Shown one piece after another: positions 1 through 64,000 of a DNA stretch of 64,000 bases. Source of the stretch: Woeseiaceae bacterium (GTDB taxonomy: Bacteria; Pseudomonadota; Gammaproteobacteria; Steroidobacterales; Woeseiaceae); assembly GCA_021773075.1 (NCBI GenBank), contig JAJFKT010000010.1:186001-250000 (forward strand), read 5' to 3'. The notes below the pieces were generated by a model that saw only the letters and a list, made by a program, of their open reading frames with translations, had not been told where the DNA came from and did not search any database. Position numbers and translations under genes: made by a program. Positions within the stretch are counted from its first letter, which is position 1. The number at the start of each line of letters is the position of its first letter.

Positions 1-602
1 CTTTGAAAAACACCGACAATTTTCGGTACGACCGTAGCAAGCATGAAGCTGATAATGCCAATGGCCATCACGATCAACGCGATTGGATAGACCATGGCGT
101 TTGTTATGTTCTGCCTCAGGGCCTGTCGTGATTCGGTGTAGTCGGCGAGACGCTCGAGTACGACATCGAGATGCCCGGACTGTTCGCCCGCAGCAACCGT
201 TGCTCTGTAGAGTTCCGGAAATGCCTGTGGAAAATCGCTGAGTCCATCAGCGAGGGTGTAGCCCTCCATGACCTTCGCGCGCACACCCAGGAGAATACTT
301 TTCGTCCGTGGGTTTTCGTTCTGTTGCGAAACAGCGAGCAGCGACTCTTCAAGTGGCATGCCCGATTGTGCCAATGACGCAAGTTGTCGTGTCAGCAGCG
401 CAAGCTCATTGGATGATATTCCTTTGCGAAAAGAGAAGCTCGTCTGCCGTCGTGCTTCCTTTTTTGCAACCTCGGTAACGCTGACGGGCAACAAACTCCG
501 ATCTCGCAGTATTTGCCTTACATGCTTCGGCGTATCACCTTCAAGCAAGCCTTTGCTTTGCTTGCCAGCCTTGTCCATTGCGACATATTCGAACGCACCC
601 AT
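1..602 (-). CDS. gspF: Type II secretion inner-membrane platform protein GspF (3' end cut by window)
   Basis: About 200 N-terminal residues are visible. They start MGAFEYVAMDKAGKQSKG, the usual opening of GspF/PilC-type platform proteins, and run through the first T2SF domain (residues about 65-165, with the typical GxPLxExL and EQSGxLDxVLxRLA signatures) into the first membrane segment (MVYPIALIVMAIGIISFMLA), where the window ends. GspF sits in the inner membrane and couples the GspE ATPase to pseudopilus assembly. It lies 21 bp downstream of gspE on the same strand and is the last visible gene of gspC-D-E-F. The pseudopilin genes gspG onward would be expected beyond the window edge. The ATG at 602 is chosen because it gives the family N-terminus. 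Confidence 0.93.
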   Translation of the reverse strand, partial: MGAFEYVAMDKAGKQSKGLLEGDTPKHVRQILRDRSLLPVSVTEVAKKEARRQTSFSFRKGISSNELALLTRQLASLAQSGMPLEESLLAVSQQNENPRTKSILLGVRAKVMEGYTLADGLSDFPQAFPELYRATVAAGEQSGHLDVVLERLADYTESRQALRQNITNAMVYPIALIVMAIGIISFMLATVVPKIVGVFQ

Positions 603-623
603 CGTGAAACTCTCAGCGGCCCA

Positions 624-2135
624 CTAGTCTTCGCTAGTGACGCGCAGGACTTCGTCGAGCGTCGTGCGACCCAGCAACACCTGGCGTCGACCGTCTGCAC
701 GAATGCTGGGACTGCTGAGACGCGCATGGCGTTCGAGTTCCTGCTCGCTGGCACCTTCATGAATCATCTCGCGCATCTTGTCATCGGCTGAAATCAACTC
801 ATAAATGCCGGTACGACCGGTGAAACCACGATTCCCACCGGTGCCAGCTCTGTACAAGGTAGGTGCATTTGCGGGGTCGACCCCTAGGACCTCGCATTCG
901 TAGTCCGAAGCGGTGTACGGGATCTTGCTCTCATCGTCCAGGACGCGCACAAGACGCTGTGCCAGCACACCGATAAGGCTCGACGCCAGTAGATAGGGTG
1001 CGACACCCATATCATGTAGACGCGTCACGGCGCCGCTAGCAGTATTGGTATGCAATGTTGAAAGGACGAGGTGTCCCGTCAAGCTGGCCTGAACGGCTAT
1101 TTCAGCGGTTTCGAGGTCACGTATTTCGCCAACCATGACGACATCCGGGTCCTGGCGAAGGATTGCACGCAAGCCTCGGGCAAACGTCATCTCTACCTTG
1201 GTATTGACCTGTGTTTGTCCGATCCCGTCGATCAAATACTCGATCGGGTCCTCAACCGTCATGATGTTACGACTGTTGTCATTGATACGCTCAAGCGCCG
1301 CATACAAGGTCGTGGTTTTACCCGAACCCGTAGGACCGGTCACCAGAATAATGCCGTGCGGCTTGTGAATAAGTTCATCCATGGATTTCATGGCGACCTC
1401 GTCCATGCCAAGAGCGACAAGTGTCAGTCGCCCGGCCTGCTTGTCGAGCAAGCGCAGCACCACCCGTTCGCCATGACCGGAAGGCATGGTTGAAACGCGA
1501 ACGTCAACCGCACGTCCCGCGATTTTTAGCGAGATTCGACCATCCTGTGGCAGCCGCTTTTCCGCGATATCCAAGCGGGACATTACCTTGATGCGTGAGA
1601 CAACCAATGGTGCCAGCGCTCGTCGGGTCTGCAACACCTCGCGCAGAACACCATCGATACGGAAGCGAACCCCAAGTCGATTCTCATAGGTTTCAATGTG
1701 GACGTCCGACGCGTTTTCTTTGATCGCTTCGGTGAGAACGGCGTTGATGAAACGAATGATCGGCGCATCGTCGTCGCTCTCGAGCAAATCGGATGGTTCG
1801 AGCTCCTGTGCGACCTGCGTCAAATCGAAGTCTTCATCAAGACCATCGACCATCTGCGCGGCATTACTGCGATCCTGTTCGTAATATTCCTGCAGTAATG
1901 TGTCGAAAACTTCCACAGAGACTCGTGAAAGCTCGAGCGGAACTCGCGCGAATCGGCGCGCTTCAGCAATGCTCAAGGGTTTGGCGCCACTGCGATAGAC
2001 CGCTTCGCCACGTTCATCACCCAGTTCGCGGATCAATACACCGTGACGTTTGGCGAACGAAAACGGCAGAGCACGACGCTTCTCCTTAACGACCGCGTCT
2101 TCCGTCGCCAATACGATTTCGCTATTCGCTTCCAT
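624..2135 (-). CDS. gspE: Type II secretion ATPase GspE lacking the zinc-binding cysteines
   Basis: Secretion ATPase that energises pseudopilus extension at the cytoplasmic face. Walker A (GPTGSGKT) is at residues 267-274, the Walker B/Asp-box region (DPDVVMVGEIRD) at 329-340, and the His box (LSTLHTN) at 358-364. The C-terminal GRTGIYEL motif is near 440. The N-terminal N1E domain (about 1-90) binds GspL. At 503 aa the length is normal. The tetracysteine zinc finger that most GspE proteins carry between the His box and GRTGIYEL is missing: residues 397-440 contain one cysteine, and the usual second CxxC is replaced by GTGGN. The start codon overlaps the 3' end of gspD by 14 bp, indicating translational coupling. 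Confidence 0.95.
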   Translation of the reverse strand: MEANSEIVLATEDAVVKEKRRALPFSFAKRHGVLIRELGDERGEAVYRSGAKPLSIAEARRFARVPLELSRVSVEVFDTLLQEYYEQDRSNAAQMVDGLDEDFDLTQVAQELEPSDLLESDDDAPIIRFINAVLTEAIKENASDVHIETYENRLGVRFRIDGVLREVLQTRRALAPLVVSRIKVMSRLDIAEKRLPQDGRISLKIAGRAVDVRVSTMPSGHGERVVLRLLDKQAGRLTLVALGMDEVAMKSMDELIHKPHGIILVTGPTGSGKTTTLYAALERINDNSRNIMTVEDPIEYLIDGIGQTQVNTKVEMTFARGLRAILRQDPDVVMVGEIRDLETAEIAVQASLTGHLVLSTLHTNTASGAVTRLHDMGVAPYLLASSLIGVLAQRLVRVLDDESKIPYTASDYECEVLGVDPANAPTLYRAGTGGNRGFTGRTGIYELISADDKMREMIHEGASEQELERHARLSSPSIRADGRRQVLLGRTTLDEVLRVTSED

Positions 2136-4101
2136 CGTCCCGGCTTTCGTCCTGGTTGTCGTCTGCCGTGCTGCTACTTGGCGGCAATTCGGGGAGCATT
2201 GGCCGCGCCCGGCCGGGCATGAGTTGAATGTCGTTGCTACGCTGACTTTCCTGAATATCGCGAATCAAATTGTATTTTGCATTCGTCTGCAGCGCCGTTT
2301 CGGCGGAGTCACGCATGATTTCGGCGCGAATGAAAATCATCAAATTCGTTTTCGTCTTTTCCGTTTTTCTCGAGCGAAACAGCGCGCCAAGCAACGGTAT
2401 CTTGCCGAGTATCGGAACCGATTGATCGCTTTCAAGCAAGGTGTCCTCAATCAGACCACCTAGCACCAGAATGTCTCCATCGTCGACGATCACCGTTGTG
2501 TCAACAATGCGCTGATTGGTAATGAGGTCAACGGCATTTCCAGCAGACTGGGCGATGCTCGAAATTTCCTGCGAAATATCGAGAACCATTGAATCGCCAT
2601 CATTGATCTGTGGTGTAATTTCGAGTTTCACGCCGATCTGTTGGCGATTAATCGTTTGAAACGGATTGACCGAGCCGCCCGTGCCACCGGTATTCGTGAA
2701 CGATCCCGTTACGAAGGGTACTTCCTGACCCACGTTCAGTGTGGCTTCCTCATTGTCGGTCGTCACGATACTTGGCGTGGAAATAATATTGGTATTGGCA
2801 TCGCCCTCAAGCGCGTTCAGGATTGCGGCAAAACTAACACCCGAATCGGATATGCGTCCCACTCCAACGGTGATGCCGGAACGAACGAGTGAGGACGGGT
2901 CAACTGTGCCGCCACCAGCGGCAGTACCGAGTTGCAACACGCCACCAGCTTCGCCGAAATCAGTCAGCGCGATCGGCGAATCACTACCGGATCCCTCGAT
3001 AGCCCAGGTCATGCCAAATCGGTTGTCTTCATCGGCAATAACTTCGACAATGATCGCCTCAACTAACACCTGTGCGCGTCGAATATCCAGCTTGTCGACG
3101 ATCTGCATTAATGAACGCATCATCTTCGGCGGTGCGTTGACGACGATCGCGTTGGTTTGCGGATCGGCCCAAACGCTGACGCTGTCGCTCGAAACAGCCG
3201 CTGCGGCCTGACCGGCAGCACCGGCCGCCTGATTCGTGAAATGTGTTTGCAACTTGGTCGCAAGTTCCTCGGCGTCGGCGTATCGCAAATAACGAACCTG
3301 GGTGTCACCGCCATCTTCCAGCGGTGTGTCGAGGTGAGCTATAAGAGCCCGAATTCGCAGCCGTTCATTCTTGTCGCCGCTGATCAATATGCTGTTAGTG
3401 CGTGCGTCTGCAACCAGGCCGGTTGTGACAGGCGCGCCGTCAGCACGCTGTGTTTGCACCAATGCTGTCAAAATGCGGACGATCTCGGCGGCAGAAGCGT
3501 TTCGCAGCGCGATGACCTCGATGTCCTCATTACTGGCCAGATCGATTCGGCGAATAATGCTGATCATGCGAGCCATGTTTCCCGCCCGATCTGAAATAAT
3601 CAGCATATTTGAGCCCGCGTGGGCAACCATGTGGCCGTATTGTGGAATCAACGGCCGCAGAATGGGAACCAGCTGTGTTGCACCAACATTTTTGACCTGA
3701 ATGACCTGCGTGACCAGGTCATCCGGCCCGGAAGCGCCTTCCGTGCCAAACTGGCTTGGAAACTGCCGTGCTGTGGCATCGGGCAGAATCTTGATCAGGT
3801 CGCCGCTCTCAACCGCGATAGCACCGTGCACCTGCAGTATGGATAGAAAAGCTTCGTAGAATGCGTCCTTCGTCATCGGCTCGGATGAAAGCAGCGTTAC
3901 TTTGCCGTTCACTCGTGGATCGAGAATGAAGTTCTTGCCGGTCGCTTCACTAACAGCTTCGATGACAATGCGAAGATCAGCATCTTTCCAGTTCAACGTG
4001 ATCCCGGCATCTTGCGCTAACGACAGGCTGGCTGGAGAAAGGAGAAGCACGGCCAGAATCGGCAAAACGAATCCGGATGTAGTTTTTTTCATTATTGTCA
4101 T
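2122..4101 (-). CDS. gspD: Type II secretion outer-membrane secretin GspD
   Basis: Secretin forming the outer-membrane channel of the type II system. An N-terminal signal peptide (residues 1-29, ending SLSLAQ) is followed by N0 (VNGKVTLLS-type), three N1-N3 KH-like repeats with a glycine/alanine-rich insertion near 290-310, and the secretin core containing the gate motif QEVPFVTGSF and the terminal VPILGKIPLLGALFR signature. The last 30 residues are acidic and serine-rich, where a pilotin-binding S-domain would sit, but I cannot recognise one. At 659 aa the length is typical. It overlaps gspC by 4 bp (ATGA) and gspE by 14 bp, so C-D-E are tightly coupled. Confidence 0.96.
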   Translation of the reverse strand: MTIMKKTTSGFVLPILAVLLLSPASLSLAQDAGITLNWKDADLRIVIEAVSEATGKNFILDPRVNGKVTLLSSEPMTKDAFYEAFLSILQVHGAIAVESGDLIKILPDATARQFPSQFGTEGASGPDDLVTQVIQVKNVGATQLVPILRPLIPQYGHMVAHAGSNMLIISDRAGNMARMISIIRRIDLASNEDIEVIALRNASAAEIVRILTALVQTQRADGAPVTTGLVADARTNSILISGDKNERLRIRALIAHLDTPLEDGGDTQVRYLRYADAEELATKLQTHFTNQAAGAAGQAAAAVSSDSVSVWADPQTNAIVVNAPPKMMRSLMQIVDKLDIRRAQVLVEAIIVEVIADEDNRFGMTWAIEGSGSDSPIALTDFGEAGGVLQLGTAAGGGTVDPSSLVRSGITVGVGRISDSGVSFAAILNALEGDANTNIISTPSIVTTDNEEATLNVGQEVPFVTGSFTNTGGTGGSVNPFQTINRQQIGVKLEITPQINDGDSMVLDISQEISSIAQSAGNAVDLITNQRIVDTTVIVDDGDILVLGGLIEDTLLESDQSVPILGKIPLLGALFRSRKTEKTKTNLMIFIRAEIMRDSAETALQTNAKYNLIRDIQESQRSNDIQLMPGRARPMLPELPPSSSTADDNQDESRDDGSE

Positions 4102-5027
4102 TGAGTTTGCTCGCCGCCCAAATCGAGTTGATTGGTCTTGAGAATCAGACTTTCGGAAACACCGTCACGCTCAACGGTAACCGTAACCTGCTCGGCTGTG
4201 CCGAGCGATTGGAATATCTGCATCGCCTGACCGGCATCGGTCAAAGATTGTCCGTCGATATCCTTGATGATGTCTCCCGGACGCAGCCCAAGGGCCGCGA
4301 ATTGCCGCCGATCACGCCCTGGATAAACACGAAACCCGACTTGTTGTCCACTAACCCGATACGGGGTCGGACGAATGACATCCGTCAATTTCGTGAGATT
4401 TGCTGTTACGACGGATTGAATGCTCTTCGAATTATCGACTGCCTGTCGCGGCGTGTTAGTGGCCCGTCGAGCGCTGCGTGTGGGTGTGTCTTTGAACTCC
4501 CGGGGCAGCTTGAGGTTCGTCAGGGACCCTTTCTCGTTAAGGACCACGCGGTCCCTATACACTGCATGCAGGCTCGCATTGTTACCAACTGAGTCACCGA
4601 TTGCATACACCTGTTGGTCGTTGCCACCATCGGAAATAATGGCGACAGCATAATTCGGAATATCTGATGCAACTGTGCCATTCAGGGTTAAATTAACTTG
4701 CCGGGTATCAGGTAAGTCGTCTTCCGGCGCAGCAACCAGCGCCGTGCTGGCAGGTGCCGCGTCAGCGACGCCGAAGATATGCGAGTTTGCAATTGCATCG
4801 ACATCGGAGGATGTGCTTGAAGAGGCGGCCGATTGTGGCAGTGACGCTGGCCTTGGAACCAGGACACCCGCGGCATCTCCGGGCACGAGCAGCCAGATTA
4901 TCCGGGCCAATTGCCAGCCGATCAGCATGACAAGCACAAGGCTTACCAATGGCGGTAAATGCCGATTAAGTGCGTTGCCGTCAACGCTGGAAAAATTGGT
5001 CCAATTGGGACTTGAAATCATATTCAA
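4098..5027 (-). CDS. gspC: Type II secretion protein GspC with C-terminal PDZ domain
   Basis: Bitopic inner-membrane protein linking the inner-membrane platform to the GspD secretin. It has a short cytoplasmic N-terminus, one transmembrane helix (about residues 27-48, LVSLVLVMLIGWQLARIIWL), a low-complexity Ala/Ser linker, a homology-region (HR) domain (about 110-185, with LNGTVASD and YAIGD motifs), and a PDZ domain at the C-terminus (about 220-300, QFAALGLRPGDIIKDIDGQ). First gene of the visible operon; the next gene upstream (clpS) is divergent, so the 123-bp gap to clpS should hold the gsp promoter. I could not pick out a confident sigma-70 box there. Confidence 0.93.
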   Translation of the reverse strand: MNMISSPNWTNFSSVDGNALNRHLPPLVSLVLVMLIGWQLARIIWLLVPGDAAGVLVPRPASLPQSAASSSTSSDVDAIANSHIFGVADAAPASTALVAAPEDDLPDTRQVNLTLNGTVASDIPNYAVAIISDGGNDQQVYAIGDSVGNNASLHAVYRDRVVLNEKGSLTNLKLPREFKDTPTRSARRATNTPRQAVDNSKSIQSVVTANLTKLTDVIRPTPYRVSGQQVGFRVYPGRDRRQFAALGLRPGDIIKDIDGQSLTDAGQAMQIFQSLGTAEQVTVTVERDGVSESLILKTNQLDLGGEQTQ

Positions 5028-5150
5028 TGAGGCTATTTCAGGTGACTGACTTAGCTACTAACGTAGCGACCCGATGATACGGGTTGAACTGCGGCACGAA
5101 CAAGCAGATTATTGACTTTTAAGCGAAATATCGGGTTCCATGACACCTAA

Positions 5151-5480
5151 ATGAGTGAAAGACCTACCGACATAGAACGACGTACCGGATTCGACTTGGC
5201 GGTCGAAGAGGCGCAGCCGAAAATCAAGCCGCCACCGTTGTATCGGGTTGTATTGATCAATGATGATTTCACGCCGATGGAATTCGTCGTGGATATCCTC
5301 GAATCCATATTTTCGATGGAAAGAACACGTGCAACTCAGGTTATGCTGGAGGTGCACACTAAAGGAAAAGGTATTTGTGGCGTGTTTAACTACGAGATAG
5401 CCGAAACGAAGGTCGCACAGGTCATGAGTATTGCCAGTCAGCAACAACATCCATTGCTTTGCACAATGGAAGAGGCCTGA
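5151..5480 (+). CDS. clpS: ATP-dependent Clp protease adaptor ClpS
   Basis: Adaptor that delivers N-degron substrates (those with Leu/Phe/Tyr/Trp N-termini) to ClpAP. The 109-aa protein has a flexible N-terminus and the ClpS core with the signature YRVVLINDDFTPMEFVVD. The Asn-Asp-Asp (NDD) ligands contact the N-terminal residue, and a conserved His (VHTKGKGICGVF) lines the pocket. The gene precedes clpA by 18 bp. In the same block lies aat, the leucyl/phenylalanyl transferase that creates ClpS substrates, so the whole N-end-rule branch is encoded within 3.5 kb, as in E. coli. Confidence 0.97.
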   Translation: MSERPTDIERRTGFDLAVEEAQPKIKPPPLYRVVLINDDFTPMEFVVDILESIFSMERTRATQVMLEVHTKGKGICGVFNYEIAETKVAQVMSIASQQQHPLLCTMEEA

Positions 5481-5498
5481 GGGAAGAGACGTCCGCTT

Positions 5499-7775
5499 AT
5501 GTTGAGTAGTGAGCTAGAATTTTGTTTGAATGAGGCATTTCAACGCGCCAGGGATTACCGCCATGAATTCATGACGGTCGAGCACTTGCTGCTGGCATTG
5601 CTGGATATTCCGGCTGTGCATGAAATCCTGAAGTCTTGCGATGCCAATATCCCGGAACTGCGCCGGCAGCTGACTGAGTGTATTGACGAGCAAACGCCGT
5701 TGTTACCGGATGAGGGCGAAGACACTGAAGTGCAGCCAACGCTGGGTTTTCAGCGGGTCTTGCAGCGTGCCGTTTTTCACGTGCAATCGAGTGGCAAGAA
5801 AGAAGTCACTGGCAGTAATGTGCTCGTCGCGATTTTCTCCGAGAAGCAATCACAAGCGGTTTATTTTCTCAGCCTGCAGGACATCTCCAGGCTCGATGTC
5901 GTCAACTATATTTCGCATGGTATGCCGCAACTGCCGGGAGAAAGCAGTGACGCTGAGGGCGAACCCCATATTGAGTCTGAAGCGGAGCCGGAATCGACCG
6001 CGCTGGAACAATACGCGACCAATCTCAATGAGTTGGCGATACAGGGCAAGATCGATCCCCTGATCGGCCGCGAGCTCGAAATTGAACGTACCGTGCAGAT
6101 TCTTTGCCGTCGTCGGAAGAATAATCCCCTGTATGTGGGTGAGGCGGGCGTCGGCAAAACCGCGCTGGCCGAAGGTCTGGCTCGTATGATCACCGAGGAA
6201 CGCGTTCCCGAAGTGTTGGCCGACAGCACCATCTATGCGCTCGACATGGGAACCCTGATCGCCGGCACCAAGTACCGTGGCGACTTCGAAAAGCGCTTGA
6301 AAGGCGTGATTGCCGAAATACGGGAAGACCCCGGTGCGATCCTGTTTATTGATGAAATTCATACGGTTATCGGCGCTGGCGCTGCCTCAGGTGGGGTTAT
6401 GGATGCCAGTAACCTGATCAAGCCAGTCCTCGCCAACGGTGAGATGCGTTGTATTGGCTCGACCACTTACACCGAGTACCGCGGTATTTTCGAAAAAGAT
6501 CATGCTTTGGCACGTCGCTTCCAGAAAATAGACGTCCCTGAGCCGAGTTCGGAAGAAACCGTCGCGATCCTTAAAGGCCTCAAATCCCGCTTCGAAGAAC
6601 ACCACGGCATCAAGTACGACAATTCAGCGCTTGAGGCAGCGGTGGAACTTGCCGTCAGGCACATCAACGATCGACATCTTCCGGACAAGGCGATCGATGT
6701 TATGGATGAGGCCGGTGCCAATCTCCGTTTGCAGCCGGCTGCGAAACGCGGCAAGCGGGTTACCGTGCGAATGATCGAGGCGATCGTCGCCAAAATGGCA
6801 CGCATACCCGAAAAGAGCGTGTCTTCGTCTGACCGGGACGCGCTGCGAACCATGGAGCGGGATCTGAAGCTGACGATATTTGGTCAGGATCGCGCGATCG
6901 AAGCCTTGAGCGGCGCGATCAAGATGTCTCGCTCCGGATTGCGCGACGAAGAAAAACCGATTGGTGCTTTTCTGTTTGCCGGTCCTACCGGTGTCGGCAA
7001 GACCGAAGTTACGCGGCAATTGTCGATGTTGATGGGCGTGGAGTTGATTCGCTTTGACATGTCCGAATACATGGAACGTCATACGGTCTCAAGGCTGATC
7101 GGAGCGCCACCCGGATATGTCGGATATGACCAGGGCGGACTCTTAACGGAAGCTGTTAACAAGAACCCGCATGCTGTTGTTTTATTTGATGAAATTGAAA
7201 AGGCTGATCCTGAAGTATTTAATCTCCTGCTGCAGGTAATGGACCACGGAACGCTCACCGATAATAACGGCCGAAAGGCAGATTTTCGCAATGTGATCCT
7301 GGTCATGACGACCAACGCTGGTGCGCAGGAGATGAGCCGGGCGTCGATTGGTTTTACCGAGCAGGACCACAGCTCGGATGGCATGTCGATCATCAAAAAG
7401 AAATTCTCACCAGAGTTCCGTAATCGTCTTGACGCGATTATTCAGTTCGCTGCGCTGGATCTGAATTCCATCAAGCGTGTGGTGGATAAACTGGTTGTCG
7501 AACTTGAGGCGAAGTTGGGTAACAACAACGTGACGCTTGAACTCGATGACGATGCGCGCGACTGGATAGCGGCACGCGGCTACGATCCGCTAATGGGCGC
7601 GCGACCCATGGCGCGAATCATTCAGGAACAGATTAAACGACCGCTGGCCGAGGAACTGTTATTTGGCAGTCTCGCGAAGGGCGGACACGTGAAAATCGTC
7701 ATCGGTGATGATGACAATCTGAAATTAGATTCTGAACCCGTGCTCAAAGAACTTGAGCATTTACCCGAAGAATAG
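5499..7775 (+). CDS. clpA: ATP-dependent Clp protease ATP-binding subunit ClpA
   Basis: AAA+ unfoldase that feeds substrates to the ClpP peptidase. The 758-aa protein has a Clp_N domain (1-150), an acidic linker, and two AAA modules with Walker A motifs GEAGVGKT (about 214-221) and GPTGVGKT (about 494-501). Walker B boxes are LFIDEIHT and VLFDEIEKAD. An IGF tripeptide (SIGFTEQ, about 615-620) marks the ClpP-docking loop, and its presence separates ClpA from ClpB. clpP is not in the window. A purine-rich ribosome site (GGGAAGAG) precedes the ATG. It ends 11 bp from the convergent infA. Confidence 0.97.
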   Translation: MLSSELEFCLNEAFQRARDYRHEFMTVEHLLLALLDIPAVHEILKSCDANIPELRRQLTECIDEQTPLLPDEGEDTEVQPTLGFQRVLQRAVFHVQSSGKKEVTGSNVLVAIFSEKQSQAVYFLSLQDISRLDVVNYISHGMPQLPGESSDAEGEPHIESEAEPESTALEQYATNLNELAIQGKIDPLIGRELEIERTVQILCRRRKNNPLYVGEAGVGKTALAEGLARMITEERVPEVLADSTIYALDMGTLIAGTKYRGDFEKRLKGVIAEIREDPGAILFIDEIHTVIGAGAASGGVMDASNLIKPVLANGEMRCIGSTTYTEYRGIFEKDHALARRFQKIDVPEPSSEETVAILKGLKSRFEEHHGIKYDNSALEAAVELAVRHINDRHLPDKAIDVMDEAGANLRLQPAAKRGKRVTVRMIEAIVAKMARIPEKSVSSSDRDALRTMERDLKLTIFGQDRAIEALSGAIKMSRSGLRDEEKPIGAFLFAGPTGVGKTEVTRQLSMLMGVELIRFDMSEYMERHTVSRLIGAPPGYVGYDQGGLLTEAVNKNPHAVVLFDEIEKADPEVFNLLLQVMDHGTLTDNNGRKADFRNVILVMTTNAGAQEMSRASIGFTEQDHSSDGMSIIKKKFSPEFRNRLDAIIQFAALDLNSIKRVVDKLVVELEAKLGNNNVTLELDDDARDWIAARGYDPLMGARPMARIIQEQIKRPLAEELLFGSLAKGGHVKIVIGDDDNLKLDSEPVLKELEHLPEE

Positions 7776-7786
7776 GTCTGCGAGGT

Positions 7787-8005
7787 TTAGCGGCCCCGGT
7801 AGACGATTCGGCCTTTGCTGAGGTCGTAGGGTGTTAGCTCAACGGTGACCTTGTCACCCGTCAAAATACGAATGTAATTTTTGCGCATTTTTCCAGATAT
7901 ATGCGCTGTCACAACATGACCATTTTCGAGTTCAACTCGAAAGGTCGTGTTGGGTAAGGTCTCGTTAACGACACCCTCCATCTGAATGGCTTCTTCTTTC
8001 GCCAA
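7787..8005 (-). CDS. infA: Translation initiation factor IF-1, probable TTG start
   Basis: S1/OB-fold protein that binds the 30S A site during initiation. The last 60 residues are almost identical to the enterobacterial protein ([41 protein letters not shown]). No ATG is available at the start. Two in-frame TTG codons exist, at 8012-8014 and 8003-8005. The second gives 72 aa, the length of E. coli IF-1, aligns the start with the conserved (M)AKE, and places the GAGAG ribosome site about 11 nt upstream. The first leaves only about 2 nt of spacing. I therefore place the start at 8005. Convergent with clpA and located as in E. coli between clpA and aat. Confidence 0.95.
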
Positions 8006-8079
8006 GGTATTCAATTCTCTCTAGTGCATTAAGGCTGGCGATTGTGCAGAAACGGCGGTGGTATTGCAATGTACCAGGT

Positions 8080-8814
8080 CTATTCCTGCAATAACTGTGA
8101 GCACGCGATCGCGGTGTTCGGCCAGTTTTCCTTCGGTTTGGCCGGGTCACAGACAGAATCCAGTATTTCGATGAATTTTGAACGCGGAATCGCCTGCGCG
8201 CCCAGGCTTAGCAAATGACGGGATACCACCTGACAGTCGAGTAGCCCAATTTCGCCGGAGACGAGCTGAGTTGTGAGATACAGGAGTGCCATTTTGGAGG
8301 CATTCGGGGTCGCGCTGAACATTGATTCACCGAAAAAGGCTTTGCCGATGCAAAGACCGTAGAGACCGCCGACGAGTTCGTTCGACTGCCAGACTTCGAT
8401 GGAGTGCGCCCAGGCGTTTTCGTGCAATTCTTCATAAGCCGCGATCATGGCCGGCGTAATCCATGTTCCCTGTTCCGATTTCCTGGGTCCGGCGCATGCC
8501 TGGATGACCTCGGAAAACGCCGTGTTGACCCGAATTTCGGCGGTACTCTGTCGGATTTCGCGTTGCATTCGTCGCGAGGTATGAAAGTCGCCAGGCTTGA
8601 ATACGCAACGTGGGTCGGGCGACCACCATAGTAGTGGCTGACCCTCGTCATACCAGGGAAATATTCCGTGACGATAAGCGTACAAGAGGCGTTTGGCTGT
8701 CAGGTCACCACCTGCCGCAAGCAAGCCATCCGGTTCGCGAAGAGCGGTGCTTACCGGTGGAAACAAGTCGGGAGGGTCGTCCTGGCCTAGCCAAACAACG
8801 CGATTATTACTCAC
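8080..8814 (-). CDS. aat: Leucyl/phenylalanyl-tRNA--protein transferase
   Basis: Adds Leu or Phe to N-terminal Lys/Arg of proteins, producing destabilising N-termini for ClpS/ClpAP. The 244-aa length is usual. Family signatures visible are FPPVSTALREPDGLLAAGGD, RHGIFPWYDEGQPLLWWSPD PR (split here), the HEN..HSIEVWQ segment, and GGLYGLCIGKAFFGESMFS followed by SKMALLYL. Its ATG overlaps the stop of the preceding acyltransferase-like gene (ATGA), so the two are co-transcribed on the minus strand and probably continue towards infA, which lies 74 bp further on. In E. coli aat sits near cydCD; those genes are absent here. Confidence 0.96.
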   Translation of the reverse strand: MSNNRVVWLGQDDPPDLFPPVSTALREPDGLLAAGGDLTAKRLLYAYRHGIFPWYDEGQPLLWWSPDPRCVFKPGDFHTSRRMQREIRQSTAEIRVNTAFSEVIQACAGPRKSEQGTWITPAMIAAYEELHENAWAHSIEVWQSNELVGGLYGLCIGKAFFGESMFSATPNASKMALLYLTTQLVSGEIGLLDCQVVSRHLLSLGAQAIPRSKFIEILDSVCDPAKPKENWPNTAIACSQLLQE

Positions 8815-9941
8815 GGGTTCTTATACGGTGTGTGTGCATCAACGGCGTCGATATAGCGATCGACGTGTTTTCCTTCTTCGCCCAGATAGCGTTCGATAGC
8901 GTCCGAAAACTCCGGGTGTGCCAGCCAGTGGGCCGACCAGGTTGATACCGGTGAAAAGCCACGACTGATCTTGTGTTCGCCTTGTGTGCCAGGTTCAAAC
9001 ACGCGTTTTCCCGTTTCGATGCAATAGTCGATGCCTTGGTAATAACAGGTCTCGAAATGCAGGGAATCATATTGTCCGTTACTGCCCCAATATCTGCCAT
9101 AAAGTGTCGTATCGCTCTCGAAAAATACTGCAGCGGCGACCGGCAAAGACTCTTTCTCGGCCAAGATGACGAGTATACCGTCGGGTATTTCCGAGCTGAT
9201 CGCTTGAAAGAACGCTTGACTGAAGTAGGGCGTCGATCCTCGAATAAGAAACGTGCGGCTGATCAGTTCATACACAGTGGACCATGTTTGCGTATCGATT
9301 TGTGTTCCCCGTAGCCGCTTGAATTTGATTCCGCTCTCCCTTACCCGGCGTCTGTCACGGCGCGCTTTCTTGCGCTTTACTGAAGTGAACGTCGCGAGGA
9401 AGGCCTCGAAATCATCGTAGCCATTGTTATGCCAATGGAACTGGCAGTCCTTACGGATCAACAGGCCCGCCTTTTCAAAATGTGGCAAGTCAGCGCTCGA
9501 CGGAAAAAGAAAATGTAACGAAGAGCAATCTGTCTCGTTCGCCAAAGTCACAGCCGCCTGCAAGAGCCCAGCTGCTGCTTCACTGTCATCAGGCTCGCGA
9601 AGCAGCAATCGCGTACTTGGCGCTGGCGTGAAAGGAATAGCGGATACAAGTTTGGGGTAGTAGCTCAGACCGGCCTGATCGTAGGCGTTCGCCCAGGCCC
9701 AGTCGAATACGAATTCCCCCCATGAATGACTTTTTTCGTAGAGGGGCATGGCGGCACGCAGCCCACCTCGATCCGATATCGTCAAGTGTCGGGGTGACCA
9801 ACCTTGTTCAAGTGTGACGCATCCGGTTTCCTCGGCGAATTGCAGAAACTCGTGCCGCAGGAAAGGGCAGGCATTCCCGGCGAGACTGTTCCAGTCGTCG
9901 CGAGCGATATCGGACATGCTGTCATGGACGGTGACCTTCAT
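8811..9941 (-). CDS. FemAB/GNAT-fold acyltransferase-like protein (COG3146, DUF482 family)
   Basis: A 376-aa protein of the peptidoglycan-biosynthesis-like DUF482 group, a double-GNAT fold related to FemABX. Recognisable segments are GNACPFLRHEFLQFAEETGC near the N-terminus, the YDQAGLSYYPKLVSAIPFTP block, a basic stretch FTSVKRKKARRDRRRVRESG, and the C-terminal LHFETCYYQGIDYCIETG / FEPGTQGEHKISRGFSPV signature. No signal peptide is seen, so it should be cytoplasmic. The family's substrate is not established. It is coupled to aat by a 4-bp overlap and lies between aat and trxB, where E. coli has cydCD. Confidence 0.85.
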   Translation of the reverse strand: MKVTVHDSMSDIARDDWNSLAGNACPFLRHEFLQFAEETGCVTLEQGWSPRHLTISDRGGLRAAMPLYEKSHSWGEFVFDWAWANAYDQAGLSYYPKLVSAIPFTPAPSTRLLLREPDDSEAAAGLLQAAVTLANETDCSSLHFLFPSSADLPHFEKAGLLIRKDCQFHWHNNGYDDFEAFLATFTSVKRKKARRDRRRVRESGIKFKRLRGTQIDTQTWSTVYELISRTFLIRGSTPYFSQAFFQAISSEIPDGILVILAEKESLPVAAAVFFESDTTLYGRYWGSNGQYDSLHFETCYYQGIDYCIETGKRVFEPGTQGEHKISRGFSPVSTWSAHWLAHPEFSDAIERYLGEEGKHVDRYIDAVDAHTPYKNP

Positions 9942-9971
9942 GCGGACACCTTATCGCATCATTGTCTGTAA

Positions 9972-11021
<1,050 letters not shown>

Positions 11022-11074
11022 CTATATGCGGAATCGAATTCTATTGGGCTAAGTGTAGGGAAAACAGAATCTTC

Positions 11075-13411
11075 ATGGCAAGAGCCGCGAAAGTAAGCAG
11101 AGCCACAAAAGCAAAACAACCGGAGGCGCGCCTGTCATTACAGGTGCACAGATCCCTGCGCGAAGGCGCATTGTACGTCTTTGGTGCGCTATCGCTAATA
11201 TTGTGGCTGGCACTGTTTTCCTACAATCCGGTTGACCCCGGGCCGTTCCAGACCACGACCAGTGACGCTGTGAGCAACGCCGTCGGGCGAGTGGGCGCCT
11301 GGGTTGCAGACCTTTTGTTTACAGGCTTTGGACGGCCGGCCTACTTATTTACGGTGATGGTGCTTTTCCTTGGCTGGATGCTGTACCGCGAACAAAAGAC
11401 CCAAATCGAACTGACAAAGCTGGATTTCGGGCTGCGTTTCACCGGATTCATCCTGACGCTGGTATCAAGCTGTGCTTTGTCGACGCTGCATTTTTCCCCC
11501 TTGGGATTCAACGAGACGGCTGGCGGCATTATCGGCCAGGTTCTTGGCGACTCGCTTGAAGGCGTGATGAAAATACTTGGCGCCAGTGTGCTGTTGTTTT
11601 GTATTTGGGTTGCTTCCGTATCACTGTTTCTGGGTATTTCCTGGATAAACGTCATGGATCGCATTGGTCAATGGACCTTAGTCGGATACGAGAAGCTACG
11701 ATTCAAGGCCGGCGAACTGCGCGATAAAGCGGAAGGTCGGCGCAGTGCTGCAGCGCGGCAGGATGTCGTGAAAGTAGAAAAGCAGTTAATAGCGAGTCGA
11801 GCCAAGCCGAGAATCGAGCCCGTCATGCAGGCACTGGAACCCAGCGAGCGGGCTGAAAAGGAACGTCAGGTACCATTATTCGATCCGCCGGCTGCGGGCG
11901 AGTTGCCGCCGCTGTCGCTGCTTGACGATCCGCCAGAGCAGAAAAAAGGTTATTCGAAAGAGTCGTTGGAGGCGATGTCGCGGCTGGTTGAGTTGAAACT
12001 CAAGGACTTTGGCATCGACGTCGAGGTGAGATCCGTTTCTCCGGGACCCGTGATTACCCGCTTCGAGCTTGACCCGGCGCCTGGTGTCAAGGTTAGCCAG
12101 ATTGCGAATCTGGCCAAGGATCTCGCGCGCTCCTTATCGGTTGTCAGCGTCCGAATCGTGGAGGTCATTCCGGGCAAGTCGTTTGTTGGCCTCGAAATCC
12201 CGAACGAAAATCGACAACTCGTTACGCTTGGCGAGATTTTGAAATCGCGAGCCTACGACGAACTTGCATCGCCGGTTACATTGGCACTCGGCAAAGATAT
12301 ATCCGGCAATTCGGTGGTCGCTGATCTGGCCCGAATGCCGCACCTGTTGATCGCCGGTACGACGGGTTCAGGTAAGTCCGTTGGAATCAACGCGATGATC
12401 CTGAGTATTCTCTATAAGACGCACCCCGAGCATGTGCGCTTGATCATGATCGATCCGAAGATGCTGGAGCTTTCGGTGTACGAAGGCATCCCACACCTGC
12501 TCGCACCGGTTGTGACGGATATGAAGGAGGCGGCAAACTCACTGCGCTGGTGCGTCGCCGAGATGGATCGGCGCTACCGGCTGATGTCGGCGCTGGGCGT
12601 GCGAAACATCGGGGGCTACAACCGCAAGGTCAATGATGCGATCGAGGCCGGTGAGCCGATCAAAGATCCGATCTTCAAGCCGCCAGATTTATTCGACCCC
12701 GACAAACCGATTGAACATCCGACATTGACACCGCTGCCGTTTATCGTCGTCATCATCGATGAGCTTGCCGACATGATGATGATCGTTGGCAAGAAGGTCG
12801 AAGAGTTGATTGCTCGTTTGGCACAAAAAGCACGCGCATCCGGTATTCATATGATCCTGGCGACACAACGGCCATCCGTTGATGTCATCACGGGACTGAT
12901 AAAGGCCAACGTCCCGACGCGAATTGCGTTTCAGGTTTCCGCCAAGGTCGACTCGCGCACGATTCTGGATCAGATGGGTGCAGAGGCCCTATTGGGCCAC
13001 GGTGACATGTTGTACCTGCCGCCGGGTACCTCGTTGCCTGTACGTGTACATGGCGCTTTTGTTGACGACAACGAAGTACACGCTGTTGTACGTCACCTGA
13101 AGAAAAGTGGCACGCCGCGATACATCGATGAAATTCTGGAGGGTCCGTCGGGTCCAACACCAGGACTGACCGGAATTGATAAGCCGGGTGATAACGACGA
13201 TGCGGAGCAGGATGCACTGTATGACCAGGCTGTTCAGGTTGTCATGGATACGCGAAAGGCTTCGATTTCCGGTGTCCAACGGCGTTTGAAGATCGGTTAC
13301 AACCGGGCGGCGAGGATGGTGGAGGCGATGGAAGAGGCTGGATTGGTTGGTCCTTTGCAGTCAAATGGCAGTCGCGAGATTCTTGTTCCAACGCCCGGGA
13401 AAGAGGAATGA
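11075..13411 (+). CDS. ftsK: DNA translocase FtsK
   Basis: Septal DNA pump that clears chromosome termini and activates XerCD recombination. The 778-aa protein has four or five N-terminal membrane segments (about residues 28-200), a short linker (200-300, much shorter than the E. coli one), the alpha/beta motor with Walker [10 protein letters not shown] (about 427-435), Walker [13 protein letters not shown], and the winged-helix gamma domain at about 705-775 ([20 protein letters not shown]), which reads KOPS. The short-linker form is common outside the enterics. Followed closely by lolA, as in E. coli. Confidence 0.97.
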
Positions 13412-13435
13412 TATTGAATGCCGAAGGAATGGCCA

Positions 13436-14107
13436 ATGCTTAACAAGGCCACAGCAAGAATTGTTGTCACCTTTTTGATCACGCTTGCCGCGAGTAGCGT
13501 GCATGCACAAGCACGCGTCGATGAACTCGGCGAAAAACTTGTGCGAGATTTTCTAACGAACGTTATCACTCTGGATAGTCGCTTCGAACAATCACTGACC
13601 GATGCGGAAGGTGCCGTAGTCGACCGAACCAGCGGCACGCTCGAAATAGAACGTCCATCCCGCTTTCGCTGGTCGTACGCCGAGCCGTATGAACAGTGGC
13701 TGGTCGCGGACGGCACCAACATATGGAGTTATGATCTGGATCTTGAGCAAGTGACCGTGAAGCCGCAGGCCGAGGCGCTTGCGAATACTCCGGCACTCCT
13801 TCTGGGTGGTTCCGAGGACGCGTTAGAGCAGTTCGAGTTTGGTGCTACCACAGTCGAAGAAGTAACAACTTGGGTCCGACTGGATCCGAAAAACAAGGAC
13901 AGCGGATTCAATCGCGTCGAATTGGGCTTTATTGAGGGCCAACTTCGTCGCATGGTGTTTTTCGATAACCTGGAACAAACGACATTCGTTGCACTGCATG
14001 ACGTGAAGGTAAATGAACCGATTGACGCCGGGCGATTCGATTTCGTTGTTCCCGAAGACGTTGATTTGGTCGGTACGCCAGCGACGGCTGCATCTGTGAC
14101 TCCCTGA
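13436..14107 (+). CDS. lolA: Outer-membrane lipoprotein carrier protein LolA
   Basis: Periplasmic chaperone that ferries lipoproteins from LolCDE to LolB. I place the start at the ATG at 13436, not the upstream in-frame ATG at 13418. The second is preceded by AAGGA at 7-nt spacing and begins directly with a signal peptide (MLNKATARIVVTFLITLAAS, cleaved after HAQA). The mature domain shows the family pattern TLDSRFEQSLTDA, GTLEIERPSRFRWSYAEPYEQ, and VADGTNIWSYDLDLEQVTVK. About 223 aa, normal. The stop overlaps the start of the next gene by one base (TGATG). Confidence 0.95.
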   Translation: MLNKATARIVVTFLITLAASSVHAQARVDELGEKLVRDFLTNVITLDSRFEQSLTDAEGAVVDRTSGTLEIERPSRFRWSYAEPYEQWLVADGTNIWSYDLDLEQVTVKPQAEALANTPALLLGGSEDALEQFEFGATTVEEVTTWVRLDPKNKDSGFNRVELGFIEGQLRRMVFFDNLEQTTFVALHDVKVNEPIDAGRFDFVVPEDVDLVGTPATAASVTP

Positions 14108-14511
14108 TGTTGCCGGTACGGCACGTCAAACGTTGGCAGATGGCCAGCCTGATTATCCTGGCGCTGGTTCTTGCAATGGCGTTGATGCCGGCGGTCTGGT
14201 TTTGGGATAATAAGACGGCAGGCCTGAGGTGGTTTGACAGCGTCGACAAGTGGCTGCATGGCGGCACCTTCATGTTTCTTGCTATCTGGTTCTCGGGTCT
14301 CTATAGCAAGAAGTCGTACTGGAAAATCGCAGCCGGCCTCCTTGTGTTCGGTCTGAGTATCGAAGCTTGCCAGCGTATGGTGAGTTACCGCACGGCAGAT
14401 TGGGCTGATGTCGGGGCAGACGGTGCCGGTATCGTTATCGGCCTGATTGTTGCTTTGGCGGGGGTCGGAGGCTGGTGTCTCCGCGTCGAGGAACGACTGG
14501 CGAAGAGCTGA
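14107..14511 (+). CDS. VanZ-like integral membrane protein
   Basis: A 134-aa protein with four predicted membrane helices. The VanZ-like signature is clear: an Asp-Lys-xx-His motif (DKWLHGGTFMFLAIWFSGLY) followed by a short helix with GLSIEACQRM and a DWADVGADGAGIVIG segment. VanZ-like proteins in proteobacteria have no established general function. The gene is translationally coupled to lolA by a one-base stop/start overlap and followed 15 bp later by rarA. It is an insertion relative to the E. coli lolA-rarA order. Confidence 0.85.
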   Translation: MLPVRHVKRWQMASLIILALVLAMALMPAVWFWDNKTAGLRWFDSVDKWLHGGTFMFLAIWFSGLYSKKSYWKIAAGLLVFGLSIEACQRMVSYRTADWADVGADGAGIVIGLIVALAGVGGWCLRVEERLAKS

Positions 14512-14526
14512 GGAATCTCCGAAACA

Positions 14527-17129
<2,603 letters not shown>

Positions 17130-17135
17130 ATAAAA

Positions 17136-17176
17136 AAGGTCAGAGTCCTTGCGGACTCTGACCTTGACATTTTTTG
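17136..17176 (+). terminator. Intrinsic terminator after serS
   Basis: A perfect 13-bp stem (AAGGTCAGAGTCC at 17136-17148 with its complement at 17153-17165) around a TTGC loop, followed by GACATTTTTT. A run of six A precedes the stem (17132-17137), so it could also end transcripts of the convergent minus-strand gene at 17198-17893. Confidence 0.9.
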
Positions 17177-17197
17177 CTTACCTGTCAGTTATCAGTT

Positions 17198-17893
17198 CTA
17201 GTCGCGACTCATGAACAGTCGTAAAATGTACCAGAACATCATCGCAATCGATGCAAATAGCGCCATCGATGCTGCAACGTACTTATCCTGCGGGTAGTGG
17301 TGCATGATATTTGACGTGTCATAAAGTACTGCAACACCTGCAAAGCCAATCATACCAACAGAGAACCAGGTACCGAGATTCCAGCCAAACAGGAACGACG
17401 CGCCGATTAGTCCCATCGCGATAAAGAAACCCCACACCAGCACGCCTCTCAGAAACGAGAAATCCTTGCGTGTGATCATCACGGTCGCGATCAGTGCTAC
17501 GCAACCGAAAACGGTCACGCCAGCGGCGCTCTCGATCATGCTGCCACTCGCGTCCATAGCCAAAGCCATCGCGAGCATGGGCACGAACATCACGGCCCAT
17601 GCAACAACGAAAACCGCAAATGCGGCGTATTGTGCTGCAGTAGATTCAAGGCGGTGTGCGAAATGGCTGGCTCCCCAGCTCAAGGCGATAAACGCGATCA
17701 GCACCAGACCCGGGCTACTCAGCATAGGCTGCGCAATGGCCCAGGCTACGCCGGATGTAAAGAGATACGTTTCGATGGCGACAAGAGCCAGCAATGCACC
17801 AACTACGTGTGCGTAGCACTTCCAAATGAACTGAGACCGGTCTTCTACGGCGAGACTCGAAACCGGCGCCATTGAATTAATGTTGTTCTGCAT
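17198..17893 (-). CDS. BAX-inhibitor-1 family membrane protein (YccA/YbhL type)
   Basis: A 231-aa protein with seven hydrophobic segments in the BI-1 arrangement (first at about 30-50, last ending YILRLFMSRD). Family marks are the closing segment GVAVLYDTSNIMHHYPQDKYVAASMALFASI (split in reading) and the internal TVFGCVALIATVMITRKDFSFL. E. coli YccA interacts with FtsH, and the broader family includes calcium-leak channels regulated by a conserved Asp pair; the Asp in LYDTSN is present. Role in this organism is inferred from the family only. Transcribed alone, convergent with serS. Confidence 0.88.
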   Translation of the reverse strand: MQNNINSMAPVSSLAVEDRSQFIWKCYAHVVGALLALVAIETYLFTSGVAWAIAQPMLSSPGLVLIAFIALSWGASHFAHRLESTAAQYAAFAVFVVAWAVMFVPMLAMALAMDASGSMIESAAGVTVFGCVALIATVMITRKDFSFLRGVLVWGFFIAMGLIGASFLFGWNLGTWFSVGMIGFAGVAVLYDTSNIMHHYPQDKYVAASMALFASIAMMFWYILRLFMSRD

Positions 17894-17928
17894 TCGTCAT
17901 ACTCCTTGATCGTGCGGATGCCGAAATT

Positions 17929-18588
17929 CTACCACGGAAGTAGATAACCTTCCGCGTGCCAGAACTGGCCTGAAGTCTCGATAGTGAGGTCGTCAAGCCT
18001 CTGAATCAAGCCACTGGCCGAGGTTTCGGCAGAAATTCCCTGTCCATTGGTCATTTCGGTCGCGACCATTCCGGGGTGCAGCAAGATAACGGCGATCCCA
18101 TGCGGTTTGAACTCGTGCATGAGATTCATTCCGATCTGATTTACGGCAGTTTTTGAGGCCCGATAACCGTAATAACCGCCAGAGCCATTATCGTCGATCG
18201 AGCCGACGCGACTGGATACGATCGCGACCTTCGACCCCGATCCCAAATTGTCGCGCAGCGCCTCTGTGACTCGCAGTGGTCCAAGCGTATTAACCCGAAA
18301 CTGCTGCAGCATTTCATCGTAGTCGAGAGCGCCGAAGCTATCGCCGCGGAGAATGCCGGCGTTGTTGACCAGAACGTCGATTGTGGTATCTCCAAGCTCA
18401 CGCTGTAATTCCGCTACAGAATCGCCGTTGGATACGTCGATACCATCAATGATCCGGATACCGAGACCGATCAAATCGTCGCTGGGTGACCTACATACCG
18501 CTATGACGGTATCGCCACGTGCATGCAACTGCGTCGCGAGCTGAAGTCCGATGCCGCGGTTACAGCCGGTAATCAGGATAGTCGACAA
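17929..18588 (-). CDS. Short-chain dehydrogenase/reductase (CsgA/C-factor-like)
   Basis: A 219-aa classical SDR with a Rossmann cofactor motif TGCNRGIG at residues 7-14, NNAG (VLVNNAGILRG) near 90, and the catalytic Ser (VSSRVGS) and Tyr-x-x-x-Lys (YGYRASK). The short size and sequence style resemble the C-factor/sniffer-like SDRs, whose substrates are mostly unknown. Its start lies only 49 bp from the direct repeat that bounds the tRNA-Ser element, so before the element inserted this gene was the immediate downstream neighbour of tRNA-Ser, separated from it by a terminator. Confidence 0.88.
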   Translation of the reverse strand: MSTILITGCNRGIGLQLATQLHARGDTVIAVCRSPSDDLIGLGIRIIDGIDVSNGDSVAELQRELGDTTIDVLVNNAGILRGDSFGALDYDEMLQQFRVNTLGPLRVTEALRDNLGSGSKVAIVSSRVGSIDDNGSGGYYGYRASKTAVNQIGMNLMHEFKPHGIAVILLHPGMVATEMTNGQGISAETSASGLIQRLDDLTIETSGQFWHAEGYLLPW

Positions 18589-18600
18589 AATATTCTCCTC

Positions 18601-18633
18601 AAATAAAAAAGCTCCTCAAGTAAGGGGCTCTTT
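18601..18633 (-). terminator. Probable original terminator of the tRNA-Ser transcript, now stranded from it
   Basis: Read on the minus strand, this is a stem AAAGAGCCCC/GGAGCTTTTT with one mismatch and an 8-nt loop, running into T-rich sequence. It sits 4 bp beyond the distal copy of the 18-bp tRNA repeat, the spacing expected for a terminator just after the tRNA 3' end before the element inserted. Confidence 0.6.
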
Positions 18634-18636
18634 AAT

Positions 18637-18654
18637 ATATGGCGGAGAGGGTGG
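18637..18654. repeat. Distal attachment-site repeat (copy of tRNA-Ser 3' end)
   Basis: The 18-bp sequence atatggcggagagggtgg is identical to 21529-21546, where it covers the last 15 bases of tRNA-Ser plus 3 flanking bases. Identity ends abruptly on the inner side (caag here, gatt there). The orientation is direct, as expected for attL/attR produced by a tyrosine integrase. Confidence 0.85.
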
Positions 18655-18814
18655 CAAGAAAAGCCTTTCCGAGAAAATCCGAGGAAGTCCAAAACTCTTT
18701 TACTATCTTGCACTTAGAGAACTTCCTGCGCTAGGGTGGTTCGAAGAAATCCAGCCAAAGCCGGGTTCAGATCGTGGGCCCGATTGTAGGCTGTCCAGTT
18801 TCAAGTGCAAAGAG

Positions 18815-19064
18815 TTGAGTGTGGCGGAGAGAATCACCGCTTTGTTTGTCAAGCACGCCAAGTGCCCAGGCAAGTATGCTGATGGCGGCAATCTGTATTT
18901 GCAAGTCAGAAAGTCAACGCGAAATATAGAAGCCGATAGGGTCACCTGTCCAACGTGGCGATCTGTTCGAAAAACGTGTCCGACTCATGGCTGATTGGGC
19001 TCGCTACTGCAGCAAACCAATCGAACCAGCCGCCGTGGTTTCCATTCGAAAGAACGCGAGCTGA
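18815..19064 (+). pseudogene. P4-type tyrosine integrase with internal deletion
   Basis: Two pieces of one integrase are joined out of frame. The first (about 18815-18925) reads SVAERITALFVKHAKCPGKY followed by ADGGNLYLQVRKS, the N-terminal DUF4102 domain of P4-family integrases. The second, in another frame (about 18945-19064, stop at 19062-19064), reads VQRGDLFEKRVRLMADWARY followed by CSKP, the typical extreme C-terminus of these proteins (usual form YQRGDLFEKRRxLMxxWAxYC). Roughly 300 codons including the catalytic R-H-R-Y core are missing. It lies about 160 bp inside the distal attachment repeat. Not functional as it stands. Confidence 0.8.
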
Positions 19065-19191
19065 TAACAGTATCAGCCTGCTCGATTCAGTTCTGAGCAG
19101 CTGCTTGGCGCCCAACGGCAGTCGTTGCAATGACTACTTTTCAGATACACTGGGGTCTGTTGTTGACCCGAGGCGGGCATCGGACGATTGA

Positions 19192-20061
19192 ATGGCGAAT
19201 TGCTTAGTCTGCGGTCGTAGTGCTGGATTTCTTTCGGAAATCTGCGATAACTGCAAAGAAAAACGCTCTCCGGGCAGTAGCGGCAAGCCTACGGAAAAGG
19301 GCCAAGTTTCTAGCTTTCGACTAATTCAGGAAGCGGCGTCCCAAATATTTCGACATCGTGCAGTTCTGTTGCTTGCCACAGCACTGCCGATCCTGTGTTC
19401 GTTGGCGATTCGAATGACTTGCGTCGCGTACGTTTGCTCGGCTGAGAATGATCCGAGCTTCACTACAATCTATTTAATCAGACTCACTCGATTACCGTTC
19501 TACGTGATGTTTTCGACGATATGCCACAGGATCGTCCTACTCGGTGACGCGTCGCTGGCCAGCCGGTGGGGGCTGTTTTGGTCAATGCGGGAGACTCGCT
19601 TCGTAGGCTGGCTCTTTGTTCTCGGAGCAATAGTACTGGTAGTTTCATTTCCGATTTATTACGTGATTCCGAAATTGCCGGACTGGGCCTTCGAGTGGCT
19701 TGTAATTTCTTCGCCATTCTCAATTTCGTTTTACACCTGCGTCTTGGCATCAACTTATATTGATGGCCGATTTGGTTTGGTGCTTCCAGCGACAGCAGTT
19801 GGACGTCGAATGAATCCACTCAGATCATGGCAGTTCACAGCCGGTAATGGTTGGTCCATTTTCGTCGCCCTCATGATTCCGATTCTTCTTACGGACCTAA
19901 TTGACTACCTTATATTTGATCTATTACTGAGCAACGAGTCGATGATTGTAAGTGTCGTAAGAAGTCTTCTTTACTATCCGCTCATAGCTGTCGGCGTCGT
20001 GGTCATTACGATCGCGTATAGAGATCTAGTGCTTTCGCCGAACGATGAATCGAATTCCTGA
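19192..20061 (+). CDS. Zinc-ribbon-like polytopic membrane protein, element cargo
   Basis: A 289-aa hypothetical. The N-terminus has two CxxC pairs (C4-C7 in CLVC and C18-C21 in CDNC) resembling a short zinc ribbon, followed by a Gly/Ser/Lys-rich linker and about six hydrophobic helices beginning near residue 55 (AVLLLATALPILCSLAIR) and ending near 280. A zinc knuckle tethered to membrane helices is also seen in two genes at 26.8-28.2 kb, though I see no direct sequence relation. The ribosome site before the ATG is weak. I do not recognise the family. It lies inside the tRNA-Ser element between the broken integrase and the TonB-C gene. Confidence 0.7.
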   Translation: MANCLVCGRSAGFLSEICDNCKEKRSPGSSGKPTEKGQVSSFRLIQEAASQIFRHRAVLLLATALPILCSLAIRMTCVAYVCSAENDPSFTTIYLIRLTRLPFYVMFSTICHRIVLLGDASLASRWGLFWSMRETRFVGWLFVLGAIVLVVSFPIYYVIPKLPDWAFEWLVISSPFSISFYTCVLASTYIDGRFGLVLPATAVGRRMNPLRSWQFTAGNGWSIFVALMIPILLTDLIDYLIFDLLLSNESMIVSVVRSLLYYPLIAVGVVVITIAYRDLVLSPNDESNS

Positions 20062-20220
20062 CCCCCGCCTCGTCGTAGACGAACGGCCGCTTGTGGGCGG
20101 ATCCGGGAATAAGAGTGGTCTGAGGCAAATGGTCCGCTATGGTTCGGCTAGCAGCCGCCCAGGTGATAACATGGCTGGCGACAAATTTTGACCCAATGCG
20201 GTCGGGCGGAGGATAGTGCT

Positions 20221-21321
20221 ATGAGATTACTGATCGCATTAGTAGTGATGCTCGCCGCTCCACTGGCGACATTTGCGGTTGAACCCGGGGAAACCGATGA
20301 CATCGATCCCGAGGTAGAAATGATCATCGACGCAGCTCGGCATACTAGGCCTGCGACTCAAGTTACTCGAGGAGGACCAAGATACCCGGGGGTCGAACTT
20401 AGTAGAGGACGAGAAGCTTGGGCGCATATTACGTACTGTATTGACGAGTCCGGTTCAGTACAAAATGTTTCGATACTGGACTCAGTTGGCAATGAGCGTT
20501 TTGACGCGGCAGCAATCAAGACAATCAAAAATTGGACGTATGAGCCAGCACTGCAAAGTGGTAAGCCTGTGTGGCAATCGAAGAATAATATTCTTGTCAC
20601 TTTTGCTCTTAGCGACAAACCACGTGGCGCCCAAACGAAATTTATTCGTCACTATAAGAGACTTGGCAAACTGATTGATGCAGATGAGCTCGAGCAAGCA
20701 GACGTCCTTTTTTGGAAGGTTTACAAAACTTTTGATCTGTCATTGTACGAAGTTAGCATGCTGTGGGTTCAACGGGTCCGATACGAGAGCCGGATAAACG
20801 ACCTCTACAAGATGCACATGGCGTTAATTCGCGCCACAGCATCACACGGTGAATGGATAAAGAAAAAAACTTACCGAAACTTACTCAGACTTACCGTGCA
20901 AACCGAAATTGAACTCGGCCAGTTTGCTTCAGCCAAACATTCGTTTGAACACCTAGTCGACCTGGCAGGCGAGGAGTCCACGGCCGTTAAAGATCTCGCA
21001 CCAGCCGTGGAAGCGATGAATCAACTTGTCGCCAGCAAAGAAGTTTTTGCAATTCCGGCCGAAGTTCGAGTCAGGGAAGAATGCGCCTATTGTGACAACA
21101 GCTGGTACTTCACGCCGACACGTAGCGACTTTGCAATTCGCAATGTACAGGGCAAATTGACGACACTTGATATGAGATGCGAACACAAGCGCTACGAGGC
21201 GCCAGTATCGGATAGCGTAGATTGGCATATACCCGAGACTTGGGGAAGTTGCCAAATTCAGATTTACGGGGACCCAGGAACGACCTTCGATCTGATAATG
21301 CTTCCTTTGAACAACAGCTAG
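20221..21321 (+). CDS. Secreted protein with TonB C-terminal domain
   Basis: The start is placed at the ATG at 20221, preceded by GGAGGA at 7-nt spacing, not at the upstream TTG. The 366-aa product opens with a signal peptide (MRLLIALVVMLAAPLATFA). A TonB-C domain lies at about residues 45-130: ITYCIDESGSVQNVSILDS, ERFDAAAIKTIKNWTYEPAL, NNILVTFAL. The remaining 230 residues look helical (YESRINDLYKMHMAL), then a C-terminal part with CAYC and a further Cys. Unlike true TonB it has no N-terminal anchor followed by a Pro-rich spacer, so it is unlikely to energise receptors. Periplasmic location is inferred. Second cargo gene of the element. Confidence 0.75.
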   Translation: MRLLIALVVMLAAPLATFAVEPGETDDIDPEVEMIIDAARHTRPATQVTRGGPRYPGVELSRGREAWAHITYCIDESGSVQNVSILDSVGNERFDAAAIKTIKNWTYEPALQSGKPVWQSKNNILVTFALSDKPRGAQTKFIRHYKRLGKLIDADELEQADVLFWKVYKTFDLSLYEVSMLWVQRVRYESRINDLYKMHMALIRATASHGEWIKKKTYRNLLRLTVQTEIELGQFASAKHSFEHLVDLAGEESTAVKDLAPAVEAMNQLVASKEVFAIPAEVRVREECAYCDNSWYFTPTRSDFAIRNVQGKLTTLDMRCEHKRYEAPVSDSVDWHIPETWGSCQIQIYGDPGTTFDLIMLPLNNS

Positions 21322-21424
21322 TTCGCTCTGTTGAGTTGGAGCTTTTCATTAGTTCCTATGAAGATGTTGGGTCGGGCATTGCCTTGCTCTTGCGTCATGC
21401 TGCGCAAATCAGAAATAGCACACA

Positions 21425-21466
21425 AAGGAAAAACGGCCTACAGACTGAAGAGATGTCTGTAGGCCG
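21425..21466 (-). terminator. Intrinsic terminator downstream of tRNA-Ser, inside the element
   Basis: A perfect 12-bp stem (CGGCCTACAGAC at 21434-21445 with its complement at 21455-21466) around a 9-nt loop. On the minus strand it is followed by TTTTTCCTTTG. It lies about 66 bp past the tRNA-Ser 3' end and appears to have come with the element, replacing the original terminator now at 18.6 kb. Confidence 0.8.
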
Positions 21467-21528
21467 GATCGTAGGCCCTAATCTGATGGCAATTTTTAAT
21501 TATTTTTATATCAACAGCTTAGGGCTGA

Positions 21529-21546
21529 ATATGGCGGAGAGGGTGG
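21529..21546. repeat. Proximal attachment-site repeat within tRNA-Ser
   Basis: Identical in all 18 bases and in orientation to 18637-18654. The outer part (21532-21546) is the 3' end of the tRNA-Ser gene including the encoded CCA, so insertion at this site leaves the tRNA intact. Confidence 0.85.
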
Positions 21547-21622
21547 GATTTGAACCCACGAAGGGCTATTAACCCTTGCTGGTTTTCAAGACCAGTGCAT
21601 TCAACCGCTCTGCCACCTCTCC
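21532..21622 (-). tRNA. tRNA-Ser(UGA)
   Basis: A 91-nt class II tRNA read on the minus strand. The acceptor stem is GGAGAGG/CCTCTCC, with a G discriminator and an encoded CCA. The anticodon arm CTGGT-CTTGAAA-ACCAG gives anticodon TGA (reads UCA). A long variable arm (CAAGGGTTAATAGCCCTT) is typical of serine tRNAs, and the T arm is GTGGG-TTCAAAT-CCCAC. Its 3' end serves as the attachment site of the element described above. Confidence 0.97.
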
Positions 21623-21644
21623 GTGTCAGGTCGAACGGCTGCGC

Positions 21645-21673
21645 ATTGTGCTTGCAGTGTCCTGAGGATTCAA
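21645..21673 (-). promoter_or_regulatory. Candidate sigma-70 promoter of tRNA-Ser
   Basis: On the minus strand, TTGAAT (21673-21668) and CACAAT (21650-21645) are separated by 17 bp, each matching four of six consensus bases, and lie about 23 bp upstream of the tRNA 5' end. Confidence 0.4.
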
Positions 21674-21679
21674 CCTTAA

Positions 21680-21886
21680 GTGTTCAGGTTTATTGAAAAA
21701 TCCGCGAATGACGTCGAGAATCGATGGTCTGAGTGTGTGAGAAGCGTGAATTCAATAGTGAGTAATATTTTAAAAAGATCTAATAAGATTTTGATAAATA
21801 AAGAAAAGATATTTGGAATCGTGGTGTACGTAGATTACGATCTTAGCGCGGTTGTGTTCATTGGGAATAACCCCATACTGGATTAA
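21680..21886 (+). CDS. Doubtful 68-aa ORF in AT-rich spacer
   Basis: An open frame fills most of the AT-rich gap between tRNA-Ser and the next membrane protein. The translation is basic in the middle (ILKRSNKILINKEK) and hydrophobic after it (IFGIVVYVDYDLSAVVFIG). No convincing ribosome site or known domain is visible, and the codon choice (AAT, AAA, ATT) differs from neighbouring genes. It could be transferred DNA or simply chance in AT-rich sequence. Confidence 0.2.
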   Translation: MFRFIEKSANDVENRWSECVRSVNSIVSNILKRSNKILINKEKIFGIVVYVDYDLSAVVFIGNNPILD

Positions 21887-21907
21887 TTGACGGACGAGGG
21901 ATCAGGA

Positions 21908-22213
21908 TTGAAACAATATTTGAATAATGGCGGCTTTCCGGCGGGAAATCCGATCGCCAACATATTCGTGGTTATCGTTGGAGCGCTCGCAATCGGAGGG
22001 TTCGTCGTACTTGGCTTCTTTGCGCTTATGATCGTCGGCAGCATCGTTGCTGTTATGGCTGCCGTTATTGGTATCAGGGTCTGGTGGTTCAAGCGAAAAC
22101 TGCGCGGGCAGATGCAATCCGGTCAAAGCAGTGACCCAGGTACAGGCGCTACCGCAGGAGGCGTCATCGAAGGTGAATATAAGGTCGTTGCCGAGGACCG
22201 TGAGGACGCGTAA
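21908..22213 (+). CDS. Small membrane protein, unknown function
   Basis: About 101 aa with one or two hydrophobic helices (about residues 18-58: ANIFVVIVGALAIGGFVVLG, then MIVGSIVAVMAAVIGIRVWW), a basic cytoplasmic stop (FKRKLRGQ) and a disordered Gly/Thr/Ser tail ending in VIEGEYKVV. That last motif is common at the end of small proteobacterial membrane proteins. Starts with TTG: of the two in-frame TTG codons (21887, 21908), the second has GAGG at 8-nt spacing. It ends 11 bp before the histidine phosphatase gene and is probably co-transcribed with it. Confidence 0.6.
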   Translation: MKQYLNNGGFPAGNPIANIFVVIVGALAIGGFVVLGFFALMIVGSIVAVMAAVIGIRVWWFKRKLRGQMQSGQSSDPGTGATAGGVIEGEYKVVAEDREDA

Positions 22214-22224
22214 AGTCGCTGTCC

Positions 22225-22812
22225 ATGGTCAAAACCAAGTCTGATATCGAGCGTCGCAGACGCCGCCGCCATCGCCGCATTCAAGTCATCATTATCTATA
22301 CGGCTATTGCCGTCGGGCTTGCATGGTTTTTTGAATCTCAAGCGACGACGACCGTCATTTTTGTCCGTCATGCCGAAAAGTCGGCCCAGCCCGCGGAAAA
22401 TCCCGGACTTAGCGAGGCCGGAAAGCGTCGCGCAGTTGAACTCGCCCGGCAACTGGTCGATGCCGATGTTGTTGCGGGTGTCGATGCAATTTACTCAACA
22501 TCGTATAAACGGACCGAGGAAACAGTTCAGCCGGTCGCAACCGCATTGAGCCTGCCTATCAGTTCTTACGACGCAAACGATACTGCTTCGATAATGGACA
22601 AGATCGTCCGTGAGCATAAAGGCGAGATCATTCTGGTGGTCGGTCACAGCAACACCGTGCCGCTACTCATCGGCAACATGGGCGCAAGCAAAAATGTGCC
22701 CGAAATTGATGAGAACGAGTATGACAATATTTATATCGTTTCGGTTCCGTGGTTCGGAAAGACGAAGACTATCCGTTTGAGATACGGTGCGCCGTATGTG
22801 CCCGTGCAATGA
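22225..22812 (+). CDS. Membrane-anchored histidine phosphatase (SixA/PGAM-like)
   Basis: A 195-aa protein with a very basic N-terminus (RRRRRHRR), one transmembrane helix (about 20-37, VIIIYTAIAVGLAWFF) and an extracytoplasmic histidine-phosphatase domain. The catalytic RHAEK motif (R48-H49) is present, followed by GLSEAGKRRAVELARQL, STSYKRTEETVQP and the second catalytic His in VVGHSNTVPLL. The presence of EK after RH groups it with SixA-like and polyphosphate/phosphoester hydrolases more than with metabolic mutases. Substrate unknown. The stop overlaps the yjbQ start by ATGA. Confidence 0.85.
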   Translation: MVKTKSDIERRRRRRHRRIQVIIIYTAIAVGLAWFFESQATTTVIFVRHAEKSAQPAENPGLSEAGKRRAVELARQLVDADVVAGVDAIYSTSYKRTEETVQPVATALSLPISSYDANDTASIMDKIVREHKGEIILVVGHSNTVPLLIGNMGASKNVPEIDENEYDNIYIVSVPWFGKTKTIRLRYGAPYVPVQ

Positions 22813-23225
22813 TCGCTCGAAGAGAACTTCAGTTTGAAACAACCGGTCGAGGTACCTACGACCTGAGCCATGATATCCAGCAGTTTGTTGCAGATTCCGG
22901 AATAAAACTCGGTATGTGTCATGTGTTCATTCGGCACACCAGCGCGTCATTGATGCTTTGCGAAAACGCTGATCCCGATGTCATGCGTGATCTCGAAACG
23001 TTCATGTCCCGCCAGGCACCGGATGGTGATCCCGCATATACGCACACCGCTGAAGGCCCTGATGACATGTCCGCGCATGTGCGCAGTATCCTCACGCAAT
23101 CGGATCTGAATTTGCCGGTGGACGGCGGCAGCTGCGCTCTGGGCACCTGGCAGGGTATCTATCTTTGGGAGCATCGCTTCGCGCCGCATTCAAGGCGGGT
23201 CATCGTGACAGTGCAGGGTGATTAG
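22809..23225 (+). CDS. yjbQ: YjbQ/UPF0047 family protein (secondary thiamine-phosphate synthase)
   Basis: A 138-aa beta-barrel protein of the UPF0047 family. The signature CHVFIRHTSASLMLCENADP and the C-terminal GTWQGIYLWEHRF with the final RRVIVTVQGD are characteristic. E. coli YjbQ has promiscuous thiamine-phosphate synthase activity; the physiological role is unclear. The start is the ATG at 22809, which overlaps the preceding stop (ATGA); longer readings run into the phosphatase coding sequence. It ends with a 4-bp convergent overlap with bcp. Confidence 0.9.
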   Translation: MIARRELQFETTGRGTYDLSHDIQQFVADSGIKLGMCHVFIRHTSASLMLCENADPDVMRDLETFMSRQAPDGDPAYTHTAEGPDDMSAHVRSILTQSDLNLPVDGGSCALGTWQGIYLWEHRFAPHSRRVIVTVQGD

Positions 23226-23695
23226 TCCGACTTCAGCCCTGCGGTTTCTCTTAGGATCACCGCTTTCTCGATAAATTCCTGGTGCCGGCCGATACGAACG
23301 TCGGCCAACATCGCGTCCTTGATCGTACGATCCTGAGAAATCAGAAACGTCGCACGGCGCACGCCAACCCCAAACGGTCCATCGACATCGTACATGTTGA
23401 TCGCAACTTTCTCGGGGTCGCTCAAAAGCACAAACGGCAATTCGTGTTCATCGCGGAAGCGGCGGTGGCTGTCTTCATCTTGCGGACTCACGCCGGCGAC
23501 CCGCAGCCCGACTGATTGAATATCCGTATGGATATCTCGAATGCTGCAGGCTTCCTTGGTACAGCCTGGCGTGAAATCAGCTGGATAGAAATACAAGATG
23601 AGTGGCCCGGACTGTAAGAGGTCGGACAAAGAAGTTTCGTGACCATCCTGATCATTGAGGACGAATTCGGGGGCTCTGGCGCCGGCTTCTAACAT
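23222..23695 (-). CDS. bcp: Thiol peroxidase, Bcp/PrxQ-type peroxiredoxin
   Basis: A 157-aa AhpC/TSA-fold peroxiredoxin. The peroxidatic Cys is in YFYPADFTPGCTKEACSIRD, with the resolving Cys five residues later (CTKEAC), the arrangement of atypical 2-Cys PrxQ enzymes. It reduces hydroperoxides with electrons from thioredoxin; trxB is in the same window. The start overlaps the stop of the upstream GNAT gene by 7 bp, so the two form an operon. Confidence 0.93.
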   Translation of the reverse strand: MLEAGARAPEFVLNDQDGHETSLSDLLQSGPLILYFYPADFTPGCTKEACSIRDIHTDIQSVGLRVAGVSPQDEDSHRRFRDEHELPFVLLSDPEKVAINMYDVDGPFGVGVRRATFLISQDRTIKDAMLADVRIGRHQEFIEKAVILRETAGLKSD

Positions 23696-24153
23696 TTCGT
23701 ATCTCCAAACATTGCTTCCATAACCCGGTAGTTGGGATCAATCATTCCCAACGCCTCGTAAGTATTTTGCGCGCGAACGTTGTTTTGTTCTACGTAAAGA
23801 CGCAAGCCACAAGCGCCACTTTCACGCGCGCGGCGTTCGACATGTTGATACAGCGCTTTGAATACGCCGCTTCGTCGGTGCTCTGGGCGGACATAGACAC
23901 TTTGAATCCACCAGATCATACCGTTTCGCCAGTCGCTCCACTCATAAGTGACCATGATTTGTCCGACCAGCTCGCTGCCCGCTTCCGCGACCCAATAACG
24001 ACCCTTGCTTGGATCGCTCAGTATATCGGCAACACCTGGTCCTATGACATCTGGATCCAATGGACGGCCCTCGGTTTCCTCGGCCATCAAGGAGTTGTAG
24101 TTTGCGATCGTCCCGCTGTCGGCGAGGACAGCATTTCTGATTTCGATAGTCAT
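23689..24153 (-). CDS. GNAT family N-acetyltransferase
   Basis: A 154-aa protein with the GNAT core. Beta-4/alpha-3 has the acetyl-CoA signature VRPEHRRSGVFKALYQHVERRA (the R/Q-x-x-G-x-G/A-like RRSGVF), and the C-terminal strand is RLYVEQNNVRAQNTYEALGM. The N-terminus (IEIRNAVLADSGTIANYN) is typical of the RimI-like group. Substrate unknown. Coupled by a 7-bp overlap to bcp downstream. Confidence 0.85.
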   Translation of the reverse strand: MTIEIRNAVLADSGTIANYNSLMAEETEGRPLDPDVIGPGVADILSDPSKGRYWVAEAGSELVGQIMVTYEWSDWRNGMIWWIQSVYVRPEHRRSGVFKALYQHVERRARESGACGLRLYVEQNNVRAQNTYEALGMIDPNYRVMEAMFGDTKC

Positions 24154-24217
24154 CTAAACAGCCAGTTTGGGTCAATGTTCGAGCATTGAAAATGCAGTAG
24201 CATTCGTCATGCTCGTG

Positions 24218-26215
24218 TTACGTCGACGATGCGAGTTCTGAAAAGTCTGCCATCTTTGCATAGCCCGGGCACGTTGCCGTCGCTTCCTGTAGCGCTTGTC
24301 GCGCTTTGTCGCGTTGGTTTCTTTGCAAATAAATCACGGCCATGCGTCGATGCGCCGTACCGGTTTCTACTTCGGCAGCTATCGCGTCGATATCGTGATA
24401 AATCTCACGCATCACCGCCTTGCTAACCGCAGACGTATCAAGGCTGTCGAGCATAACGTAGTAATACGCGCGTGCCGCACGATCAGCTATCGGCGACGTG
24501 CCGCGCAGGTAGTCACGCTCGGCGATTGACGCGGCTTTTCTATAAGCATCCATCGCTCCCTCGACGTCGCCGAGATGGCGATACGAGTCGCCAAGACTTC
24601 CCCACATCTGATGGATTTCAGGCTCGCCGCCAGCAATCGATTCAATCGCGCGTTTTCGCAGTTTGGCGGACTCCGCGTAGTCGCCGACAAAGTAGTAAAC
24701 CTGCCCCAGAAACTCGTCGCCAACGTAACTCGCAGGATTGATTTCCTGTGCACGCAGATAGGTGTCACGTGCTTTCTCAAAATTGCCCGCGCAGATGTAG
24801 AAAGTGCCAAGATTGCTTAGTATTTTCTCATTCTCATCGCGCGACAACGCTTCTTCGGAAACAGATGTCGCAGCCTCCAGATTTCCGTCGTACCATTCCA
24901 TCGTGGCCAGTGCGAAAAGTGGCTTCCATATTTTTTCATCCGCAATTGCCGCCGCTCGCGCGGCCTTTTTGGCACGCGATAGCGCTTCGGGATCCTCGCT
25001 TTGTAGAAATTGATCCAGTCGACTGTTTGCAAGCCCGTATAGAGCGGAAGCATCGAAGGGATGCGCGGTCGTGACACGCTCGTAGAGTGTCAATGCCTCC
25101 TCGTTACGTCCGGTACGACGAAGAAAGTGCGCATGGGCGGCCGCAATCACCGGATCGTCCGGGTCGAGTTGCAAGGCTTGCCCACAGGTCGCTGCTGCGT
25201 CGGTCAGGGCACGTTCTTCGTCGGTCATCCAATGTTCTTCCATCAAGGTCTGACACAAACCCGCATGCGCGCGTGCATAGTTCGCGTCCTGCCGCAATGC
25301 TGATTCGAAGCGACTTTGCGCACGTTTGATATTGAGCTCGCTTGATGGTGCATCCAGATACAACTCACCCTGTAGATAGTCGTCCTGCACGGGAGCAAGC
25401 GGAAAGTACCCCGGCTCGGCGTCATTTGATGGTAATCCTGTAGTTCGTACGAGTGCCCGCGAAATATTCGCCGCGATGTTCTCGAGCTTGTTCGGCACAG
25501 CGTGACGCGGCCAACTTTCCGACCAAATCTGTGTTCGAAAGTCGTTGGCAAACAAATACGCCCGAACTGCGGTCAAGCGTCCGACAGTAAGGAACTCACC
25601 GCTAATTACCGCATCGGCACGCAGCCTGTCGGCGGCTGTTTTCGGATCAAGACCATCGACGAGCGCCGCCGCGGTCGAACTGGACACCTGGAAATGATCG
25701 CCAAGCGATTCGCGCAAGACGGTACGAAATGCCCCGTTGTCATCACCGTCGAACGCCATAACAACCACCGGTGTCGAGCCAAGATCCAGCGCTGCAATTG
25801 CATCGATGCTTTCCGGGTCGCTGCCGCCACCTGAATAGCGCGTATAGGTGAAGAGAAGCAAGGCAGCAAATGCCACGCCGGCCAATACGAGTCTCCTATC
25901 AAGCGGAACGCGACCAGCCCTGGCTTGCTTCTGGACGGCCATCTCGTCCTGCTCTTCTTCGGCCGTCTTATATAAGGTGTGTGCCTCAACGCCTAGCGCC
26001 CGTGCAATACGCTCCAGCGTCATCGGTTCAACGGGCAATTCTCTGAAGACCCGGCTTACCGCATCTTTGGGCATGGCCTCGAGGTCTTCCAGATCGGCGA
26101 TGCGTTCGGCAAGTGCTGCCTGAGTCTTCAGTCCGGCCCCTGTCATTGCATGCACCAGTCGAGCACGCGATGCACGAACGCCGCGGTGTCGCTTCTTTTT
26201 GTCGGGCGTCGTCAA
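24218..26215 (-). CDS. HTH / transmembrane / TPR-repeat protein
   Basis: A 665-aa protein with three parts. Residues about 15-90 form a Xre-like helix-turn-helix region (TQAALAERIADLEDLEAMPK, then ERIARALGVEAHTLYKTAEE). A single transmembrane helix follows at about 105-125 (LVLAGVAFAALLLFTYTRYS). The rest is outside the membrane: an alpha/beta region resembling the FlgO-like/adenylate-cyclase-associated domain (VVVMAFDGDDNGAF, ADAVISGEFLTVG) and then at least six TPR repeats (ARAHAGLCQTLMEEHW, ILSNLGTFYICAGNFEKARD, GSLGDSYRHLGDVEGAMDAY). The topology resembles ToxR/CadC one-component membrane regulators, but the HTH is Xre-like, not winged. Target genes unknown. Confidence 0.8.
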   Translation of the reverse strand: MTTPDKKKRHRGVRASRARLVHAMTGAGLKTQAALAERIADLEDLEAMPKDAVSRVFRELPVEPMTLERIARALGVEAHTLYKTAEEEQDEMAVQKQARAGRVPLDRRLVLAGVAFAALLLFTYTRYSGGGSDPESIDAIAALDLGSTPVVVMAFDGDDNGAFRTVLRESLGDHFQVSSSTAAALVDGLDPKTAADRLRADAVISGEFLTVGRLTAVRAYLFANDFRTQIWSESWPRHAVPNKLENIAANISRALVRTTGLPSNDAEPGYFPLAPVQDDYLQGELYLDAPSSELNIKRAQSRFESALRQDANYARAHAGLCQTLMEEHWMTDEERALTDAAATCGQALQLDPDDPVIAAAHAHFLRRTGRNEEALTLYERVTTAHPFDASALYGLANSRLDQFLQSEDPEALSRAKKAARAAAIADEKIWKPLFALATMEWYDGNLEAATSVSEEALSRDENEKILSNLGTFYICAGNFEKARDTYLRAQEINPASYVGDEFLGQVYYFVGDYAESAKLRKRAIESIAGGEPEIHQMWGSLGDSYRHLGDVEGAMDAYRKAASIAERDYLRGTSPIADRAARAYYYVMLDSLDTSAVSKAVMREIYHDIDAIAAEVETGTAHRRMAVIYLQRNQRDKARQALQEATATCPGYAKMADFSELASST

Positions 26216-26281
26216 ACTATGCCTCTTTCTCGCTCGAAAACCGAAGATCTCTTATATCACAGCCATGAAGTCGCGTTAAAC

Positions 26282-26310
26282 GACGCTAAGTGACGCTATC
26301 TGTCGACGCA
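26282..26310. repeat. Short direct repeats in the divergent intergenic region
   Basis: GACGCTA occurs at 26282-26288 and again at 26292-26298 (10-bp period), with a related GACGCA at 26305-26310. They lie between the divergent HTH/TPR gene and the lipoprotein gene, where an HTH regulator could act. Function is a guess. Confidence 0.35.
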
Positions 26311-26345
26311 GAGGCGAGCATTTATGCCTAGGATTCGTGCTGACT

Positions 26346-26642
26346 ATGAACCGAAAAACGATCAGTGTCCTTGCCCCAATCCTCGCAGTCCTGGCTGGCT
26401 GCGATTCGGGGATTGCGGGCCAGTATCAAGACGACCGTGGCATAGCGACGTACGAATTCAACAAAGACGGAACCGCAGTTGTAACGGTATTAGGAGCAAC
26501 TGTCGCCGCGAGTTATTTGATCGATGGCGAAAATGTTTTAGTCAGCAGTCCGCAAGGGACGATCGTATTGACGCGACGAGAAGACGATTTGTTCGGCCCG
26601 CGGGGATTAAAAATGACGAAATACAAACCAAAGGAATATTGA
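26346..26642 (+). CDS. Small lipoprotein, unknown function
   Basis: Starting at the ATG at 26346, the 98-aa product has a short lipoprotein signal peptide with lipobox LAGC (MNRKTISVLAPILAVLAGC). The mature part is a small beta-rich domain (GQYQDDRGIATYEFNKDGTA) reminiscent of the lipocalin-like or DUF4115-type stress lipoproteins, without a firm match. Divergent from the HTH/TPR gene. Confidence 0.7.
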   Translation: MNRKTISVLAPILAVLAGCDSGIAGQYQDDRGIATYEFNKDGTAVVTVLGATVAASYLIDGENVLVSSPQGTIVLTRREDDLFGPRGLKMTKYKPKEY

Positions 26643-26777
26643 GCCACCTTTGCGGAGAATGAGAATGAACAATCGAGTATTTATGGGAATCGCTCTATCG
26701 CCGAGTTGATTTTTGGCTAGTACTGCGAATCGAAGTATCAAAATTCATTTTTGTAACAAGAAAAATAGGGGAAGAGT

Positions 26778-27170
26778 ATGGCCTTAATAAACTGCAAAGA
26801 CTGTGACAAGGAGATATCGGCGACCGCTGCTGCCTGCCCAAGCTGCGGCTCCCCAATTGAGAGAAAGGTCCGTGAGGGCGAAGAGCAGTGTCCATTTTGC
26901 TCGACAATCCTTCCTGGTACGGCGATGGTTTGTACTGGCTGCAATGCGCAGAAAGGCTATACCTACAATCGTGGCAATGTGTACGGCAAAGGACAAACGA
27001 TAGGGTGGGGAATCATTTTACCGTTGATTCTCGGTAATCTCGGCTTTCTGTTCGGCCCGACATTCGGGATCGTCGTATTGCTTGTTGCGCTATTCGTGGT
27101 TGGGATGTCAATCAAACGGCTACTGACGGGCCCAATTTGGTGGCGTACATCAAACGTACACAATAGCTAG
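26778..27170 (+). CDS. Double zinc-ribbon membrane protein
   Basis: A 130-aa protein with two zinc ribbons. The first (residues 6-24) has CKDC and CPSC pairs, and the second (38-55) has CPFC and CTGC. Two hydrophobic helices follow, at about 78-110 (IGWGIILPLILGNLGFLFGP, then TFGIVVLLVALFVVG). A good ribosome site (GGGGAAGAG) precedes the ATG. Zinc-ribbon/membrane proteins of this type are widespread and uncharacterised. First of two zinc-ribbon genes in tandem here. Confidence 0.75.
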   Translation: MALINCKDCDKEISATAAACPSCGSPIERKVREGEEQCPFCSTILPGTAMVCTGCNAQKGYTYNRGNVYGKGQTIGWGIILPLILGNLGFLFGPTFGIVVLLVALFVVGMSIKRLLTGPIWWRTSNVHNS

Positions 27171-27239
27171 CTGAACTTCCCGCAGTTGTACGGCTTTGAC
27201 TCGATAGCGGAAAGCGACAGTGATGCCGGGTAAGTTACA

Positions 27240-27482
27240 ATGATGTCTGCGGTCGATTGCAGCGATTCGCTGATACACGATATTTGGTCTAAAACAAGCC
27301 GAGGTGACGTGCTGGTCCGAGCCGAAAACAAAGGTGATCGAGGGATCATTCGTGCGATTAGTTTGTCAGCCTTTGAGACATCGTCCGAAGCCGATCTTGT
27401 CGACGTTCTACGGCAGCAAGCTGATCCATTTATCTCCCTGGTTGCCGAAGTCGAAGAAACGGAGATTACGAAATGGCGATGA
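27240..27482 (+). CDS. Doubtful 80-aa ORF before second zinc-ribbon gene
   Basis: An open frame whose stop overlaps the start of the following zinc-ribbon gene by 10 bp. The translation (SLSAFETSSEADLVDVLRQQ, ISLVAEVEETEITKWR) resembles the start of a GNAT-type N-acetyltransferase of the YhbS group, which often open with ...AFxxxxEADLVDxLR. If so, it would be a truncated acetyltransferase whose 3' part was replaced by the zinc-ribbon gene. Read from a short segment only. Confidence 0.4.
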   Translation: MMSAVDCSDSLIHDIWSKTSRGDVLVRAENKGDRGIIRAISLSAFETSSEADLVDVLRQQADPFISLVAEVEETEITKWR

Positions 27483-28228
27483 TCCAGTGTGGCGAGTGTG
27501 GAAAGGAAGTTTCGGATAAGGCAGTTAGCTGCCCGAACTGCGGCGCACCCGTTGCCGAACCCAAAGTTCGCGAGAATGTTCGAGAAAAGGTTCGTGAGAG
27601 TGTTCAAGAAAAGGTTCGCGAGAATTATCAAGAGAAAGTCGTGGTGCAGGAAGTCGTCATTCGAAACCGATTGTCCTACGAGTTCGAGAAGCTGTTCACC
27701 TTTCTCTTCATAAATTGGTCCATTTTTGTACTCATGTTTTTTAATGCATGGTTCATTCCGAACCAGATCCGGAAGTATTTTGGTCTGAGCATTGAAGACG
27801 ATTATTCTAAATATATGGGTGTTGTCGGTCTTCTTGTCGTGATTGTCATATTAATATTCAGGAAACGTCTTGCTGGTCTAATCGGTCAGATAATCGCCGC
27901 TATTTTGATTGCCGGAGCCATTTGGGGTCCCGATATCCTGGCACCTGAAGAAAGAGCGGTAAAGCAAGCGCGTGATGAGTTTAAACCGTTATTGCACGCT
28001 GCTCTGAAAGTGGGCTGCTGGGAAAGGCTCGAGTGGATGGAGGAAAAGGGCGCGATTTTCGATAAGGACGACATGATTGAGCAGTGTGATGCCGATGAAG
28101 CGAGGTTCGTCGAGCTTGCGGAGAGTAGTTCAGACATTATGGTCGCCAAACTTTGTAATCCGAGGTTCGGCGGTAGTGCCAGGAACTCTCCCGTCGTCGA
28201 TGACTTCTGTAAGTCGCGTAGTTTGTGA
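27473..28228 (+). CDS. Zinc-ribbon, coiled-coil, membrane protein
   Basis: A 251-aa protein. The zinc ribbon is at 6-23 (CGECGKEVSDKAVSCPNCG). Next is a charged helix made of three near-identical octads (VRENVREK, VRESVQEK, VRENYQEK; residues 32-55) and two or three membrane helices (about 78-98, 118-138, 143-160). A C-terminal soluble domain contains ankyrin-like helices (CWERLEWMEEKGAIFDKDDM) and five cysteines. The start has GGAG at suitable distance. I do not recognise the C-terminal domain. It is followed by tRNA-Arg on the other strand. Confidence 0.72.
   Translation: MAMIQCGECGKEVSDKAVSCPNCGAPVAEPKVRENVREKVRESVQEKVRENYQEKVVVQEVVIRNRLSYEFEKLFTFLFINWSIFVLMFFNAWFIPNQIRKYFGLSIEDDYSKYMGVVGLLVVIVILIFRKRLAGLIGQIIAAILIAGAIWGPDILAPEERAVKQARDEFKPLLHAALKVGCWERLEWMEEKGAIFDKDDMIEQCDADEARFVELAESSSDIMVAKLCNPRFGGSARNSPVVDDFCKSRSL
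27566..27637 (+). repeat. Three 24-bp coding tandem repeats
   Basis: Units at 27566-27589, 27590-27613 and 27614-27637 encode VRENVREK, VRESVQEK and VRENYQEK. They differ from each other at a few positions, consistent with an old slippage expansion of a charged helix in the zinc-ribbon protein. Confidence 0.85.
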
Positions 28229-28295
28229 TGGTCATGCTGTTCTGTCGAACGTCCGTATATGGACTCCACCTAATTGCACGACTACTTGGGATTAT

Positions 28296-28372
28296 GGTGC
28301 GCCCGACAGGATTCGAACCTGTGGCCCCCAGATTAGGAATCTGGTGCTCTATCCGACTGAGCTACGGGCGCA
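28296..28372 (-). tRNA. tRNA-Arg(CCU)
   Basis: A 77-nt tRNA on the minus strand. The acceptor is GCGCCCG/CGGGCGC with an A discriminator and encoded CCA. The D arm contains AGCTCAGTCGGATAGAGC, the anticodon arm CCAGA-TTCCTAA-TCTGG gives anticodon CCT (reads AGG), and the T arm is ACAGG-TTCGAAT-CCTGT. No second copy of its 3' end was seen nearby. Confidence 0.97.
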
Positions 28373-28434
28373 GCGGGGAGATATTAGCAAACTGACTGCA
28401 GCGTTGCCGCGTTTCTAATGCCATAATGCGGGCC

Positions 28435-28812
28435 ATGCAGGGCATCATCATTCGCACGCTCATTTACATGCTGGGGTTATTTCTCGCATCCCGGCTGATT
28501 CCCGGTGTCTGGATTGAAGGTATCGGAAGTTTCCTGCTCGCCGGGTTTCTGCTTGGATTGGTAAACGCCTTCGTCAGGCCGATCATGTTTGTGCTGACTT
28601 TGCCACTGACTATCGTGACCTTGGGTTTGTTTATCTTCGTACTCAACGCAGCGATGTTCGGTCTTGTCGCGGCGTTGCTGGATAACTTTCAGGTAGCGGG
28701 TTTCTGGTCGGCACTTTTCGGTGCGATCGTTGTCAGTATCACCAGCACTGTGGCGGCCTGGACCATTGGTCCCGAGGGAAAATACGAGCTATTCGTCGTT
28801 CGACGTCAATAG
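28435..28812 (+). CDS. Phage-holin-family-4-like membrane protein (PF04020 type)
   Basis: About 125 aa with four hydrophobic helices and the family opening MQGIIIRTLIYMLGLFLASR followed by LIPGVWIEGIG, then GFLLGLVNAFVRPIMFVLTL and LTIVTLGLFIFVLNAAMFGL. The family is a widespread four-helix membrane protein of unknown function, related by name only to mycobacteriophage holins. An in-frame ATG at 28426 would add three residues; the ATG at 28435 gives the usual family N-terminus, though neither has a clear ribosome site. Divergent from tRNA-Arg. Confidence 0.88.
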   Translation: MQGIIIRTLIYMLGLFLASRLIPGVWIEGIGSFLLAGFLLGLVNAFVRPIMFVLTLPLTIVTLGLFIFVLNAAMFGLVAALLDNFQVAGFWSALFGAIVVSITSTVAAWTIGPEGKYELFVVRRQ

Positions 28813-28838
28813 TCAGCGTTACAAGCGGAGAACTTTTT

Positions 28839-29558
28839 TTGAGCATCAAAACACGCCTTATCGAATACGGCGAAGGCGAAGTTATATTCGAGGCTCTGTT
28901 GTGCTGGGACGATTCGGTTTCCGATCCTCGCCCCGGGATTCTTGTTGCACATACAATCCGTGGTCGCACGGCATTCGAGGAAGCTAAAGCTCGTGATCTT
29001 GCCGAACTTGGCTACGTTGGTTTTGCGATCGATGTTTACGGCAAGTCGGAGATCCGATCCGACGATCGCAACACGCGCGCCAACATGGATGCACTCAAAA
29101 GTGACCGCCCACTCCTGCAACGAAGACTCAACGCCGCTCTTTCTGCGATGCTCGAGCAACCTGAAGTCAATGCAGATAGAGTCGCAGCAGTTGGCTTTTG
29201 TTTCGGTGGACTCGGCGTTCTTGATCTTGCTCGCATTGCAGCACCCGTCGCGGGAGTCGTGAGTTTTCACGGCTTATTCGATCCGCCTGGGAACACGGAC
29301 CTCAATCAAGTGGAAGCCAGCGTACTGGTTCTACATGGTTGGGACGACCCTTTAGCCACACCGGATTCCGTCGTCGCGCTCGGCGAAGAGCTAACCGCAC
29401 TTGGCGCCGACTGGCAAATCCACGGCTATGGTGGAACCAGCCATGCCTTTACCAATCCGGCCGCAAATGACACCACTCGGGGCACGGTTTACCATGCGGC
29501 AGCCGACCGGCGTTCCTGGCTTAGCATGAAAAACTTTTTGGCCGAATTATTCGAATAA
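28839..29558 (+). CDS. Dienelactone hydrolase family protein
   Basis: A 239-aa alpha/beta hydrolase. The nucleophile elbow is GFCFGG (Cys nucleophile, as in dienelactone hydrolases), the Asp region is LHGWDDPLATPD, and the catalytic His lies in YGGTSHAFTNP. The start is a TTG at 28839, with GGAG about 10 nt upstream. Although named after chloroaromatic degradation, most homologues outside catabolic clusters have unknown ester substrates. Located between a membrane protein and two secreted peptidases, close enough to the M28 gene (downstream) to be co-transcribed. Confidence 0.88.
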   Translation: MSIKTRLIEYGEGEVIFEALLCWDDSVSDPRPGILVAHTIRGRTAFEEAKARDLAELGYVGFAIDVYGKSEIRSDDRNTRANMDALKSDRPLLQRRLNAALSAMLEQPEVNADRVAAVGFCFGGLGVLDLARIAAPVAGVVSFHGLFDPPGNTDLNQVEASVLVLHGWDDPLATPDSVVALGEELTALGADWQIHGYGGTSHAFTNPAANDTTRGTVYHAAADRRSWLSMKNFLAELFE

Positions 29559-29577
29559 GACATTGGGAGTCTTGCAC

Positions 29578-31278
29578 GTGAAAAAACTTTCTACACTGAT
29601 AGTCATACTTACTTGTACGTTACTGCTTGCGTGCGGTAAGCAGGAAGCATCACCCGAGGCGGAGGTCGAGCCTGCTGATGCGGAAGACGGCAACGCCGCT
29701 GCACTCACGGCGGCATCACAGATCGAAAGCGACTACATGCGCGAGATAATCAAGGAGATTTCTCAGGATAGCTACGAGGGCCGCGGCCCAGGAAGCCGGG
29801 GAGACGCGAAGGCACGTACCTACCTGGCTGAACGTCTCGCCGAACTCGGCCTTGAGCCCGGCGCCGACGATGGGAGTTGGGAGCAACCGTTCGATCTCGT
29901 TGGTGTTAACGCGACCCAACCCGACGAGTGGGTATTCACTGGCGCCGAAGATTCGATGACTCTGAAGCAATGGGAGCAGTTCATTGTCGGTAGTGGCGTC
30001 CAGGCAGAAAAAGTAGAAATTACAGATGCAGAGATCGTGTTTGTCGGTTACGGCATTCAGGCGCCGGAATACGACTGGGATGACTACAAAGGGGCAGATC
30101 TGAAGGGCAAGGTCTTGCTCATGATGAACAATGATCCGGATTGGGATCCTGACTTGTTCGCGGGTGAGACGCGTCTCTGGTATGGCCGCTGGGACTACAA
30201 ATACCTCAGTGCTGCGCGTCAGGGTGCCGTGGGCGCGATTATTATTCACACACCGCCCTCGGCGGGCTATCCATTCCAGGTTGTGCAAACGTCGTGGACT
30301 GGCGAGCAGTTTGAATTGCCGGCCGGCGATGAACCGCGGAGTCAGATTTCCGCTTGGGTAACTGAAGATACAGCACGTGACCTGATAGCGATGGCGGGTA
30401 TGGATCTCGATACGCTACGCGAGCAAGCGGATAACCGTGATTTTGAGCCTGTAGCGCTCGGAATTACGACGTCAATCAGTATGGACGTCGCGATCAACCG
30501 AGTTCAGTCAGCGAACGTACTCGGGCTGATACCGGGAAGCGATCCGGAACTCAAGGACGAGGTTGTTATTTATACGGCGCATCATGACCATCTTGGAATC
30601 GGCACGCCGAACGAAGACGGCGACGCCATTTATAACGGCGCGTATGACAATGCGACAGGTGTTGCTCAGGCGATGGTGATCGCCAAGGCGATAAAGGCAT
30701 TGCCCGAGACGCCGCGCCGTTCGATACTGATTGCCTTAGTCGGTGCTGAAGAACAGGGTTTGCTCGGATCCGAACACTATGCAGCCAATCCGACATTCGC
30801 GCCGGGAAAAATTGCTGCGAACATTAATTATGATGGCGGCAACGTGTGGGGACACACCCATGACGTGACTTACATCGGCCTCGGCAAGTCATCGATCGAC
30901 AAGATCGCATTGATGATCGCCGAAGAACAGGGTCGCGTTGTGAAACCTGATCAATTTTCGGACAAAGGCTACTTCTATCGCTCCGATCAATTCAGCTTCG
31001 CGAAAATCGGCGTGCCAGCGATGTATCTTCATACCGGTACAGACTTCGTAGATCGCCCGCCAGAATGGGGTCGCCAGCAACGGAATCACTACACCGAGGT
31101 CAACTATCATCAGCCGTCCGATGAATACGACCCAAATTGGAATCTCGACGGTATGGTTGATGATGCACTGCTGGGATATTGGACCGGACTCGCGATTGCG
31201 AATGCAGACGAAATGCAGGAGTGGAACGCCGGTGATGAGTTTGAAGCCGCACGACTTGAAGCGCTGTCAGGCGAGTAG
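29578..31278 (+). CDS. M28 family zinc aminopeptidase, lipoprotein
   Basis: The start is set at the GTG at 29578, with GGGAG at 8-nt spacing. It gives a lipoprotein signal peptide (VKKLSTLIVILTCTLLLAC) with Cys at the cleavage site. The roughly 566-aa protein has a protease-associated (PA) insert (YGIQAPEYDWDDYKGADLKG) and the M28 zinc ligands: AHHDHLGIG (His, with catalytic Asp), YDNATG (bridging Asp), GAEEQGLLG (catalytic Glu and ligand Glu), and a final His in the HTGTDF region. Likely periplasmic or surface-attached and releases N-terminal residues from peptides. It is followed 6 bp later by a DUF885 peptidase. Confidence 0.92.
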   Translation: MKKLSTLIVILTCTLLLACGKQEASPEAEVEPADAEDGNAAALTAASQIESDYMREIIKEISQDSYEGRGPGSRGDAKARTYLAERLAELGLEPGADDGSWEQPFDLVGVNATQPDEWVFTGAEDSMTLKQWEQFIVGSGVQAEKVEITDAEIVFVGYGIQAPEYDWDDYKGADLKGKVLLMMNNDPDWDPDLFAGETRLWYGRWDYKYLSAARQGAVGAIIIHTPPSAGYPFQVVQTSWTGEQFELPAGDEPRSQISAWVTEDTARDLIAMAGMDLDTLREQADNRDFEPVALGITTSISMDVAINRVQSANVLGLIPGSDPELKDEVVIYTAHHDHLGIGTPNEDGDAIYNGAYDNATGVAQAMVIAKAIKALPETPRRSILIALVGAEEQGLLGSEHYAANPTFAPGKIAANINYDGGNVWGHTHDVTYIGLGKSSIDKIALMIAEEQGRVVKPDQFSDKGYFYRSDQFSFAKIGVPAMYLHTGTDFVDRPPEWGRQQRNHYTEVNYHQPSDEYDPNWNLDGMVDDALLGYWTGLAIANADEMQEWNAGDEFEAARLEALSGE

Positions 31279-31284
31279 GGGATC

Positions 31285-33060
31285 ATGATGAATCGTTCTC
31301 GCGCCGCTAGAGCGGCTTGCCTGATTGTTCTCCTTGCTGCATCCAGCGTTTTCGCCGAGCAAAATGCCGCTGAACAGTTGTTGGATGAGATCATTGCCGA
31401 GCACTGGGAGTATTCATTGCTCGAAGATCCTACCTACGCGACGGCCGTTGGCGTGAACGACTTCAACGATCGCTTGCCTAATACGACGCAGGCAGATCAG
31501 CGCAGGCGCATGGCGGCTGAGCAGGCGTTTCTCCGCCGCACAGAAGACATCGATCGAGAGTCGATCAGCATTTCTGCACGAATCAATCTGGATCTATTTC
31601 AGTGGATTCTTAACGACTCCATAGGCGCCTACGAACTCAATCTTTCGCGCATTCCGTTTAACACGTTCTCAGGTTTTTTCATGAACGCTTTAACGGCCAG
31701 CAATGGTGTCGCGATGTCGAGCGTAGATGACTATGAAAATTACATCGCTCGCATGTCGGATATTCCACGCTATTTTCGCGAAAACATGAGCAACATGCGC
31801 GACGGCGTGAAAAGCGGCTTCGTGTTACCGCAGATTGTGATCGACGGTGTTCTACCAACGATCGAAGCACAGCTGAAGGACAACGCGAAGGACAGTAGCT
31901 TCTACGAGCCGTTCGAGACCATGAGCGATCGCGTTGCTGAGTCTGATAAGAAAAAATTGCGTGAATCGGGTATTGCGACAATCAGGGATGAAGTGCTACC
32001 GGCTTTTTCAGCACTTGTGACTTTCTTGCGCGATGAGTATCAGGCGAGCACTTCAGTAGCCGCGGAGGAACTCAAACAGGGCAGGGAATACTACACATTT
32101 AATATCAAACGCTACACGACGATATCGAATACCACTGCCGCGGCAATTCACGAAATAGGCTTGGCCGAAGTTAAGCGAATTCGTGAAGATATGGATAAAA
32201 TTATCGAGGAGTTGGAATTCGACGGGGACTTTGCTGCATTCGGCGAGTTCCTGCGCACCGACCCTCAATTTTATGCGGACAGCAAAGAGGAGCTCTTGAA
32301 AGAGGCTGCTTATATCGCCAAAGGCATTGATTACAAGATGCCGGGTTTCTTCGGCAAACTACCGAGACAGCCTTACGGCGTCGTGCCGGTACCCGATGAA
32401 ATTGCGCCTAATTATACGACGGGCGCGTATTACGGTGCACCGCCCGGCGCGACGAACGGAGGGGCGTTTTGGATCAATACGTATGCACTTGATCAACGAC
32501 CACTATATGAACTTCCGGCTTTGACATTGCACGAGGCGGTACCCGGACATCATCATCAGAACGCTATCTCGTCGGAGTTGGAAGACGTGCCGGCGTTTCG
32601 TCGCGATCTCTATTTCAGCGCTTTTGGTGAAGGTTGGGGATTGTACTCGGAAAAACTGGGTGTCGAAATGGGCATCTACAAGACGCCTTACGAGCATTTC
32701 GGAAGACTGAGCTACGAAATGTGGCGGGCCTGTCGTTTGGTTGTCGATACGGGATTGCATTCGCAAGCTTGGACGCGCCAGCAGGCGATGGACTACTTCT
32801 TCGACAACACGTCGCTCTCGGAAGGCAATATCCGGGCGGAGGTCGATCGTTATATTTCGTGGCCGGGGCAGGCGTTGGCCTACAAGTTAGGCGAATTGAA
32901 AATATGGGAGCTAAGGCGTATCGCGGAACACGATCTTGGCGATCAATTTGATTTGCGTGAGTTCCATGACGTCATACTTGGGAATGGTGCGGTGCCTTTG
33001 GCAATGCTCGAAGATATCGTATTGCGATGGATAGACTCGAAACTAATGGGTCGGTCTTAG
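31285..33060 (+). CDS. DUF885 family secreted metalloprotein
   Basis: A 591-aa protein with a signal peptide (ending SSVFAEQ). The DUF885 signature is HEAVPGHHHQNA, an HExxxHH-type zinc site, with the downstream Glu region AFGEGWGLYSEKLG, the expected third-ligand motif. Also visible are FRENMSNMRDGVKSGFVLPQ and the closing ISWPGQALAYKLGELKIWEL, both standard for the family. Members are annotated as putative carboxypeptidases or aminopeptidases, but few have been tested. Sits 6 bp after the M28 gene with GGGG as ribosome site, forming a peptide-degradation pair. It ends with a 4-bp convergent overlap with the GGDEF gene. Confidence 0.9.
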   Translation: MMNRSRAARAACLIVLLAASSVFAEQNAAEQLLDEIIAEHWEYSLLEDPTYATAVGVNDFNDRLPNTTQADQRRRMAAEQAFLRRTEDIDRESISISARINLDLFQWILNDSIGAYELNLSRIPFNTFSGFFMNALTASNGVAMSSVDDYENYIARMSDIPRYFRENMSNMRDGVKSGFVLPQIVIDGVLPTIEAQLKDNAKDSSFYEPFETMSDRVAESDKKKLRESGIATIRDEVLPAFSALVTFLRDEYQASTSVAAEELKQGREYYTFNIKRYTTISNTTAAAIHEIGLAEVKRIREDMDKIIEELEFDGDFAAFGEFLRTDPQFYADSKEELLKEAAYIAKGIDYKMPGFFGKLPRQPYGVVPVPDEIAPNYTTGAYYGAPPGATNGGAFWINTYALDQRPLYELPALTLHEAVPGHHHQNAISSELEDVPAFRRDLYFSAFGEGWGLYSEKLGVEMGIYKTPYEHFGRLSYEMWRACRLVVDTGLHSQAWTRQQAMDYFFDNTSLSEGNIRAEVDRYISWPGQALAYKLGELKIWELRRIAEHDLGDQFDLREFHDVILGNGAVPLAMLEDIVLRWIDSKLMGRS

Positions 33061-34076
33061 CCGGCTAAGTTTGTCGCGTTGCGACCTGCGCGCTTGGCTC
33101 TGTAGAGTGCTTCGTCTGCGCGATTGAGCCAGTCCGTTGCCGACTCGTCGACGCCAAGTTGCGCAACACCCAGTGAGATTGTGACGGATTGATCGGGCAC
33201 GAGTTCGTTGGCCTCTACGAGCGTTCGTAGTTGTTCCGCTAAATGTCCCGCTCTGTCGAGAGCCTGACCTTCCAAAACGACGACGAATTCCTCGCCGCCG
33301 ATTCGGTACAGACTATCTGTTACGCGAATTCTCAGGTTTACGATCTCAGTAATTCTCTTTAGTATTTGATCTCCGACTGCGTGCCCGTGCGCGTCATTGA
33401 CCTTTTTGAAGTGATCGAGGTCCAGCAATAACATGGAAGTTGTGGACCCGGTTCTCTTGAAGCTATTGACTACCTCATTCAGCTTTTCATCCAGCGCGCG
33501 ACGATTGCCGGCACCGGTCAATGGGTCTTTGGTGGCTAGCTGCACCAATTGGTCACGTTGACGGTTCGCGATCAACGAAAACGCAAAAGCGAATGAACTC
33601 ATCACGACGATCGTAATTAGGATCGTCGTCATCTCATGCGAGTCAATGCTGCCGTACAGTCGCGGAAATAAAACAGCGACGATAAACACAACGAGAGCAA
33701 TTGCGATTCGCGGGTGCACCAGGTAGAAAACGGCCATGATCGCCGGGTATACCCAGTAGACCTGATGCGGCCCAATCAGGTACACAGTTGAGATCACGCC
33801 GGCAATACAAAAAATTGAGACTGCTATGCTGGCGACTCGTACCTTGTGGGTCTTGCAAACATAGATACCCAGGCTGATAAAACCCAAAACTATGATTGTG
33901 TCGATGATGGCTGCAAGCCATTCTGCCTGCATGAAGCGCAGCACCATGAAGGGAAATACGCCCAGAGCACCCGCCGCGCTGAGAATAAGCGGAAGGTAGC
34001 TCGCGACGGAGCGTTCTTCATGTTCGGACGTGATGACGTAGCGCCAGGCATCCAGCCCTGAGTGTAATTTTCGCAC
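33057..34076 (-). CDS. Membrane-bound diguanylate cyclase (GGDEF)
   Basis: A 339-aa protein. The N-terminal half has six membrane helices (about 25-170), and the C-terminal half is a GGDEF domain with the active-site GGEEF, LLLDLDHFKKVNDAHGHAVG, and LYRAKRAGRN. An inhibitory I-site RVTD lies exactly five residues before the GGEEF, so product feedback by c-di-GMP is expected. No known extracytoplasmic sensor domain is present; signal sensing would be through the membrane helices. Begins with GTG. Confidence 0.92.
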   Translation of the reverse strand: MRKLHSGLDAWRYVITSEHEERSVASYLPLILSAAGALGVFPFMVLRFMQAEWLAAIIDTIIVLGFISLGIYVCKTHKVRVASIAVSIFCIAGVISTVYLIGPHQVYWVYPAIMAVFYLVHPRIAIALVVFIVAVLFPRLYGSIDSHEMTTILITIVVMSSFAFAFSLIANRQRDQLVQLATKDPLTGAGNRRALDEKLNEVVNSFKRTGSTTSMLLLDLDHFKKVNDAHGHAVGDQILKRITEIVNLRIRVTDSLYRIGGEEFVVVLEGQALDRAGHLAEQLRTLVEANELVPDQSVTISLGVAQLGVDESATDWLNRADEALYRAKRAGRNATNLAG

Positions 34077-34209
34077 TCGAAAATCCCTTATTTGGTTTCG
34101 TCCTGCCTAAGCAGTCCCTTGATGACGAGCTTTGAAACTGCCTGAATACGATAGTGCTGTCAAAAGCGAACTGCAGTAAATTGCGCAATAGGTCAATAAC
34201 TTACACCAA

Positions 34210-34791
34210 TTGTGCGACACTGGGTGGGTCGGTAGTGGTGAAATCGTTCGCTTTTACCAGACTTCTGCTAATCGCATTCGCGATAATTTTGATAAACCGG
34301 TTATGGATAAGTTAGTTGAAGATGGGGCGATGACGGCATGGGGCTGGATGCGCCATCACACCGGTGGTGAATGGCGCCGTATTCGTTGGTTTGGTGCGGA
34401 ATCTATCCAAGGTGCGCTCGATGGGCTGGATGCGATGGGTGAGGCATTGGAGGCAGCGGGCGAAGAATCTGAATCTGAGCCATCAGATGCCTGTCCACAT
34501 CACGATGACTATATCTGGGCGGTTGAGTCCAGATCCGACACCGAAGAACGCGGAGCAGTTGGCATGTCCGTGTATTACTCCTGCAAAATCACGGACGAGG
34601 CACGTGCTGATGAGATATTTGATGAACTCTTTGCGCCTGTTCTCAATGAGTACGTCGGCGAAGGCAAGTTAGGAGCGCTTGAAGCGGCTAAAAAAACCAC
34701 CTTTGTTGTCGTCATCGTCGTCCAGCACAGGCGGCGTTACATCCAGTGCCTTAAGGGTTTGTGTCATCGATGTAATCTGGTCTTCGATTGA
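34210..34791 (+). pseudogene. Remnant of a hypothetical gene, truncated by the GspA-like neighbour
   Basis: The frame is open for 193 codons, but only about residues 1-155 look like protein. From there the translation is the antisense of the GspA-like gene's 3' end (TTFVVVIVVQ). The good part contains one full copy of a repeat (MDKLVEDGAMTAWGWMRHHT, GGEWRRIRWF) and begins a second copy near its end (LNEYVGEGKLGALEAAKK), which is cut off. The N-terminus lacks a ribosome site and a signal peptide. I interpret this as a gene that lost at least its 3' end, and perhaps its 5' end, when the 34.67-kb boundary formed. Family not recognised. Confidence 0.5.
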
Positions 34792-36861
34792 TTCAGGCGT
34801 TTCTGCCGGAGGGGCCGGCGGTTGTACCGGGCTCACAGTTGCTGTTTCAACAGCTGATGGATTGAGGTCTGCATTCAGAGCGCGAACTGTTTTGAGACGT
34901 TGCGACGCCGAAAGATCCATTCCACCGCCATCGAGAGACCTGGGTGCTTCCAATGTCACCTCCAGGTCAGATTCAGCGCCGTTTACGACTTGTTGCTGGG
35001 TTTGCTCCTGTTCAGCGGGAGCCGCTTTCTGGTCGTCGTTTGCGGACTCAGTATTGGGTGGTTTTTTCATGAATTGTGCGGCAATAAGATTTAACTCTTC
35101 GCCGAACAGTGTTTCCGCCAACTTTTCGTCGACGTCTTCCAGAGACTTGGCTTTTGCCAGTTCAACGGCAATTTTTTCAAGCTCTGCGTCTGCTTTTTTA
35201 TTCGTCTTCTTGGGAATATTAATCGCCGGCAAATCCGTAGTGTCCGTGGAATTGCTCTCCTTCGCTGCTGCGCCGACCTCGCCGGGCTCATCAATGAGAT
35301 TGCTTTCAATTCGCTGGCTAATGGCATGGTCGAGCGTGATCTCGGGAATTCTCTCCGGTTCTTCCACTGCCGGTGGAGGGGGTGGCGAGTTAGTAGGCAC
35401 AGGGTTTGGTTCATCGGTCTGTGCAAAGGCCATTGCTTGCTCAAGTGCGTCAAGATCGGGCTTGAGTTCTGCCATGGTTGGGTCGCGATCCCACGCTGGA
35501 ACGTCAGTGCCGCTTGATTCAATGACCGGGAGTTCAGGTTTCGATTCTAGTTCCGGCTCCGGCTCCGGCTCCGGCAACGGTTCGGGTTCCGGCGACGGCT
35601 CCGGCTCTGGTTCAACTTCCGTCTGTAGGACCGGTATGGGATCTGCTGCCACTAACAGCTCTGGCTCCGCTTCGAACGTTGCGAACTCGGGGGCCATCAC
35701 TTTCAAGTCTGGCAGTGTATCCTGAATTAATTCTGGTAGCGTTTCGTCGACCTTCGCAACTGCGATGCTGGCTTTTTCGGGCTCGGGCGAGTACGGCTCA
35801 GCAAATTCCAAAACTGGTTTATCAGTGGGTAATTCGAGAGGCGCTTCTTCCGGCGCATCCTCAGCGACCGGCACAACCTCAAGCTCTGGGATTTCCTCGC
35901 TAATCGGGGCGGGTTCCGGATCTGGTTCTGGTTCCGGAACGCTTTCTACGAATGCTTCGGGCTTATCCTCGACAACCAGTTCCGGAGCCACCGCAATGGT
36001 CGGTGTTGGCCGTGGCTCGTCGACCGGCCTTACAGACAGATCAAACCCGGCTGCACTTATGCCGTACTCATTCTCTGCGACCCTTGCCAGCAGCTGCGAT
36101 GGGACCTTTGCCAGATCCTGGTCAGCGGCTGCTGTCATCGCAGACTCAACAAGATTATTCGCAACGCGTGGAATTCCTTTGCTCAAGTGCTGTAACAATT
36201 CGGCAGCATTCGCCTCGAATACCTGCTCAAAGTCGCCGCCGGCAAGGCGGAAGCAATGTCGCAGGTAGCCGCGTAATTCATTCATGGGAAACGCAGCCAC
36301 GCTAAAGCGTTGACGAGTACGTTGTGCGATGCGATCCAATTGTCTTTCACGAAGTAGGTCTTGTAGGCTTTCGTCCCCCAAAAGGATAACGCTGGCACCT
36401 GCGGACTCGCCGGCATCTGCGGCTGTTAGCGCTTCAATTTCGGCAAGTGTGTCTGCACCGAGGCGGACGGCATCTTCGATGGCGATGAATACTCGCGTGT
36501 TTTGTTCTTCAAGACGCTTAAGTTGGCGCCGAAAGAGTGCAAATCGTTGAAAAGTGCCATTCGGTTTATCTTGCACGCCGATTTCGTCGAGCAGGAATTC
36601 AAGGACGTCATCACTGCTAAGCCGCATTCGTGCGACGAAAATTAGCTTTCGGGTTTCTCCGATCGTCTCCAGTGCACGGTTGACGAGTGTTGTCTTTCCC
36701 GAGCCTGCCGGACCCGCGACGGAGACCATTGCGTCAGTCGCAGCCAGCGCCTTCTTGAGTCCAGCCATGGGAACCGCAATATGCGGCCCGACAAAAACGT
36801 CGGTGCCCGTCGCATTGACGCGAAACGGCCGCTTATTGAGCCCAAAGTGTTGTTCGTACAT
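34669..36861 (-). CDS. GspA/ExeA-like AAA ATPase with Pro-Glu-rich region
   Basis: A 730-aa protein. The first 270 residues match the ExeA/GspA/MshM ATPase group: opening MYEQHFGLNKRPFRVNA, Walker A GPAGSGKTTLV (about 49-59), sensor-type LLGDESLQDLLRERQ, and KGIPRVANNLVESAM. In ExeA the following part spans the membrane and binds peptidoglycan. Here there is no clear transmembrane helix. Instead residues about 285-470 are a Pro/Glu-rich spacer (EPEPEPSPEPEPLPEPEPEP), followed by a mixed helical C-terminus ending in DDDDDNKGGFFSRFKRS. The T2SS genes at the window start may be partners. A pilus- or exopolysaccharide-associated role is the alternative. Confidence 0.82.
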   Translation of the reverse strand: MYEQHFGLNKRPFRVNATGTDVFVGPHIAVPMAGLKKALAATDAMVSVAGPAGSGKTTLVNRALETIGETRKLIFVARMRLSSDDVLEFLLDEIGVQDKPNGTFQRFALFRRQLKRLEEQNTRVFIAIEDAVRLGADTLAEIEALTAADAGESAGASVILLGDESLQDLLRERQLDRIAQRTRQRFSVAAFPMNELRGYLRHCFRLAGGDFEQVFEANAAELLQHLSKGIPRVANNLVESAMTAAADQDLAKVPSQLLARVAENEYGISAAGFDLSVRPVDEPRPTPTIAVAPELVVEDKPEAFVESVPEPEPDPEPAPISEEIPELEVVPVAEDAPEEAPLELPTDKPVLEFAEPYSPEPEKASIAVAKVDETLPELIQDTLPDLKVMAPEFATFEAEPELLVAADPIPVLQTEVEPEPEPSPEPEPLPEPEPEPELESKPELPVIESSGTDVPAWDRDPTMAELKPDLDALEQAMAFAQTDEPNPVPTNSPPPPPAVEEPERIPEITLDHAISQRIESNLIDEPGEVGAAAKESNSTDTTDLPAINIPKKTNKKADAELEKIAVELAKAKSLEDVDEKLAETLFGEELNLIAAQFMKKPPNTESANDDQKAAPAEQEQTQQQVVNGAESDLEVTLEAPRSLDGGGMDLSASQRLKTVRALNADLNPSAVETATVSPVQPPAPPAETPESIEDQITSMTQTLKALDVTPPVLDDDDDNKGGFFSRFKRS

Positions 36862-37102
36862 AACAGTCCGATTAGCAAAAGGGAGGCCAAATTTACACTC
36901 AGCCCTACCGGATGATCAGTTTGGATCGTGGGCGGCGCAATTTCAGGGAGTTATGTCACAAAATACGCCAAAAACCGTGATTTCCGGCGGTTTCGGCTAT
37001 TTTGGGATCGGATGTCGTAAATGACTGAATTTCAGGTCGAAAACCCTCAGAATATGCGCTCGACCGTGGTCCTATAAATATTGGCAAGGGGAAACAGTAG
37101 AA

Positions 37103-38209
37103 ATGCGAATACTGGCAATCATTGGAATTCTGGCTGGCGCAGTATTGGCGGTGTTCATTATGTCAAGTTTGAGGCCGGAACCGCCGAAAAAGGAGCGTGT
37201 AGATCTTGACCCGCTGGTCGAGGTGATCCTCCTCGAGGACATGAGTACCAGCTTTAAAATTCAAAGTCAGGGCACTGTTCGGCCAAGGACCGAGACCGTC
37301 CTCAGTGCCGAGGTAGCAGGCACGATCGTCAGTATTTCACCGAAATTTGTTGCTGGCGGAGTATTTCAGCCAGGAGAGGTGCTGATGCGCATCGATCCGA
37401 CGAATTACGAAGTCGAAGTGGAGCAAGCGGAGGCGCTCGTCTCGCAACGCACCATTGAGTTTGACGGAGCAACGAAGTTACGTAGTCAGGGGTATCGCGC
37501 GGAGTCCGAGCTTGCCTCGGCAACAGCAGCATTGGCGGCTGCCAAGGCCGAGAAGGTAAGAGCTGCAAGAAATCTGGAACGCACATCGATACGCCTGCCA
37601 TACGAGGGGCTCGTACGCGCCAAGGAGACAGACCTTGGGCAGTTCGTCAGCACCGGAACCCGTCTCGGCGTGGTTTTCTCCACTGACTATGCAGAAGTTC
37701 GACTTCCGCTAAGCGACCTTGACCTGGCCTATGTCGATTTACCCGATGCTGCCGCCGTTACCGCAACAGGCGATGCGAACGGTCCTGCGGTGATCTTGTC
37801 TGCCGTGCAGAGGGGCAAACCTGTGAATTGGCCGGCGATTATTGTGCGCAGTGAAGGTGTCGTTGATGAAAAAAGTCGGGTCACCTATGTGGTCGCGCGA
37901 ATCGCTGACCCATATCAACTTCACGGTGACGGTGTGCCACTGCCGATCGGAACATTTGTTAGTGCGACGATTACGGGAACAATGGCTGAAAACATTATTC
38001 AACTTCCACGCGGCGTCGTACGTGGCACGAACGAACTACTATTTTTGGATAAGGACGATACCCTACGAATTCGAAATGTGAGCATCGTACGGGCCGACTC
38101 TGAATACGTCTATATCGACGGCGGAGCCGATGTTGGCGATCGGGTTGTCGTGACAGTACTCGAGTCAGCAATTAATGGATTGAAGGTACGTCTGGCTGAA
38201 GCGGAGTAA
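37103..38209 (+). CDS. RND efflux periplasmic adaptor (membrane fusion protein)
   Basis: A 368-aa HlyD/AcrA-type adaptor anchored by an uncleaved N-terminal helix (residues 3-22, ILAIIGILAGAVLAVFIMS). The lipoyl halves are visible (TETVLSAEVAGTIVSISPKF and VRAKETDLGQFVSTGTRLG), separated by a short alpha-hairpin (SEEVEQAEALVSQRT-like, about 110-150), and the beta-barrel and membrane-proximal domains follow. Without a lipobox Cys it is not a lipoprotein. It precedes the RND transporter by 5 bp. No TolC-like outer-membrane factor is nearby. Confidence 0.92.
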   Translation: MRILAIIGILAGAVLAVFIMSSLRPEPPKKERVDLDPLVEVILLEDMSTSFKIQSQGTVRPRTETVLSAEVAGTIVSISPKFVAGGVFQPGEVLMRIDPTNYEVEVEQAEALVSQRTIEFDGATKLRSQGYRAESELASATAALAAAKAEKVRAARNLERTSIRLPYEGLVRAKETDLGQFVSTGTRLGVVFSTDYAEVRLPLSDLDLAYVDLPDAAAVTATGDANGPAVILSAVQRGKPVNWPAIIVRSEGVVDEKSRVTYVVARIADPYQLHGDGVPLPIGTFVSATITGTMAENIIQLPRGVVRGTNELLFLDKDDTLRIRNVSIVRADSEYVYIDGGADVGDRVVVTVLESAINGLKVRLAEAE

Positions 38210-38214
38210 TTGAA

Positions 38215-41200
38215 ATGGGAAGTCCCGGCGTAACAAACGAGAAAGGCATAATCGCCTGGTTTGCAGCCAACCATGTTGCCGCAAATCTGCTAATGATCCT
38301 CATCATCGTCGCGGGCCTCATTTCGGTCAGCAATATACGCAAAGAGACCAATCCAGAATTTGAACTCAACACAATTTTGGTCCAGGTACCTTACCTTGGC
38401 GCTGCACCTCAGGAGGTTGAAGAGGGTGTTGTCATCAAGGTCGAGGAAGCGATTCAGGACCTGCGTGGCATTAAGCGTATTCGCTCAAACTCGTTCGAGG
38501 GCTCTGGCACCGTCATCATCGAGGTTGAACAGGATGCGGACCTGACCCAGGTAATGGGCGAAGTCAAAATGCGTGTCGATGCGATTTCGACGTTCCCAGC
38601 GTTGACGGAAAAGCCTGTGATATTTAAGCAGGAAATCAATAACCCAGTCGTTATGATCGCCCTGAACGGCGATCTGTCGGACCGAACTCGAAAAGCCTTG
38701 GGCAATGAAATTCGTGATGAATTATTGCAATTGTCGAGCGTCAATACCGTCGTTTATTTCAGCGATCGGCCGTACGAAATAAGTGTCGAAGTATCCGAGC
38801 AGACGCTTCGTGAGTACGGCCTGACGATGAGCGAAGTATCGCAGGCGATCAGAAACTCGTCTGTGGACATGCCGGGTGGAACGATCAAGACGGACGGCGG
38901 CGATATTCTGCTTCGCACTAAGGGGCAGGTTTATACCGGTCGGGAATTCGCGGCGATCGTTCTGCGTACTTTTCCCGACGGAACGCGCATTACGTTGAAT
39001 GATGTTGCGACGATAAAGGACGGTTTTATAGAGTCCGATAGCTACGGTCGATTTAACGGCAATCCAACGGCGACAATGCAGGTAGTCGCGGTCGGAAATC
39101 AAAATGAAATTGAAACAGCGAAAGATGTAAAAGCGTATATATCTCGTAAGAGCGAGACGCTTCCTGACGGTGTCCGTTTGGACGTCTGGATCGATCTTCC
39201 GAAATACCTGGAAGACAGTTTGGCGCGTATGGAGAACAACATTATATCCGGCGCGATACTGGTATTCGTGGTGTTGTCCTTATTTCTACGAATGAAGGTC
39301 GCATTTTGGGTCATTGTTGGACTGCCGATTACTTTCCTGGGTGCGTTGTGGTTAATGCCGACGTGGCCGGTCACCATCAATACGATTAGCTTGTTTGGCT
39401 TCATTATCGTTCTCGGTATCGTTGTCGACGATGCGATCATTATCGGTGAGAGTGCGTACACTAAAATTCGGGCGGACGGGCATACGCTCGACAACGTAAT
39501 TCAGGGCGCGCATCGAGTTGCGATTCCAGCAACATTTGGCGTCCTTACCACTATTGCAGCCTTTGCGCCGATGATGTTCATCGGGGGCGTTGTTGCGCCA
39601 TTCTTTGAAGCAATGGCGCTTGTAGTGATTCTTTGCCTCGCATTTTCGCTAGTGGAGTCAAAACTAATATTGCCGGCGCACCTGGTTCGCGCAAACATTC
39701 CCCCGATTGATGAGGAAGACCTATTCAATCCACAGCGCCACATACCGTGGTACCTGGTTATGCCCAGGGCGTTTCTGAAGGTGCAGCGACATGTTCAGCA
39801 CGGACTGCAAAAACTAATTCACGAAACCTACAAGCCATGGTTAGCGCGTGCTGTCGACAACCGCGGCCTGACCGTGACCGGGTTTTTGGCGATTCTAATT
39901 CTTACAATCGGTCTGATGACCAGCGGCATCGCACGTGTGGTGGTATTTCCGGATTTCGCGCAGGACTTTGTACAAGTGGATCTGGCAATGCAAAACGGTA
40001 CGGCACCGCATGTACGAAATGCTGCAGTCGATCGGGTCGAAGCTGCGTTGCTGGCGCTAAATCAAAACTACGTAGATGAGAACCCGGATTCTCTGCCGAT
40101 GATCACGAATATCGGAGTATTCACTAATGGCGACACCGGCGCACAGATGTTTGTCGAAATTCCGTTTACTGAGGATCGACCGTTCGAGATCAAAGAGGTT
40201 TCGCAATTGTGGCGAGAGTCTGTTGGCGAAATTCCTGGCATGAAGGAACTGAAGTTCAGAGCAGCTGGACATATCGGCGGTGGGTCGCCGTTGAGTTTCA
40301 AACTTTCTGGCTCAAATTATGCAGCCCTGGAAGGAGCGGCGGCGGAGCTTGCAAATGAACTGGCTACTTACGAAGGCCTATTCGACATCGTGAATTCAGC
40401 GACATCCGGCAGTGACGAGATAAAGCTCACCATCAAGCCCGAAGCAGAAGCGCTCGGACTGACAATGTCGTCGCTTGGCCGCCAGGTTAGACAAGCATTC
40501 TACGGTGAAGAAGCCCAACGTATACAGCGCGGAAAAGACGAGCTTCGTGTGATGGTTCGATATCCGATTGAGGAGCGCCGTTCCATCGCTGACCTCGAGA
40601 ACATGCGTATTCGGACACCTGACGGTGATGAGGTCCCCTTCAGTTCTGTTGCAGAGGTTTCATTCGGCCAGGGTTATTCACGAATCTCCAGGCTCGATCG
40701 CGAGCGTACGGTCACGGTTTCGTCTGACCTTGATTCTGAGCGAGTTGAGCCACAAGAGATCATTCGAACGATGAAGCAGGAGTACATCCCGGGCTTGCTG
40801 TCGCGTTATCCGGGCGTGAAGTATGGTCTCGAAGGATCAAGTCAGGATCAGGTTGAGTTTATGGCGAAAATATTCATGGCCTTAATCGTCGCTATGTTCC
40901 TGATCTACGCTCTGATCGCCATCCCGCTGCATTCGTACATGCAGCCGTTAATCATCATGTCGGTGATTCCGTTCGGCGCTATCGGCGCAGTCATTGGTCA
41001 TATCGTAATGGGCTACGCTCTGACCATGTTCTCGATGTTTGGGCTGATTGCGCTGGCAGGCGTGGTTGTGAATGATAGTTTGATTATGGTGGATTTCATT
41101 AACAAGGCGAGAGCCAACGGAGTTCCGATTCGAGATGCGGTGATTGGCTCAGGCACCGCCCGTTTTCGCGCCATCATTCTTACCTCATTTACGACGGCTG

Positions 41201-41412
41201 CAGGTCTATTGCCGATAATGTTCGAAAGCAGCCCGCAAGCGCAGGCGGTTATTCCAACAGCTATCTCTATCAGTTTTGGCATTATTTTCGCGACCGTCAT
41301 TACGCTTTTCCTGATTCCATGTTTATACATGTTGTTGGAGGATTTTTTCCGCCGCATGAGGCAACTCAAGAACTGGTCATTGTATCTGCCCAATGAAGCG
41401 TCTGTGGAATAG
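38215..41412 (+). CDS. RND-family efflux transporter permease
   Basis: A 1065-aa inner-membrane proton antiporter of the AcrB superfamily with twelve helices and two large periplasmic loops. The TM4 acidic pair is conserved (GIVVDDAIIIGESAY), while the TM10 lysine of AcrB is replaced (GVVVNDSLIMVDFINKAR carries Asn-Asp). These features, and the opening NEKGIIAWFAANHVAANLLM, place it in the MdtB/C-like or metal/fatty-acid-type clade often annotated efflux RND permease. Substrate cannot be inferred. It forms an operon with the upstream adaptor. Confidence 0.93.
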   Translation: MGSPGVTNEKGIIAWFAANHVAANLLMILIIVAGLISVSNIRKETNPEFELNTILVQVPYLGAAPQEVEEGVVIKVEEAIQDLRGIKRIRSNSFEGSGTVIIEVEQDADLTQVMGEVKMRVDAISTFPALTEKPVIFKQEINNPVVMIALNGDLSDRTRKALGNEIRDELLQLSSVNTVVYFSDRPYEISVEVSEQTLREYGLTMSEVSQAIRNSSVDMPGGTIKTDGGDILLRTKGQVYTGREFAAIVLRTFPDGTRITLNDVATIKDGFIESDSYGRFNGNPTATMQVVAVGNQNEIETAKDVKAYISRKSETLPDGVRLDVWIDLPKYLEDSLARMENNIISGAILVFVVLSLFLRMKVAFWVIVGLPITFLGALWLMPTWPVTINTISLFGFIIVLGIVVDDAIIIGESAYTKIRADGHTLDNVIQGAHRVAIPATFGVLTTIAAFAPMMFIGGVVAPFFEAMALVVILCLAFSLVESKLILPAHLVRANIPPIDEEDLFNPQRHIPWYLVMPRAFLKVQRHVQHGLQKLIHETYKPWLARAVDNRGLTVTGFLAILILTIGLMTSGIARVVVFPDFAQDFVQVDLAMQNGTAPHVRNAAVDRVEAALLALNQNYVDENPDSLPMITNIGVFTNGDTGAQMFVEIPFTEDRPFEIKEVSQLWRESVGEIPGMKELKFRAAGHIGGGSPLSFKLSGSNYAALEGAAAELANELATYEGLFDIVNSATSGSDEIKLTIKPEAEALGLTMSSLGRQVRQAFYGEEAQRIQRGKDELRVMVRYPIEERRSIADLENMRIRTPDGDEVPFSSVAEVSFGQGYSRISRLDRERTVTVSSDLDSERVEPQEIIRTMKQEYIPGLLSRYPGVKYGLEGSSQDQVEFMAKIFMALIVAMFLIYALIAIPLHSYMQPLIIMSVIPFGAIGAVIGHIVMGYALTMFSMFGLIALAGVVVNDSLIMVDFINKARANGVPIRDAVIGSGTARFRAIILTSFTTAAGLLPIMFESSPQAQAVIPTAISISFGIIFATVITLFLIPCLYMLLEDFFRRMRQLKNWSLYLPNEASVE

Positions 41413-41415
41413 CGC

Positions 41416-42306
41416 TTGTTATCTGGGGACAAGACGACTCGCGAAGGTGTGACGGCAGGGATCGCGGCTTACCTGATGTGGGGGTTTCTCCCGGTTTACT
41501 TCAAGATAGTCGGGTCGGTCGAAGCAACCGAGGTGCTAACGCACCGAATTATCTGGGCAATTCCATTCGGCGCCCTAATCATTATGGCGCGTCGCCAGTG
41601 GCCGGAAGTGGCACGTGCATTAACGCACCGAAACATGCTCGGCTGGTTGTCGATATCAGCGTTATTTATTGGCATGAACTGGTTTGTCTATATATGGGCG
41701 ATTCAGGATGGCCGAATTTTTGAGACCAGTCTCGGTTATTACATCAGCCCGCTTACGAGCATGTTGGCAGGTTTCTGGATTTTCGGCGAACGCTTGCACC
41801 GCTACCAAAAAGTCGCCGTCGTATTCGCGACGATTGGCGTCATAGTTCTGACGATTTCGGGCGCTGTGGTGCCCTGGGTGGCGCTGTTTCTCGCTATCAG
41901 CTTCACGGTCTACGCTGCAGTAAGAAAAAGAGTGGTGATCGGAGGAATGCCGGGTCTGTTCGTAGAAACAGTGTTGCTTCTGCCATTCGCACTGGTCTGG
42001 TTTGGCTATCTGCTCTCGACATCGAACATGGTATTCGGGGTCGGAGAGATCTCGCTGACGTTCTGGTTACTGATGGCAGGCCCTGTCACCGCATTGCCGT
42101 TGCTGTGTTTTACATTGGCCGCGCGTCGACTGCCCCTAACGACCATTGGATTCATGCAATTCTTGGCACCGACTATGCAGTTTTGCATTGGTATCTATTA
42201 TGGCGAAACGCTCACAACTGCTCATCTGATCTGCTTTGGCTTCATCTGGTCAGCTGTCGCATTCTTCATCTATGACGCGTTGATTCAGCAAAGAAAAAGC
42301 CCCTGA
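41416..42306 (+). CDS. rarD: EamA-family transporter RarD
   Basis: A 296-aa protein with ten membrane helices. The start is taken as the TTG at 41416, which aligns the N-terminus (KTTREGVTAGIAAYLMWGFL, PVYFKI) with E. coli RarD. Family marks are FEVLTHRIIWAIPFG-like (ATEVLTHRIIWAIPFGALII), FIGMNWFVYIWAIQDGRIFE and TSLGYYISPLTSMLAG. RarD is named for a chloramphenicol-sensitivity phenotype; its physiological substrate is unknown. Only 3 bp follow the RND gene stop, so it may be in the same transcript. Its last bases overlap a minus-strand terminator. Confidence 0.92.
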   Translation: MLSGDKTTREGVTAGIAAYLMWGFLPVYFKIVGSVEATEVLTHRIIWAIPFGALIIMARRQWPEVARALTHRNMLGWLSISALFIGMNWFVYIWAIQDGRIFETSLGYYISPLTSMLAGFWIFGERLHRYQKVAVVFATIGVIVLTISGAVVPWVALFLAISFTVYAAVRKRVVIGGMPGLFVETVLLLPFALVWFGYLLSTSNMVFGVGEISLTFWLLMAGPVTALPLLCFTLAARRLPLTTIGFMQFLAPTMQFCIGIYYGETLTTAHLICFGFIWSAVAFFIYDALIQQRKSP

Positions 42307-42325
42307 CGGTAAAACCAACAGGGGC
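42292..42325 (-). terminator. Intrinsic terminator of fusA
   Basis: On the minus strand, GCCCCTG (42325-42319) pairs with CAGGGGC (42305-42299) around a 13-nt loop and is followed by TTTTTCTT. It lies 31 bp past the fusA stop and overlaps the last coding bases of rarD. Confidence 0.85.
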
Positions 42326-42355
42326 CTGATCGATGTAACTTTCTACGGCGTTACA

Positions 42356-44440
42356 CTATTTATTCGCTTTGCGTTCAGCCGCTTCTTTGATGACCTCATC
42401 AGCAACGTTTTGCGGACATGGGGCGTAGTGGCTGAATTCCATTGAGAACTGGCCACGACCCGACGTCAGCGTACGCAGGTGACCGATGTAGCCAAACATG
42501 TCAGCCAGTGGTGCATCTGCCTTTACTCGAACACCCGTCGCGCCAGCGTCCTGAGATTTGATCATGCCACGACGACGGTTCAGGTCACCGATAACATCAC
42601 CGACGTTATCATCCGGTGTGAAGACATCAACTTTCATGATCGGCTCAAGTAGCTGCGGACCGGCTTTCGGAATCGACTGACGGTAGGCCGCTTTTGTTGC
42701 AATTTCGAACGCCAAAGCCGATGAATCGACCGCATGGTAAGCACCATCCAGCAATGTGAACTTTACGTCCAGCAATGGGTAGCCAGCCATGGTGCCTTCG
42801 ACCATGCAAGACTTGAATGCCTTCTCGATCGCGCTCCAGTATTCACGCGGAACGTTACCGCCGGTAACCTTGGATTCGAATTCATATCCAGCGTTTTGCT
42901 CAGCTGGTTCGATTTCGTACTCGATCTTGCCGTACTGACCCGATCCACCCGACTGTTTCTTATGGGTGTAAGTGTCTTCGATCTTTCGAGTAATCGTTTC
43001 GCGATAAGCAACCTGTGGTTTACCCATCTCAACGTCGACATGATGCGTACGACGCAAGATGTCGACCTTAATATCGAGGTGCAACTCACCCATACCCTTA
43101 ATCAGCGTTTCGCCAGAGTCTTCATCGGTTGCGACCTGGAATGATGGGTCTTCCTGAACCATTTTATTCAGTGCGACACCCATCTTCTCGGTACCGGCCT
43201 TGTCCTTCGGCGAAATTGCGATAGAGATTACAGGATCCGGGAATACCATCGGCTCGAGTGTTGCAGGATTGTCAGCGTCTGCCAGCGTGTGACCCGTGCG
43301 TGTGTTTTTCATGCCGAGGAGGGCAACGATGTCGCCTGCCTGTGCAATATCAAGTTCCTCGCGAGAGTCGGCATGCATTTCTACGATTCGACCGATTCGC
43401 TCGTTCTTGCCCGTAAAGGTATTCACGACGTTGTCGCCTTTCTTCAAGGTGCCGGAGTAGATGCGAGTAAACGTCAGAGCGCCGTAACGGTCGTCCATAA
43501 TTTTGAACGCCAGTGCACGCAATGGCTTTTCTGGATCAACAATTGCGAATCCGCCGGTCTCGTTACCTTCGAGATCGATTTCCGGTTGTGGCTTAACTTC
43601 AGTAGGGTTCGGCAGATAGTCAACAACTGCATTAAGAATATTCTGTACACCTTTGTTTTTAAAGGCGGAACCACAGAAAGTCGGGAAAAACTCAAGTGCG
43701 ATCGTTCCCTTGCGAATGCAGCGCTTCAGATCTTCGACCGACGGTATTTCCCCCTCAAGATACGCCTCAAGAAGATCATCATCCTGCTCAACGGCTGTCT
43801 CGATCAGCTTTTCGCGCCACTCGGCAGTGACTTCAAGCATGTCGTCCGGAACATCGCCAATGGTGTAGGACTCAGGATCGTTCACATCGCTCCAGATCCA
43901 CGATTTCTCCGTGAGCAGGTCGACGACGCCAACAAAGTCATCTTCGATTCCGATAGGCAGCACCATGACCAGCGGATTGGCCGCCAGTACTTTTTTGACC
44001 TGCTCTACGACGCGGTAGAAGTCCGCTCCGATGCGATCAAGCTTGTTAACAAAAATGATGCGCGCAACTTCAGAGTCATTCGCGTAGCGCCAGTTCGTTT
44101 CTGATTGCGGCTCTACACCGCCAGATCCACAAAATACGCCTACGCCACCGTCGAGCACTTTCAAAGAACGGTAAACTTCGATGGTGAAGTCAACGTGTCC
44201 TGGTGTGTCGATGATGTTCATTCGGTGACCATCCCACTGGCAGCTGGTCGCAGCCGACTGAATCGTAATGCCGCGTTCCTGTTCCTGGTCCATAAAGTCT
44301 GTCGTGGCTTCGCCGTCGTGGACTTCGCCAGTCTTATGGATCTTGCCAGTGAGCTTTAGAATTCGTTCGGTGGTCGTGGTCTTGCCCGCGTCAACGTGCG
44401 CGAAAATTCCGATGTTTCGATAAAGGCTAAGGTCTTTCAT
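42356..44440 (-). CDS. fusA: Elongation factor G, stand-alone copy
   Basis: A 694-aa translational GTPase. G1 is [15 protein letters not shown] (residues about 14-28), G2 ERGITI, G3 DTPGHVDF, G4 VNKLDR. Domains II-V follow in EF-G order, including [18 protein letters not shown] and the domain V ending. The gene is alone with its own terminator, far from any rpsL-rpsG-tuf cluster in this window. Gammaproteobacteria often have a second EF-G (FusA2/FusB) encoded like this in addition to the str-operon gene. The primary copy cannot be excluded from this window alone. Confidence 0.92.
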
Positions 44441-44750
44441 TTCTTTGCTCTAACTCTGTTAATTGTCTGTCGTCACCAACCACCAGCTACTGCCATACCC
44501 CTAAGAGCTCTCAAAGCCTTGCTAAAGCGAGAACCCGGCAATAAATCGAGGTGGGTGCACGTAATCCTTGCCGGTCCTATTGGCGCATTCCGGACAGCGG
44601 GTGCAGTGCTGCAAACGGGGTAGGACGGGCGTTCGGGCGCGGATAATAACAGTGCGGAGCGCCCTAAACCAGCCCCAATACGACCGCTCTTCAGCGAGAC
44701 GCCTGAATTGTCGGAAAGTATAGTAAAAACAATTACTTATGGGACTGAAA
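44441..44750. other. Intergenic region upstream of fusA
   Basis: A 310-bp gap between the fusA start and the YugP-type protease stop. It should contain the fusA promoter and leader, but I see no strong -35/-10 pair. The only structure noticed is an isolated inverted repeat GGGCGC/GCGCCC (44635-44640, 44659-44664) without a T tract. No credible open frame. Confidence 0.5.
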
Positions 44751-45434
44751 TCAGCGCCTCAAAATCGCAATCCAACGTGCGATATTCAGAAGGCTCATCA
44801 GCGATGCTGAAACATAGGTCAGTGCCGCTGCCGTTAACAGCCTCCTGGCGTGCGGCCGGTCGACCGATTTCAGGATTTTTAGCTCATCCAACATCGGCAA
44901 AGCGCGGTTAAAACTGGCGTCGAATTCCGTCGGTAAGGTAACCATGTGAATCACTGCCGATGTCCCCAGCGCGAGCATGCCACCCAGGAAGGTGACCACG
45001 CCCAATGCCGGAACCCGTGTCAGCAATCCCATAAAGGGCGAGAGGATGAGAATACCTGCACCGATCTTTTCAAGGCCGGCCGTTGCCCTGACGAGACGCG
45101 TGCGCCACTTCAACGGTGGATAGCGCGTGTGGTCCTGAATGGCGTGTCCGACCTCATGTGCTGCCACCGTAACGGCCGTTAGGGAATTGCCGTCGTGCTT
45201 ATCCTTCGTCAGTCGCACGACCTTAGAGATGGGGTCGTAGTGGTCGCCGGACTCTGTTACTTCTACCGTGACGGACTGCAAACCGTTTCTGTCCAAAAGG
45301 TGCCGTGCAAGACTGGCGCCGGTTCCAGGATAACGATCCTCGGGTTGGCTGTATTTTGCGAGCACCCGTTGCACCCAGATTCCTGGAGCGAAAATGATTG
45401 CGACGAGCAAAACTATGATGATGACGTATGCCAT
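44751..45434 (-). CDS. YugP-type zinc metallopeptidase (PF04298)
   Basis: A 227-aa membrane metalloprotein. The start is placed at the ATG at 45434, giving an N-terminal membrane helix (MAYVIIIVLLVAIIFAPGIW) as in the family, not at the upstream in-frame start that would overlap the divergent gene. The zinc motif is AAHEVGHAIQDH (HExxH) and is preceded by DHYDPISKVVRLTKD, both standard for YugP. Two further hydrophobic helices follow and the third ligand is probably the Glu in TLPTEFDASFNRAL. Substrates are unknown. Divergent from the amidohydrolase. Confidence 0.9.
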   Translation of the reverse strand: MAYVIIIVLLVAIIFAPGIWVQRVLAKYSQPEDRYPGTGASLARHLLDRNGLQSVTVEVTESGDHYDPISKVVRLTKDKHDGNSLTAVTVAAHEVGHAIQDHTRYPPLKWRTRLVRATAGLEKIGAGILILSPFMGLLTRVPALGVVTFLGGMLALGTSAVIHMVTLPTEFDASFNRALPMLDELKILKSVDRPHARRLLTAAALTYVSASLMSLLNIARWIAILRR

Positions 45435-45517
45435 AAATTGATCGTACCGGCTATCTTGCAAAAGGTCGCCTGCAGAGTAGTCTTGGCGCTTCGTGAATAA
45501 CAAGAAAGGATCTGGCA

Positions 45518-47605
45518 ATGCACGGATTATGTGGAAAGATCAGGCGAAACGTTCTTCTAGCGGCTAGTGCAATCGTTGTTGTGGCCTGCGGTCAGGAGCA
45601 GGCTCAGACACAGAATGACGGTGATGCAGCCACAGCGTCCGTCGAAACAGCTGGAAGTACGGCCAGGTATGACTGGTATATGCAAGGCACAACGCCGGCT
45701 GGTGAAACCGTAATCACCAAGAACGGTGACGGCCAAATCATTAATGAGTCTTTTGTGCACTGGAACAACCGTGAGTGGTCCGTCAATTCTGAGTTACAGC
45801 TCGACGAAAACGGCCGGATTTCGGCACAGAAAATTACCGGTATTTCTCCGTTTAAATCGGTCATCGATGAGTATTACAGCTACGAAAATGGTATCGCGTC
45901 ATGGAGCACACCCGGTGAGAGTGGCCTGGTTGAAACCGATGACCCCGCATTTTATCTGGCGAACGAGGGTATTACTTTCGGTTCCGCTGGAGCATTGGTC
46001 AGAGCGGCCGAAAAGAACATCGATAAATCAATCGATCTGCTGCCAAATGGCCGCGCACGTGTCGAAGTTGTTAGACAGCATACGGCCGACACTCCGCAAG
46101 GCAAACAAACGCTTTCTCTATACGCAATACATGGTATCGGTTTCACCCCGAATTATCTGTGGTTTGATGAGAACCTGAACGTCGCCGCGTTCGATGGCGG
46201 TGGCTATCTCGGCATGGTTCCAGAGGGTTGGGACGTGTCTGTTCTTGGCGAGCTAAGCGAAATTCAATCCGATGCTGACGGCGAGTTCATTACCGCACTG
46301 GCAGCCAATCTGGCTATCGCCGCTGATACGCCGGTAGTCTTCAGTAACGTCAATGTTGTCGATGTCGTCAATGGCGTGTTGCTTGAAGGCCACCATGTTC
46401 TTGTTGCCGATGGTGTTATCAAAGCAATTTCCGCAGTGGCGATCGAAGATACGTCGGCGACTTATATCGACGGTTCCGGCAAGTCACTAATGCCCGGGCT
46501 TTGGGATATGCATGCTCACTTTGGCCTGTCGGACGGCGTGTTGAATATCGCCGGTGGCATTACCAATGTTCGTAACATTGGTGGTGTTCACGAGAAGACT
46601 CTGGAACTCACCGCAAAGCATGATTCTGGCGAAGTTATTGGACCGAATACGTTTCGAGCTGGTTTTATGGATAAAGCCGGACCGTACGCTTCTGGCTGGG
46701 CTGCAGAATCGTTGCAGCAGGCTCTCGACCGTGTCGATTTTTTTGCCGAGAATGGCTACATCCAAATCAAGCTCTACAGCTCCATCGAACCGGAGTGGGT
46801 CGCCCCGATTGCTGAGCGTGCGCATTCTCATGGCATGCGAATCAGCGGCCACATACCAGCGTTCATGTCTGCTGAGCAGGCCGTACGTGCCGGTTACGAT
46901 GAGATTCAACACATCAATATGGTGTTCCTGAACTTCCTTGCGGGAGATCGTGAAGACACGCGGCAGCAGATTCGGTTTACGCTTTACGGCGACGAAGCCG
47001 GCAATCTCGATTTGAACAGCGAGGAAGTGCAGTCTTTCTTTGCGCTGCTGAAAGAAAACAACGTCACAATCGATCCAACAGCTGCGATTTTTGATACGTC
47101 TCTGCGTCATTTGGATGGGCAGCCCGATCCGACCTTCGCAGCGGTCATCGGACACTTGCCGCCGAGTATTGCGCGTGGACGATACGTTGTATCAATGAAC
47201 AAGCGCGGCATGGAAGAGGCGTGGTTGAAATCGGCCGAGAACCAGGCCGCGATGATCAAGGCTTTACATGACTACGGCATTCAAATCGTTCCAGGCAGCG
47301 ATGACATGGCTGCATTTACGGTGCACAGAGAGATCGAGTTGTATGCGGAGGCGGGCATCTCGACAGATGAGGTTTTGCGGATCGCCACGCTCGATTCGGC
47401 ACGCATAACCGGAATTGCTGACAGGAAAGGCTCGATTGAGGTAGGCAAAGATTCCGATCTGATATTGATCGACGGCAATCCGTTCGAAGACATCAGTTCA
47501 ATCCGTCGTGCTGTATTGGTTATGAAGGGCGATACCCTTTACCGCCCGGAGGACTTGTACCACGCAATCGGTATCAAACCGTTCCTGCCATCGGTAAAGA
47601 TGTAA
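45518..47605 (+). CDS. Secreted metal-dependent amidohydrolase (lipoprotein)
   Basis: A 695-aa protein with a lipoprotein-like signal peptide (ASAIVVVACGQEQ). After an N-terminal beta domain of about 250 residues, the amidohydrolase barrel carries all expected metal-site residues: HAH in GLWDMHAHFG, the carboxylatable Lys in YIQIKLYSS, His in RISGHIPAF, His in EIQHINMV, and the final Asp in VPGSDDM. Related enzymes cleave prolyl dipeptides, cyclic imides or other peptides. The substrate here is unknown. It is followed 3 bp later by an SLC13 carrier, which suggests uptake or export of its product or substrate. Confidence 0.88.
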   Translation: MHGLCGKIRRNVLLAASAIVVVACGQEQAQTQNDGDAATASVETAGSTARYDWYMQGTTPAGETVITKNGDGQIINESFVHWNNREWSVNSELQLDENGRISAQKITGISPFKSVIDEYYSYENGIASWSTPGESGLVETDDPAFYLANEGITFGSAGALVRAAEKNIDKSIDLLPNGRARVEVVRQHTADTPQGKQTLSLYAIHGIGFTPNYLWFDENLNVAAFDGGGYLGMVPEGWDVSVLGELSEIQSDADGEFITALAANLAIAADTPVVFSNVNVVDVVNGVLLEGHHVLVADGVIKAISAVAIEDTSATYIDGSGKSLMPGLWDMHAHFGLSDGVLNIAGGITNVRNIGGVHEKTLELTAKHDSGEVIGPNTFRAGFMDKAGPYASGWAAESLQQALDRVDFFAENGYIQIKLYSSIEPEWVAPIAERAHSHGMRISGHIPAFMSAEQAVRAGYDEIQHINMVFLNFLAGDREDTRQQIRFTLYGDEAGNLDLNSEEVQSFFALLKENNVTIDPTAAIFDTSLRHLDGQPDPTFAAVIGHLPPSIARGRYVVSMNKRGMEEAWLKSAENQAAMIKALHDYGIQIVPGSDDMAAFTVHREIELYAEAGISTDEVLRIATLDSARITGIADRKGSIEVGKDSDLILIDGNPFEDISSIRRAVLVMKGDTLYRPEDLYHAIGIKPFLPSVKM

Positions 47606-47608
47606 ATC

Positions 47609-49381
47609 ATGAGTGCAGATCAGTCGGTACTGTTCGGATTACTGTTTTTCGTTTTCGTGTTCCTGATCTGGGGGCGCTGGCGTTATGATTTGGTCGCATT
47701 CGTTGCGTTACTCATCGCGCTGCTGACCGGTGTGGTGCCAAAGGAGCAGGCGTTTTCGGGGTTTGGACATCCGGCAACGGTAATAATCGCATTGGTCCTG
47801 ATTGTCAGTCGGGGATTGTCTAACTCCGGTGCCATCGAGATCGTCGCACGCTACCTCGTGGATTCATCGCGAAAGCTATCGACCCATATCACCATCATGT
47901 CAGGACTGGCCGCGTCGCTTTCGGCGCTCATGAACAACGTTGCCGCGCTCGCACTGCTGATGCCGGTCGATATGCAGGCGGCCAAGAAGGCAGGACGAAG
48001 TCCGTCACTGTCGCTGATGCCGCTGTCTTTCGCGTCCATTCTTGGCGGCATGATCACCCTTATCGGCACGCCGCCGAATATCGTGATCGCAGAATTCCGC
48101 GGAGATGCGCTTGGCGAGCCGTATCGTATGTTCGATTTCGCACCGGTTGGATTGGCGTGCGCGGTGGTTGGCGTTGCCTACGTCGCACTGATTGGCTGGC
48201 GACTGTTGCCGAGCGCACGCAAATCGGTTGATTCCGGTAAGGAACTCTTTGAGCTCGCGGATTACATCGCGGAAGTGCGCGTGCCCGACGGGTCCACTGC
48301 GATCGGCAAACAGGTCAGCGACCTGGATGAAATGGCGGGTAAGAGTGATATCGAAATCATCGGGCTCGTGCGTCGGGGTCGTCGTATGCCGGGACTCGCG
48401 AGAGAGGTAGAAATCAAGGCCGGCGATGTTCTCGTTGTGGAGGCCAGCCCGGACAGCCTTGAAGAGGCATTGGGAAATCTGAATCTCGAGTACGTTGGCA
48501 AAGGAGAGGGGCAGCTCGGTGACGACAATCTGGTCCTGAGCGAAGTCGTCGTTCAGGAGTCGTCGCGATTGGCTGGCCGTTCTGCAATGTCCGTGCGACT
48601 CCTGTATCGCTATCGTGTCGCGGTGGTCGGTGTTTCCAGACGTGGAGAGCGGTTTAGTGAAAATGTCAGAAAACTGGATCTGCAGCCCGGTGATGTCCTC
48701 TTGCTGCTGGGTGCCGACGAGCGTTTGAATGACATCACCGGTCGTCTCGGTCTCTTACCGTTGGCTGACAGGGGACAGCGGGTCATTCAACGTGACAAGG
48801 CATGGTGGGCCGTCGGGATTTTTGCGAGCGCAATAATCGTTGCCAGCTTTGGCTGGGTTTACTTGCCGATCGCTTTGGGCTGCGCCACGGCACTGTATGT
48901 GCTGCTGAATATTGTTCCGATTCGGGATGTGTATACATCTATCGAATGGCCGGTCATCGTTCTGCTCGGTTCCATGATCCCAATCGGCGGTGCGTTGCAA
49001 TCAACGGGTGGAACAGCGTTGATCGCGGGTGGCATCGTCGATTTGTCGGCAGGCTATTCGCCGGTCGTCGTTTTGACCCTGCTGGTTATCGTTACGATGA
49101 CACTGTCCGATGTCATGAACAACACCGCTACAGCAGTTATTGCAGCACCCATTGCAGTTGATATTGCAACGCGGCTGAATGTGAGCCCGGACCCGTTCCT
49201 GATGGGTGTCGCCGTTGCAGCATCCTGTGCGTTCCTGACACCGATTGGTCACAAGAACAACACATTAATCATGGGCCCCGGCGGTTATCGTTTTGGCGAC
49301 TACTGGCGAATGGGCTTGCCACTCGAGATATTGATCATTGCGATTTCGGTGCCTGCCATCACCATTTTCTGGCCTATGTAA
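47609..49381 (+). CDS. SLC13/DASS-family anion transporter with two RCK_C domains
   Basis: A 590-aa protein of the divalent anion:sodium symporter type. Membrane helices flank a soluble insert holding two TrkA_C (RCK_C) domains (about 218-300, RVPDGSTAIGKQVSDLDEMA; about 305-390, VVVQESSRLAGRSAMSVRLL). Signature half-loop regions are MNNVAALALLMPVD and DVMNNTATAVIAAPIA (the SNT-like motif, here NNVA/NNTA), and the GTPPNIVIAEFR motif resembles GTPPN of ArsB/NhaD/CitT proteins. The substrate could be a dicarboxylate, sulfate or similar anion. Directly follows the amidohydrolase. Confidence 0.9.
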   Translation: MSADQSVLFGLLFFVFVFLIWGRWRYDLVAFVALLIALLTGVVPKEQAFSGFGHPATVIIALVLIVSRGLSNSGAIEIVARYLVDSSRKLSTHITIMSGLAASLSALMNNVAALALLMPVDMQAAKKAGRSPSLSLMPLSFASILGGMITLIGTPPNIVIAEFRGDALGEPYRMFDFAPVGLACAVVGVAYVALIGWRLLPSARKSVDSGKELFELADYIAEVRVPDGSTAIGKQVSDLDEMAGKSDIEIIGLVRRGRRMPGLAREVEIKAGDVLVVEASPDSLEEALGNLNLEYVGKGEGQLGDDNLVLSEVVVQESSRLAGRSAMSVRLLYRYRVAVVGVSRRGERFSENVRKLDLQPGDVLLLLGADERLNDITGRLGLLPLADRGQRVIQRDKAWWAVGIFASAIIVASFGWVYLPIALGCATALYVLLNIVPIRDVYTSIEWPVIVLLGSMIPIGGALQSTGGTALIAGGIVDLSAGYSPVVVLTLLVIVTMTLSDVMNNTATAVIAAPIAVDIATRLNVSPDPFLMGVAVAASCAFLTPIGHKNNTLIMGPGGYRFGDYWRMGLPLEILIIAISVPAITIFWPM

Positions 49382-49426
49382 GCCGAATTTTATGTAAACC
49401 ATCTGTCGCAAAAATACAGATTTCGA

Positions 49427-49459
49427 TGTCAAAAAGTGACAATTGCTGCTACTTGTCAC
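49427..49459. promoter_or_regulatory. Candidate enhancer-binding-protein site
   Basis: A 24-bp interrupted palindrome, GTGACAA at 49436-49442 and TTGTCAC at 49453-49459 with a 10-bp centre. It overlaps a second one, TGTCA at 49427 and TGACA at 49437. The centre lies about 108 bp upstream of the start predicted from the sigma-54 element at 49530, a usual distance for a sigma-54 activator. The activator's identity is unknown. Confidence 0.5.
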
Positions 49460-49529
49460 ACCGCAAAGTCATTCACGGATATTCAGTAACTTATTGAATA
49501 ATAAGAATATTCATCTCTCCAGCCTTGGT

Positions 49530-49546
49530 TTGGCACAGGCTTTGCA
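49530..49546 (+). promoter_or_regulatory. Sigma-54 (RpoN) type promoter
   Basis: TTGGCACAGGCTTTGCA matches the -24/-12 consensus (TGGCAC-N5-TTGC) at every key base, with the GG and GC elements 12 bp apart. It lies 37 bp upstream of the ATG of the 77-aa gene. AT-rich sequence between it and the palindrome (about 49470-49515) could take an IHF bend. Confidence 0.75.
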
Positions 49547-49582
49547 CTATTGCCTGTGACTGAACTAATTTCGGAGATCATC

Positions 49583-49816
49583 ATGGACAGAGCGACTATC
49601 CAGGATTGGACCTTAACCAAGGTGCAGTTAAGACTGGACGTGCGGCGTGAGGTGAAATACCAGGTCTATAGAGAAAACCATAAGCACTTTCTCGAAATGT
49701 GTAGCGCGGACGGCCAGCCTATTCACACACTCGAGTTGCCCGACGGCATGAAGCTCGATCGGACCAGCTACGAAGTGCTGCTGCGTTACGTGCTGCTGGA
49801 CGTGATTGCCGCGTAG
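49583..49816 (+). CDS. Orphan 77-aa protein under a sigma-54 promoter
   Basis: Starts at the ATG at 49583 (GGAG at 7-nt spacing): MDRATIQDWTLTKVQLRLDV, ending LLRYVLLDVIAA. It is soluble and charged, with no cysteine pair, signal or membrane segment beyond one central Cys; alternating strand-like and helix-like segments suggest a small alpha/beta fold. I do not recognise a family. A sigma-54 promoter lies immediately upstream. The last 31 bp overlap the 3' end of the convergent dipeptidase gene. Confidence 0.72.
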   Translation: MDRATIQDWTLTKVQLRLDVRREVKYQVYRENHKHFLEMCSADGQPIHTLELPDGMKLDRTSYEVLLRYVLLDVIAA

Positions 49817-51021
49817 TCCTGTACCGCTTGCCAGACTCGCAATAAATTTTCGCCGAGAATTTTCCTGATGTCTTCCTCGCTGTAGCCACGATCCAGAAGT
49901 CCCTGGACGAGCGTGGGGTAGGATGCAACATCCTTGAGGCCTATAGGCAGCGAATCGCCGACGCCATCATAGTCCGACCCTATTCCTACGTGATCGACGC
50001 TGGTCAAATCAACAACGTGGTCAATATGGTCGAGCACCTGATCGAGAGTCGCGAAAGGCAATGCCCCATTTTCTGCTGCATAAATTGCGGGGAATAATCG
50101 ATACGAATCTACTTCGGTGTACTCGGGATTGTCGATTAGCCACTGTTTGCTGGCGTCGGAACGTGCAGTGCTGTATTCGCGCGCCTCAGCTGTGATGAAG
50201 CTTGAGCCGAAGTTGATCTGAATGACGCCACCGCATTCTGCCAGCTTGAGGATCATCTCGTCACTCATGTTGCGCTCGAAATCCGGTGTGAAGTGTCGCG
50301 CGGACGAATGTGAGGCAATGGCGGGCGCCGCACTGATCTCCATGACCTGCCAAAATGCGTCGTCCGATACGTGGCTGATATCAACCATGATGCCAACGCG
50401 GTTCATTTCCAGTACGACGTCCTTACCGAAATCGCTGAGCCCATTCCATTGGTGGTTGGTGTCGTAGGACGAATCAGAGATGTGGTTCGAAAGGCTGTGC
50501 GCCAGCGTGATGTAGCTGATACCGCGATCATAGAAGTGTCGAATATTGGCCAGATCACCTTCGATCGGAGAGCCATTTTCCATACCCATTGGCAATGACA
50601 TGATGCCGGCAGCAAATTGTTCGCGTACATCTGATGGCGAGCGTGCGATGGCAAACTTGTCCGGTGATTGCGCAACAATACCGTTGAGCATATCAATCAG
50701 GGTCTCTGCGACTTCTTTCGATTTCCCTTCCGCCTCCAGTGATGCCGGTGTGTAAATCGACATGAAAGGTGCGTTAAGGCCACCATCGACGGCACGTGGG
50801 TAATCGAAATCACCGCTTTCGGTTGCTTCGGAGATATCCTCAGGTTTCGCATTCAGACGGTAGGGAACATCAATGTGTGTATCGACAATGATGCTATTGC
50901 CCGCGATTGTAATGGCGTCCGGTGCGGCTGCGGCGGTTGAGTCCACGGGTAATTCTGCCGATTCGTTGCATGCCGCTAGCAGGAGACTCGTAGCGGCAAT
51001 GACTAGTATTCGATTCATCAT
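49786..51021 (-). CDS. Membrane dipeptidase (M19 family), lipoprotein
   Basis: About 411 aa. The start is set at the ATG at 51021, which gives a lipoprotein signal peptide with lipobox LLAAC (MMNRILVIAATSLLLAAC). M19 (renal dipeptidase) features are the HxD metal motif IIVDTHIDVPY, the bridging-ligand region GMENGSPIEGD (Glu), MVDISHVSDDAFW (His), PAIASHSSARHF (His), and DHVGIGSDYDGV near the C-terminus. It hydrolyses dipeptides, including in some members those with D-residues. With the M28, DUF885 and amidohydrolase genes it points to a peptide-scavenging lifestyle. Confidence 0.92.
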   Translation of the reverse strand: MMNRILVIAATSLLLAACNESAELPVDSTAAAAPDAITIAGNSIIVDTHIDVPYRLNAKPEDISEATESGDFDYPRAVDGGLNAPFMSIYTPASLEAEGKSKEVAETLIDMLNGIVAQSPDKFAIARSPSDVREQFAAGIMSLPMGMENGSPIEGDLANIRHFYDRGISYITLAHSLSNHISDSSYDTNHQWNGLSDFGKDVVLEMNRVGIMVDISHVSDDAFWQVMEISAAPAIASHSSARHFTPDFERNMSDEMILKLAECGGVIQINFGSSFITAEAREYSTARSDASKQWLIDNPEYTEVDSYRLFPAIYAAENGALPFATLDQVLDHIDHVVDLTSVDHVGIGSDYDGVGDSLPIGLKDVASYPTLVQGLLDRGYSEEDIRKILGENLLRVWQAVQDYAAITSSST

Positions 51022-51092
51022 TAAAAATATTTCGCTGGTCGGTGGGGCCGAAGATTGTAACAATATGCTGACGATCGTAAAGGAGCAATACG

Positions 51093-51446
51093 ATGAGCAA
51101 CGACAATCCAGCAGCAGATGATGCGTATGTTGATGACAGCAAAACGGGTAAGCCGATTGAGGAAAATCTGAAATCGGGCGTAACCTGGATGCGTGGCCTG
51201 TTCATGCTAGTTAGCTGCGTTCTCGCCTCTGTGGCCTTATTCGCAGGCGGCGTTATCGTGGTACTTGGTTTCTTCTGGGTCTTGTTTACGGGAGCGGTTA
51301 ACGACGAGATCAAGGCAGTGGGACAGAGTGTCGCCACGTATATTTACAATATTTCTCGCTTCCTGACGTTCAATACGGACGAAAGGCCGTTTCCTTTAGG
51401 TGGTGCCTGGCCTGCGGGAATTGCAGCAGAGCAAAACGACGCTTAA
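51093..51446 (+). CDS. DUF4389 membrane protein
   Basis: A 117-aa protein with an acidic N-terminal tail, two membrane helices (about 33-75: GLFMLVSCVLASVALFAGGV, then VLGFFWVLFTGAVN), and the DUF4389 hallmark YIYNISRFLTFNTDERPFP. The family's function is unknown. Strong ribosome site (AAGGAG). Divergent from the M19 dipeptidase and overlapping the convergent 84-aa gene by 4 bp. Confidence 0.85.
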   Translation: MSNDNPAADDAYVDDSKTGKPIEENLKSGVTWMRGLFMLVSCVLASVALFAGGVIVVLGFFWVLFTGAVNDEIKAVGQSVATYIYNISRFLTFNTDERPFPLGGAWPAGIAAEQNDA

Positions 51447-51697
51447 ACGGATAATTCACGCTGACTGGGCTGCCAGTGAGCGAGGTTTACTTGTGCCGCG
51501 CCGACGCCCAGTCCGCGCACCCAGCGGGCTGCTGCATCCAGCGTTACCCAGGTCCGCACCTTGCCCTTTCGTGTTTCCGCAGTTATCGGGCCATTGGGCG
51601 TCCTTGCCTCGATGTGAAATCGAGCGCCGCTGGCAATTATATTGATGTTCTTGATGGCCCCTGCTGCGACCATAGCCTTCAACATGCGTTCATCCAT
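51443..51697 (-). CDS. Small ParC-like/partition-associated-type protein, partner of a ribbon-helix-helix protein
   Basis: An 84-aa protein: MDERMLKAMVAAGAIKNINI, then RFHIEARTPNGPITAETRKG, KVRTWVTLDAAARWVRGLG and QVNLAHWQPSQRE. The pattern resembles the small partition-associated (ParC-like) proteins found on plasmids and integrative elements, though I judge this from memory of the pattern only. It overlaps the preceding ribbon-helix-helix gene by 8 bp, so the two are one unit. This could be a plasmid- or ICE-derived module or a small toxin-antitoxin-like pair. Confidence 0.55.
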   Translation of the reverse strand: MDERMLKAMVAAGAIKNINIIASGARFHIEARTPNGPITAETRKGKVRTWVTLDAAARWVRGLGVGAAQVNLAHWQPSQRELSV

Positions 51698-51884
51698 TGG
51701 GAGTCCCCGGGAAAAGTTCGTCTTGTTCGGGAATCGAGATTCCGCTCTTGTCGCAATGCCGGCGAATCAACATCTCAACCATATTCGCGACGCTACGGTG
51801 CTCGCGAGCGGCAGCTTCTCTGACCGCTTCTTTAAGCCCGGGCTCGATGCGCAGGTTTAGTGTAGACACCTTGGTTTTCGCCAT
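51690..51884 (-). CDS. Ribbon-helix-helix DNA-binding protein
   Basis: A 64-aa protein with an Arc/CopG-type fold: a beta strand KVSTLNLRIEP followed by helix A (GLKEAVREAAAREH) and helix B (SVANMVEMLIRRHCDKS). Such proteins dimerise through the strand and usually repress their own operon. The start codon lies within an inverted repeat (51883-51925), a likely operator. First gene of the two-gene unit with the ParC-like protein. Confidence 0.8.
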   Translation of the reverse strand: MAKTKVSTLNLRIEPGLKEAVREAAAREHRSVANMVEMLIRRHCDKSGISIPEQDELFPGTPNG

Positions 51885-51925
51885 GCGTTATATTGTATAT
51901 TAGTTCGCTATTATTTGTAACGCAT
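51883..51925. promoter_or_regulatory. Inverted repeat upstream of the ribbon-helix-helix gene
   Basis: ATGCGTTA (51883-51890) and TAACGCAT (51918-51925) are perfect inverse copies 27 bp apart, with AT-rich sequence between (TATTGTATATTAG). The left arm overlaps the start codon of the minus-strand gene, so binding there would block transcription or translation. Confidence 0.5.
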
Positions 51926-52281
51926 ATTGCTACTTCGAGGTATTGAAACAGTCGCTGGCGTTGCAGTGTTACCGGAAGGCCGAAGCACCGCAGTTCTACG
52001 CGCTGGCGATTGCCCTTGGCACCTAATTTCAAAAGATCGCGAGCCCCGAAGACATCGCGAGCAGTTCTGGAATATCTCTTACTATCAATCATATAGCAGC
52101 TGTTATCGTACCTGCAGCACTGGGGCCCGTATGGGTTGTTTCGCATTCGGCTGTTTTCCTGGTTGGGGCCGGGTCGGGCGGGCGGCCGAGCGACCTGTTT
52201 TGTAGGTAGCTTCCGATATAGTCAGTTGCAATGCGTTGGAGTACAAGAAGGCGACCCAAAGTCGAGAAGGGAAGACCCAGC
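51926..52281. other. Non-coding stretch
   Basis: About 356 bp between the ribbon-helix-helix operator and the 34-aa gene. Open frames exist on both strands but lack ribosome sites or recognisable protein character. I see no repeat, hairpin terminator or known RNA here. Confidence 0.4.
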
Positions 52282-52386
52282 ATGGATCAGACTATATTCA
52301 TGATCTGCATGTTTTTTGGCGTTAGCGCTGTTGCATTGATCGCGTTCACTCTCCTCATGATCGTGCTAGGAAAAGTCGACGTCTAA
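52282..52386 (+). CDS. 34-aa single-helix membrane microprotein
   Basis: ATG at 52282 with GGGAAG about 8 nt upstream. The product, MDQTIFMICMFFGVSAVALI followed by AFTLLMIVLGKVDV, is one hydrophobic helix with a short polar end. No family recognised. It precedes the MOSC gene by 47 bp. Confidence 0.5.
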   Translation: MDQTIFMICMFFGVSAVALIAFTLLMIVLGKVDV

Positions 52387-52433
52387 CGTTATAGAATCTA
52401 ACAGGCAAAAGTATCCGCGGAATGGAGTGATGC

Positions 52434-53084
52434 GTGTTAGAGGCAATGCAACTGGAAAGTGTCAACGTCGGTGACGCTGCAACGATTAGTCACAAAAACG
52501 AATCAATCGATACCGGGATTTGTAAGCTCCCGATGGCGGGTCCGGTTCATCTCGGTGAGTTCGGACTGTTGAACGATACGATCGTGAATACTGAGCATCA
52601 TGGTGGTGCCGATCAAGCTGTCTACGCGTATAGCGCCGATGACTACGACTGGTGGAACAAGCAATCAGAACGCAGCTTTTTGCCCGGGCTGTTTGGCGAA
52701 AACCTGACCATTCGAGGTCTGCAATCCGACATGAATGTTGGTGACCGCTTACTCATCGGCGAGGTGGTTCTCGAAGCGACTTCCCCGCGAATTCCCTGCA
52801 GCACTTTTGCGGCGAGACTGAACGACTCGGAATTTGGAATGGCGTTTCGTCGCGCAGAGCGGCCCGGAGTGTATTTCAGAGTGTTGAATGGCGGCGATGT
52901 CTCGGCAGGAGACGCGATTACATTTGTTGCCGACAATTCCAGTGACGTTTCGATACTGGAGCTATTTCGCTTCTATTACGGATTACGACACGACGCAGAC
53001 GAAATGCAGCGTTTTCTTGCAGCACCTGTCGGGATTCGATTTCGAGAGAAAATAGAAAGTCGCTTGGCGGCTCTGCAAGCCTGA
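52434..53084 (+). CDS. MOSC-domain protein (YiiM-like)
   Basis: A 216-aa protein starting with GTG (GGAG at 6-nt spacing). The MOSC core reads VNTEHHGGADQAVYAYSADD, FLPGLFGENLTIRGLQ, and the conserved sulfur-carrying Cys is in SPRIPCSTFAARL. A C-terminal helical part of about 60 residues (ELFRFYYGLRHDADEMQRFL) matches the YiiM 3-alpha extension. Stand-alone MOSC proteins use molybdenum cofactor to reduce N-hydroxylated compounds such as 6-hydroxylaminopurine. Partners are unknown here. Confidence 0.9.
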   Translation: MLEAMQLESVNVGDAATISHKNESIDTGICKLPMAGPVHLGEFGLLNDTIVNTEHHGGADQAVYAYSADDYDWWNKQSERSFLPGLFGENLTIRGLQSDMNVGDRLLIGEVVLEATSPRIPCSTFAARLNDSEFGMAFRRAERPGVYFRVLNGGDVSAGDAITFVADNSSDVSILELFRFYYGLRHDADEMQRFLAAPVGIRFREKIESRLAALQA

Positions 53085-53095
53085 TCCTGGAATTC

Positions 53096-53131
53096 TTGAC
53101 TTTTTCATCCAGTGATATCAAAATGATATCA
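53096..53131 (+). promoter_or_regulatory. Promoter and 11-bp-spaced tandem operator of the SPFH operon
   Basis: TTGACT (53096-53101) and CAAAAT (53119-53124) are 17 bp apart and form a plausible sigma-70 promoter. Two copies of the palindrome TGATATCA at 53113-53120 and 53124-53131, with centres exactly 11 bp apart, cover the -10. That spacing is what Arc-type ribbon-helix-helix dimers use on DNA, and such a protein is encoded second in the operon. Confidence 0.65.
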
Positions 53132-53169
53132 AATTGACTGATGATAAGCGAAAAGAAAAGGAGAACGGC

Positions 53170-54039
53170 ATGATTCGCGAAATTAAGAGGACTATTCCCT
53201 CCGGCTACACGATGATCCTGGTCTTGCTCGTGGCACAGCTGAGCTTGGTGTACGTTGCTATCAGGGCATTTCAGGCACAAGCCATAGCGGTTTTTCTGGT
53301 ATCGGTATTCGCGTCCATTCTGGTTCTGATTTGCTGGGCCGGGTTCATGATGGTGCATCCCAATGAGGCAAAGGTTCTGCAGCTTTTTGGTAAATACGCT
53401 GGAACAACGCATGAGCCGGGGCTGCGATGGGCCAACCCCTTTTACGCGAAGGTGTCTGTGTCGACGAGGGTGCGAAATTTCGAATGCAGCACGCTGAAAG
53501 TGAACGACGCCAACGGTAGCCCAATCGAGATCGCAGCAGTCGTGGTCTGGAAAGTTTTCGACACCGCTGAGGCCTTATTCGAGGTCGACGACTACGCTGG
53601 TTTCGTGCAAATCCAAAGCGAGTCAGCATTGCGAAATTTAGGTACAACGTATCGCTACGAACCTCACGAGGGCGAAAATGTTGCGCTGCGAAGCAATCCG
53701 GTTGAGATCGCACAAGCGTTAGTGAAGGAAATTCAGGATAGGCTCACAACGGCCGGTGTTACGGTCATCGAAGCGCGGATTACGCATCTTGCTTATGCAC
53801 CGGAGATCGCGAATGCGATGCTTCGCCGGCAGCAGGCATCCGCAATTATTTCTGCTCGCAAGCAAATCGTTCGTGGTGCCGTTGGAATGGTGCAAATGGC
53901 ATTGGAGGAGTTGGATGAAAATAACATCGTCGCGCTTGATGAAGAGCGCAAAGCAGCGATGGTCAGCAATTTGCTGGTCGTTCTGTGCAGCGATGAGAGC
54001 GCACAGCCGGTGTTGAACACAGGTTCGCTCTATACCTGA
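53170..54039 (+). CDS. SPFH/band-7 domain membrane protein
   Basis: Starting at the ATG at 53170 (AAGGAG at 7-nt spacing), 289 aa. Two hydrophobic helices at about 14-55 ([20 protein letters not shown], then [20 protein letters not shown]) are followed by the SPFH domain: [73 protein letters not shown], and the helical [20 protein letters not shown] tail. SPFH proteins scaffold membrane microdomains. This two-helix type is regularly found next to an Arc-like gene in proteobacteria, as here. Confidence 0.92.
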
Positions 54040-54052
54040 TCTGGATTCTCGT

Positions 54053-54232
54053 ATGGCAGCAAGAAAATCATTTGCGTTGCGAATTGATTCCAAAACGCTG
54101 GAAGCAATGCAGCGCTGGGCGAAAGACGATCTGCGCAGTCTTAATGCGCAGATCGAATTCGTATTGCGAGAATCACTACGGCAATCCGGGCGCTTGCGCT
54201 CAAATGACACTTCAAAAGGCGAGGACGATTAG
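54053..54232 (+). CDS. Arc-like ribbon-helix-helix protein (59 aa)
   Basis: ATG at 54053, 13 bp after the SPFH gene. The product MAARKSFALRIDSKTLEAMQ, then RWAKDDLRSLNAQIEFVLRE, has the Arc pattern: a strand KSFALRID followed by helix A (KTLEAMQRWAKDDL) and helix B (SLNAQIEFVLRESL). It ends with an acidic tail. Probably represses its own operon through the TGATATCA pair at 53113-53131 (inference). Confidence 0.8.
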   Translation: MAARKSFALRIDSKTLEAMQRWAKDDLRSLNAQIEFVLRESLRQSGRLRSNDTSKGEDD

Positions 54233-54253
54233 CCGCGGTGTTACGATAGGCCG

Positions 54254-54376
54254 ATGAGTACGATTCTTCCTGTCGCAGGCGTTGTTCTTGCCCTTATTGC
54301 GGCAGGCTGCGTCGCCTTCATCGCCTGGGAACTCACGAAAGAAGCATCCCGCGACGGCGAATCCGACGACGATTAG
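54254..54376 (+). CDS. 40-aa membrane microprotein
   Basis: ATG at 54254, 21 bp after the Arc-like gene. MSTILPVAGVVLALIAAGCV followed by AFIAWELTKEASRDGESDDD is one transmembrane helix with an acidic cytoplasmic tail. It ends 9 bp from the convergent DUF3300 gene. Third gene of the SPFH operon by position; function unknown. Confidence 0.55.
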   Translation: MSTILPVAGVVLALIAAGCVAFIAWELTKEASRDGESDDD

Positions 54377-54385
54377 CAGTTGACC

Positions 54386-55924
54386 CTATTTGCGGTCACG
54401 CGATCGACGCTCACTCGATCTGCGGCCGGACCGCTCATTGCTGCCACTACTTTTATTATCCCGCCGGCGAGACTCCGTTTGCCGCTGCTGAGTACGTGCG
54501 GGTGCTCGCTCCGTTCGTGCCGGTGTCTGGCGTTGTGTCCTGGCAGGCGGTGATGCTCGCTCCGTTCGTGCCGGTGCCTGGCGTTGTGTCCTGGCAGGCG
54601 GTGATGCCCGCTCCGTTCGTGCCGGAGCCTGGCGTTGTGTCCTGGCAGGCGGTGATGCCCGCTCCGTTCGTACCGGTGCCTGGCGCTGTGTCCTGACAGG
54701 CGGTGACGCTCGCTCTGATCGCTGCGGTGCAGAACGTCGTTCTGTCCGCTGCTGAGACTGTTGTCGGTTCTGCCTGTTACTTGCCTGGTAGTTGGAGTCA
54801 GGCGATCGTTGCTGATGCGCGCCGCGATTAGTTGTGGCTCGATCCACTGACGTGTGTGTTTGTCTTGAGGTGCTTCGATGTGTGACGCGGGCATCCCTTT
54901 CGCGAAACGAAACCGGCTGATTTCGGTGTGTCTTGTTGACGGTCGCGCTGCGCCGGCCTTCGCGAACGGCTCGCGTTTCTGCTCTTGCATAGCCTTCGCG
55001 GCGGACGTGTTCACGTCGCCTCGTGTTCGGACGCCAGCGATCGCCGTGCGACGAATGATTCACCCGGACAGTGGTGTTGTTTACATAGCTCGTGTTGTAA
55101 ACGCTGATCGATGGGCGGCGATACCAGCCGTCATTCCAGTAGGTTCTTCCGTAATACGGGTGTCCGCGATAGCTATGGTGATAGACATGCAAACTGTCTG
55201 ACATCCAGCCGATCGAGAACGCCGTGGTTACGCCCCAGAAATAGCCGCGATTGAAATGATGATTCGATGCATACGGGTAGTAGTAGACCGGACGTGGTCG
55301 CGGATAGTAGTAATAGACCGGTCGCGGTTGATAGTGCACAACGCGAGAAGGTTCGTAGTAGGGCACGTAGATGACGTCTTCGACCGCGGGCGTAATATTG
55401 ATAACCCCGTCGTTACTCGCGACCGTCTGATAAGAATCACTTTTCAGGTTACCAGCCGCATAAGCGACATCGCGAAAAGACTCTACCGCTGCGACGACAT
55501 CGGCCTGCTGTGCAACAACGGCTTCGCCGAGACGCCAGGTCCAGTCGAGATCCTTGTTGAGAAGCTCTATGACTTCCGGATAGTTCGTCAAAGCCACAAC
55601 TGAATCATCCCAGTCAGGGTCAGGTTGCAGCGTTGGATCGTCTTTCAGTGCCTCGAGAAAACGTGCTGCCTCAACGATCTGCAAAGGATACGCCGAAGCC
55701 GGCAAAACGATAGCCAGTAAGTCATCCGGATACAATGCGATCGGCCCGACCAATTCCTCCAATTCCGCCTGCGACAGGCGCGGAATACCGTCGTCACCAA
55801 TAGGCATAACCTCGGCCTGCGACTCATAGCTGCCGATGGCATTGCCATCATCGTCAACGGGCACCTGGGCAAAAGCCAGGGTAGGTAGCATCATCAGAAG
55901 TACTTTCGTCTTAAGAGCTTTCAT
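54386..55924 (-). CDS. DUF3300 secreted protein with Arg/Pro-rich tail
   Basis: A 512-aa protein with a signal peptide (MKALKTKVLLMMLPTLAFAQ). The DUF3300 domain (about 50-220) shows LSQAELEELVGPIALYPDDL, LAIVLPASAYPLQIVEAARF, ALTNYPEVIELLNKDLDWTW and the tyrosine-rich DVIYVPYYEPSRVVHY. A His/Tyr-rich middle follows (NHHFNRGYFWGVTTAFSIGW). The last 190 residues are very basic and disordered and contain four 17-residue repeats of the type ERASPPARTQRQAPART. The family is exported but its role is unknown; the basic tail suggests binding to nucleic acid or anionic polymer (inference). Confidence 0.85.
   Translation of the reverse strand: MKALKTKVLLMMLPTLAFAQVPVDDDGNAIGSYESQAEVMPIGDDGIPRLSQAELEELVGPIALYPDDLLAIVLPASAYPLQIVEAARFLEALKDDPTLQPDPDWDDSVVALTNYPEVIELLNKDLDWTWRLGEAVVAQQADVVAAVESFRDVAYAAGNLKSDSYQTVASNDGVINITPAVEDVIYVPYYEPSRVVHYQPRPVYYYYPRPRPVYYYPYASNHHFNRGYFWGVTTAFSIGWMSDSLHVYHHSYRGHPYYGRTYWNDGWYRRPSISVYNTSYVNNTTVRVNHSSHGDRWRPNTRRREHVRREGYARAETRAVREGRRSATVNKTHRNQPVSFRERDARVTHRSTSRQTHTSVDRATTNRGAHQQRSPDSNYQASNRQNRQQSQQRTERRSAPQRSERASPPVRTQRQAPVRTERASPPARTQRQAPARTERASPPARTQRQAPARTERASPPARTQRQTPARTERAPARTQQRQTESRRRDNKSSGSNERSGRRSSERRSRDRK
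54504..54707 (-). repeat. Four 51-bp tandem repeats in the DUF3300 gene
   Basis: Units at 54504-54554, 54555-54605, 54606-54656 and 54657-54707 differ at only a few positions, so this is a recent expansion. In frame they encode 17 residues each in the basic tail. The in-frame period means copy number can change without frameshift. Confidence 0.92.
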
Positions 55925-56042
55925 ACGGCCTCCGGGTCCAAAAATCGTGGACCTGTCTATATTGACGACAATACTAGCTTAGCCTTGCTGAACCATTCCT
56001 TAACCGAATTGGGCAGACTTAAGGTCGAAAACCGCGTCAGTT

Positions 56043-56501
56043 CTAGTCGTCGCCGCCGTGCCAGGCAAGAAACATCCAGCCGTCTTCCGTTCTTACCAGA
56101 ATATCGGTGTATCGGCCGTTGCTGTTCTCCACCCCGCCGTCTTTTGACTCAAATACGCTGCTGTAAAGATAGTGCGCCACGGCAACGTCGTCATGAATGA
56201 CGATTGAAAGCGGATATAACTCGTGCGCGATCATTTTGCCGATCTTGGCACTGTGGTCATTCCACATTTTCGTCGATGACTTGCTACGCGGCGCAGGTGA
56301 GTTTTTTCCCCAACCCGTAAAGTCATTTGTAAGGAGTCGTTCTGGCCATTTCCGGTCGCCTTTTTCGTTGGCGTTCCATTCGCCCTCAATAACGGCCCAA
56401 ACATTGGCTGAGTCATCTGATGAATCCTGTGCGAATGCACCTGTAAATCCGAGCAGCAAAGCGCTTGTCAGAACGAGTTTGAACAAATTGATGCGTTTCA
56501 T
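56043..56501 (-). CDS. Secreted SnoaL-like/NTF2-fold protein (DUF4440 type)
   Basis: A 152-aa protein with a signal peptide (ending GFTGAFAQ). The NTF2-like pattern is VWAVIEGEWNANEKGDRKWP, LLTNDFTGWG and the C-terminal YTDILVRTEDGWMFLAWHGG. DUF4440 proteins are small periplasmic or cytosolic cone folds, some with ketosteroid-isomerase-like activity. No partner is suggested by the neighbours. Confidence 0.8.
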   Translation of the reverse strand: MKRINLFKLVLTSALLLGFTGAFAQDSSDDSANVWAVIEGEWNANEKGDRKWPERLLTNDFTGWGKNSPAPRSKSSTKMWNDHSAKIGKMIAHELYPLSIVIHDDVAVAHYLYSSVFESKDGGVENSNGRYTDILVRTEDGWMFLAWHGGDD

Positions 56502-56566
56502 AAGCGGTACCCTTTTGACTAATCCCTGTGCCTGAAAGAGGAGTCTAATCGCAAAGGCGTGTTACG

Positions 56567-56929
56567 TCACTCTGTGCGCTTCGAGGCGAGCAGTTTTACG
56601 AGCTTTGAGACGGACTCTGCCGACAGATTTCCGGCTTCATCATAGTGGTAAATCTGCCGCAGATCATCGTGCGACAGATAGTCAGGTTGATGCACTAAGC
56701 GGCGTACCTCAGCAGCGGAATGTTCAGTTTCGAAAGTACCGATGTGCAAGGTCTGTTTGTGAATCGCCCAAGTATTCGACTTGAATACCTCGCCATTTTC
56801 GATGCTATACAGGTTGGAACGACGAAGCCCGGCTTCACTGGCCAGAACGTCGATGCCGTAGCTACCGAATTGCGCCTCTTGGCAGCCTTCTACCTCAGTA
56901 TCGACCGCGTGCGCAAGATGGCCCGGCAA
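56567..56929 (-). CDS. Hypothetical 120-aa protein, TTG start
   Basis: I do not recognise this protein. It is soluble, with no internal methionine, a Tyr/His-rich middle (TWAIHKQTLHIGTFETEHSA) and helical C-terminal part (SAESVSKLVKLLASKRTE). The only start in reach is a TTG at 56927-56929 preceded closely by TATAAC, which would make the transcript nearly leaderless, so the true start is uncertain. Divergent from the zinc-ribbon gene of the queC unit. Confidence 0.5.
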   Translation of the reverse strand: MPGHLAHAVDTEVEGCQEAQFGSYGIDVLASEAGLRRSNLYSIENGEVFKSNTWAIHKQTLHIGTFETEHSAAEVRRLVHQPDYLSHDDLRQIYHYDEAGNLSAESVSKLVKLLASKRTE

Positions 56930-56972
56930 ACCGTTATACTTCGGTTTTCCGTGTAGCTTTGAGAGAATTCGT

Positions 56973-57287
56973 TTGTCTCACAATCTGGTTTGCTTTCAAT
57001 GTGGCGAGTCGCTCGCCCAATTGTCGTTGCCGTTGTCTCGCCGAGATCAGTGCCCGAATTGCAGCGCGGATCTCCATGTTTGCAAGATGTGCTCGCATTT
57101 TTCCCCGCATGTTCCACGTCAGTGCCGTGAAGACGGCGCCGAAGACGTAAAGGAAAAAGACCGGTCGAATTTCTGCGACTGGTTCAATCCTTCCGACAGC
57201 GCTTTTGACCCCGAAAAGAAATCAGAATCGGATGCTGCGAAGGATGCTCTTGAGGCCCTCTTCGGCGGTAGCGATGACGAAAAGTAG
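56973..57287 (+). CDS. Zinc-ribbon protein upstream of queC
   Basis: A 104-aa protein starting with TTG (GAGAG about 9 nt upstream). A rubredoxin-like zinc ribbon lies at about 7-30 (CFQCGESLAQ, RRDQCPNCSADLHVCKMC), with additional Cys (QCREDGAED, FCDWFNPSD), and the acidic C-terminus is helical (KDALEALFGG). The segment NFCDWFNP is typical of small proteobacterial zinc-ribbon proteins of unknown role. The stop lies 14 bp inside queC, so the two are coupled. Confidence 0.8.
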   Translation: MSHNLVCFQCGESLAQLSLPLSRRDQCPNCSADLHVCKMCSHFSPHVPRQCREDGAEDVKEKDRSNFCDWFNPSDSAFDPEKKSESDAAKDALEALFGGSDDEK

Positions 57288-57945
57288 TAAAGCAGTGGTC
57301 GTGTTGTCGGGCGGGCAGGACTCGACGACCTGCCTTTACTGGGCAATGGATCGTTTCGGTTCAGAAAGGGTAACGACGTTAACGTTCGACTACGGCCAGC
57401 GTCATCGCATTGAGATTGACTGCGCACGGAAAATTGCAGAGTTTGCTGGCGTCAATAACACCGTGCTGCCAATAAATACCTTCGCCGCATTGGGTGGCGA
57501 CGCGTTGACCGACACCAAAATCTCGGTTGGTTCGGATCCCGGAAACGCATCGGGATTACCCAATACCTTCGTACCGGGGCGAAATATAATTTTTCTGACG
57601 TTTGCGGCCGCGTTCGCCTATCAACGAGGCATAGAGCATCTCGTTACGGGTGTCGCTGAGACAGACTACAGTGGCTACCCGGATTGTCGTGAGGGGACCA
57701 TGGCTGCGTTGCAAAAAACGCTGCAGGCCGGCATGGAGTCAAAACTGCGTATTCATACGCCCCTGATGCACCTCTCCAAACAAAAAACAGTTGAGTTGGC
57801 GCGGGAATTGAAATCATTGGAGGCGATGGCACTTACGCATACCTGTTACAACGGTGCACGACCACCTTGCGGTGAATGTCCGGCATGCGTCTTGCGTGCG
57901 AAAGGATTTTTCGAAGCCGGTATAGCCGATCCACTTGTGAATTGA
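57274..57945 (+). CDS. queC: 7-cyano-7-deazaguanine synthase QueC
   Basis: Converts 7-carboxy-7-deazaguanine to preQ0 with ATP and ammonia. The start is the ATG at 57274, giving MTKSSKAVVVLSGGQDSTTC with the PP-loop SGGQDS at residues 12-17. A zinc site near the C-terminus has the CYNGARPPCGECPACVLRA arrangement (four Cys). 223 aa. Overlaps the zinc-ribbon gene by 14 bp and precedes queE by 2 bp. queD and queF are not in the window; the product could serve tRNA queuosine. Confidence 0.95.
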   Translation: MTKSSKAVVVLSGGQDSTTCLYWAMDRFGSERVTTLTFDYGQRHRIEIDCARKIAEFAGVNNTVLPINTFAALGGDALTDTKISVGSDPGNASGLPNTFVPGRNIIFLTFAAAFAYQRGIEHLVTGVAETDYSGYPDCREGTMAALQKTLQAGMESKLRIHTPLMHLSKQKTVELARELKSLEAMALTHTCYNGARPPCGECPACVLRAKGFFEAGIADPLVN

Positions 57946-57947
57946 CC

Positions 57948-58592
57948 ATGACGTATTCGGTAAAAGAGATCTACTACACATTACAAGGGGAAGGCGCACA
58001 CACCGGTCGACCGGCCGTTTTTCTTCGATTCGCAGGTTGCAACTTATGGTCCGGGCGCGAGGAGCATCGTGCACAGTCGATTTGTCGTTTTTGCGATACC
58101 GAGTTCGTGGGTGTGGATGGACCCGGCGGTGGCAAATTCGAAACAGCCGAACAACTTGCCGCCGCGGTCTCTACCTGTTGGGGCGAGGCGCGGGCGGAGG
58201 CCGGTCGGTACGTCGTTTGTACGGGGGGTGAGCCCTTATTGCAGCTTGAGAGTGCAGCGATAGCTGCGCTGCATGATTTAGGGTTTGAAATCGGCGTAGA
58301 AAGTAATGGCACCATTGTCGCTCCAGACGGTATTGACTGGCTTTGCGTTAGCCCGAAAGGCAACGCCGAAGTGCTGCAGACCAGTGGCAATGAGCTCAAA
58401 CTGGTCTATCCGCAAACGGAAGATACAGCGCAGCCTGCACGTTTTGAATCACTCGATTTCGAGCATTTTTATCTACAGCCGCTGGACAGCCCTGAACGCG
58501 ATGAGAATACTCGACGCAGTATCGAATACTGTAAACAGCACCCTCGCTGGAAGCTCAGTTTGCAGACGCACAAGTACCTGGGAATCGACTGA
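57948..58592 (+). CDS. queE: 7-carboxy-7-deazaguanine synthase QueE (radical SAM)
   Basis: Radical SAM enzyme forming the 7-deazaguanine ring from 6-carboxytetrahydropterin. The start at 57948 gives MTYSVKEIYYTLQGEGAHTG. The cluster motif is the unusual CX14CX2C (CNLWSGREEHRAQSICRFC), known from one branch of QueE, not the standard CX3CX2C. Also present are TGGEPLLQL and VESNGTIVAPDGIDWLCVSP (split). 214 aa. Directly follows queC. Confidence 0.94.
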   Translation: MTYSVKEIYYTLQGEGAHTGRPAVFLRFAGCNLWSGREEHRAQSICRFCDTEFVGVDGPGGGKFETAEQLAAAVSTCWGEARAEAGRYVVCTGGEPLLQLESAAIAALHDLGFEIGVESNGTIVAPDGIDWLCVSPKGNAEVLQTSGNELKLVYPQTEDTAQPARFESLDFEHFYLQPLDSPERDENTRRSIEYCKQHPRWKLSLQTHKYLGID

Positions 58593-58608
58593 GCTATGGA
58601 ACGCAAGC

Positions 58609-59016
58609 ATGAATCATAAGATTGGACGCCTTTTGTTTGCGACGACGGTGGGTCTGTTGGTCGCGTATTTTTCCTACCAGTGGATTACCAATCCGGCTGG
58701 CCGCGAAGAACGCACGCTTGAAATCGGTGTCGTCGAAGCATCGCGACAGCACCTGGTCGGCGCTATCGCCGCGGGCAATCTTGAAATTGTTGATCCACTT
58801 TCACCGAATCGAAAAGTCGGGAAGGTCTATGTTTATCCGGACGCCGTGGGATGGGCCGTGTCCGGCTATTATCGGCGTGGCGAGGGTGATACCTGGCATC
58901 CCTACCTGATGGCAATAGGTACTGAGTTGACGCTTATATCAGTCAAGGTTCAGGACTCAGATCCACGACTGCTCGAGCGTGCCGCGAACGACCCAATACT
59001 GGAGAGCAGCCCCTAG
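58609..59016 (+). CDS. Small membrane-anchored hypothetical protein
   Basis: The ATG at 58609 is the first sensible start. The 135-aa product has an N-terminal signal anchor (about 5-25, IGRLLFATTVGLLVAYFSYQ) and a beta-rich periplasmic domain (SPNRKVGKVYVYPDAVGWAV, then SGYYRRGEGDTWHPYLMAIG). No family recognised. It begins 16 bp after queE and may share its transcript. Confidence 0.65.
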   Translation: MNHKIGRLLFATTVGLLVAYFSYQWITNPAGREERTLEIGVVEASRQHLVGAIAAGNLEIVDPLSPNRKVGKVYVYPDAVGWAVSGYYRRGEGDTWHPYLMAIGTELTLISVKVQDSDPRLLERAANDPILESSP

Positions 59017-59085
59017 AATCCGGCGGCGTACTACCTGGATGGGCTGTGATCCTTTAATGATCTTTTCATGATTTGGTGCTGATGC

Positions 59086-60243
59086 TCAGGCAACCGGTAG
59101 TTCAGCCGGTTCGGATGTTTCCGTTTCGACGCCCGCGTAATACACCCAGACGTTTTCTTCGCCCGTGAGCAGCTCGATGTATTTTGGGTGCACGAATATG
59201 TTTTCGCGGCCCGATTTTACTTCCCTGAGAACGCCCAGCTCGCACAGTTGTTTCAGGTACACCGACGCTGTTTGACGTTTGGCGATGCCAGTTTCGACCA
59301 AATTTCCGATACGGCAATAGGGTTGTTTGAAGAGCAGTTCCACAAGCTCCCAGGTATATATCTTGGGCAAGCGCGTTTGCACGAATTCGCCCGTGTGTTC
59401 CATAAGCTCCCGAATCGACTTGATCTTGTCAGTGGTCCAGGTACAGGTTTCCTCGACACCATCAAGGATGAACATTATCCAGGGTGCCCAATCCTGACTA
59501 TTTGTCACGTTTTGCAGCAATCGATAGTAAGCGGCTTTATTCTGGATAATGTAGCGGCTGAGGTACAAAATGGGCGAATCGAGCAGTCCGTGCTCGACGA
59601 GGAACAAGATATTAAGGATTCGTCCTGTTCGGCCATTGCCATCAGCAAACGGGTGAATAGCTTCAAACTGGTAATGTTGCACCGCCAAGCGCACCAGAGG
59701 ATCGAATTCGGTATTGCGGTGCATGAAGTCGGCCCAGTTGTCGAGTTTTTCGAGAAGAAGTTGCTGTCCAACCGGTGGCGTATAGATCGTCTCTCCCGAC
59801 ATACGGTTTTTCAGTGTTGTTCCTGGTTCTGCTCGGATATCAAGCTCCAGGCCTTTGATAGTGCTACAAATTTGAATGGCCATGTCGGTCGTCAGCATGC
59901 CGCGCTGTACCATCTTCGTACCCTCGTAGAGCGCGGTCCGATAACGCAAAGCCTCTTTGGTCGCGGCGTCAGCGCGATCCTCGGCGATATCGGCGTATTC
60001 AAAGAGTTTGTCCGTGGTCGTGACGATATTCTCAATTTCTGAACTGGCGCGTGCCTCCAGTAATGGCAGGGCATTGACGAGCACCGCTGAGTTCGGAATC
60101 AGCTCAGCAGCCTGTTTAAGCTCCGCCAGTGCGACACGTGACTTGATGCAGCGTTTGAGAATAGTGGTGGTTTCTATCTGATCCGCGGGCGGCGGCAGCA
60201 TCGGTAGATCGTTGAACGGTAGTTCCGGATTAAAATCAGTCAC
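59086..60243 (-). CDS. Class II Fic-domain protein (AMPylator) with C-terminal winged helix
   Basis: A 385-aa Fic protein. The catalytic motif HPFADGNGRTGR is complete. The inhibitory helix carries the class II motif S-xxx-E-N (SSEIEN, in LEARASSEIENIV), whose Glu blocks ATP gamma-phosphate binding, so activity is probably restrained until relieved. The opening NPELPFNDLPMLPP, an N-terminal helical region, and the C-terminal winged helix (CRIGNLVETGIAKRQTASVY, LKQLCELGVLREVKSGRE) match the SoFic-like architecture. Targets are unknown. Divergent from the sugar dehydrogenase gene across a repeated DNA array. Confidence 0.92.
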   Translation of the reverse strand: MTDFNPELPFNDLPMLPPPADQIETTTILKRCIKSRVALAELKQAAELIPNSAVLVNALPLLEARASSEIENIVTTTDKLFEYADIAEDRADAATKEALRYRTALYEGTKMVQRGMLTTDMAIQICSTIKGLELDIRAEPGTTLKNRMSGETIYTPPVGQQLLLEKLDNWADFMHRNTEFDPLVRLAVQHYQFEAIHPFADGNGRTGRILNILFLVEHGLLDSPILYLSRYIIQNKAAYYRLLQNVTNSQDWAPWIMFILDGVEETCTWTTDKIKSIRELMEHTGEFVQTRLPKIYTWELVELLFKQPYCRIGNLVETGIAKRQTASVYLKQLCELGVLREVKSGRENIFVHPKYIELLTGEENVWVYYAGVETETSEPAELPVA

Positions 60244-60273
60244 TTAAGCTCCCCTAAGGCTGCAATGATGAAA

Positions 60274-60450
60274 CGTCGATCCAATCGACATGTTTTGCAA
60301 ATATGTCGATATTCTCTAGATTTTTCGACATGTCGAAGAAATGTGTCGATGTAATCGACGTGTCTTCGATATATGTCGATATATTGCGGAAATTTCGACA
60401 TGTTTGGAGTATATGTCGATTACATCGACAGGTTCGTGACTTGTGTCGAA
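60274..60450. repeat. 70-bp periodic TGTCGA/TCGACA array
   Basis: At least a dozen half-sites of TGTCGA or its inverse lie in 177 bp. They follow one layout repeated every 70 bp: a paired site TGTCGAT-N3-ATCGACA at 60274, 60344 and 60414 (with small mismatches), a single TGTCGA(T/A) at 60304, 60374 and 60444, and an inverse TCGACA at 60325 and 60395. In unit 1 the inverse site is extended to the palindrome TCGACATGTCGA (60325-60336). The array spans the divergent promoters of fic and the sugar-dehydrogenase gene. Confidence 0.85.
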
Positions 60451-60549
60451 AAAACGGAGAAATTTGACCTTAAGTCGGTAAATGGAGACATCGTGACAGC
60501 CTACGCCAAGCGGCATAAGCTCTGGCTGGACCCTATGGAGGTTTTTCTG

Positions 60550-61758
60550 ATGAGACCAATAACGATATTCGCCCTCTGCTTCGGTGCTGCGCTAGCAGTG
60601 AGCTGTGGCGGCGGCGGTGGTGGTGACACAGGCGTCGTGATTGAGCCGCCTCCTGCAGCTACGACACCAACTATCACCACTCAAGCGGCATTCCCAAATT
60701 TGGCTTTTTCGCAGCCAGTCGCCCTTATGCAGGCGCCGTCTGATCCAGGTCGCTGGTTCGTCCTGGAGAAATCGGGGCTTGTGCATGTCTTTGCAAACGA
60801 CCAGAACACGACGTCTCCGAGTGTCTTTCTTGATATTCGTGCCCTCGTCAATGCGAGCGGTGAGGGCGGACTACTGGGGATGGCGTTCGATCCGAATTTT
60901 CCGGTCAAACCCGATGTCTATGTCTCTTATACACGTACAGGCGCGCCGCTGGTTTCCTATGTCTCGCGCTTTTCCTCCACTGACAACGGCCAGACCCTCG
61001 TGGCGGCATCCGAAGTCCCGATTCTGACGGTCGATCAGCCGGCCACGAATCACAACGGGGGTGATATCGCATTCGGTGCTGACGGTTTCTTGTATGTCGG
61101 TTTTGGGGATGGCGGTGGCAGCGGTGATCCGGCGGGGAACGCGCAAAACACAAACACTCTGATGGGCGCGATTGTTCGTTTGGATATTAACGGCGGTTCA
61201 CCATATGGAATCCCGGCCGGGAACCCATTCGAGGCAAACATGCTCTGTACCGGTGGCGCGGGAACCGAGCCCTGTCCCGAAATCTACGCCTGGGGGTTGC
61301 GCAACCCGTGGCGATTCAGCTTTGATTCGACAAGCTCGAAGCTATGGGCAGCGGACGTTGGTCAAGGGAATTGGGAGGAGGTTGACGTAATCAATGCCGG
61401 CTCAAATTATGGGTGGAATACACGTGAAGGTGCGCACTGCTTTTCGCCAGCCAGTGGCTGTGCAAATAGCTTTGTAGAGCCGATTACCGAGTACGACCAT
61501 AGCCTTGGGCAGTCAATTACCGGCGGCTATGTTTATCGAGGATCAGTCATTGCAAACCTGGCTGGCTGGTATGTCTTCGGCGATTTCAGTTCTGGCCGAT
61601 TGTTCGGTGTTCCCGAGGCCAGTACGACTGGCACAGTCGCGACGATATTTGATGACACAGGCCTGCAAATTGTGAGTTTTGGTCGGGCCACAGATGGTGA
61701 AATATATCTTCTCGATTTCAGGAGCGGCGGCATAAGTAAAATTGTGGATGCACCGTAG
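60550..61758 (+). CDS. Sugar dehydrogenase-type beta-propeller lipoprotein (GSDH family)
   Basis: Start at the ATG at 60550 (GGAGG at 8-nt spacing), about 402 aa, a lipoprotein signal peptide with Cys in LAVSCGGGGG. The glucose/sorbosone dehydrogenase propeller is recognised by LLGMAFDPNFPVKPDVYVSY, the PQQ/metal-site segment NHNGGDIAFGADGFLYVGFG, LRNPWRFSFDSTSSKLWAAD and GWNTREGAHC (with two Cys further on, CANSF). PQQ-dependent sugar oxidation is possible, but many propellers of this family are of unknown substrate. Divergent from fic. Confidence 0.88.
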   Translation: MRPITIFALCFGAALAVSCGGGGGGDTGVVIEPPPAATTPTITTQAAFPNLAFSQPVALMQAPSDPGRWFVLEKSGLVHVFANDQNTTSPSVFLDIRALVNASGEGGLLGMAFDPNFPVKPDVYVSYTRTGAPLVSYVSRFSSTDNGQTLVAASEVPILTVDQPATNHNGGDIAFGADGFLYVGFGDGGGSGDPAGNAQNTNTLMGAIVRLDINGGSPYGIPAGNPFEANMLCTGGAGTEPCPEIYAWGLRNPWRFSFDSTSSKLWAADVGQGNWEEVDVINAGSNYGWNTREGAHCFSPASGCANSFVEPITEYDHSLGQSITGGYVYRGSVIANLAGWYVFGDFSSGRLFGVPEASTTGTVATIFDDTGLQIVSFGRATDGEIYLLDFRSGGISKIVDAP

Positions 61759-61766
61759 AAGAAAGT

Positions 61767-61775
61767 TGCTATAAA
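61767..61775 (+). promoter_or_regulatory. Candidate extended -10 promoter of fhs
   Basis: TGCTATAAA (extended TG, then TATAAA) 40 bp upstream of the GTG start. No good -35 was found, which extended -10 promoters do not need. Confidence 0.4.
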
Positions 61776-61814
61776 ATCCGCTGCCAGTTCCGGTCGTACG
61801 AGTGAGGGTTTGTT

Positions 61815-63491
61815 GTGGCAGTGAAAAGTGATATCGAAATTGCACAAGCGGCGAATGTCCGTCCTATTCAGGAGATAGCCGAGAAGCTCAATATTCCGGC
61901 AGATGGCCTGATTCCCTACGGCCATGATAAAGCCAAAATCAGTGCAGATTTTATTAACTCAAACGGCAAAGCGAAAAACGGTAAGTTAATTCTCGTCACC
62001 GCGGTCTCGCCGACACCCGCAGGTGAAGGCAAGACAACAACAACCGTTGGTCTGGGAGACGGGCTGAATCTGATCGGCAAAAAGGCAGTAATGTGCCTGC
62101 GCGAGCCGAGTTTGGGACCTTGCTTCGGAATGAAAGGCGGTGCAGCCGGCGGCGGCTACGCACAGGTGGTTCCGATGACTGATATCAATCTGCATTTCAC
62201 GGGTGACTTTCACGCCATCGGCGCAGCCAATAATTTGCTGGCGGCTCTAATCGACAACCACATGCATTGGGAGAACCAGCTAAATATTGATCCGCGTCGG
62301 GTGACCTGGCGACGTGTTGTTGATATGAATGACCGTGCATTGAGAACGGTGACGTCCGGGCTTGGTGGATTCCACAACGGCGTGGTTCGTGAAGCCGGTT
62401 TCGATATTACCGTCGCGTCAGAAGTGATGGCTATTTTCTGTTTGGCGACCGACCTGGGCGACCTCGAGAAACGACTTGGCAATATCGTCCTTGGCTACAC
62501 TCGCGACGATGAGCCAGTTACTGTGCATGATCTAAACGCGCACGGCGCCATGACGGCTCTGTTACGGGATGCTTTTCAACCAAACCTGGTGCAGACGATG
62601 GAGAATAATCCAGCGATTATGCATGGCGGACCGTTCGCAAACATTGCGCATGGTTGTAACTCGGTAATCGCAACCAAAACTGCGCTGAAGCTGGCTGATT
62701 ACGTTGTTACTGAAGCAGGATTTGGTGCAGATCTCGGCGCAGAAAAGTTTTTCAACATCAAATGTCGCAAGGCGGGTTTGTCGCCGGACGCAGTCGTACT
62801 CGTTGCGACGATCAAAGCGCTCAAGATGCAGGGTGGCGTCGCCAAGTCCGACTTGGGTACGGAAAATGTTGCGGCGCTTAAGGACGGCTGCAAGAACCTG
62901 GAGCGACACATTCGAAATCTCGGCAAATTCGGTGTCCCGGTCACAGTTGCAATCAACCACTTTACTGCTGATACGGATGCTGAAGTAAAAGTTGTTGAAG
63001 ACTTTTGCGAGAATTATCAGGTCAAAGCGATCAAGTGCACGCACTGGGCCGACGGTGGCAAAGGCACGCTCGAGATGGCTGAGCACGTTGTTGATTTGTG
63101 TGAGAGCGGGGCTGCGCAATTCAGGACGCTCTACAACGACGACATGTCTTTGTGGGATAAAGCGGCAACGATTGCACGCGAGATTTATGGCGCCGAAGAC
63201 ATCATTGCAGATAAGAAAGTTCGAGAGCAATTCGCAAAATTCGAAAGCGAAGGACGATCAGGCTACCCGATTTGCATGGCGAAGACACAATACAGTTTTT
63301 CGACTGACCCGAATCTGCTGGGCGCTCCGAGCGGTCATGTTGTGCCGATTCGAGAGGTCCGCCTGGCCGCAGGCGCCGAGTTCGTTGTCGTTGTTTGCGG
63401 GGCGATTATGACGATGCCAGGCTTGCCTCGCGTTCCGGCCGCCAATGCCATTCGCGTAAACGAAGACGGCCGTATTGAGGGTTTATTCTAG
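61815..63491 (+). CDS. fhs: Formate--tetrahydrofolate ligase
   Basis: A 558-aa enzyme that makes 10-formyltetrahydrofolate from formate, THF and ATP. The P-loop [18 protein letters not shown] (about 65-85) is followed by [40 protein letters not shown] and the C-terminal [20 protein letters not shown]. Starts with GTG at 61815, preceded by AGGG. Known to serve one-carbon and formate recycling; its distribution in gammaproteobacteria is patchy. Single gene with its own promoter; followed 12 bp later by a convergent gene. Confidence 0.95.
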
Positions 63492-63503
63492 CGGCTCTAT
63501 TCG

Positions 63504-63905
63504 CTATGCATTCGGAATGTTGTTCGGCAAAACGAAGCGCTCTCGGGCACGATCCGAGAACAAGCATTCCTCACTGTAATAGCGAGAGAGGAGTTTCTTG
63601 CTACCGCCTATCAGGTCGTCGTTTCGATGACGAAATACCTGCCAGGGTTCGTCAGCTTCAATTCGCTCCGCGATCAACAGAAGAAAAAACCAGGTGAGCG
63701 TTGCGTGATACTTTGTTTCGGCACCCAATTTAGCCACCAGCCGTTTTAGTCCGGCATCAAATCGTGCGATCGCTTCCGGCAGTTCGTATTCGCCAAGGTA
63801 CAGCCAGCCGACATAGACGTGTGCCTCGTGATCGAATCGATCCGGATCGATCTCGCTAGCCTCGAAGTTTTCCAGCGTGATATCGGGGTTCGCTAATGCA
63901 TTCAA
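63504..63905 (-). CDS. Hypothetical protein, TTG start coupled to upstream gene
   Basis: About 133 aa. The start is taken as the TTG at 63903-63905, which overlaps the stop of the upstream partial gene (TTGA), not the earlier in-frame ATG at 63953 that would overlap it by 52 bp. The product is soluble and contains a TPR-like pair (EAHVYVGWLYLGEYELPEAI, ARFDAGLKRLVAKLGAETKY). It ends in a basic stretch (RARERFVLPNN). Family not recognised. It ends 12 bp from the convergent fhs. Confidence 0.6.
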   Translation of the reverse strand: MNALANPDITLENFEASEIDPDRFDHEAHVYVGWLYLGEYELPEAIARFDAGLKRLVAKLGAETKYHATLTWFFLLLIAERIEADEPWQVFRHRNDDLIGGSKKLLSRYYSEECLFSDRARERFVLPNNIPNA

Positions 63906-64000
63906 GACTTTGATTCCACCAATTGATGGCTGTCGGAGGCGTTCAATTCGCATCCGTAGACGAGTTTCAGTTGTTCGATCACTTTTTGCGTCTCCTCCGA
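63902..64000 (-). CDS. 3' end of an unidentified gene (cut by window)
   Basis: The last 32 residues of an open frame enter from the right edge: SEETQKVIEQLKLVYGCELN followed by ASDSHQLVESKS and a stop. The helix-like start suggests a real protein end. Its stop overlaps the TTG start of the following gene by two bases. Too little for a family call. Confidence 0.35.
   Translation of the reverse strand, partial: SEETQKVIEQLKLVYGCELNASDSHQLVESKS

What the first reader, a model, noticed from the sequence alone, without database searches (positions are those of the whole stretch)
59086..61758. Class II Fic protein facing a sugar-dehydrogenase lipoprotein across a 70-bp periodic array
The array TGTCGAT-N3-ATCGACA / TGTCGA / TCGACA repeats in a fixed layout every 70 bp (positions 60274, 60344, 60414). 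Ordered half-sites at three scales (3-bp gap, 30/40-bp steps, 70-bp period) look like a multi-dimer operator, not noise. Fic ends in a winged helix, so it might bind its own promoter, coupling AMPylation to control of both divergent genes. I know of no described system with this layout.
Basis: partly seen in the sequence, partly recalled or inferred. Interest (0 to 1): 0.75.

Follow-up and report, generated by a model that had tools for sequence, protein, structure and literature searches.

The report
Self-control switch of anti-phage Fic gene
The repeated palindromes next to this gene look like a built-in control switch by which the SoFic defence toxin shuts down its own gene, and the same layout, with its letters matched to the toxin's DNA-reading helix, travels with SoFic genes across several bacterial phyla.

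Summary
The array is real: 11 half-sites (TGTCGA/TCGACA) on an exact 70-bp lattice at 60274-60449, 64 of 66 letters matched, against at most 34 in 12 shuffled windows. The same lattice lies upstream of fic in all 24 relatives whose upstream DNA is held and in 75 of 80 SoFic loci from species genomes, including Geobacter, Thiobacillus, Acidobacteria and Lentisphaerae. Of 12 same-genus genomes without an intact gene, none has a clear array; one keeps a fragment of fic with a fragment of the array. Four of the five loci without TGTCGA show the layout with other letters. Across 75 proteins the half-site follows one residue of the Fic recognition helix (P: TGTAAA 6/6; I/L/M: TGTATA 16/17; K-R-Q: TGTCGA 31/34). 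Outside this family the 17-bp palindrome often fills the gap between -35 and -10 boxes. Best reading: SoFic dimers bind and repress their own promoter through the C-terminal winged helix. Yersinia CccR, a distant Fic-HTH protein, is a proven precedent, so this is a new variant of a known kind. Control of the divergent sugar-dehydrogenase gene is not supported. No binding was measured.

The parts
59086..60243 (-). fic: class II SoFic protein adenylyltransferase, 385 aa, GTG start; FIC motif HPFADGNGR, inhibitory motif SSEIEN
   Evidence: NF046030 equivalog 586.6 bits, cut-off 550; PADLOC SoFic 9.6e-121
59179..59406 (-). codons 280-355: SoFic-like_C domain (winged helix), the likely DNA reader
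   Evidence: PF21248, 5.5e-36; secondary structure of the weak model
59236..59283 (-). codons 321-336: recognition helix AKRQTASVYLKQ...; residue Q324 covaries with the half-site
60274..60450 (.). operator array, 11 half-sites on a 70-bp lattice (2.5 units)
60414..60430 (.). distal 17-bp palindrome TGTCGATTACATCGACA, abutting the -10 box of the inferred fic promoter
   Evidence: position by comparison
60344..60360 (.). 17-bp palindrome, unit 2 (one mismatch)
60274..60290 (.). 17-bp palindrome, unit 1, nearest to fic (one mismatch)
60304..60330 (.). 27-bp long palindrome TGTCGA-N15-TCGACA
60374..60400 (.). 27-bp long palindrome TGTCGA-N15-TCGACA
60444..60449 (.). last clear half-site; its expected partner near 60465 is degenerate
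60408..60413 (-). TATACT, inferred -10 box of the fic promoter; ATCGACnTATACT is kept in 54 of 64 family loci; no good -35 (CGAACC at 60436-60431)
60550..61758 (+). divergent GSDH-family lipoprotein-like gene; not part of the system by present evidence

Best explanation
The array is the operator of the fic gene, and SoFic is its own repressor. SoFic dimers bind pairs of TGTCGA half-sites through the C-terminal winged helix. Dyads lie every 35 bp, alternating a 17-bp and a 27-bp palindrome. In many SoFic genes outside this family the 17-bp palindrome lies at the promoter, often exactly between -35 and -10, and in many a further half-site overlaps the start codon, so bound Fic would block RNA polymerase and keep a toxic AMP-transferase scarce. 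In Woeseiaceae the basic operator has grown into 2 to about 5 tandem units with a conserved -10 box next to the distal palindrome. SHOWN (by sequence): layout, conservation, linkage to fic, loss or decay together with the gene, change of half-site with the recognition helix, overlap with promoter boxes outside this family. INFERRED: that Fic binds, that binding represses, cooperativity, and release during phage infection.
For: Chance is excluded. A DNA match to the array (E at most 0.0032) lies next to fic in 24 of 24 relatives with upstream DNA held; 2 more orthologues are cut by contig ends. In 12 same-genus genomes without an intact gene the best match anywhere has E 0.013; in 10 of these the neighbour fhs is found, 9 of them with no Fic remnant and five-site scores of 17-20 of 30 beside it, and the tenth (G001) with a fragment of fic and, in the right place, a fragment of the array (23 of 30; shuffles at most 20). 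In-register half-sites lie upstream in 75 of 80 loci at 59-90% Fic identity, over several phyla. Spacings are exact to the base while spacers diverge. Four of the five loci without TGTCGA show the same layout with TGTTTA, TGTCGC or TGTCGT. In Fic proteins below 50% identity, 6-bp inverted repeats starting TGT peak at spacer 15: 15 pairs in 14 of 43 loci, 6 pairs in 4 loci at spacer 16, at most 1 elsewhere. Residue 324 against half-site: mutual information 1.14 bits, 0 of 5000 shuffles reach it, 75 proteins. The P-TGTAAA pairing sits in three separate places of a tree built without the DNA-binding domain. On new loci 8 of 15 predictions were clearly right, and 6 of 8 in a second set. In SoFics of 50-66% identity, 14 of 35 short palindromes have both a -35 and a -10 of at least 4/6, against 0.8% of all positions. 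Two E. coli SoFic loci read carry the operator. CccR is a proven Fic-HTH autorepressor (PMC9755527, passages read).
Against: No binding or expression was measured. In the window itself the -35 is poor, and in its own family only 1 of 65 short palindromes has both boxes, so promoter occlusion there rests on the -10 alone. 30 of 105 proteins have no half-site that my rule can assign; some may lie inside operons. Without the restriction to repeats starting TGT, the Fic proteins below 50% identity show no sharp spacer peak (24 pairs at N13, 18 at N15, 18 at N16), and that restriction was chosen after seeing the closer relatives. Predictions failed for L287 (TGTTCA, not TGTATA), L289 has one arm of each, and L268, L269 and L291 showed no site. 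The tree gives too few independent switches for a significant sign test. Single palindromes with mismatches are commoner in the genome than the reversed control (658 against 150 and 39 against 13), so weaker sites at other genes are not excluded. One full operator stands without SoFic (G055). CbFic2 binds random DNA with high affinity (PMC10628234), so the domain need not be sequence-specific. An operator could also serve activation.
Confidence: 0.83

Rival explanations
1. The array is bound by a different regulator (a host factor or a partner such as AS1), which controls fic; Fic does not bind DNA specifically.
For: Defence genes can be run by separate repressors (RptR, PMC12255303, start of abstract seen in the listing). 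SoFic DNA binding had not been demonstrated as of 2023 (PMC10628234, passage). EcSofic's CTD is described as regulating toxicity, and the words HTH, winged and transcription do not occur in that paper's main text (PMC12249575).
Against: The same operator goes with SoFic into several phyla, which would each need the same partner, and Bacteroidota proteins carry their own TGTAAA version. Half-site letters follow the Fic recognition helix. No neighbour gene looked for is constant beside the array in Woeseia-type loci.
Confidence: 0.07
2. The array is a two-way operator that couples fic to the divergent sugar-dehydrogenase gene.
For: In the window the array lies in the shared intergenic region. 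A TGTCACGATGTC block between array and upstream gene recurs in several loci, by eye.
Against: By motif, GSDH is found upstream in only 17 of 63 Woeseia-type loci; fhs without GSDH in 22, neither seen in 24; in-register half-sites are present in all 63. The inferred -10 reads towards fic.
Confidence: 0.08
3. The lattice mainly acts as a DNA sink or allosteric site: it holds Fic dimers on the chromosome in a restrained (or stimulated) state, with repression as a side effect.
For: Arrays reach 21 in-register half-sites (L111), more than simple occlusion seems to need. DNA binding changes CbFic2 dimerisation and activity (PMC10628234). EcSofic's CTD position and dimerisation matter for toxicity (PMC12249575).
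Against: Several SoFic genes have only 4-6 half-sites placed on the promoter, which fits plain repression. One array holds few molecules. No activity data for SoFic with DNA were found.
Confidence: 0.12
4. The repeats form RNA or cruciform hairpins, or are a mobile or dispersed repeat.
For: They are inverted repeats, and the terminator scan flags two 6-bp stems.
Against: In SoFics of 50-66% identity 33 of 70 TGT-N15-ACA pairs (chance pairs included) have unequal arms, 11 of them TGTCGA with TAAACA, which would pair badly. No Rfam match. The exact palindrome occurs once in the genome. Among the rows listed (a capped list) full three-site matches away from fic occur only in G055.
Confidence: 0.02

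Closest known systems
CccR of Yersinia pseudotuberculosis (PMC9755527)
   Same: Fic domain plus C-terminal HTH; toxic AMP-transferase; represses its own promoter by binding an inverted repeat as a dimer (footprint, gel shift and reporter, in passages read).
   Different: 29% identical to SoFic over 45% coverage, by that paper; a single AGATAATCAT-N26-ATGATAATCT site, no lattice, no TGT half-sites; secreted by a type VI system.
SoFic / EcSofic anti-phage system (PMC12249575, PMC3667792, PDB 3EQX, 3ZCN, 9VJC)
   Same: The window protein is a family member; the E. coli gene L308 has all 11 EcSofic residues checked and carries this operator upstream.
   Different: What was read (Results, Discussion and passages of PMC12249575; passages of PMC3667792) covers auto-inhibition, dimerisation, CTD contacts and the AS1 antitoxin, with no operator or DNA binding.
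CbFic2 of Coxiella burnetii (PMC10628234, passages)
   Same: Class II Fic with winged-helix CTD that binds DNA; DNA drives dimerisation and activity.
   Different: Tested on random DNA; no own operator in the passages read.
Xre-RES toxin-antitoxin promoter (PMC12204516, abstract and outline)
   Same: A toxin system that represses its own promoter through higher-order binding to palindromic repeats.
   Different: There a toxin-antitoxin complex reads the DNA; here toxin and reader would be one protein.

Membership tests
SoFic protein adenylyltransferase | Matches the curated SoFic model above cut-off | tested here: met
   NF046030 586.6 bits, cut-off 550; PADLOC SoFic 9.6e-121; PF21248, PF13784, PF02661
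SoFic protein adenylyltransferase | Class II: inhibitory motif (S/T)xxxE(G/N) before an HPFx(D/E)GN(G/K)R motif | tested here: met
   SSEIEN at residues 67-72 and HPFADGNGR at 197-205; all but A200 invariant in 24 aligned proteins
SoFic anti-phage system | Protects against phage by toxicity | not testable with these tools
   needs bench work
SoFic-AS1 toxin-antitoxin pair | Small AS1 antitoxin gene downstream | not tested
   No search for AS1 was made; an ORF on the other strand ends 70 bp from the fic stop
Autoregulated Fic-HTH protein (CccR type) | Inverted-repeat operator at its own promoter | tested here: met
   met by sequence, clearest outside Woeseiaceae; the -35 is weak in the window's own family
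Autoregulated Fic-HTH protein (CccR type) | Specific DNA binding and repression by the Fic protein | not testable with these tools
   covariation with the recognition helix is indirect support
Autoregulated Fic-HTH protein (CccR type) | CccR's own site, two 10-bp arms with N26 | tested here: not met
   spacers here are N5, N15 and N13
Dispersed or mobile repeat | Copies at unrelated places in the genome | tested here: not met
   exact palindrome once in the genome; no second three-site match with fewer than 2 mismatches in G000

The most novel reading that the evidence does not exclude
The operator is also the antitoxin: a DNA lattice that holds toxic SoFic dimers in a restrained state on the chromosome. 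When a phage breaks down host DNA (T5, against which Sofic protects by PMC12249575, is recalled to do so) the dimers are set free and AMPylate their target. Genome integrity would be sensed by DNA instead of by an antitoxin protein, and longer arrays would hold more toxin.
Probability: 0.1. Interest if true: 0.9.

Novelty: new variant of a known kind. Interest (0 to 1): 0.72.

Why it matters
SoFic is an anti-phage toxin that is hard to clone without tight control, and how cells keep it silent and switch it on is an open question (PMC12249575, Results and Discussion read). The finding offers a concrete answer by sequence: a promoter-embedded operator read by the toxin's own C-terminal domain, kept across phyla and present in the E. 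coli gene. It also suggests a readable protein-DNA code (mainly one helix residue against three bases of the half-site) that predicts operators for a defence family and can be tested in laboratory E. coli. A 70-bp lattice with dyads every 35 bp would be an unusual higher-order repressor complex.

Tried and rejected
Dispersed repeat: rejected (the genome's other exact TGTCGA-N15-TCGACA place, C19:809428, has a GC-rich spacer and was not examined further). Rfam: no match. RNA hairpin: arms often do not match. Regulation of fhs: fic-less genomes keep fhs without an intact array. Second array in G002:C26: it ends at a contig edge with GSDH and fhs beside it, so it is the same neighbourhood cut short. 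One search turned L024 the wrong way round; one search set it right and found the array. One search failed on a number format and was repeated. The five-site test found nothing in most Fic proteins below 50% identity, because that layout is not theirs; the spacer scan was then made. In one search two truncated rows (L220, L226) carry wrong coordinates. In one search the row L267 proved to be the same gene as L213, read before; it is left out of the count of predictions. The structure model is weak (pLDDT 65) and was used only to place the helix; fold matches are headed by SoFic 3ZCN, Z 31.8, rmsd 3.2, 338 aligned. Later SoFic entries 9TB0, 9TC4, 9TCH and 9TCL exist; their paper was not found. 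The paper search for TGTCGA with Fic gave only noise in the 8 of 10,202 papers listed. No SoFic operator was found in print; the library holds open papers only and the listings are capped.
Full report
WHAT WAS CLAIMED AND WHAT IS THERE. The finding describes a periodic array between a Fic gene and a divergent sugar-dehydrogenase gene. The array is there. Half-sites TGTCGA (forward) start at 60274, 60304, 60344, 60374, 60414, 60444 and TCGACA (reverse) at 60285, 60325, 60355, 60395, 60425; two of the eleven carry one mismatch. The order is TGTCGA-N5-TCGACA-N13-TGTCGA-N15-TCGACA-N13, 70 bp. Dyads therefore fall every 35 bp, alternately in a 17-bp and a 27-bp palindrome. The 11-site lattice scores 64 of 66; the best of 12 Markov shuffles of the 64-kb window reaches 34.

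THE GENES. Fic (59086-60243, minus) is a SoFic protein: NCBIfam equivalog NF046030 at 586.6 bits with a cut-off of 550, PADLOC SoFic at 9.6e-121, Pfam Fic_N, Fic and SoFic-like_C. FIC motif and inhibitory motif are intact. The divergent gene is a GSDH-family protein whose likely start is 60550 (inference). Downstream of it lies fhs, formate-THF ligase.

IT BELONGS TO FIC. Among 60 relatives, 26 genomes hold a Fic of at least 71% identity over all or part of its length. Two are cut at contig ends; in the other 24 a DNA match to the array (E at most 0.0032) lies directly upstream. The 12 same-genus genomes without an intact gene have no match better than E 0.013. Ten of these 12 were found to keep fhs. 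Beside fhs, nine show no Fic remnant and five-site scores of 17-20 of 30, against 29 and 30 for two positive controls. The tenth, G001, keeps two short pieces of fic (residues 1-30 and 298-320) and, between them and fhs, a worn piece of the array (23 of 30, shuffles at most 20): gene and array decay together while fhs stays. A scan of species genomes gave 80 loci at 59-90% Fic identity (the best 80 of 383): in-register TGTCGA half-sites lie upstream in 75 of 80. Spacings are exact to the base: 70, 40, 30, 21, 19 and 11 stand high in the pair counts while the spacers diverge. Carriers by record title include Woeseiaceae, Gallionellaceae, Thiobacillus, Geobacter, Rhodocyclales, Lentisphaerae, Acidobacteria and Alphaproteobacteria (metagenome-assembled records; contamination cannot be excluded for single cases). 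In its own genome the exact 17-bp palindrome TGTCGAT-N3-ATCGACA occurs once, the exact N15 pair twice in the array and once elsewhere, and the three-site pattern with at most 2 mismatches four times in the array and once elsewhere with 2 mismatches. So there is no second array. Looser single palindromes exceed the reversed-pattern control (658 against 150; 39 against 13), so weaker sites elsewhere are not excluded.

SAME LAYOUT, OTHER LETTERS. A test that fixes the layout but leaves the half-site free found TGTTTA (28/30, L144), TGTCGC (30/30, L150; 28/30, L162), TGTCGT (26/30, L149; 24/30, L145), with shuffle maxima of 22-24. L141 was not found by that test (22/30, other letters). Fic proteins below 50% identity do not have the five-site layout, but 6-bp inverted repeats starting with TGT peak at spacer 15: 15 pairs in 14 of 43 loci, 6 pairs in 4 loci at spacer 16, at most 1 elsewhere. 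Without the TGT restriction, chosen after seeing the closer relatives, there is no sharp peak in that set (24 at N13, 18 at N15, 18 at N16).

THE LETTERS FOLLOW THE FIC HELIX. From 125 usable proteins (only 9 Woeseia-type rows were put in, to limit near-copies) 105 remained after dropping rows over 95% identical; 75 have an assignable half-site and 30 do not. At reference residue 324, in the recognition helix: P goes with TGTAAA in 6 of 6; I, L or M with TGTATA in 16 of 17 (the other is TGTTCA); K-R-Q with TGTCGA in 31 of 34 (2 TGTTTA, 1 TGTCGC); (Q/G)RQAASR with TGTCGC or TGTCGT in 4 of 4; S/T-R-Q of the second branch with TGTTAA or TGTTAG in 7 of 8 (1 TGTTCG); six other x-R-Q rows have TGTCGA in 5 and TGTTAG in 1. 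Mutual information is 1.143 bits, none of 5000 shuffles reached it, maximum 0.417. Relatedness inflates such a test. On a tree of the catalytic core without the DNA-binding domain the P-TGTAAA pairing sits in three places, including Hymenobacter inside an L-TGTATA branch, but the independent-pairs test has only 1-3 pairs and no power.

PREDICTIONS. A rule fixed in the script was applied to 20 loci. One (L267) is a gene read before and is left out. Of the other 19, four gave no prediction (L265, L271, L290, L292). Of 15 predictions 8 were clearly right (L263, L264, L266, L270, L273, L282 by the N15 pair; L281, L284 by eye at N16), 2 partly (L272, L283), 1 mixed (L289: one arm TGTATA, one TGTTCA), 3 had no site (L268, L269, L291) and 1 was wrong (L287, TGTTCA). 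Of nine further plasmid loci (rule applied by hand) one had no readable helix; of the other eight six agreed (three of them close relatives), one partly (L303), one not (L302). Bacteroidota plasmid proteins with R-P-T carry TGTAAA, as alphaproteobacterial ones do.

IT SITS ON THE PROMOTER. In SoFics of 50-66% identity 35 short palindromes in 32 loci were found; 22 have a -35 and 19 a -10 of at least 4/6 at exactly the spacing that makes the palindrome the 17-bp promoter spacer, 14 have both, against 0.8% of all positions in the same regions. The palindrome begins 56-58 bp before the start codon in 23 of 35. In many, by eye, a further half-site overlaps the start codon (TCGACATG or TAAACATG). 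In the window's own family the -10 is kept (ATCGACnTATACT in 54 of 64 loci) but the -35 is not recognisable (both boxes in 1 of 65 palindromes). A TCACR block before the distal palindrome recurs (28 of 64 by one pattern); its role is unknown.

E. COLI. A chromosomal SoFic gene lies in 278 of 5426 complete E. coli genomes; two were read. The protein has all 11 residues named for EcSofic that I checked, and its length, 358 aa, equals that of PDB chain 9VJC. Upstream: TGTCGA-N15-TAAACA, then GTGACA, the 17-bp TGTCGATGACAACGACA, then TATTAT, then TGTCGA-N15-TAAACATATG, with further units about 70 bp apart. This makes the test easy in a laboratory strain.

MECHANISM. The most likely reading is autorepression: SoFic dimers (dimers are shown for EcSofic, PMC12249575) occupy the promoter through their C-terminal winged helices and keep a toxic enzyme scarce. 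CccR, a distant Fic-HTH protein, does this on AGATAATCAT-N26-ATGATAATCT (PMC9755527, passages read). For SoFic itself DNA binding had not been demonstrated as of 2023 (PMC10628234, passage read). How binding, AMPylation and phage sensing are linked is open; a DNA sink is the boldest reading not excluded.

THE DIVERGENT GENE. Of 63 Woeseia-type loci, 17 show GSDH upstream by motif (14 of them with fhs), 22 fhs alone, 24 neither within the stretch held, 6 of these with short flanks. The array does not depend on GSDH.

VERDICT. Observation confirmed; self-binding strongly supported by comparison, not shown; coupling to the dehydrogenase not supported. New variant of a known kind.

Noticed in passing
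L187 1500-1560 (G055:C19:40762-40807 and on): A SoFic-type operator with four in-register half-sites stands without a SoFic gene, upstream of a HipB-like and a HipA-like frame (named by eye), in a genome with no SoFic orthologue. A remnant or a captured operator.
   Followed up: partly
L318 1146-1412 (G001, beside fhs): Two short pieces of a decayed fic gene with a worn piece of its array between them and fhs.
   Followed up: yes
L253 (Pantoea plasmid) and L308 (E. coli) upstream of fic: Operators mix two half-site types in fixed alternation (TGTTTA with TCGACA, TGTCGA with TAAACA), as if two affinities were built in.
   Followed up: no
window 60431-60445 and family loci: A conserved TCACR block precedes the distal palindrome where a -35 box would be expected, and TGTCACGATGTC recurs further out in several loci; perhaps an activator site.
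   Followed up: partly
L287, L289 upstream of fic: R-L-T-A-S-R helices go with TGTTCA half-sites (L289 mixed) and not plain TGTATA, so residues beside 324 also matter.
   Followed up: no
L111 upstream of fic: The longest array by count: 21 in-register half-sites over about 370 bp.
   Followed up: no
L245, L246 (viral contigs): Two SoFic genes on IMG/VR viral contigs carry the TGTCGA operator too (28 and 30 of 30).
   Followed up: no
window 54386-55924, minus: A protein whose C-terminal part repeats a unit like QAPARTERASPPARTQR several times.
   Followed up: no
Four recent SoFic structure entries (9TB0, 9TC4, 9TCH, 9TCL) whose paper I could not find; they may bear on DNA binding.
   Followed up: no
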